From positions 1-27,422 of IMG/VR virus record IMGVR_UViG_3300034106_004115: 27,422 bases of DNA; one strand, written 5' to 3'. Both the position numbers and the translations under genes were made by a program. Shown piece after piece: positions 1 to 27,422 of the stretch; position 1 is the first letter of the stretch, and every line of letters begins with the position of its first letter. The DNA is from a virus. The notes under the pieces were generated by a model that saw only the letters and a program-made list of their open reading frames with translations, ran no database searches and was not told where the DNA came from.

Positions 1-630
1 CTTGGCAAGACCGATCCTGTTTCTGAGTACAACACTGTTCTGTGGAACTCAGGTATCGAAGCAAACAAAGAAATTGCTCGCAAACAAAAGCGCAAGTTGA
101 CTTACATTGCAAACGTTCTTGTTATCTCTGACGCCAAGCGTCCGCAAAATGAAGGCAAGGTTTTCTTGTTCAAGTTCGGAAAGAAGATTTTCGACAAGAT
201 CAAGGAGCAACTTGAGCCGCAGTTTGCTGATGAGACTCCAATGAATCCGTTTGACTTCTGGAAGGGTGCAAACTTTAAGGTCAAGATTCGGAACGTCGAA
301 GGCTATCGTAACTATGACAAGTCGGAGTTTGAGGCTCCTGCTGCATTGTACAATGGTGAAGATGCGAAAATTGAGCAGGTTTGGAAGTCGGCTCATTCAC
401 TCAAGGATTTCTTGAAGCCTGAAAACTTCAAGACCTATGATGAACTTAAAGCGAAGTTGGACAAGGTTCTTGGTGCTGGTGGCGTTGCTGGTGCAACTGC
501 CAAGCGAGTTGATGATGAGGAAGCAGCCGCTCCTGTCATTCGCTCTGCTCCAGCCAAGAAAGTAACTGCTGAGAGCGTCAGCGTCGATGATGACGATATG
601 GCGTTCTTCGAGAAACTTGCTGCTGAGTAA
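1..630 (+). CDS. gp32: gp32 single-stranded DNA-binding protein, 5'-truncated
   Basis: The reading frame is open from base 1 and has no start in the window, so this is a 3' fragment (209 codons). It begins in the core domain (PVSEYNTVLWNSG, then KQKRKLTYIANVLV), which matches the T4 gp32 core around LWNSG and the RKQKRK stretch. It continues with NEGKVFLFKFGKKIFDKI, the WKGANFKVKI segment and YRNYDKSEF, all gp32 hallmarks. The zinc-binding part would lie upstream. The C-terminus is Ala-rich and then acidic (VDDDDMAFFEKLAAE), like the gp32 tail that docks replication and recombination proteins. In T4, gp32 coats ssDNA during replication, recombination and repair and represses its own translation; that is family knowledge. 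A TTG at 97 could look like a start but lies inside the conserved core. The gene is followed directly by a terminator and a convergent structural operon. Confidence 0.93.
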   Translation, partial: LGKTDPVSEYNTVLWNSGIEANKEIARKQKRKLTYIANVLVISDAKRPQNEGKVFLFKFGKKIFDKIKEQLEPQFADETPMNPFDFWKGANFKVKIRNVEGYRNYDKSEFEAPAALYNGEDAKIEQVWKSAHSLKDFLKPENFKTYDELKAKLDKVLGAGGVAGATAKRVDDEEAAAPVIRSAPAKKVTAESVSVDDDDMAFFEKLAAE

Positions 631-639
631 TTTCGATTA

Positions 640-658
640 GAAAACCGTAGATGTTTTC
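640..658 (+). other. Small AT-rich hairpin upstream of the gp32 terminator
   Basis: GAAAAC (640-645) pairs with GTTTTC (653-658) around a 7-nt loop. It lies between the gp32 stop and the GC-rich terminator hairpin, so the two hairpins are in tandem. It may protect the 3' end of the gp32 mRNA or be incidental; six AT-rich pairs are weak. Confidence 0.35.
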
Positions 659-659
659 A

Positions 660-684
660 GGGGGACTTCGGTCCCCCTTTTTTT
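660..684 (+). terminator. Rho-independent terminator after gp32
   Basis: GGGGGAC (660-666), a TTCG tetraloop (667-670) and GTCCCCC (671-677) form a perfect 7-bp stem with a C(UUCG)G loop, an especially stable tetraloop, followed by seven T (678-684). This is a textbook plus-strand intrinsic terminator for gp32. The T-tract overlaps the last bases of the convergent gp29-like gene, whose stop is 685-683. On the minus strand the hairpin lacks a T-tract, so efficient bidirectional termination is not evident. Confidence 0.92.
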
Positions 685-2446
685 ATCCCATGTTCATACT
701 AGCGTATGTGGCGGGATGATCAAACTCTTGAGCCAATAAGCGATTGAATGTATTTTCTTGATTATGAACTTCAATCGTTTTCTTTGTTGATGGTACTGGT
801 ATCACTTGAGTGCTATTAATGTTGTTCACAGTTTGTGAAGGAATTTCAACTCGTTCAGCATTTTGAATTTCAATGCGCTTTTGATTCTGATCTACAATTT
901 GTTGACCAGTATTATCTTTTGGTGGTGACAAAGTCATTTGTACAGGTCTAGGTGTTTTAACGATCCCTGCAATAACCTTTGCTTGATCTAATTTCTCTTT
1001 GAGAACTGGATCCTCAGCAGCCATCTTCTCCAATTCTTGTAAAGTGTAAGGACCATATTTTGGAACAGTGATTGCAGTGGCAATGTCCTGAGCAGATCCC
1101 TTTGAAATATTCTTAATCGCTTTGTTTCCAGATTCCTTTAATCCATAATCTATTCCAGCAAAAATGGAACCACCTGCAGCAACAGCACCTGCTGCCGCCA
1201 GTGCTGCTGTTGATGTTAATGCAGCTGCAGCACCTTTGCCATAGCCACTTAATGTGGCAAGGGCTGGTAATGCAAAATCTTTTAGTTTACCCAAGACACC
1301 TTTCTTCCCTGTATCGGGTGCATTTGGTCCTTTGTTTGGTGTTCCTGGCTTTTGCGTTTTACCTGGAATGTCTGGGTTTACTGTTGGTGTTGGGAGAAAA
1401 CTGCTTGATGATTTAAATAAATCTGGATTTTTTGCAATAATTTCTTCAAGTGCTTTTTCAAGTGCTTTTGTTAATGCTCGTTGTTGTTCGTCTGACTCTA
1501 AATCAAAAACAGAGGCAGTTGCTGGTTTGAGTTTTGCTGATTCTCTTTTTTCTAGCGTTTCTAAAAGATTTCTATAAAGTTCTTCCATGTCTCTTTTACG
1601 AAACATGCTTTCTTCTTCAAGCAATACTTTAATTCTATCGACAATACTGTCAACAGATTCATCGCCTGTGCTTGCGCGAATTGGCTTTAAATTTTCTTCT
1701 CGATTTAATCGTTTGAGTTCAGACTTTAACTCACGTTGAACTTTTTTGCTTGCGATTCTTCCAGCAGTTCCTGTTTTGCTCTTTTCATAGAGTTGTCTAC
1801 CAGGAGGAGCGTCTGGATAATAAAGATATTCCTGCCCCTCTTCACCACTTACAGTAATTGGCTTCATTCTTTCAGAGGCATTATTCAATTCACTATTACG
1901 AGCAGAAATGATTCCAAATATCTGAGTAACTGTATTCGTCATTGATTTGAAACGATCATTCAATGTATCGAATTTTTGTCTCATTTCTTTCACATCAGAA
2001 CCAACTCGATTCACCACTTCAGAAATACCGAAGATTGAGTCTTTGATCGGATCAATTTCTTTCTTGATGATATTCTTAAATCGTTTTACTGCAGCATCGC
2101 CGCCTTTCTTTTCCTTAATACCAAACTCTTCTCGCAATGTTTTCTTTGCGTCTTCAATCTCTTCTTTTGTATATCTCTCTTGGAATCTTGAACGCACAGC
2201 ATCAGTTAAATCTTCGTTCCCAAAAACTGCTGCAGTTATAACTCTTAATACTTGAGAGGTTGTTGTATCTTTTCTTCCTGTTGTAATCTGGCGAAGTTTT
2301 CTTTCTTGTTTAAATTGTTCTCTAGTTCCAGAATACTTGCTAAATTCTTTTTGAGATTCTGGAGAATAAGCGTCCTCTAATCCTTTAGAAGATTTGAGTT
2401 GCTTTTCAATTAAATCTTGAATTTGCTTTTCGGTTAGTTTATCCAT
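683..2446 (-). CDS. gp29-like tail tape measure / baseplate hub protein (putative)
   Basis: The protein has 587 aa, almost the length of T4 gp29 (590 aa), which sets tail length and is part of the hub. No single signature proves it; the call rests on size, composition and position at the end of a hub operon after gp26. The N-terminal third is highly charged and helical (about 1-130). Probable coiled-coil stretches follow at about 140-195 and 225-345. A Pro/Lys-rich linker spans about 350-380, and an Ala/Gly-rich hydrophobic segment about 391-434, as expected for a tape measure that may meet the membrane at ejection. The C-terminus is polar and ends HPATYASMNMG. The start ATG overlaps the upstream 74-aa gene by 8 nt, so translation is probably coupled. 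An alternative is another hub or injected structural protein. Confidence 0.6.
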   Translation of the reverse strand: MDKLTEKQIQDLIEKQLKSSKGLEDAYSPESQKEFSKYSGTREQFKQERKLRQITTGRKDTTTSQVLRVITAAVFGNEDLTDAVRSRFQERYTKEEIEDAKKTLREEFGIKEKKGGDAAVKRFKNIIKKEIDPIKDSIFGISEVVNRVGSDVKEMRQKFDTLNDRFKSMTNTVTQIFGIISARNSELNNASERMKPITVSGEEGQEYLYYPDAPPGRQLYEKSKTGTAGRIASKKVQRELKSELKRLNREENLKPIRASTGDESVDSIVDRIKVLLEEESMFRKRDMEELYRNLLETLEKRESAKLKPATASVFDLESDEQQRALTKALEKALEEIIAKNPDLFKSSSSFLPTPTVNPDIPGKTQKPGTPNKGPNAPDTGKKGVLGKLKDFALPALATLSGYGKGAAAALTSTAALAAAGAVAAGGSIFAGIDYGLKESGNKAIKNISKGSAQDIATAITVPKYGPYTLQELEKMAAEDPVLKEKLDQAKVIAGIVKTPRPVQMTLSPPKDNTGQQIVDQNQKRIEIQNAERVEIPSQTVNNINSTQVIPVPSTKKTIEVHNQENTFNRLLAQEFDHPATYASMNMG

Positions 2447-2663
2447 TTCTTATTCTTTTCTTTACCGCTCTATCTGCAGATTGTTTTTCTTTCTGCTGTT
2501 TTAATTTCTCATTTTCTTCTTCAACATGCTTCGCGACTAGAGAAATATACGTTTTTCTTTCCCAAGGCAGCATCGATTCTAGTTCATGTAATGAATAGTT
2601 ATGATACTGCATTAACGAGAAATTATTGAGGAAGTAATTCCTCAAACTCTCTTCACGAAGCAT
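2439..2663 (-). CDS. Small 74-aa protein after gp26; possible frameshift partner
   Basis: Its ATG (2663-2661) overlaps the gp26 stop as TAATG. No purine-rich Shine-Dalgarno precedes it: the upstream bases are a run of T, then CGAATA. The protein is charged and predicted helical, with a central LESMLPWERKTYISLV motif and a Lys/Gln/Glu-rich tail (EEENEKLKQQKEKQ). The Leu/Pro-Trp-Glu-x-x-x-Tyr pattern recalls small proteins next to tail assembly chaperones in other myoviruses; this is recollection, not a search. It occupies the place held in T4 by hub assembly genes between 26 and 29. Because it lies in the -1 frame relative to gp26, it could be made both as a separate protein and as a C-terminal extension of gp26. 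Function unknown. Confidence 0.75.
   Translation of the reverse strand: MLREESLRNYFLNNFSLMQYHNYSLHELESMLPWERKTYISLVAKHVEEENEKLKQQKEKQSADRAVKKRIRNG
2626..2645 (-). other. Perfect 8-bp hairpin inside the 74-aa gene
   Basis: TTGAGGAA (minus strand 2645-2638), loop TTAC and TTCCTCAA (2633-2626) form a perfect 8-bp stem with a 4-nt loop. It starts 23 nt downstream of the slippery heptamer at 2675-2669, which is farther than the usual 5-9 nt spacer for a frameshift stimulator. It could still matter for coupling or mRNA folding. Confidence 0.45.
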
Positions 2664-3382
2664 TATTCGAAAAAATCGAGAATACCCTCCAAGACAACAT
2701 CGTGTTCTTTGCTACATCTACCGCAAGTAATCTTACCAGTATAATGAAGTTTTGGTGCACTCTCAAAAAACTGCAAAATCTTTTTGTATTGATCTTGAGA
2801 TAAATTATCAATAAAGTCATTGAAATCTTTATCTGAAATATCCGTTACTGGATAAGTTTGTTCTGTATCAAAAACAAATTCAGTGCAATCCTTGATAATC
2901 TTTACAACTACATCGGAAGAATTGGTTTGAAGTTTAAGATTTTGCGCAGTTTCAAACGTCGGATATTTCAATTTAATTCCAATTTCATTTGTCAAGTAAA
3001 CTAATGGATTCACCTCTGTCATTTTTGCTGCAACGTTGAGAAGATCAACTTCTAGATCCATCTCATACCCACATTTTTTATCTTCGACTACATTTTGACA
3101 GATATAGGTAATTTCTACCTTTTCACCCATCGATCTTGCACGAAGATTGAGAAAGATATTTTCAACTTCAAACATCGGAAGTTTATCCAAATCAATCTCG
3201 TCAACTAGACAATTGTTGATCACTTGCTTGATCGTATCAACGATTTGTTTATAATCGTTCGATTCAAGAGCCATGATCAGAAGTTTTTCTTCTTTTACAA
3301 CAAATGGTCTGAATCGTAGATCTTTATTCTCTGATTTCAGATGCACACTATAAATTGGCAAATCAATTTTTGGTAAAGCCAT
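2663..3382 (-). CDS. gp26: gp26 baseplate hub assembly protein (T4_baseplate family)
   Basis: The protein has 239 aa (T4 gp26: 208). It begins with ALPKIDLPIYSV and continues with LRFRPFVVKEEKLLIMA, the typical opening of the T4 gp26/T4_baseplate family. Two Cys pairs, C95...C104 (CQNVVEDKKC) and C220-x-x-C223, with nearby H227, look like a split zinc ribbon. In T4 the product is needed for hub assembly and acts as a chaperone or minor hub component. It lies between a gp54-like gene (2-nt gap) and the 74-aa gene (TAATG overlap), in a hub operon. Its 3' end carries an in-frame slippery heptamer, so a longer -1 product is possible. Identification is by recognised N-terminal motif and context. 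Confidence 0.8.
   Translation of the reverse strand: MALPKIDLPIYSVHLKSENKDLRFRPFVVKEEKLLIMALESNDYKQIVDTIKQVINNCLVDEIDLDKLPMFEVENIFLNLRARSMGEKVEITYICQNVVEDKKCGYEMDLEVDLLNVAAKMTEVNPLVYLTNEIGIKLKYPTFETAQNLKLQTNSSDVVVKIIKDCTEFVFDTEQTYPVTDISDKDFNDFIDNLSQDQYKKILQFFESAPKLHYTGKITCGRCSKEHDVVLEGILDFFE
2669..2675 (-). promoter_or_regulatory. Candidate -1 ribosomal frameshift site at the end of gp26
   Basis: The last sense codons of gp26 are GAT TTT TTC GAA, then TAA. In the gp26 frame this gives T TTT TTC, an exact X XXY YYZ slippery heptamer, one codon before the stop. A -1 slip would read CGA ATA ATG and continue in the frame of the 74-aa gene, giving a fusion of about 314 aa (238 + 2 + 74). This arrangement resembles the G/GT frameshift of tail assembly chaperones. 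No strong stimulator lies at ideal spacing. Confidence 0.45.
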
Positions 3383-3384
3383 AA

Positions 3385-4314
3385 CTATTCCTCAATAATA
3401 TTAGCGTCAGCAACTCCAGCAATAACCTTTTGAAAGTTACTTCTACTTTCTTCATTAGCACGAGCAATTTTTCTCAAGTGTTCACGATTATTTTCTTCGA
3501 AGAAACCTTGCTGAGTCGAAACGGCAGCATTTAATCTGTTTTCCTCGATATTTCGAATGTGTCTATTTCTTAGCAATTCGTAATTACCATAATCTTGAGT
3601 TTTATACACTTTTGAATTCCAATATCGATATGTGAGTGTAACTTGTAATCTATTGATTGTATCGTCAGCCCAACTTGTTTGAATTGGAGCCACTGAAACT
3701 GGATATGCTTCGAACAATGTACACTCAAATGTAGCATCGTTCAACTCATTAAATTGAGTGATGTTAACTTTACAAACGTAATCATCGCGATATTTAAAAT
3801 CAAAAGAACCATCGTTATTGATGATGGTCATCCACAATTGAAAGAATTGTTTTTGAATTAAATTGTTATCGCAAAGCAAAGTTAAATTCACATCACCATA
3901 AGCACTCATATTTGGCGACTTATAAGTCGGTCCATAGATGTGAGCATCCGTCGTCATAAACTCTCTGCCAGGAAATTCTGCCTGTTCGCATTTAAAACTC
4001 AATACGTTTGCAAGATCTTCATAGGTTAAATTTTGAAGTATTGCGAGATTTTCAATGTTAAAATTGACTAAGAATCGATTAGATCTAGAGAAACCAGTGA
4101 CTTGATTTTTTGCAAGAAATCCAGATATGCTGGTAAAAGATTTGTCTCTGCCAGATGTAATTGGAACCTCTACAAGCCCATTTACAGTTTCTAAATTTTC
4201 TCCAGCAGTTGAATTAAAATCGTTTAGCGAATCCTGTTGTTGTTCAGGTGTACCTGCAGTCAATCCGACGGTATCTGTAACAATTGCCTGAGATATTGGT
4301 CTTTGTTCTGCCAT
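3385..4314 (-). CDS. gp54: gp54-like baseplate tail-tube initiator
   Basis: The protein has 309 aa (T4 gp54: 320). The first 75 residues or so are polar and low in complexity. The middle holds a tail-tube-like fold: NRFLVNFNIENL, SFKCEQAEFPGREFMTTD, IYGPTYKSPN, then FFQLWMTIINNDGSFDFKYRDDY and ATFECTLFEAYPVSVAPIQTSW. These are features shared by gp19/gp54-type proteins (FPG near the first third, EAYP-x-S near the end, then a strand such as LQVTLTYRYW). A charged helical tail follows (HIRNIEENR, EENNREHLRKIARANEE). In T4, gp54 sits on gp48 and nucleates tube polymerisation. A tail-tube (gp19) assignment is less likely because of the N-terminal extension and the hub-gene neighbours. The ATG overlaps the preceding 182-aa gene by 1 nt. 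Confidence 0.65.
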   Translation of the reverse strand: MAEQRPISQAIVTDTVGLTAGTPEQQQDSLNDFNSTAGENLETVNGLVEVPITSGRDKSFTSISGFLAKNQVTGFSRSNRFLVNFNIENLAILQNLTYEDLANVLSFKCEQAEFPGREFMTTDAHIYGPTYKSPNMSAYGDVNLTLLCDNNLIQKQFFQLWMTIINNDGSFDFKYRDDYVCKVNITQFNELNDATFECTLFEAYPVSVAPIQTSWADDTINRLQVTLTYRYWNSKVYKTQDYGNYELLRNRHIRNIEENRLNAAVSTQQGFFEENNREHLRKIARANEESRSNFQKVIAGVADANIIEE

Positions 4315-4862
4315 TACGTTTTATACACCATCTTTTCTGTTGGTAAGAAAATCGCTGTTTCCCATTGGCTTGGTTCGATATAAATGATCGGTGACATAAT
4401 GTGCTGATAGAGATATCTTTTTATACAAGGCTCAATTAATTTAAATCTTCTCGAACTAGACAATAAACGATATGATAATCTAAATCTTGTCGTTTCGTCA
4501 TATTTATCGTTGTTTATAAAATCGTGCAATCTGTCTAGAAGCGCAAGTCGGCTATATGGGTCTAGATAATGAAGGTTTAATCCTAAGAATCCATCAGAGT
4601 AGGTTTCCATCGGAATGACGAGAGGAAATTTATCGTAAACTGGAAGAACTTCTTTATATTTCGGATCGTAATTATAGAAATACATTCTTCCCACAAAAGC
4701 CATCGGAGAGACTCTCGATGCATCGTTTAAAAGATTAGATCGATTTGTGGGAATTTTAAGTTGTTTTATTTTACCAAAAAGCCAACTTCTCGCTGCATCT
4801 GATCTTGGGCGAATACCAGCAGCGTTCATTTCTTTACTAATTTTATCAAATAATGATGGCAT
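4314..4862 (-). CDS. Conserved T4-like protein of unknown role next to gp4 (neck/tail completion or DNA-end candidate)
   Basis: A 182-aa basic protein. Residues about 15-35 are positively charged (GIRPRSDAARSWLF, then KIKQLK). A recognisable core follows: FVGRMYFYNYDPKYKE, LPVYDKFPLVIP, DGFLGLNLHYLDPYSR, then ETTRFRLSYRLL and a C-terminal WETAIFLPTEKM. I recall this pattern (GRMYxFxYDPK, YDxFPLV, GFxGLNLHYL) from T4-like aquatic phages but cannot fix the T4 number. gp2 (DNA end protector) and gp3 (tail completion, about 176 aa in T4) are the obvious candidates given the size and the neighbour gp4. It starts in a TAATG overlap with gp4 and has an AGGA upstream. No membrane segment or enzyme motif was seen. 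Confidence 0.85.
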   Translation of the reverse strand: MPSLFDKISKEMNAAGIRPRSDAARSWLFGKIKQLKIPTNRSNLLNDASRVSPMAFVGRMYFYNYDPKYKEVLPVYDKFPLVIPMETYSDGFLGLNLHYLDPYSRLALLDRLHDFINNDKYDETTRFRLSYRLLSSSRRFKLIEPCIKRYLYQHIMSPIIYIEPSQWETAIFLPTEKMVYKT

Positions 4863-5299
4863 TATATTCCTATATCTTCTTCTGTAATAACCTTAAAAGT
4901 CCAATTCCTATCTTTACAATACTCGACTGCTGCTTTCCATTTAGCCTCATTTACTCCCCAATTCATAACTTCGGTGATATATCTTCGAGTTATCTTAGAT
5001 TTTTTCACAGGAGGTTTTGCTTGGCTTTTTGGCTTCACCTCTAAAATCATCGACTCAACAACATTGTTTTTATTTCGAATTCGCACAAAAAAGTCTGGGA
5101 AATAACGATGCCAACGATTATCCACAGGCGATAAATATGGAATGACAATTTCTTCGTTCGACCACTCAATCACACTTGAGTTGGTATCCAAATGCACCAT
5201 TACTCGGCGTTCCCATAACGATCTATACCAGATGTTCGTCGGATCACCTAAATATTTATTGGTATTTTTAGGATTAAATTTGCCACTGTAAGCCATCAT
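4862..5299 (-). CDS. gp4: gp4 head completion protein (PD-(D/E)XK/TnsA-like nuclease fold)
   Basis: The protein has 145 aa (T4 gp4: 150). Motifs are NIWYRSLWERR with E30, EEIVIPYLSPVD, HRYFPDFFV with D69, and LEVKP with E87 and K89; the E...PD...ExK order is the TnsA-like PD-(D/E)XK set. In T4 gp4 finishes packaged heads before tail joining, probably by trimming DNA. Two ATGs are tandem (5299 and 5296); the second gives MAYSGKF, which resembles the usual start of relatives, so it may be the real one. There is no Shine-Dalgarno; instead an exact late-promoter box ends 1 nt before the first ATG. It is the first gene of the minus-strand operon and shares its stop region with the next gene (TAATG). 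Confidence 0.9.
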   Translation of the reverse strand: MMAYSGKFNPKNTNKYLGDPTNIWYRSLWERRVMVHLDTNSSVIEWSNEEIVIPYLSPVDNRWHRYFPDFFVRIRNKNNVVESMILEVKPKSQAKPPVKKSKITRRYITEVMNWGVNEAKWKAAVEYCKDRNWTFKVITEEDIGI

Positions 5300-5300
5300 T

Positions 5301-5308
5301 TATTTATA
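5301..5308 (-). promoter_or_regulatory. T4-type late promoter box for the gp4 operon
   Basis: The minus strand reads TATAAATA, the exact T4 late -10 consensus used by the gp55 sigma factor with the sliding clamp. It ends one base before the first gp4 ATG. A start 5-7 nt downstream would fall on the second ATG, predicting a leaderless mRNA. It is one of only two exact matches I found in the window, and the only one at a gene start on this strand. Confidence 0.65.
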
Positions 5309-5312
5309 GGAA
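5308..5312 (+). promoter_or_regulatory. gp48 ribosome-binding site in the divergent junction
   Basis: AGGAA lies 6 nt before the gp48 ATG at 5319. Its first base overlaps the minus-strand late-promoter box. It fixes the gp48 start, as the intergenic region is only 19 bp. The plus-strand promoter must therefore lie inside gp4. Confidence 0.7.
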
Positions 5313-5318
5313 CTTCTA

Positions 5319-6509
5319 ATGGCTGAGCCTTTAAGCGTCGATACAACTTCAGTTTCACAATCTATCCCAAGTACATTAGCACCAGCAACAGCAACTCAAA
5401 CTTCTCTTGAGGGAGTTATTGAGGTTGTAAATGATGGCGACGGACCTTTGGCTGTATTGGAAGTTAATGATGAAATTCCAAAATTGACGTATCCAGAGAA
5501 TCTTGGCAGAGACCCTCAATTAAAATATGCGATGAGAATTACAGTATTCCGACAAGTAAATGACAATGCTGCTATTCCTGTAATTACCCCAAATTCTTTT
5601 GACTATTCATATAAAGCATCCCAAGAAGGAAAAATCAACGCAGATGTGTTTAATTTGAGGGCTGGATTAGCAGTTGGTGCTGCTGGACTTGCTGCAGGTG
5701 CTTTGAGTGTAATTTCTGAATTCTCAAAAAATACTAAATTATCTGGAATTGCTGGTGCTTTAGGTGGTGCTGCCACCTCTGCCGTTCAATTAGGTGCTGC
5801 TGGAACTTTTGCTGAAGGATTAGAAGGTGGGTTTCTTCAGAGTGGTGCAGTGACTACAGATACTCTCGCATACATTAATTTGTATATGCCAGAAGGTATG
5901 AATTTCGTTGATCGTCAAGATTATGACGCTGTTTCAGTTACTGACGCATTAGGAAATCTCGGCGCAATTGCTCTTGGAAGTGGAACTGAAATTGCGGCAA
6001 GACTCGCAGAGGGTGCTCGAGTCGGACCGATTTCATTGCTCGGACAAAACATTGTTGATTTAGCACTGTATAATCAAGGTTATGCTCTTAATCCGCAACT
6101 TCAAGTTTTATATAGAGGTGCGAAAAATAGAGAGTTTGTGTTTACATTTAGATTTGTTCCGAGAAATCGAAAAGAGGCAGCGACAGTAGAAAGTATTGTT
6201 CGAACATTACGCTATCATGCTGCTCCAAATTTTGAAACGCCAGAAGATTCAACACAAAGAAATTCTCGCTATTTTATTCCACCTTCGCAATTTGAAATTG
6301 AATTCGCTGTATTGACAGAAAGTGCATCGTATATAAACAGTAAACTTCCGAGAATTGCTAAATGCGTATTGAGCAACATCGATGTCGATTATGCTCCGCA
6401 GGGAATGTTCGCTGCTTACGAGGATTTTCAACCTATTGAAACACGTGTACAATTGACGTTTACAGAAACAACAATTCTTACGAAATCAGATATTCAGAAC
6501 GGATACTAA
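5319..6509 (+). CDS. gp48: gp48 baseplate tail-tube cap protein
   Basis: The protein has 396 aa (T4 gp48: 364). A polar N-terminus precedes YPENLGRDPQLKYAMRITVF. An Ala/Gly-rich segment lies at about 114-170 (AGLAVGAAGLAAGALSV and ALGGAATSAVQLGAAG). The conserved C-terminal half reads ALNPQLQVLYRGAKNREF, FTFRFVPRNRKEAATV, IVRTLRYHAAP and ILTKSDIQNGY. NPQ-x-x-VLY-x-G-x-x-R-x-F followed by F-x-P is characteristic of gp48-like proteins. In T4 gp48 sits on the hub under gp54 and starts the tail tube. It is first in the plus-strand arm. gp54, its partner, lies on the opposite arm. The Ala/Gly segment is hydrophobic, but a membrane role is not expected in a virion protein of this family. Confidence 0.85.
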   Translation: MAEPLSVDTTSVSQSIPSTLAPATATQTSLEGVIEVVNDGDGPLAVLEVNDEIPKLTYPENLGRDPQLKYAMRITVFRQVNDNAAIPVITPNSFDYSYKASQEGKINADVFNLRAGLAVGAAGLAAGALSVISEFSKNTKLSGIAGALGGAATSAVQLGAAGTFAEGLEGGFLQSGAVTTDTLAYINLYMPEGMNFVDRQDYDAVSVTDALGNLGAIALGSGTEIAARLAEGARVGPISLLGQNIVDLALYNQGYALNPQLQVLYRGAKNREFVFTFRFVPRNRKEAATVESIVRTLRYHAAPNFETPEDSTQRNSRYFIPPSQFEIEFAVLTESASYINSKLPRIAKCVLSNIDVDYAPQGMFAAYEDFQPIETRVQLTFTETTILTKSDIQNGY

Positions 6510-6512
6510 TAG

Positions 6513-7397
6513 ATGCCATATTTTGTCAATTTTCCAAAAATATTATATTCGACATCTCTTGGAGTTGCAAATCCAAAGGCTGTTACTAATATTATTGCAA
6601 AAGTTAATTTTCTTTCGGAAACTATTAATAATACGAGTATTTTTTATAATTATTCTGTAAAAGATGGTGAACGACCAGAAGATATTGCAAATAAGATTTA
6701 TAAAGATCCTCAAAAACATTGGATTATTCTTTTATCGAACAATATAACTGATCCTCAGTACGATTGGGTTTTGGGCTCCCGTCAATTAGACGATTATATT
6801 TCTAAGAAGTACAGTTCAGTAACCCTTTCGCTCAATCCATCCGAAACATATAATGTGAGTTATACAGTTGGTGAAACAGTTTATCAGGGAAGTTCTCTCG
6901 ATAAAGCCGATTGTACCGCAACAGTTGTTGCTTATAATGGAACTGCAAAAACTCTTACGATCAAATTCCCAAATCAAGTGTTTGCAAATGCTGCGAATGT
7001 GACTGGTGTTTCATCAAACGTTACACACAAAGTCGTTGGCATCACATACAACAATGATGGATTTAATTGGGCAAGCAACACGACAAATTATTATCAAGTA
7101 ACAGAAATATCATATAATAACTCAGATTCTGTAAAAACGACAACGAAATATAAAGTCACAACAAGTGATTATAACTGGAACACGAATACAGTTATCGCAA
7201 GAAACACAAATACATCATACTCAAATAGTTATACGTTAGTTGATGGAACAACACTTACAATCGAGACAACAGTTGCTCCAGTTTCTTACTATGATCATGA
7301 AATCACTCAAAATGAAGAGAAGCGAAACATAATTATTATAAAACCAAATTTTGTTCCTACGATTGAGAATGAATTAAAGAAATTGATGAGATCATAA
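6513..7397 (+). CDS. gp53: gp53 baseplate wedge protein with inserted beta module
   Basis: The N-terminal 95 residues are typical gp53 (MPYFVNFPKILYS, SIFYNYSVKDGERPEDIA, KIYKDPQKHWIILLSNN). The pattern DGERPEDIAxKIYxxPxxHWIIL resembles the LysM-like region. T4 gp53 has 196 aa; this one has 294. The extra length includes a beta-rich insert at about 119-177 (GETVYQGSSL, TATVVAYNGTAKTLTI) that resembles pieces of the gp7-like and gp8 proteins here. A Thr/Asn/Tyr-rich stretch follows to about 255. The end is family-like (KRNIIIIKPNFVPTIENEL). In T4 gp53 clamps wedges around the hub. It starts 3 nt after gp48 with no strong Shine-Dalgarno, so translation may be coupled. Confidence 0.85.
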   Translation: MPYFVNFPKILYSTSLGVANPKAVTNIIAKVNFLSETINNTSIFYNYSVKDGERPEDIANKIYKDPQKHWIILLSNNITDPQYDWVLGSRQLDDYISKKYSSVTLSLNPSETYNVSYTVGETVYQGSSLDKADCTATVVAYNGTAKTLTIKFPNQVFANAANVTGVSSNVTHKVVGITYNNDGFNWASNTTNYYQVTEISYNNSDSVKTTTKYKVTTSDYNWNTNTVIARNTNTSYSNSYTLVDGTTLTIETTVAPVSYYDHEITQNEEKRNIIIIKPNFVPTIENELKKLMRS

Positions 7398-7398
7398 T

Positions 7399-8691
7399 AT
7401 GGCTACAAATGTTGAAACAACAATTTTTGATATTGTTTCGATCTCTATTGTCAGCCCAGCAATCGGCACAGTAGAACTCAAAGACATTAAGTTTCTTGTT
7501 GAAGATTTCAGTATCTACGAAAGCATTTATAATACAACAATATCTGGGCATCTACTTGTAAAAGATGCTACAAATCAATTGTCTAGATTGTGTTTGTCTG
7601 GAACAGAATTTTTATACATCAATTTTATTAAAACAGAAACATCAATCCCTTACGAAAAAACGTTTAGAATTTATAAAATTTCTGATGTTACTTTAAAGAA
7701 CAATCTTTCTACAATCACTTATAGAATCGATTTCTGTTCCGAGGAGTTCTTGCTCGATCATCAAATTCGAATCTCAAAATCGTACAAAGGATTTTACAAT
7801 TCTGATGTGGCGGCAGACATACTTGGAAATTATTTGGGTGTGAGCCCAGAAAGAATTACTATTGAAAAGACGCTAGTTCCTCATGATGATTTTATCGTTC
7901 CGAATATGAAACCATTTGAAGCGATGAATATGCTTTGTGCATTCTCGTTTAACAACAATATCACATCTGCATTTTTGTGTTATGAATCTTTATCGGGATT
8001 TAAATTTGTAAGTTTAGAAACGTTATTCAATCAAAATGATGCTCGAACCATTTATTTGCGTCCACAAAATGTGGTAGGTGAGGAAGAATCTTTAGCTGCG
8101 GGAAATTATATAAGCGATTTTAATATCTCACAATTGTTTAATGTTCTTCAAACACTATCAACAGGCGGATATTCATCTTCAATGATCAAGATGGATTTAC
8201 TGCAGCAAAAATATGAAGTTACTCCTTCAGATCCAGTTATTACAACTCCAATTCCATTGTTAAATCAATTTTTGCCAATGAATGATGCAAAAAATCGATT
8301 TAATAGTACGCTCATTGATGGTTCTGCATATCAAAGATACTTTTTAAATATTAAGGGTGGATTAATTGATAAAATTCTTTTGCAAAGAGCGCATCAATTG
8401 TCTTTATTGAATCACTATAAAATGCATGTAACAATTGCTGGTGATACTTCATATGAAGCAGGTCAAGTTATAAACGTCGATTTTCCATTTCTTCAACCAA
8501 TCAATGAAGTTGAAGAAACGCAAGTTGATCCATACAAAGCAGGAAGATTTCTTGTAACGGCAGTAAGACATCGAATAGTTAACAATAAATATATCTGCTA
8601 TCTTGAATTATGTAAAGATTCTGTATTGCAACCATTCCCATCTGCTGTTGCTGATGATTCTCAATTATTAACATCTGCTAAAACATCATGA
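7399..8691 (+). CDS. gp27: gp27 baseplate hub protein
   Basis: The protein has 430 aa (T4 gp27: 391). It opens ETTIFDIVSISIVSPA and LKDIKFLVEDFSIYESIY, then GHLLVKDATNQLSRL and RIYKISDV, the beta-rich first tube-like domain of gp27-type hub proteins. SKSYKGFYNSDVAADIL and VPNMKPFEAMNMLC are typical of the second domain (the KPFEAxNxLC helix). The end has YEAGQVINVDFP and AGRFLVTAVRHRI, common to hub proteins with the gpD/VgrG fold. In T4 a gp27 trimer joins the tail tube to the gp5 spike. The downstream gp5 gene overlaps it by 4 nt (ATGA), consistent with coupled synthesis of the two partners. Identification is by motif order and neighbour. Confidence 0.8.
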   Translation: MATNVETTIFDIVSISIVSPAIGTVELKDIKFLVEDFSIYESIYNTTISGHLLVKDATNQLSRLCLSGTEFLYINFIKTETSIPYEKTFRIYKISDVTLKNNLSTITYRIDFCSEEFLLDHQIRISKSYKGFYNSDVAADILGNYLGVSPERITIEKTLVPHDDFIVPNMKPFEAMNMLCAFSFNNNITSAFLCYESLSGFKFVSLETLFNQNDARTIYLRPQNVVGEEESLAAGNYISDFNISQLFNVLQTLSTGGYSSSMIKMDLLQQKYEVTPSDPVITTPIPLLNQFLPMNDAKNRFNSTLIDGSAYQRYFLNIKGGLIDKILLQRAHQLSLLNHYKMHVTIAGDTSYEAGQVINVDFPFLQPINEVEETQVDPYKAGRFLVTAVRHRIVNNKYICYLELCKDSVLQPFPSAVADDSQLLTSAKTS

Positions 8692-10913
8692 GTAAATTTC
8701 GTAAAGATTTTATTGGTTTAGATGGATTTCAATGGTGGTTTGGCGTTGTAGAAAACCGCAATGATCCATTACTACTTGGTCGCTGTCAAGTAAGAATATT
8801 TGGCACTCATAGTGCCAATTTAACTGATATTCCATCTGCAGATCTTCCATGGGCTCTTCCAGTTCATGCGGTCAACAATCAAACATTCTCAACGCCAAAA
8901 GAAGGCGATTATGTTTTCGGTTTCTTTATTGATGGATCTTATGCGCAACAGCCAGTAATGATGGGAATCGTTCCTGGCATTCCGCAAGAAATGACAGATC
9001 CGAATCAAGGTTTTGCTGATCTTAGATCTCCAGCAGAGATTGCTGCATCTCCAAAAAGACCACTTGGTGTGGCTTATGAACAAGATGGCACTGGAGCCAC
9101 AATTGAGGAAGTTACGGATGAAGAGCAATTAGCGGCTCTAAGAAACCCATCTGCGCTTCAAATTGGATTCCCAACAAACAGTCCACTTGTTCGCAATGAA
9201 CAAGTAGATGATACAGTTCTTCTTTCGAAAAAGAATGGAAATGTCACTGTTCCAATTTCTGAGACAGATACTTGGAAAGAACCTGATCCTGCTTATGATG
9301 CAGAATATCCATTTAATAAAGTTTGGGAAACTGAATCTGGTCACGTGATGGAGTTCGATGATACTCCTGGTTCTGAGCGTGTACATATTGCTCACCGCTC
9401 TGGAACTTTTCAAGAAATCTATCCTTCTGGAACTAAAGTCGAAAAGATTGTAAAGAATAATTATAAGATCATTTTCTCTGACGATCACGTTTATATTAAA
9501 GGTCGTGTAAATCTCACAGTTGAATCGAATGTAAACATGAAGGTCTTTGGGCATGTTAATCTTGAAGCCCACAATGACGTGAATGCAAATATTGCTGGTA
9601 GTGTAAACTACACAGTTGGCGGCGACTTTAATGTGAAGGCTGATAATATTAATTTAGAAGCAGGCAACTATATTAATCAACTTGCGAATAAAGGTGTGTA
9701 TATCACTGGCAATGGTGATGATGAAGACGGTGGTGTATTCTTGGTTGGCGAGGGCGCAGTTGCATTGCAAGGTGGCGAAGTCTCAATTCTCTCTGAGGTT
9801 GGAACTACCCTGACTGCTGGTATTGACATTTCTGTGACTGCTGGTGGTTTCGTAGCAGTTCGGGGTGGTGGTGCAGTAAGTATTCAAGCAGGTGCTCAAT
9901 TTAATGTTCTGGCTGCTGGAACCGCTGCAATGACAGCAGCGACCGTAGGATTGAACGGAGCAGTTGTTTCACTTACATCCGCTGGACTACTCAATTTACA
10001 GGGAACTGTTGTGGGTATTGGTGCTAAACTCGTTGCTCCGTTGCAAACTATGTCTCCATTCCCACCATCGCCAGTCACTGGTGTTCCAGTTCCTGGAGTT
10101 CCTGCAGGTCCTGCGATACCTGCATCTCCAACTGGACTTGGTGATCCGCTCGAAGTATTGGAATATAATGACCCTCCAGTATTCTTCGAAAAGAGTCCGA
10201 GCGTTCGAATTCCTGTTGATCGTGCAGAGGAAATTAACAATCAAGTCATCGAATATATCAAGAATCCAAATGCATTCTATAACGAAGATGCAGATCGCGG
10301 TGATGTAAAACCAAATTATATTGGAACTCCAGATACAAGTGGAGTCGGTGAAAGTTTATTAAATCCACTAAATCCTACACTCACAGATGGATCAGACCTC
10401 AAGTCTTGGCTCGATGAGCAACTCTCTAAAACCAATTCAGATGGATACTGGTTAGAAACAGGAATGGCTGGAGCCGATTCGAATCCAAACATCTTAGGAA
10501 TTTGGAAAGATCTTGGATTTGGAACAAAATCGCCATGGAATACAGACCAAACTTCATGGTGTATGGGTTTCGTGAACTATGGATTGAAACAAAATGGATA
10601 TCGATATGTGCAAACTGCTCGAGCCTTCGACGTTCGAGATCGATTAAGTGATTATAGAGTTACACAAATTCTTGATCCGAGACAGGCTCAGCCAGGAGAC
10701 ATCGCACTCTGGAGATATAGTCACGTCAGTTTCGTGTATTCGAATAACAATGGAGCACTCTCGTTTGTTGGTGGAAATCAGAAAAAGAGAAGTTCCTTCG
10801 GCACTCCGAAAATCAATCCATCTCAAGGCGACGTCAGTATATCTTGGCAAAATGGATACGTTTCTCCTGGAGACGGCACATTGATTGGTATTTTTAGACC
10901 GTCAAAAGTTTAA
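8688..10913 (+). CDS. gp5: gp5-like hub spike with C-terminal CHAP-type peptidase
   Basis: The protein has 741 aa (T4 gp5: 575). An OB-fold lies at about 10-98 (FQWWFGVVENRNDP, GRCQVRIFG, KEGDYVFGFF, QPVMMGIVPG). The spike begins near 205: FNKVWETESGHVMEFDDTPG and HRSGTFQEIYPSG are standard before the triple-stranded beta-helix, here about 255-450. A Pro-rich linker spans about 455-490. The end, about 560-741, has TSWCMGFVNYGL (C625), QPGDIALW, SHVSFV (H679) and VGGNQ (N697), the Cys/His/Asn set and PGDIA motif of CHAP/NlpC-P60-like (TIGR02594-type) peptidoglycan hydrolases. No T4-lysozyme-like domain is visible between the OB-fold and helix. The spike would pierce the outer membrane while the peptidase opens the wall. 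The catalytic role is inferred. Confidence 0.85.
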   Translation: MSKFRKDFIGLDGFQWWFGVVENRNDPLLLGRCQVRIFGTHSANLTDIPSADLPWALPVHAVNNQTFSTPKEGDYVFGFFIDGSYAQQPVMMGIVPGIPQEMTDPNQGFADLRSPAEIAASPKRPLGVAYEQDGTGATIEEVTDEEQLAALRNPSALQIGFPTNSPLVRNEQVDDTVLLSKKNGNVTVPISETDTWKEPDPAYDAEYPFNKVWETESGHVMEFDDTPGSERVHIAHRSGTFQEIYPSGTKVEKIVKNNYKIIFSDDHVYIKGRVNLTVESNVNMKVFGHVNLEAHNDVNANIAGSVNYTVGGDFNVKADNINLEAGNYINQLANKGVYITGNGDDEDGGVFLVGEGAVALQGGEVSILSEVGTTLTAGIDISVTAGGFVAVRGGGAVSIQAGAQFNVLAAGTAAMTAATVGLNGAVVSLTSAGLLNLQGTVVGIGAKLVAPLQTMSPFPPSPVTGVPVPGVPAGPAIPASPTGLGDPLEVLEYNDPPVFFEKSPSVRIPVDRAEEINNQVIEYIKNPNAFYNEDADRGDVKPNYIGTPDTSGVGESLLNPLNPTLTDGSDLKSWLDEQLSKTNSDGYWLETGMAGADSNPNILGIWKDLGFGTKSPWNTDQTSWCMGFVNYGLKQNGYRYVQTARAFDVRDRLSDYRVTQILDPRQAQPGDIALWRYSHVSFVYSNNNGALSFVGGNQKKRSSFGTPKINPSQGDVSISWQNGYVSPGDGTLIGIFRPSKV
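10365..10910 (+). other. CHAP/NlpC-P60-like domain of gp5
   Basis: Codons about 560-741. The catalytic Cys codon is at 10560-10562. Motif order Cys-(54)-His-(18)-Asn with QPGDIALW before the His matches TIGR02594-type cell-wall peptidases. It follows the Pro-rich linker and ends at the gp5 stop, so it is the terminal module. Confidence 0.75.
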
Positions 10914-10921
10914 TATAAATA
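10914..10921 (+). promoter_or_regulatory. T4-type late promoter box for the gp25-gp6-gp7 operon
   Basis: An exact TATAAATA begins right after the gp5 stop codon and 23 nt before the gp25 ATG. The leader (10922-10944) holds AAAGAGAAAC as a weak Shine-Dalgarno. Placement at one of the largest plus-strand gaps supports use as a late promoter for the wedge genes. Confidence 0.8.
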
Positions 10922-10944
10922 TAGAATCATAAAAAGAGAAACAA

Positions 10945-11337
10945 ATGTCGGCTGAAGAAAGAGCATTTTCAGATCTAGATCTAAATTTTACGAAACATCC
11001 CGTAACGAAAGATGTTGCTCGTAAAACAGGAACTAATGCGATTATTGCCTCTCTTAAAAATTTAGTTTATACGAACTTTTACGAAAGACCATTTAATCCA
11101 AAACTTGGTAGCAATATTCGCGCCATGCTTTTCGAACCATTAGACCCGATTACAGGATCGATTCTTCAAAAAGAATTGATGGTATTAATAAAAAATTACG
11201 AACCAAGAGTGACTGTTAGAGATATTCAGGTGGTTGCTGACTATGATAGAAATAGTTACGAAGTCACGCTTACATTCTTTACAACAAACTCTACCGCACC
11301 ACTCAGAACTACACTGTTTCTTAATAGGTTGAGATAA
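10945..11337 (+). CDS. gp25: gp25 baseplate wedge / sheath-initiation protein
   Basis: The protein has 130 aa (T4 gp25: 132). It is of GPW/gp25 type: FSDLDLNFTKHPVTKDVA, the helix ASLKNLVYTNFYERPFNP (the NLVxTxxxERPFxPxxGS motif), LGSNIRAMLFEPLDP, and the C-terminal strands VTVRDIQV and YEVTLTFF. In T4 it forms part of the inner wedge with gp6 and gp53 and starts sheath assembly; homologues occur in all contractile systems. It is first after a late promoter. Its stop overlaps the gp6 start (TAATG), so these partners are probably translationally coupled. Confidence 0.95.
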   Translation: MSAEERAFSDLDLNFTKHPVTKDVARKTGTNAIIASLKNLVYTNFYERPFNPKLGSNIRAMLFEPLDPITGSILQKELMVLIKNYEPRVTVRDIQVVADYDRNSYEVTLTFFTTNSTAPLRTTLFLNRLR

Positions 11338-13421
11338 TGGCTGCAAATTTAGAAAATAAATTAATTGTTTCAAATCCTGACTTTAATACAATTAAAGCCA
11401 ATCTAAAGGATTTTCTAAGATCTCAAACAACCTTTTCAGACTATGATTTTGAAGGTTCTGGTCTTTCGAATCTTATCGATCTATTAGCCTATAATACGCA
11501 TTATATGGCTTTCTATGCCAACATGATTGCCAATGAAGCATTCTTAGACACGGCATCACTTCGCGACGCAGTCGTTTCACACGCCAAGATGCTCGGTTAT
11601 ACACCAAGATCAGTTACAAGTTCAAAGGCAAACGTAAATCTTATATTCACTCAAGCGAACAACGCTGCTGTTGCAAACTTGACTTCATTAACAATTCCTA
11701 GATTCACAAGATTTTCTGGTGTTGCGATTAATGGAGTGAACTTCACATATGTGACTCTAAATGAGCAAACTATCACAAAATCAAACACTGCGTTTACTTT
11801 CTCAAATCTAGAAATTACTGAGGGTCGTCCAGTCAATATTGTTTTAACTTATAACGAGCAAAACAACCCTCAACAATTATTTGAAATTCCAGATGAAGAT
11901 ATTGATACATCAACGCTTGAGGTTATTGTTCAAAATTCATCTGTTGATCTAACACAAACGACTTATACGCTTGCAACAGATGCAACTGAAGTTTCTGCAA
12001 ACTCTGCAGTATATTACCTCGATGAAACACAAGGTGGAAAGTATCAAATTTATTTTGGTGATAATATTTTAGGTAGAAAACTATCAGATAGCAATTTAGT
12101 TATCATGAGTTATGTTAGAAGTAAAGGCGCAGCATCAAACAAAACAAATCAATTTACTCTTGTTGATGCTGTTGGCACTCTTACTAGCGGAACAGTTGTT
12201 GTAAATGATGTTGCGCAAGGTGGAACAGCTGCTGAATCTTTGAACAGCATCAAGTTTACAGCACCAAAAGTATTTGCAACTAGAAATCGCGCAGTCACAA
12301 AAACAGATTATATCTCGCTGATTCAAAGAGATTATCCATCACTTGAAGCCGTGAACGTTTGGGGCGGTGAAGAAAATGATCCACCTGTTTATGGAAAGGT
12401 TTTTGTTTCTGCAAAACCTGCTTCTGGTTATGAAATTACCACAACAGAAAAGCAATTCATTTTAAACAGTGTTGTTGCGCCTCTGAGTATTGTAACTGTA
12501 ACTCCAGAATTTGTTGATCCTGATTATAATTTCTTAAATTTGGCAGTCAAAGTCACATATGATCCAACTGCAACGACGAAAACACCTGGACAGATTGCAA
12601 GTTCAGTGAAAACTGCAGTTTATAACTTTGCAAATACAAATTTAGACAACTTCAACTCTTATTTTAAAGTCTCACGATTAACGCGAGAAGTTGATAATAT
12701 CGAAACTGCAATTCTAAGTAATGAAATTGACGTTACAATTGAAAAAAGATTAGAGCCAACATTGTCTGCATCACCAAAAAACTATGTTTTAAACTTCTAC
12801 ACACCATTAAAGAAGTCAACTAATGTGAATCGTATCAAATCAACGCCAGCATTTACTGCTTATGATAATGAAGATAATATTAGAGAAGTGTTTTTTGAAG
12901 AAGTGCCGCAATCTTCAACTGGAATCTCATCAGTATTGATCAAATCAGGTGGATCTGGGTTTACAGTTGCGCCAACAATTAGAATTACAGGTGACGGATT
13001 CGGTGCAAACGCTACTGCAGTCATCACAAATGGTAAAATCACTTCTGTAAATGTGACTAATGCTGGTAGCGAATACTCAACAGCTGCGGTTAAGGCATAT
13101 GACACTGACGGCGCAGAGTTAACAAGTGTTATTTTACAAGCAGTAATTCAAAATTCAGTTGGTAAATTGCGTACCTACTATTTTGACGACAATCAAATTA
13201 AAGTAATTTTGTCTGAAGATGCTGCAACAGTTGATTATTCAACTGGAACTATCACTTTGCAGAATTTTGCTCCATTGGATATTAAAAATTCACTGAAAGT
13301 TATCAAATTTTACGCAATGCCAGAGAATAATTTGTTCAGTTCAACAAGAAGTTCAATTATTACAGTTGATCAAGACGACTCGGCAGCAATCACCGTTGAA
13401 GTTATACCAGTAACGACCTAA
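11337..13421 (+). CDS. gp6: gp6 baseplate wedge protein (baseplate J-like)
   Basis: The protein has 694 aa (T4 gp6: 660). It starts with NLENKLIVSNPDFNTIKANLKDFLRSQ and FSDYDFEGSGLSNLIDLLAYNTHYMAFYANM, the conserved helical start of gp6/J-like proteins. The middle has YQIYFGDNILGRKLSD (YxIxFGDGxxG type) and AVTKTDYISLIQRDYPSLEAVNVWGGEEN, strong gp6 signatures. The C-terminal part carries a Gly-rich beta insert (about 533-592: SGGSGFTVAPTIRITGDGF, ITSVNVTNAGSEYS) like those in neighbouring proteins. In T4 gp6 dimers with gp25 and gp53 form the inner baseplate ring and change shape at contraction. It overlaps gp25 by 1 nt and is followed after 1 nt by the gp7-like gene. Confidence 0.9.
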   Translation: MAANLENKLIVSNPDFNTIKANLKDFLRSQTTFSDYDFEGSGLSNLIDLLAYNTHYMAFYANMIANEAFLDTASLRDAVVSHAKMLGYTPRSVTSSKANVNLIFTQANNAAVANLTSLTIPRFTRFSGVAINGVNFTYVTLNEQTITKSNTAFTFSNLEITEGRPVNIVLTYNEQNNPQQLFEIPDEDIDTSTLEVIVQNSSVDLTQTTYTLATDATEVSANSAVYYLDETQGGKYQIYFGDNILGRKLSDSNLVIMSYVRSKGAASNKTNQFTLVDAVGTLTSGTVVVNDVAQGGTAAESLNSIKFTAPKVFATRNRAVTKTDYISLIQRDYPSLEAVNVWGGEENDPPVYGKVFVSAKPASGYEITTTEKQFILNSVVAPLSIVTVTPEFVDPDYNFLNLAVKVTYDPTATTKTPGQIASSVKTAVYNFANTNLDNFNSYFKVSRLTREVDNIETAILSNEIDVTIEKRLEPTLSASPKNYVLNFYTPLKKSTNVNRIKSTPAFTAYDNEDNIREVFFEEVPQSSTGISSVLIKSGGSGFTVAPTIRITGDGFGANATAVITNGKITSVNVTNAGSEYSTAAVKAYDTDGAELTSVILQAVIQNSVGKLRTYYFDDNQIKVILSEDAATVDYSTGTITLQNFAPLDIKNSLKVIKFYAMPENNLFSSTRSSIITVDQDDSAAITVEVIPVTT
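12933..13112 (+). repeat. GxGY-type beta module in gp6
   Basis: Pattern: SGGSGF, P-T-I, GDGFGA-A-A, then a G-ITSV strand and NAGSEY. It resembles copies in the gp7-like, gp8 and 902-aa proteins. Similarity is at protein level; the DNA copies are diverged. Confidence 0.6.
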
Positions 13422-13422
13422 T

Positions 13423-16263
13423 ATGTCATCACAAGAAAGATTATCAACACTCGTTAAATGGCAGTTGCCTGAGTTTATTCGTCAGGATCACCCTATTTTT
13501 GTTGAATTTTTACAAAAATACTACGAATTTCTTGAAACACCAAATCAACCAGTGTATGAACTAAAAAGATTTTCAGATAATTATGATGTTGATGCTGCAA
13601 GAGAGTCTTTTTTACAATATTTTAAGAATAAGATCATTCCTTCGTTTCCTGATAGTACTGAACTATCAACAGAAAGAATTATAAAGGCTGCTCGCGACTT
13701 TTATGCGAAAAAAGGCACACCTGAATCATTTGAATTCTTGTTCAAAGTCCTCTATAATACAGATTTACAAGTATTTTTCCCAAAATTACAAATTTTAAAG
13801 GTTTCCGATGGTAAATGGGTGTTACCGCAAGCATTTAGATTGAGTCTTAGCAGCGCAAATCTATCTTTAAACTTAAATTTGATTGAAAAACGAAAGGGTT
13901 ACGGTAGCATTTCACGCGCCAGCTGTATTGTTGAGAGTGCATTCAGAACTATCGATAAAACTACAGGCAATGAGATCATTGAAATTTATGTTTCAAATGT
14001 AAATCGCTTGTTTCAAAACGGCGAATTTTTAGAAATTGAATATGTTGATGGAAATGGTGTAACGCAAACGTTTTCTGAGAAGATTATAGGCGCACTTTCG
14101 AATATTCGAATTAATTCTAATCGCCGAGGAACAAGATATCTTACAGGCGATCCTGTTGTAATTAATGGTGGATTAGATACAACTTCTCCAACGAAAACAA
14201 AAGCAGTTGCACAAGTTGGTAATGTTACTGTTGGCGGTATTGATTCTGTCACTGTAATTAAACGTGGTTATGGATTTAGAACATTCCCAAATTCTTTAAT
14301 TGATATTGTTTCAGCAAATGGAGTTGGGGCAAATGTAATTGTTGCATCAGTTGATACAGCAAATAATATTCAGTTATCATATGCAGTTGATAATATTGTT
14401 CTAAAAGCAAACACCTTGTTAAATTCTGCAAATTATGCATTTGATAATATTGCTTCTGCAAATGCAAATACTACGCTGCAAGACGCATTATCATTTGAAA
14501 CATTAAATGTTTATCCAATTTTAACTGTCACTGTTCCAAATGGTGGATCGTTTTTCGAAGAAGATCCTTCTCTTGATGTAATTTCATTATATGATGGTGA
14601 TTTTCATACATTAAATGGTTATGTTACAGTTGCTCCAGGATCATTTAGCACTTATAATATTTCAAATGCTTCTATAAAATTAATCGGTGCCTCTTTCTCA
14701 AGCACCAATGATTGGTATAATGGTTGGAGAATTCTTATCGATAAACATTATAGAACAGTAATCGATTATGATGGTGCTACAAAAACAGTATTTTTAAATC
14801 GTGTATTTGAAAACGATGTTACTGCATCGAATATTCTTTCAAAAACATTATTATTAGATTCTAGACCACTCATTTCTTCCATGGGCTATATTGCTTATGT
14901 TGAGGTTTTAAATGGTGGTACTGGATATAACAGCGGTGACACTGTCAATGTAATCGGAACTGGGTATGGTGCAAGTCTATCTCTTACAGTTTCAAGTGGT
15001 GTGATTACTGGCGTCACGATTAATAATCGAGGTGAAGGATATGTATCTCCGCCAACGATTACAGTCACATCTTCTGGTGGAAGCGGAGCAGTTCTGAGAG
15101 CAATATTATTAAGTGATGGTGAAGAACTAGATCCAGTCACTGGTGATATTGGATTGATACGAGATATTGTTCTATTGAATCGTGGTTCAGATTATATCAA
15201 TACACCTAACGTTTCTCTCAAGATTTATGATATTCTCATTCCTTCCTTAAATGTTGGTGAAACAATTATAGAAAATGATAGAGTATATCAAGGTTCGAAT
15301 ATCAATAGCACAACATTTTTAGCAACTGTTGACGAATATTATCCAGGCAATAATATTATTAGAGTTTTCGATTATTCTGGTTCACTAAACGTTGGTCAAA
15401 ATCTTGTAGTTTATAAAACTACAACAGCAAATGTAAATGCCTCTGTTCTGTCGGCTAATATCAGTGGAAAAGTTTACCCATACAAATATGGTGATGGAAG
15501 AGCAAGAGCAACTGCAGAGTTCTTGAATGGTCTAATTCGTTATAATGGGTACTATTTAAATACAGATGGACAATTAAGTTCTGATAAGAAACTTCAGGAT
15601 TCTAGAAAATTCCATAATTTCTCTTATGAGTTGATTTCTGAAGCATCTTATACTGATTACAGTAAAACTGTTCTTGAGACTCTTCATCCAGCAGGTGCTT
15701 CTCTCTTAGCCGCTCATACTGTGAAAACTGATTTGATTGTAAATCAACTCTCAAATCTAAACGTCACGACAGTGTTTAGCAATTCGAATGCTTCAATTAC
15801 CAATTGTAATGTTGCATTTGCATCGAATAATGTTACAGGATCAGGTCAATCATTCGATCTTTTTGCTAACGTTAGTGATATAATCGTCATAAACTCAGGT
15901 AATGTTTATCGTTCATTCTCTAAAGTTATCACTTCAATCGTTAGTAATAATTCACTAAATATTGAGAGTTCTTGTATGATAATTGGAGAAGGTCGCGGTA
16001 ACGTAACAACTGATGCTGCGACTCTTACTATTAGCGGAAATACGAATGCTATTGCAACGTTTTTAACCGTAGATGATCAGTTAAGAATTAATGTTAATAA
16101 TAGCATTTTAGTTAAAACGATCAATAGCATATCAGGTAATGTAATCACTCTTAACAGCAACGTTGGCATTACAACAACAAATGCTAATTTGATTTACTTG
16201 ATTTATCCAAAACTCGAAAATGTTGTTTACAAGATTGTAAGCACCACAGACAAATTCTCTTAA
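13423..16263 (+). CDS. gp7: gp7-like baseplate wedge protein
   Basis: The protein has 946 aa (T4 gp7: 1032). The first 140 residues resemble a family seen right after gp6 in aquatic T4-like phages: WQLPEFIRQDHPIFVEFLQKYY, RIIKAARDFYAKKGTPESFEFLF, then VSDGKWVLP. The C-terminal part (YNGYYLNTDGQLSSDKKLQDS, then ETLHPAGASLLAAH) also fits that family. Between lie inserts: GxGY-type beta modules at about 224-310 and 492-602 and a VYQG-type module at about 611-672. The last 170 residues are Asn/Ser/Val-rich repeats of beta strands. In T4 gp7 bridges inner and outer baseplate. I assign gp7 mostly from position between gp6 and gp8; direct T4 homology is not something I can see. Confidence 0.65.
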   Translation: MSSQERLSTLVKWQLPEFIRQDHPIFVEFLQKYYEFLETPNQPVYELKRFSDNYDVDAARESFLQYFKNKIIPSFPDSTELSTERIIKAARDFYAKKGTPESFEFLFKVLYNTDLQVFFPKLQILKVSDGKWVLPQAFRLSLSSANLSLNLNLIEKRKGYGSISRASCIVESAFRTIDKTTGNEIIEIYVSNVNRLFQNGEFLEIEYVDGNGVTQTFSEKIIGALSNIRINSNRRGTRYLTGDPVVINGGLDTTSPTKTKAVAQVGNVTVGGIDSVTVIKRGYGFRTFPNSLIDIVSANGVGANVIVASVDTANNIQLSYAVDNIVLKANTLLNSANYAFDNIASANANTTLQDALSFETLNVYPILTVTVPNGGSFFEEDPSLDVISLYDGDFHTLNGYVTVAPGSFSTYNISNASIKLIGASFSSTNDWYNGWRILIDKHYRTVIDYDGATKTVFLNRVFENDVTASNILSKTLLLDSRPLISSMGYIAYVEVLNGGTGYNSGDTVNVIGTGYGASLSLTVSSGVITGVTINNRGEGYVSPPTITVTSSGGSGAVLRAILLSDGEELDPVTGDIGLIRDIVLLNRGSDYINTPNVSLKIYDILIPSLNVGETIIENDRVYQGSNINSTTFLATVDEYYPGNNIIRVFDYSGSLNVGQNLVVYKTTTANVNASVLSANISGKVYPYKYGDGRARATAEFLNGLIRYNGYYLNTDGQLSSDKKLQDSRKFHNFSYELISEASYTDYSKTVLETLHPAGASLLAAHTVKTDLIVNQLSNLNVTTVFSNSNASITNCNVAFASNNVTGSGQSFDLFANVSDIIVINSGNVYRSFSKVITSIVSNNSLNIESSCMIIGEGRGNVTTDAATLTISGNTNAIATFLTVDDQLRINVNNSILVKTINSISGNVITLNSNVGITTTNANLIYLIYPKLENVVYKIVSTTDKFS
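14896..15108 (+). repeat. GxGY-type beta module in the gp7-like protein
   Basis: Residues about 492-562: VEVLNGGTGYNSGDTVNV, GTGYGASLSLTV, VITGVTINNRGEGYVSPP, TVTSSGGSGAVL. A partial third strand set (VLLNRGSDYINTP) follows at about 584-596. Two consecutive N-x-G-x-x-Y turns make this the clearest copy. Confidence 0.65.
15253..15438 (+). repeat. VYQG-type beta module in the gp7-like protein
   Basis: Residues about 611-672: VGETIIENDRVYQGSNI, TTFLATVDEYYPGNNIIRVF, GSLNVGQNLVVY. The order GE-(x)-VYQG-S, then TV-x-x-Y and a short strand, then G-x-L parallels gp53 119-177 and gp8 361-421. Confidence 0.5.
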
Positions 16264-16280
16264 TGGGGAAATGATATAAA

Positions 16281-17660
16281 ATGGCAAGTTATGCAACTTT
16301 TACTAAAAATTTCGGTGTACAAAACGCTTTAAATTTTGAGCGTTTCATTTCAGGCACATTTGCAAATTGTTACATCGGAATTGGTCGTCAAGCAGAGTGG
16401 GCAAATAGCGATACTGCCTCTGCTCCAGTTGATACTGCAAATACATTCTATCAGTATTGGAACAATCTGATTGGATTGAAGAAAATTACTGCGGCTGATA
16501 TGAATCTTGTGATTCCTCGTGTCGATTGGACAGCAAATACAGTTTACATTGAATATACTCAAGATACTCAAATATTTGCAAAAGGAAATACTGCAAATGT
16601 TGCATATGATAATAAGTTTTATGTAAGAAATTCCAACGATCAAATCTTTAAGTGTTTGTTTAATAACTCCTCTGCAAACTCTACAATTATGCCTGAGATT
16701 GCGATCGACGGACAACTTCCTGAGAATGCATTTATTGAAACTTCTGACGGTTATCGCTGGAAGTATATGTATACGATTCCTGCGGGTCTTAAAGAGAAAT
16801 TCTTTACCAATCAATTTATGCCGATTGTTTCTGAAAACATCGTCACAAACAATGCAGTTGATGGTAGACTTGATATCATTAAGATTACTGCTAATGGCGC
16901 AGGATTTAATGCGAATGCGAATTCGAATAGTTATAACATCGTAACAATTACTGGTGATGGTTCGAACGCAAACATTACTGTAAAGATTACATCAACCGCT
17001 GCAAATGGTGGAAACATTACTGGCTATAATGTTATCTCTGGCGGTAATAATTATACACGCGCAACTCTTACGTTAGTGGATCCAAATAAAATCGCAAACA
17101 CTGCGAATGGAGCATTAACTGCAGTCATCGGACCTCCAGGTGGTCACGGTGCAAATGTTGCTCAAGAATTAGGTGCATCTAATTTGATGCTTTGCGTTGA
17201 AATCGAGGGAGATGAAGACGGTAAACTTCCGATTAATGGATTAAATACTTATCGTCAAATTGGCATTTTAAAAGATCCATTACTCGCCAATTCAAGTTAT
17301 GCGCAAAATACAGTTTACAGAACTACAACAGCACTATTCTTGGCTGCATCTCCTTCACCAGGATTTAGTGTAAAAGAAACGATTTACGTTGGAACTTCAT
17401 TATCTGGTGCCTCTTATACTGCGGTTGTAGAGGATTATGATAGTGCAAATTCAACACTTTATGTTAATAACGTTGTTGGATCATTATCGCTTCCAGCAAC
17501 GATTATAGGAAATACATCAGGTGCGATTACAACGGTTTTGACCGAAACAGCACCCGAAGTTAAGAAGTTCTCAGGGCGACTACTATATATTGAAAATAGT
17601 TCAAATATTTCTAGATCCACTGCGGAAACTCAACAAATTAAACTTACGCTCAGATTTTAA
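16281..17660 (+). CDS. gp8: gp8 baseplate wedge protein
   Basis: The protein has 459 aa (T4 gp8: 334). Signature: FISGTFANCYIGIGRQAEW, PVDTANTFYQYWNNLIGLKKI, MNLVIPRVDWTANTVYIEY, FYVRNSNDQIFKCLFNNS, TSDGYRWKYMYTIPAG. The xxVIPRxDW and DGYxWKYMYxI motifs are clear gp8 hallmarks. The extra length is a GxGY-type beta insert at about 196-266 (IKITANGAGF, VISGGNNY) and a VYQG-like piece at about 361-421 (VKETIYVGTSLSG, AVVEDYDSANSTLYV). In T4 a gp8 dimer joins gp7 and gp10 in the wedge. A GGGGAA lies 10 nt before the ATG. The next gene follows after 9 nt with an AAGGTG site. Confidence 0.9.
   Translation: MASYATFTKNFGVQNALNFERFISGTFANCYIGIGRQAEWANSDTASAPVDTANTFYQYWNNLIGLKKITAADMNLVIPRVDWTANTVYIEYTQDTQIFAKGNTANVAYDNKFYVRNSNDQIFKCLFNNSSANSTIMPEIAIDGQLPENAFIETSDGYRWKYMYTIPAGLKEKFFTNQFMPIVSENIVTNNAVDGRLDIIKITANGAGFNANANSNSYNIVTITGDGSNANITVKITSTAANGGNITGYNVISGGNNYTRATLTLVDPNKIANTANGALTAVIGPPGGHGANVAQELGASNLMLCVEIEGDEDGKLPINGLNTYRQIGILKDPLLANSSYAQNTVYRTTTALFLAASPSPGFSVKETIYVGTSLSGASYTAVVEDYDSANSTLYVNNVVGSLSLPATIIGNTSGAITTVLTETAPEVKKFSGRLLYIENSSNISRSTAETQQIKLTLRF
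16866..17078 (+). repeat. GxGY-type beta module in gp8
   Basis: Residues about 196-266. IKITANGAGFNA, TITGDGSNANITV, then NITGYNVISGGNNYTRATLTL. It divides the conserved gp8 core from the C-terminal part, absent from the shorter T4 protein. Confidence 0.55.
17361..17543 (+). repeat. VYQG-type beta module in gp8
   Basis: Residues about 361-421: GFSVKETIYVGTSLSG, TAVVEDYDSANSTLYVNN, then GSLSLPATIIGNTSG. Here VYQG is YVG, but spacing to the acidic-YDSANxxL strand matches the 902-aa copy (QYFDSANGILSV). Confidence 0.5.
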
Positions 17661-17669
17661 GGTGTAAAG

Positions 17670-20600
17670 ATGGATTTTAATGTAGAGCCATACTATGACG
17701 ATTTTGAAGCCACAAACGGCGCGAAAGATCAAAATTACATGCGTATTTTGTTTCGCCCTGGATATGCGGTTCAGGCTCGCGAATTAACGCAGATTCAATC
17801 GATTCTTCAAAATCAATTGAAGAATTTCGGTGATCATATCTTCCAAGATGGTTCTCCAGTTTTCGGCGGTCAAATTACTCTTGACACCAAAACAAAATAT
17901 CTTAAACTTCAAACGACTTATAATGGCGTCGACGTTGAGGCTACAGACTTTGCGAATACAGTAGTTTCAAATACAAATGGAACTGAAAAAATTCGCGCAA
18001 GAGTTGTTGCTGTCGATGAAACGCAAACGCAACCAACTCTTATGGTTCGTTATCTTCGTGGAAACCAATTCCCTAATGGAAACGTTATTCAAGCAACGAC
18101 ATCTTCTGGAACCACATTTGCTCAATTGACTGCTGCTGATGCAGTTGGAACTGGTTCCGTTGCCTCTATTGAAGAAGGCGTATTTTATGTCGATGGATAT
18201 TTCGTAAAAGTAAGTCCACAAACGATCGTTCTTGATCCATATGGAAACACTCCAACTTATCGAGTCGGTCTTGAAATCGATGATAGTGTTGTTGATGAGA
18301 GTGAAGATTCGAATCTTCTAGATCCTGCTCAAACATCATTTAATTATCAGGCTCCAGGTGCATGGCGTTATCAGTTTAGATTAAATCTTGCAAAACGTTC
18401 TTTGACTTCAGTAGACGATAATAAATTCTTCGAACTTCTTAGAGTTGAAAACGGACTAATTACAAAACAAGTTCGTTATCCGATCTATTCACAACTAGAA
18501 GAAACTCTCGCAAGAAGAACGTTCGACGAATCTGGTAACTACACAGTAAAACCATTTGGTATCTCTCTCGAAGCAAATACCGCTTGCAGTAATAACTTCA
18601 TTATCAATATTGAACCAGGAAAGGCATACGTTCGTGGATTTGAGTATGAGTTCGCAGGAACTCAAAAAATCAACGTTACAAAGGCACTCACGACAAATAC
18701 ATCTACCGATTACGATCTATCAATCGAATATGGTAATTATTTGTATGCAAACAACATTTCTGGTTCCGCAAATGGTCTATTCAATATTGCAAAACTAGAT
18801 GTATTAGAATTACACTGCGTTCCAAGAGCCAACGTGAATACAGTTGGAACAGTTGGTTACAACACATCTTATATGGGAACTGCTCGTGTAAAGAATTTCC
18901 GCAGAGATAGCGCAACTGAGTATCTTGTTTATTTGACCGATATTCGTCTAGAGTCAAATACAGTAACTGCGGCGTCAACAGCATCGAATGCAAATTCAAT
19001 TGTATTCCCAACAACATATTCTGTTTTAAACGATGCATATGCAAATGTTACTGTTCGAGTAATTAGCGGTGGAGCAAGCAATTCATCTGCTGGTGATGTT
19101 AGAAAAATTGTACGTTATGACGGCGCAAGCAGAACAGCATTCACAGATCTAAACTTCACAAATGCTATTGGAAGCGGCAATACAGTTTCTCTTGTTTATA
19201 GCACCAAAGATATCGATGCTCTTGTAGAAGCAACTAGCAACAAGCAGGGTTTGAATGTTGCGATGGATGTTTCAAATAGCAGTAAAGATATTACAAATGC
19301 GACAATCATATCCGATACAAATCGCGATACATTGTTGTTCATGCTGCCAGAAACATATGTTGCAAATGGCACAATTGTAAACGCAGATTTCAATGCAATG
19401 AAGGTGTTTGAGGATCGTTCATTTACCTCAAATGGTCAATTAGCCTTAACACTTTCTGGCAATGAAACATATGATTACGGTTCTGATGGCAATTTCTTAA
19501 CAGCAACTGCAGCAAATAGTAATTTGATTATAATGGTTAAGTCTCTTGGAACCGCAACTAACGTTGCAGTCGGAGATATTATTAATTTAACAGCTGCAAC
19601 TGGACCATCTGGTTCTGGCGCAGCAGGTGTAAGAAGAGATTCCTCAACGCAACTTACTTTGTTTACAGGCGAGAAAGGAACATTTACTGCTGATGTGTAT
19701 GCAAAAGTTAAAGTAAATGATTCTGAATCTGCTACAAATAATCGCAGAAGTAAAACAATTCGTGGCAATGCCGCAATTACTGCATTAAGATCAACAGATT
19801 CTTATACAAATGGTACTGCAGTGACTGACGCTGCAACTGTTTACATCGATTCTTCAAATGGGTTTGTTTGGTTCTCAGACGCAAGTCAAATCAATAAAAC
19901 TCCAGGTGGAAATAACTCACTTTATGTCTCTGACGTATTCAAGATCGTAAAAATTTATGATTCTGGAAATACATCATTCCAGCCAAACGTTGCGAATGCA
20001 ATTGACGTTACAAATAGATTCTATCTAGACTCTGGACAAACTCTTGGCATCTATGATCACTCTAAGATTGTCTTGAAACCAGGATCAAATGCTCCACGCG
20101 GTCAGACAGTGGTGATGTTGCAATATTATGAGCACTCCTCTGCAATTCGTGGATATTTTGACGTTGACTCATATCCTGCGGCTCAGTATGCAAATGGATC
20201 TATTCCAACATTTGTAAACTCTGATGGAACATCGTATAACTTACGCGATGCAATTGACTTTAGACCAACTCGTGAAATTGGTACTGCTGCCAGCGTAAAT
20301 TCATATACATTTGTTGGCATGATCAATTCAATGCCAGATACACCATTAGAAATGACTTATTCTTATTATGTTCCAAGAATTGATAAGTTGGTGTTGACGA
20401 CAGAGGGTGAATTTAAAACATTGACTGGCGTTGCTGGTAAATTCCCACTTGCACCAGTTGACACTGAAGATGCAATGACGTTGTTTAAACTCGATATTCC
20501 TGCGTTTACTGCGAATGTTAATAGCATTGTTGTTACAAAGGTCGAAAACAAGCGTTATACGATGAGAGACATTGGATCGCTTGAGAATAGAATTCGAAAT

Positions 20601-21206
20601 ATTGAGTATTACACAGCATTAAACATTGCAGAAAAGAAAGCAACAGACACAACAATTCTTTACGAAGATAACGCAACTGAAAAAGAAAAATATGGTATTG
20701 TTGCAGATAATTTCACTGGCTTCAACGTTGCGGATACACTAAATCCAGACTTCAAGTGTTCACTAGAGAAAGGAACACTTTCATCATACAATAATCTAAC
20801 GCAAATTCCTCTTGATGTGAATACGATTGGTGCGAACACAAAGAGAAATTCTAAAACAATATCTCTTGGTTTCACTGAAGAAGTTGTTGTTGATCAAACA
20901 ACTGCGACTGCCAATGTCTCAGTCCAACCATACTTGTACGGTGTATTTGATGGTCAATTGACTCTTACTCCGCAAAGCGACAGTTGGTTCTCAACAACAC
21001 AAGCACCAATTCCAATTAGCCCAGTTCCAGTTGTTCCGATACTATCTCCGACTGTGCCGATTTTGGGTCAATTGAATCCAATCAATTTTGTGAATGTTCC
21101 AACTTCATTTGGATTTGCTCCAAATTTCACAACTATCGATAGTTGGTTTAATACCTCTTTTGATATTTCAACTCCATTAAATGAAGGCAGATTATTGAGA
21201 CTTTAA
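17670..21206 (+). CDS. DUF4815-type large baseplate/fibre-connector structural protein
   Basis: A 1178-aa protein. It opens DFNVEPYYDDFEATNG and MRILFRPGYAVQARELTQIQ, then LKNFGDHIFQDGSPV, the N-terminal signature of DUF4815 virion proteins of aquatic T4-like phages (FRPGxAVQARELTQ). Other landmarks are VFYVDGYFVKV near 170, PGKAYVRGFEYE near 320, and RYTMRDIGSLENRIRNIEYY near 962, with DNFTGFNVADTLNPDFKC soon after, a helical patch likely to trimerise. The C-terminus is Pro-rich (PISPVPVVPILSPTVPIL). The middle is Asn/Ser/Thr-rich beta structure. It follows gp8, where T4 has gp9-gp11, and may replace these as fibre connector or wedge periphery; that role is inferred. Function is unproven for the family. 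In the order seen here its continuation may be the next gene. Confidence 0.85.
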   Translation: MDFNVEPYYDDFEATNGAKDQNYMRILFRPGYAVQARELTQIQSILQNQLKNFGDHIFQDGSPVFGGQITLDTKTKYLKLQTTYNGVDVEATDFANTVVSNTNGTEKIRARVVAVDETQTQPTLMVRYLRGNQFPNGNVIQATTSSGTTFAQLTAADAVGTGSVASIEEGVFYVDGYFVKVSPQTIVLDPYGNTPTYRVGLEIDDSVVDESEDSNLLDPAQTSFNYQAPGAWRYQFRLNLAKRSLTSVDDNKFFELLRVENGLITKQVRYPIYSQLEETLARRTFDESGNYTVKPFGISLEANTACSNNFIINIEPGKAYVRGFEYEFAGTQKINVTKALTTNTSTDYDLSIEYGNYLYANNISGSANGLFNIAKLDVLELHCVPRANVNTVGTVGYNTSYMGTARVKNFRRDSATEYLVYLTDIRLESNTVTAASTASNANSIVFPTTYSVLNDAYANVTVRVISGGASNSSAGDVRKIVRYDGASRTAFTDLNFTNAIGSGNTVSLVYSTKDIDALVEATSNKQGLNVAMDVSNSSKDITNATIISDTNRDTLLFMLPETYVANGTIVNADFNAMKVFEDRSFTSNGQLALTLSGNETYDYGSDGNFLTATAANSNLIIMVKSLGTATNVAVGDIINLTAATGPSGSGAAGVRRDSSTQLTLFTGEKGTFTADVYAKVKVNDSESATNNRRSKTIRGNAAITALRSTDSYTNGTAVTDAATVYIDSSNGFVWFSDASQINKTPGGNNSLYVSDVFKIVKIYDSGNTSFQPNVANAIDVTNRFYLDSGQTLGIYDHSKIVLKPGSNAPRGQTVVMLQYYEHSSAIRGYFDVDSYPAAQYANGSIPTFVNSDGTSYNLRDAIDFRPTREIGTAASVNSYTFVGMINSMPDTPLEMTYSYYVPRIDKLVLTTEGEFKTLTGVAGKFPLAPVDTEDAMTLFKLDIPAFTANVNSIVVTKVENKRYTMRDIGSLENRIRNIEYYTALNIAEKKATDTTILYEDNATEKEKYGIVADNFTGFNVADTLNPDFKCSLEKGTLSSYNNLTQIPLDVNTIGANTKRNSKTISLGFTEEVVVDQTTATANVSVQPYLYGVFDGQLTLTPQSDSWFSTTQAPIPISPVPVVPILSPTVPILGQLNPINFVNVPTSFGFAPNFTTIDSWFNTSFDISTPLNEGRLLRL

Positions 21207-21225
21207 CAATTAAACGGAAAATAGA

Positions 21226-23934
21226 ATGTTTGAAGAATTTAATTTAGCACTTTTTAACCAAAATATTTTTGGATTAAATGGATTTAATTTGGGGTTTGAT
21301 CCAAATGCGTTCACACCTACAAGACAATCAAATGATCCAAGTCTAGTGACAAGATTTATCAGAGCAAATGAGGTTGTTTTTGTTGGAACCTCATTAACTC
21401 CTGATAAAGTCCCAAACTATTTTCTAGACTCAACAAATGTAAATAATTTTGTTCAAAAATCAAATCGCCTTCAACTAGCAAATGCAAATAATGCTGGAAT
21501 TTTTGTTCAAGGTGAAGGCATTGTTGACATAACAACAAACGTTTTTGCAAGAGTTCTATCAAGTTCTAATAATATTCTTTATCTGAATCAAAACTTCTTA
21601 ACTGTTAACATTGTTGCGTTTGGTGCGAATACACTTGCAGCAACAGATTATGCAGTTGATGATATTGTTACGCAAAGTGTGAGTGGTGTAACAACATTCC
21701 AGGGTCGTGTTCAATATTTTGATAGTGCAAACGGAATTCTTTCTGTTTCTCCATCAAGCGGAACTATGAATGCACATGGTGCTGTTGCTAATAGTGTTAT
21801 CTCCAAACTTAACAGTACTGTTCTATCAAACGCTGTATCATTTATTCGCGGAAATATTTTCCCAGCAAATGGAAACGTTCGTAGTTCTACTAATGTTTCA
21901 AATACTGCACAAATTGTTTCATTTACCCATGCTTCAGGTGCATACACTGCAGCAAATGGAACGAACACACTATCGATTGTTGTGCACGCAAACTCTGCAG
22001 GAGCCGTTGGTAATACACTAACAATTACTTCTGGAACTGGTGAAAACACAATTAGAACAATTGTTGCTGTAACAAATAACAATGAACTTGTACTGAATGC
22101 TACGATCTCATCACTAACGTCCAACTCCAAATACACATTTGGTCCTCATGTTATTGACGAATTTGGTCGCATCACTGGTATTTTCAATATTCCAGAAACA
22201 GAAAGTAATCGTTTCCCAGCTGGTGAACGAGTGTTCACAATTACAGACACAGAAGGAGCACAAAATAACTTCTTCTCAATGCGCGCGACGGCAACATATA
22301 ACGCCACAGGCGCACCTCCTGTTATTCAGCCACCAGTATTTGTACCTCCACCTGTTCCGCAACCACGCAGAGATCCACTTGCACAAACATTTTTCACTCC
22401 AAATGTGACTGTGCAAATTGACGGCGCACCAAAAACAAACTATGGAATTTATGTATCATCTGTTGATTTATTCTTTGCTGGAAAGCCAATTCTAGCAGAT
22501 CTACAATTGCCAGTAACCTGTCAAATCGTAACTGTTTCAAATGGTATCCCAACACAAAATGTGGTTGCTGCAAAAACAGTTGAATGTAAAGACGTTAAAG
22601 TTTCAACAGTTCCAGATGCTGCAAATTCAAGCACCATTACAAACTTTAAGTTTGATGATCCTGTTTACTTAGAACCAGAAACAGAATACGCATTAGTTGT
22701 TGTTTCTGATTCACCAGATTACTATTTGTTTATTTCTGAACTTGGTGGTACGATTTTAGGGTCAACACCACCTCGTCGTGTGTCAATTCAACCATATGTT
22801 GGATCATTGTTTAAATCACAAAATTCATCAACCTGGACACCAATTCAAAATCAAGACTTGATGTTCCGAATTAAGAAATGTGTGTTTAATACAAGTGGCG
22901 GTGGAACCGTTTTATTTAAACCAAGAAATCAGTTTGCAAATGTTAACGTTGACTCATTACTATTGCATACAACACTCTTGAATCATAAACCAACATCATC
23001 TAATTTTAAATTTAAATCAAATAACGTTTCTGGAACTCAGGATGTTCAATTCACTTATGTTCCAGTCAATACAAAATATAGTTTCGGTGCTGATCTTCTC
23101 ACCTCTACTGCAACTTCAAATCGCCGCAGAAGAATTGTAAGAGGTGATGCGAACTCATTTATTGCTGGTGTTGATATGAACACCACTGATTCTGATATGT
23201 CACCATTAATTAATATTGAAAGAGTTAGTTTGGTTGGTTACGAAAACGATATTAACGATGGTAGCATTTCAAATACAGATATTAGTATTACTAGTGTCGG
23301 TAATCATATAAATGCTGCAAATATTATAGTAACAATTTCTGCACCAGATTTATCAGATGGTGTAACTGCAAATGCATATGTTTCATCTCTATCATCAAAT
23401 GGTGTAGCGACAATTATTGTTGATACTGCAGGATCAGGATACATTACAACACCAACAATCACTCTTTCAGAACCAAGCGCACCGTCAAATGCTACAGCAG
23501 TTATTGCTGGCGAAACGAATGCATCTGGTGGTAACATGAAGGTTCGTTATATTACGAAGCAGATTACTCTTGCTGATGGATTTGATGCTGGTGATCTTCG
23601 TGTTTATCTCGATGCAAATCGTCCACGCGGAACAAATATCCATGTTTACTATAAAGTAAAATCTGCTTCTGACCAAGAAAATTTTGAAAATAAGAAGTGG
23701 AAATTAATGAATAAAGTTCAAGATAATTTCTCTGCAGACCAGAATCAAATTATCGAACTTGAATTTAGACCAGATTTAGAAAAGAATATTCTTTCTTATG
23801 TTGAAAATGGCGTTGTGTATCCACTCGGTGGAACGTTTAAGTATTATGCAATTAAAATTGTGATGAGTGCTGCGGATCCAACAGTTGTTCCAACTGTTCG
23901 AAACTTCAGAGCAATTGCCACACCATCAGGATAA
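21226..23934 (+). CDS. Large structural protein, probable second half of the DUF4815 assembly
   Basis: A 902-aa protein. Near the start is VTRFIRANEVVFVGTSLTPD then VPNYFLDSTNVNNF, which resembles the (R)SRxITFxxxxLKPNTxxYxFFDxxDV segment following the DUF4815 part in related phages. A VYQG-like module lies at about 140-198 and GRITGIFNIPETESNRFPAG with FTITDTEGA at about 313-345. A Pro-rich linker (PPVIQPPVFVPPPVPQP) leads into DPLAQTFF and a beta-sandwich at about 385-550 (VDLFFAGKP, EPETEYALVVVSD, YVGSLFKSQNSSTW). A GxGY module is at about 715-762. The C-terminus has LRVYLDANRPRGTNIHVYYK. It starts 20 nt after the previous stop, in a different frame, with GGAAAA upstream. Role: probably virion periphery or fibre base. 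Confidence 0.85.
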   Translation: MFEEFNLALFNQNIFGLNGFNLGFDPNAFTPTRQSNDPSLVTRFIRANEVVFVGTSLTPDKVPNYFLDSTNVNNFVQKSNRLQLANANNAGIFVQGEGIVDITTNVFARVLSSSNNILYLNQNFLTVNIVAFGANTLAATDYAVDDIVTQSVSGVTTFQGRVQYFDSANGILSVSPSSGTMNAHGAVANSVISKLNSTVLSNAVSFIRGNIFPANGNVRSSTNVSNTAQIVSFTHASGAYTAANGTNTLSIVVHANSAGAVGNTLTITSGTGENTIRTIVAVTNNNELVLNATISSLTSNSKYTFGPHVIDEFGRITGIFNIPETESNRFPAGERVFTITDTEGAQNNFFSMRATATYNATGAPPVIQPPVFVPPPVPQPRRDPLAQTFFTPNVTVQIDGAPKTNYGIYVSSVDLFFAGKPILADLQLPVTCQIVTVSNGIPTQNVVAAKTVECKDVKVSTVPDAANSSTITNFKFDDPVYLEPETEYALVVVSDSPDYYLFISELGGTILGSTPPRRVSIQPYVGSLFKSQNSSTWTPIQNQDLMFRIKKCVFNTSGGGTVLFKPRNQFANVNVDSLLLHTTLLNHKPTSSNFKFKSNNVSGTQDVQFTYVPVNTKYSFGADLLTSTATSNRRRRIVRGDANSFIAGVDMNTTDSDMSPLINIERVSLVGYENDINDGSISNTDISITSVGNHINAANIIVTISAPDLSDGVTANAYVSSLSSNGVATIIVDTAGSGYITTPTITLSEPSAPSNATAVIAGETNASGGNMKVRYITKQITLADGFDAGDLRVYLDANRPRGTNIHVYYKVKSASDQENFENKKWKLMNKVQDNFSADQNQIIELEFRPDLEKNILSYVENGVVYPLGGTFKYYAIKIVMSAADPTVVPTVRNFRAIATPSG
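23368..23511 (+). repeat. GxGY-type beta module in the 902-aa protein
   Basis: Residues about 715-762: ANAYVSSLSSNGVATIIV, DTAGSGYITTPTITLSEP, then NATAVIAGE. It splits VTISAPD from GGNMKVRYITKQI, as if placed between two core strands. Confidence 0.55.
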
Positions 23935-23936
23935 TT

Positions 23937-24161
23937 ATGAAAGTAAAGGTGAAAGATAGAGAAGATTTAGTGCGTGATATGCGCACAATGGCTATTTTAA
24001 ATGTTGATAAAAACATTTTAGGAAAAGATGCTCAATATAAACAAAGAATGAATCGCGATAAGCAGATAGATAATGCGATAAATAAATTAGAAAACGATGT
24101 TCATCAAATTAAAGGAAGTCTTGATAAAATACTTCAATTATTGGAGTCTAGAGGTCCGTAA
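23937..24161 (+). CDS. Small 74-aa coiled-coil virion protein
   Basis: A charged 74-aa protein. The N-terminus is [20 protein letters not shown], followed by LNVDKNI and a helical tail ([24 protein letters not shown]) with hydrophobic residues spaced as a coiled coil. Short proteins opening MKVKVKxREDLVRD commonly precede fibre genes in T4-like aquatic phages; I recognise the pattern but know no proven role. The neighbours suggest a structural or fibre-assembly protein, perhaps a trimerising adaptor. It starts 2 nt after the 902-aa gene, and its stop overlaps the collagen-like start (TAATG) with a GAGG upstream, so all are translated as a unit. Confidence 0.8.
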
Positions 24162-24889
24162 TGGCTAATGCAAATATTTCGTCGGTTGTTTTAACTAACA
24201 CATTCAATGAGTGGCGAGTTGTCACAAATAATTTAATCACAGACCGAAACACGCTCCGTAATACAAATTATGTGAAAGATGGTGGCGATTTTTCAGTTGC
24301 CAATGGATCTCTAACCATTCAAAAAGATGGTGGTGGCACTGTATTGACAGTTGCTAATGATGCAACGATAAGCGGAAACACTACAACCAATCGTCTTACT
24401 GTGACAACTGGTGCAAATGTTGCAACATTGAATGCATCATCAGTTGCAAATGTTGCAAGTTTAGACATTGTTGCATATGGTAAAGTAATTGCAGCCAATG
24501 GTTCTTGGATTGGTCCATCTTCTGGATTAATCGGCAACACTGGTCCGCAAGGTCCACAAGGTCCAGCAGGATCAAATGGAGCTGCTGGTCCACAAGGACC
24601 ACAGGGTCCACAGGGTCCAGCAGGATCAAATGGAGCTGCTGGTCCACAAGGACCACAGGGTCCTCAAGGAGTTGCTGGTCCACAAGGTCCACAAGGTCCT
24701 CAAGGACCACAAGGTGCTACTGGTCCTCAGGGTCCACAAGGACCGCAGGGTCCACAAGGCGCAGCAGGTCCATTACTCGCCAATGTGTTTATCCATAGAA
24801 CATCAACTTATGATAGCGCAAATGTGTACGTTTCCGCCACAGCACCTTCCAGTGGCAACCTCAAAGGTGACATCTGGATTCAGTTTTGA
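24161..24889 (+). CDS. Collagen-like fibre protein
   Basis: A 242-aa protein. The N-terminal 120 residues are beta-rich and hold [18 protein letters not shown], which resembles the attachment segment of aquatic-phage fibres (xxNTFxxWRxxTN). Residues 125-205 are 27 unbroken Gly-X-Y triplets, mostly GPQ with [12 protein letters not shown] and GAT, predicted to form a trimeric collagen-type helix. A 35-aa C-terminal part follows ([20 protein letters not shown], ending KGDIWIQF). The motif [14 protein letters not shown] resembles fibre ends that contact other proteins. GC rises within the repeat through CCA and GGT codons. Likely a tail or side fibre stalk; receptor unknown. Confidence 0.85.
24533..24775 (+). 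repeat. Collagen GXY tract (27 triplets)
   Basis: Contains a perfect 50-bp direct repeat at 24560-24609 and 24614-24663 (period 54 bp, 18 residues). The period is a whole number of triplets, so gain or loss of one unit keeps the frame and lengthens or shortens the stalk. Confidence 0.85.
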
Positions 24890-24894
24890 GGTGA
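24888..24894 (+). promoter_or_regulatory. Ribosome-binding site for the 188-aa fibre protein
   Basis: GAGGTGA overlaps the collagen-like stop (TGA at 24887-24889) and lies 3 nt before ATG 24898, a short spacing. It is one of the better Shine-Dalgarno matches in the window. Confidence 0.5.
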
Positions 24895-24897
24895 TCC

Positions 24898-25464
24898 ATG
24901 GGCATTAAAGTATGGGATGGATCAAAGTGGGCGATTGCTTCCCAAATTAAAACTTGGGATGGCAGTGCTTGGAAAGAAACCTCAAATGCCAATGTTCATA
25001 TCTGGACTGGCACAGCATGGCAAAAAATACACCCACCTGTCCAATTAGAACAAAATTTAGGATATTCTGTCAGCGCAACTGATCCTACAAACGCAGGAAG
25101 TGGTGGAAATGCTCAAGCAAGAATTAATATTTTTGCAAATGGGAAAATTCAAACGTTTGAATCTACATCAGTATCAGGTACTGTAAGAACATCGAGTGCA
25201 GACTGGTTATTAACAGGAGCAAATTCAGAGTATGATGTATACGTTACTAATTTTAGTGGATCTAGCCTACAAGTTGGAAGTGGTCCAACTAACGGCACAA
25301 GAACACAATTAAGTTCAGACGTTCAATATTCATTATATCTAGATTCGAATGGAACTGGTAGCAGTTCTTTTGATATTACAATTTGCGCTAACAATCAAGT
25401 TTCTACAAATACTGCGATACAAAAAGCATCAATATCATTATATGTTGATGTTGGGTCATTATAA
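24898..25464 (+). CDS. Fibre-cassette protein with WDGS repeats
   Basis: A 188-aa protein. Three short repeats open it: KVWDGSKWA, KTWDGSAWKE and HIWTGTAWQK, that is W-(D/T)-G-(S/T)-x-W about every 16-18 residues. Such repeats occur near fibre attachment regions of aquatic phage proteins; the role is not established. The remainder (about 50-188) is Ser/Asn/Gly-rich, predicted beta and has no motif that I know; it may form a receptor-binding tip. The start follows the collagen-like gene by 8 nt. The stop at 25462 is followed by a candidate late promoter. Confidence 0.8.
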   Translation: MGIKVWDGSKWAIASQIKTWDGSAWKETSNANVHIWTGTAWQKIHPPVQLEQNLGYSVSATDPTNAGSGGNAQARINIFANGKIQTFESTSVSGTVRTSSADWLLTGANSEYDVYVTNFSGSSLQVGSGPTNGTRTQLSSDVQYSLYLDSNGTGSSSFDITICANNQVSTNTAIQKASISLYVDVGSL

Positions 25465-25470
25465 TAAATA
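25463..25470 (+). promoter_or_regulatory. Candidate late promoter upstream of the distal fibre genes
   Basis: AATAAATA (25463-25470) differs by one base from the consensus and ends 23 nt before the 78-aa ATG, the same distance as the exact box before gp25. An overlapping TATAAAAA (25469-25476) is another one-mismatch choice. AT-rich sequence makes chance matches common. Confidence 0.4.
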
Positions 25471-25493
25471 TAAAAATTAATTAGAGCGAAAAG

Positions 25494-25730
25494 ATGGGAA
25501 ATCCGTTACAATTAAATACAGCTGGGATACTATTTACTGATGGATCATATCAGTTGAAAAAGGGTATTTCTGAGGATTTTGATTTTGGCGGCGTGACAAC
25601 CACAACAATAACAAATCCACTTCAATACTTTATAATGACATCAGTTGACTTTGATTTTGGAACTATATCTGCGCCTCTAAATATAAACGTAGATTTGGCG
25701 AAAATTAATACATATGCAGAATTGACGTAA
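25494..25730 (+). CDS. Small 78-aa fibre-cassette protein
   Basis: It has the fibre motif LNTAGILFTDGSYQ (hydrophobic-F-x-DG-(T/S)-x-Q), usual near the start of phage fibres and needle-like proteins. Two DFDFG strands follow (EDFDFGGV, VDFDFGTI), then a beta-rich end (INVDLAKINTYAEL). Function unknown; it could be a cap or adaptor for the long fibre gene that begins 12 nt later. The reading frame lies in a 25465-25742 interval flanked by a candidate promoter and a GGGG site, which supports a real gene. An alternative is a remnant of a longer fibre gene. Confidence 0.6.
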   Translation: MGNPLQLNTAGILFTDGSYQLKKGISEDFDFGGVTTTTITNPLQYFIMTSVDFDFGTISAPLNINVDLAKINTYAELT

Positions 25731-25742
25731 TTGGGGCAATAA

Positions 25743-27422
25743 ATGACTCTTAAAATTCGCAGAGGAACTAATGCTGAACGATTGACAATCACTCCTGAAG
25801 AGGGTGAGTTAATCTTTACTACAGACACCAAAAAAGTCTTTATTGGTGATGGTAACACAGCAGGTGGTCTTGTTGTTTCTGACACTGGTAATACCAACGT
25901 CGCTGCGAATGGAACTTCTACAAATACGAGTTTTTTAAACTTTATCAATACGGCAAGTATTGCGGTCAGCGTTACTGCCAATGGAACAGGATACACAAAC
26001 GTTGCATTTACTACACTCGGTGGTGTGGGTGATGCATACAATCAAGCAAACACTGCGCGCGGAACTGCAAATGACTCTTATGGACAAGCAAACGCTGCGC
26101 GTGATCAAGCCAATACCGCTAGAACACAAGCAAATACTGCTCGAAATACAGCAAATGCATCTTACGCTGCGGTAAACACTGCATTTGATCAGGCAAATAC
26201 TGCTCGAGATACTGCAAACAATGCATACGCTGCCGCAAATGCTGCTGGTGGTGGTAGTGGAGCATATGATCAAGCGAACACTGCTCGAAATCAGGCTAAT
26301 TCTGCACGCGATCAGGCAAATACTGCTAGAACAACAGCCAACGATGCATATGGAGCAGCGAATAATAGAGTGTTGAAAGCTGGCGACACTATGACTGGCA
26401 ATTTGAACATTGCAGCAACACTCATTACTCAAAACATCGTTCCAAATTTGAATGTAACTTACAACATTGGTGCCAATGATTTCAGATTTAATGATCTATG
26501 GTTGAGCAATAGCACCATTTATATTGGTGGCGCAAGCATCTCATCGAATGCCGATGAAGTTAGAATTAGTAAACTGAATGTAGCAAATCTACTTACTGCA
26601 AGTGGAATCAATGTTTCCGCTCAGGCAGCTGATGCATATACTCAAGCCAATAACGCATATGCAGCTGCAAATGCTGCTGGGGGTGCTGGTGTTGCTAATG
26701 CATACAATCAAGCAAACAGTGCTCGAGATCAAGCGAATACTGCATACACTCAAGCAAATAATGCAAGAAATCAAGCAAACAATGCATATGAATCCGCAAA
26801 TACTGGAAAAGATACTGTTCGCGTTTCGCAAAATAATCAAGGAATTTTATCTGAAAAGCAATTAAATTTCGTCAACACCTCAACAGTTACAGTTTCGATC
26901 ACTGATTCTGGAAATGGTAATGCAAACATTGCATTTACGGCGACTGGTGGTGGTGCTGCGGCTTACGATCAAGCAAATTCTGCGCGCGACCAAGCCAATA
27001 CAGCACGCACTACTGGCAATAATGCATATGGTCAAGCCAACACCGCTCGCGACACCGCTAATGCTGCATATGCCGCAGCAAATAGTGCAAGTGGCGCAGA
27101 AGCGGCAAATCTTGTTGCTGTGTATGCAAATAACTCACTAGTATATGCCAATTCAAACGTAAACTTTAATAATACTGCTACAATTAATATTAGTGTAACA
27201 GCAAATACAACGAATAAACGTTCAAATATTGCATTTAATGCAAATACTACGAATCTCGGCGCAACAATCATCTATAGTCAGAATAGTTACTCTGATTGGA
27301 GCCCAGGAATTGCTGGTGCTATTTCCAATAGCGCAACTTCAACTAACAGAACATTTGAAAGCAGATTAAGAGAATATGTAAGTGTTGGTGACTTTGGTGC
27401 TGTTGGTGATGGTGTAACCGAC
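25743..27422 (+). CDS. Long tail fibre / tailspike, 3'-truncated
   Basis: Open to the window end (560 codons, no stop). ATG 25743 follows GGGG at 25733-25736. The first 40 residues (LKIRRGTNAERLTITPEEGE, IFTTDTKKVFIGDGNTAGG) match the Mtd-type N-terminal fibre domain. Three blocks of AY-x-QAN-x-AR heptads (about 97-209, 293-354 and 406-456) should form trimeric coiled coils and alternate with beta segments of pattern N-x-T-x-V-x-VT-x-x-G. The classic fibre motif LKAGDTMTGNLNI is at about 212-224, and RFNDLWLSNSTIYIGG at about 250-265. The last residues (YVSVGDFGAVGDGVTD) are the opening of pectate-lyase-type beta-helix tailspikes. This suggests a depolymerase or receptor-binding spike beyond the window. 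Receptor and enzyme activity are not determinable here. Confidence 0.9.
   Translation, partial: MTLKIRRGTNAERLTITPEEGELIFTTDTKKVFIGDGNTAGGLVVSDTGNTNVAANGTSTNTSFLNFINTASIAVSVTANGTGYTNVAFTTLGGVGDAYNQANTARGTANDSYGQANAARDQANTARTQANTARNTANASYAAVNTAFDQANTARDTANNAYAAANAAGGGSGAYDQANTARNQANSARDQANTARTTANDAYGAANNRVLKAGDTMTGNLNIAATLITQNIVPNLNVTYNIGANDFRFNDLWLSNSTIYIGGASISSNADEVRISKLNVANLLTASGINVSAQAADAYTQANNAYAAANAAGGAGVANAYNQANSARDQANTAYTQANNARNQANNAYESANTGKDTVRVSQNNQGILSEKQLNFVNTSTVTVSITDSGNGNANIAFTATGGGAAAYDQANSARDQANTARTTGNNAYGQANTARDTANAAYAAANSASGAEAANLVAVYANNSLVYANSNVNFNNTATINISVTANTTNKRSNIAFNANTTNLGATIIYSQNSYSDWSPGIAGAISNSATSTNRTFESRLREYVSVGDFGAVGDGVTD
26031..26369 (+). repeat. Heptad coiled-coil block 1 of the fibre
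   Basis: About sixteen 7-residue units such as AYNQANT, ARDQANT and ARNTANA, broken by an AAGGGSG hinge. DNA is repetitive with a 21-bp period. Confidence 0.8.
26619..26806 (+). repeat. Heptad coiled-coil block 2 of the fibre
   Basis: Units AYTQANN, AYAAANA, a Gly-rich hinge, AYNQANS, ARDQANT, AYTQANN, ARNQANN, AYESANT. Shares the same register as block 1. Confidence 0.75.
26958..27110 (+). repeat. Heptad coiled-coil block 3 of the fibre
   Basis: Units AYDQANS, ARDQANT, ARTTGNN, AYGQANT, ARDTANA, AYAAANS, ending at a GAEAAN helix. Placed between the second and third beta segments. Confidence 0.75.

Follow-up and report, generated by a model that had tools for sequence, protein, structure and literature searches.

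A predicted programmed -1 ribosomal frameshift at the gp26-gp51 junction of a T4-like myophage and its relatives

In the stretch of viral DNA analyzed here (27,422 nucleotides of record IMGVR_UViG_3300034106_004115; the window), the junction between the gp26-family gene and the gp51-like reading frame behind it is very probably a programmed -1 ribosomal frameshift site, with gp26 and a predicted 314-amino acid (aa) gp26-gp51 fusion as the short and the long tail assembly chaperone. Most ribosomes would encounter a stop one codon after the heptamer T_TTT_TTC and release gp26 alone, and a fraction would shift by one base in the -1 direction, read past the stop and produce the fusion. The slip would occur by tandem re-pairing of tRNA-Phe, from TTT TTC to TTT TTT. 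RNA structure downstream probably aids it, as does an upstream Shine-Dalgarno (SD)-like element of the kind known from bacterial dnaX. The helical C-terminal tail of the long form probably engages the tape measure protein, and in T4 the same two products would be made from two paralogous genes, 26 and 51. The slippage and its rate, the role of each stimulator and the functions of the proteins are what we infer from the comparisons described below. A frameshift fusing gp26 to a 74-aa protein had been suggested in a preliminary description of the window, and comparison with related phages strongly supports that suggestion.

The virus record, 27.4 kb in length, comes from a T4-like myophage, and members of the tail tube cap, DNA end protector, tail tube and gp26 families were found in it. 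Its gp26-family gene (positions 2663-3382, minus strand; 239 aa, the TAC-N-like short form) encodes a protein matching PF12322 (T4_baseplate) with an E value of 1.7e-57 and phrog_150 with 5e-67. The 3' end of the gene reads, in frame, TTG GAG GGT ATT CTC GAT TTT TTC GAA TAA, so that the slippery heptamer T_TTT_TTC (2669-2675, minus) lies in the X_XXY_YYZ register and a single sense codon, GAA, separates it from the TAA stop (2663-2665, minus). Among the roughly 8,300 codons of the likely genes of the window, this is the sole in-frame T_TTT_TTY, and the only other in-frame T_TTT_TTN lies 882 codons from a stop; the placement of the heptamer is not due to chance. The extension entered by a -1 slip (2439-2668, minus) is gp51-like, with matches to phrog_634 and the C-terminus of phrog_150, and includes a 74-aa open reading frame (ORF) in the -1 frame (2439-2663, minus), whose ATG at 2661-2663 shares its A with the gp26 stop. 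The predicted slip product comprises 238 + 2 + 74 = 314 aa with the junction FFRIMLR. The preliminary description had reported the heptamer with its register and its distance of one sense codon from the stop, a 74-aa gene in the -1 frame with its ATG overlapping the stop, and a fusion of about 314 aa joined at FFRIMLR, all of which agree with the sequence. Its 74-aa protein stands as the -1 frame partner; it is, however, the tail of gp51 and not an unknown gene, since matches to phrog_634 (baseplate hub assembly catalyst; E 8e-21) and to the C-terminus of phrog_150 (E 5e-4) identify the ORF, at the level of protein families, as the C-terminal part of gp51. The lack of an SD sequence before the 74-aa ATG had also been mentioned, and indeed none is present, but as several other genes of the window lack one as well, this absence is weak evidence. 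Directly after the predicted chaperone pair follows a 587-aa gene (683-2446, minus), which is likely the tape measure gene; its product gave weak matches only to PHROG tape-measure families (E 0.007 and 0.016), and its counterpart in phiM12, located one ORF further on, is annotated as similar to tape measure proteins. Elsewhere in the window, the last ORF (25743-27422) consists mostly of degenerate repeats of the type YDQANTARDQANTAR, is tail-fibre-like and runs off the contig end, and a collagen-like stretch (GPQGPQGPQ..., 24161-24889) occurs within a putative virion protein of 242 aa.

Conservation of the heptamer in related phages had been set beforehand as a test, and for this comparison loci were selected by their gp26 sequence without regard to the heptamer, and also taken from named phages, a few contigs being fetched twice. 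Of 212 complete gp26 loci, which range down to about 30% identity, 206 carry an in-frame T_TTT_TT[C/T/A] at the same place near the end of the gene (TTTTTTC in 179 loci, TTTTTTT in 26 and TTTTTTA in one). Thinning of the 206 heptamer-bearing loci to less than 70% identity left 73 representatives, and because this thinning began from loci with the heptamer, 206/212 is the fair estimate of its frequency. A stop exactly one codon past the heptamer is present in 197 of the 206 loci and in 64 of the 73 representatives. The codon preceding TTT ends in T in all 73 representatives, compared with about 63% expected from codon usage, although the residue encoded varies (S, D, N, R, G). When internal Phe-Phe pairs in the genes of the relatives were inspected, 5 of 92 were written as T_TTT_TTY, as against a slippery heptamer in 73/73 at the junction (Fisher p = 2e-41, the 73 having been drawn from heptamer-bearing loci). 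The six loci without heptamer belong to T4, Acj61, a Gelderlandvirus, Vibrio phage K452 and two Ackermannviridae; later additions beyond the 212 were two more Ackermannviridae and Vibrio phage D493, which lack it, and PVA23 and DSL-LC02, which have it. The -1 gp51 frame is kept without a canonical heptamer in the four Ackermannviridae (L119, L120, L225, L226) and in the Vibrio phages K452 (L118) and D493 (L227); all six have, one codon before the stop, a single run of TTTTC or TTTTT, and some have a TAATG overlap. These heptamer-less phages may employ a one-tRNA slip or re-initiation.

The -1 register of the downstream gene, which the preliminary description had likewise named as a test, is conserved as well. 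The core motif of gp51 (YSL...ELE..MxPWERxxY) is found in the -1 frame, and in no other, in 200/200 loci where it is recognizable, and in 70 of 72 representatives its distance from the slip is 24 codons. Conservation in the -1 frame begins right at the slip, with R at 63%, L at 63%, H at 69% and L at 93% within the first nine codons. Public records either begin gp51 at an internal codon or leave it out, because start codons near the junction are often missing, and a joined gene was present in none of the records examined. Among the Kyanoviridae records examined, L111 and L125 included, none has a joined CDS, and the gp51 extension either carries no annotation or begins at an internal start codon. 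In Aeh1 (L113, NC_005260), T_TTT_TTC and an open, unannotated -1 gp51 extension are located on the minus strand just after gp26. In a comparison of 26 genomes, gp51 of cyanophages was described as no more than about 20% as long as other gp51 proteins and gp51 was described as missing in Aeh1 (Sullivan et al., 2010; PMC3037559). Both the short cyanophage gp51 and the absence from Aeh1 would be explained by a frameshift that had gone unrecognized.

An element that the preliminary description had missed lies just upstream of the heptamer. The window bears the full SD-like sequence TTGGAGGG (2685-2692, minus), with 9 nt between the element and the heptamer. For the 73 representatives, predicted pairing with the anti-SD was strongest where the 7-nt window ended 7-10 nt short of the heptamer, with a mean of -5.9 kcal/mol at 8 nt, and at this peak pairing with the 3' end of 16S rRNA exceeded that of synonymous controls by up to 2.3 kcal/mol; no comparable excess occurred elsewhere in the 40 nt upstream of the heptamer. 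Codon choice at the element is biased accordingly, the Glu codon being GAG in 32 of 46 cases against a background of 25% (p = 5e-10) and the preceding Leu codon ending in G in 33 of 48 cases against 28% (p = 2e-8). With a distance of 21 nt to the ATG of the 74-aa ORF, the element is, judged by its spacing, too far away for initiation at that codon and well placed for slippage, and it is probably a stimulator of the slip in the manner of bacterial dnaX.

Downstream of the heptamer, an 8-bp perfect inverted repeat, TTGAGGAA-TTAC-TTCCTCAA (2626-2645, minus), begins after 23 nt. This hairpin had been noted before and is present, enclosed in a longer, imperfect predicted stem-loop (2613-2655, minus) that begins about 13 nt after the heptamer; in close relatives it can fold in L003, whereas in L009 and L010 it is partly broken, and the 8-bp hairpin was rejected as the main stimulator since these two keep only part of it. 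In locus L001, whose gp26 is identical to that of the window, the 60 nt after the heptamer are predicted to fold to -13.1 kcal/mol. The longer stem-loop is a possible stimulator in the window, where the downstream structure is farther from the heptamer than usual. Across the family, 45-nt windows were clearly more stable than synonymous controls only if they started 0-24 nt past the heptamer, and the mean z of this trend was -1.3 at 6 nt and near 0 at 30 nt. In the cyanophage-rich P-SSM2 clade, a hairpin of 11 bp begins 5 nt past the heptamer and displays compensatory changes, such as T-A, G-C and A-T at one pair and C-G, T-G and T-A at another; 83% of its cells pair, compared with 27-48% in slid registers. 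S-PM2 (L126) has a perfect 14-bp stem about 9 nt after the heptamer, unlike the P-SSM2 hairpin in sequence and similar in place. Taken as a family-wide feature, downstream RNA structure probably assists the slip.

T4 offers a view of the same proteins in another genetic arrangement. Its gp51 (249 aa) matches PF12322 over residues 1-201 (E 4e-52) and phrog_634 over residues 147-246, and its gp26 consists of the gp26-family domain alone; genes 26 and 51 are separate and divergently transcribed. In a joint alignment, the gp26 domain of T4 gp51 continues without interruption into the extension where the heptamer lies; at this point the predicted fusion reads FFRIMLREESLRNYFLNNFSLMQYHNYSLHELESMLPWER and aligns with a stretch of T4 gp51. 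On the basis of this alignment, T4 gp51 is a paralogue of gp26 that is collinear with the predicted 314-aa fusion. The gp26-family profile matched a single gene in every one of six frameshift-phage records (83-233 kb), among them a 173-kb relative of the window (L008/G001) and the 233-kb Aeh1 (G004), and two genes in each of two T4-type phages; no second full-length gp26-family gene was found in L008/G001 or the five other frameshift records. T4 and Acj61 have a separate full-length gene 51 and no heptamer at the end of gp26, and the window, which is a fragment, contains one gp26-family gene. One gene with the frameshift and two without it suggest, for this small sample, that recoding and duplication exclude each other.

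The role as tail assembly chaperone, which the preliminary description had proposed, gains in plausibility from the collinearity with T4 gp51 and from the predicted fold of gp26. An AlphaFold model of gp26 from the window (40 sequences aligned) was confident, with a pLDDT of 89.5, and its best Foldseek match in the PDB was the HK97 tail assembly chaperone 2OB9, a weak match with an E value of 1.0. Structural realignment of residues 1-95 gave Z scores of 8.0 for 3FGX, 7.7 for 3KLU and 7.5 for 2OB9, with rmsd values of 3.9-4.0 over 84-85 residues, followed by 5IR0 at Z 5.1 and then by a clearly unrelated structure at 2.4. We take 3FGX and 3KLU (YqbN) to be prophage tail chaperones. As the Foldseek E value is only 1.0, the resemblance of the modeled N-terminal domain of gp26 to the HK97 tail assembly chaperone (TAC fold) is supportive and not proof. 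A sequence-profile search of solved structures gave nothing relevant. In a model of T4-type gp51 the extension is formed by helices, and no chaperone appeared among the top PDB matches of that model, which was not counted as evidence against the assignment. From these comparisons we infer that the two products act as short and long tail assembly chaperones.

A different explanation of the junction would be translational coupling, in which ribosomes terminating gp26 at TAA would start again at the overlapping ATG (TAATG) and give the 74-aa gp51-like product as a protein of its own, the run of T residues merely reflecting a conserved Phe-Phe pair. The TAATG overlap is indeed kept in the window and its closest relatives (L001-L010), and the heptamer-less Vibrio phages K452 and D493 and Ackermannvirus Gloob carry it too. 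However, coupling by itself is very improbable: within the first 12 codons of the -1 frame, ATG, GTG and TTG are all missing from 25 of 72 representatives and ATG is missing from 39 of 72, unlike the window, which does have an ATG for its -1 ORF, and yet -1 frame residues are conserved from the slip onwards; the codons around the Phe pair are fixed beyond what the amino acids need, and the SD-like element lies at an unsuitable distance for initiation. Since TAATG is kept in L001-L010, re-initiation could also yield a free 74-aa protein, that is, a gp51 C-terminal protein made in the clade of the window in addition to the frameshift fusion. Heptamer and TAATG occur together and are each kept in these loci, and this pairing recurs in the Vibrio phages CZ01 and PVA23; on the other side, a free gp51 tail has no known role and most of the family would be unable to make one from the junction position. 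We regard the operation of both processes as rather unlikely, though much less so than coupling alone. Re-initiation at TAATG may thus be an addition in the clade of the window and cannot explain the family.

Homopolymer runs are prone to sequencing error and T4 gp51 is continuous, and it might be argued that gp26-gp51 is truly a single continuous frame in which the length of the T-run was miscalled, or a pseudogene. This explanation has practically no likelihood. The same layout recurs in the separately sequenced S-PM2, P-SSM2, Aeh1, phiM12, pf16 and Mosig and in about 190 loci from viral contigs, a breadth of independent sequences that refutes it, and gp26 has its own conserved stop one codon past the heptamer.

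The predicted frameshift can be compared with several known systems. The window and T4 share the same protein families, with gp51 collinear with the predicted fusion, but T4 has two genes and no heptamer whereas the window has one gene and a predicted frameshift. As with lambda G/GT and P2 E/E', a -1 shift shortly before the first ORF ends would yield two forms, one short and one long, with a likely tape measure gene downstream; by sequence, however, those proteins belong to another family, and the resemblance is at the level of the fold only, to the HK97 chaperone. The slip heptamer of lambda is GGGAAAG, in contrast to T_TTT_TTC in the window. In E. coli dnaX, the -1 signal consists of an internal SD-like element, which precedes the slip site A_AAA_AAG by about 10 nt, and a downstream hairpin. 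Sequence evidence for an SD-like element at about this distance was found here, whereas gp26 differs in having a U-run in place of A_AAA_AAG, in a hairpin that varies between clades and in its unrelated function. A dnaX-type hairpin 5-9 nt downstream, with compensatory changes, is present in the P-SSM2-like clade; the stem of the window, at about 13 nt with its 8-bp core at 23 nt, is partly conserved. In a 2025 article, tail chaperones of Vandenendeviridae and Andersonviridae are described as undergoing a -1 frameshift at a GTTTTT slip site into an uninterrupted -1 frame, the -1 part being usually misannotated as a separate hypothetical protein (PMC12846349). These are other phage families, likened to the present case by a poly-T slip site, the uninterrupted -1 frame and the misannotation.

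The preliminary description knew of no described case of frameshifting for T4 gp26, which is probably wrong. According to two later articles (PMC10885494 and PMC12846349), a role of T4 gp26 and gp51 as tail assembly chaperones was put forward by Vladimirov, Gautam and Davidson (2022, Virology 566:9-15). The PRFect paper reports from that work that some T4-like phages, in place of frameshifting, rely on two genes, a short one and a long, fused one (PMC10885494), and the Adele paper refers to it as the source for the poly-T slip sites that T4-like phages have in TAC-N genes (PMC12846349); the passages concerned name no gene numbers. A direct description of the T4 gp26/gp51 or the cyanophage frameshift was not found in the PMC literature, a search outside which the 2022 article lay. 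We take the genes of that article to be 26 and 51, partly because the description given of them matches the T4 gp26/gp51 architecture. The SD-like element, the covarying hairpin and the contrast in copy number are possibly new details.

Tentatively, and with appreciably less assurance than for the frameshift itself, we propose that T4-like phages outside the lineage of T4 (Kyanoviridae, Schizotequatrovirus, Aeh1-type, Emdodecavirus, Otagovirus and pf16) may share one ancient dnaX-like signal, composed of an SD-like element, a T6 heptamer and often a nearby hairpin and undescribed as a whole, that makes gp26 and a gp26-gp51 fusion, and that the lineage of T4 may have exchanged recoding for gene duplication. 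If this is true, genes 26 and 51 would be the fossil of a frameshift, and the ancient shared signal would account for why gp51 looks "truncated" in cyanophages and "missing" in Aeh1. The frameshift itself would provide a clear mechanism of tail assembly for an abundant group of marine phages and a simple correction for annotation, namely a joined gp26-gp51 gene. It would also represent a traceable case in which a recoding signal was traded for gene duplication, with T4, whose tail is the best studied, on the duplicated side.
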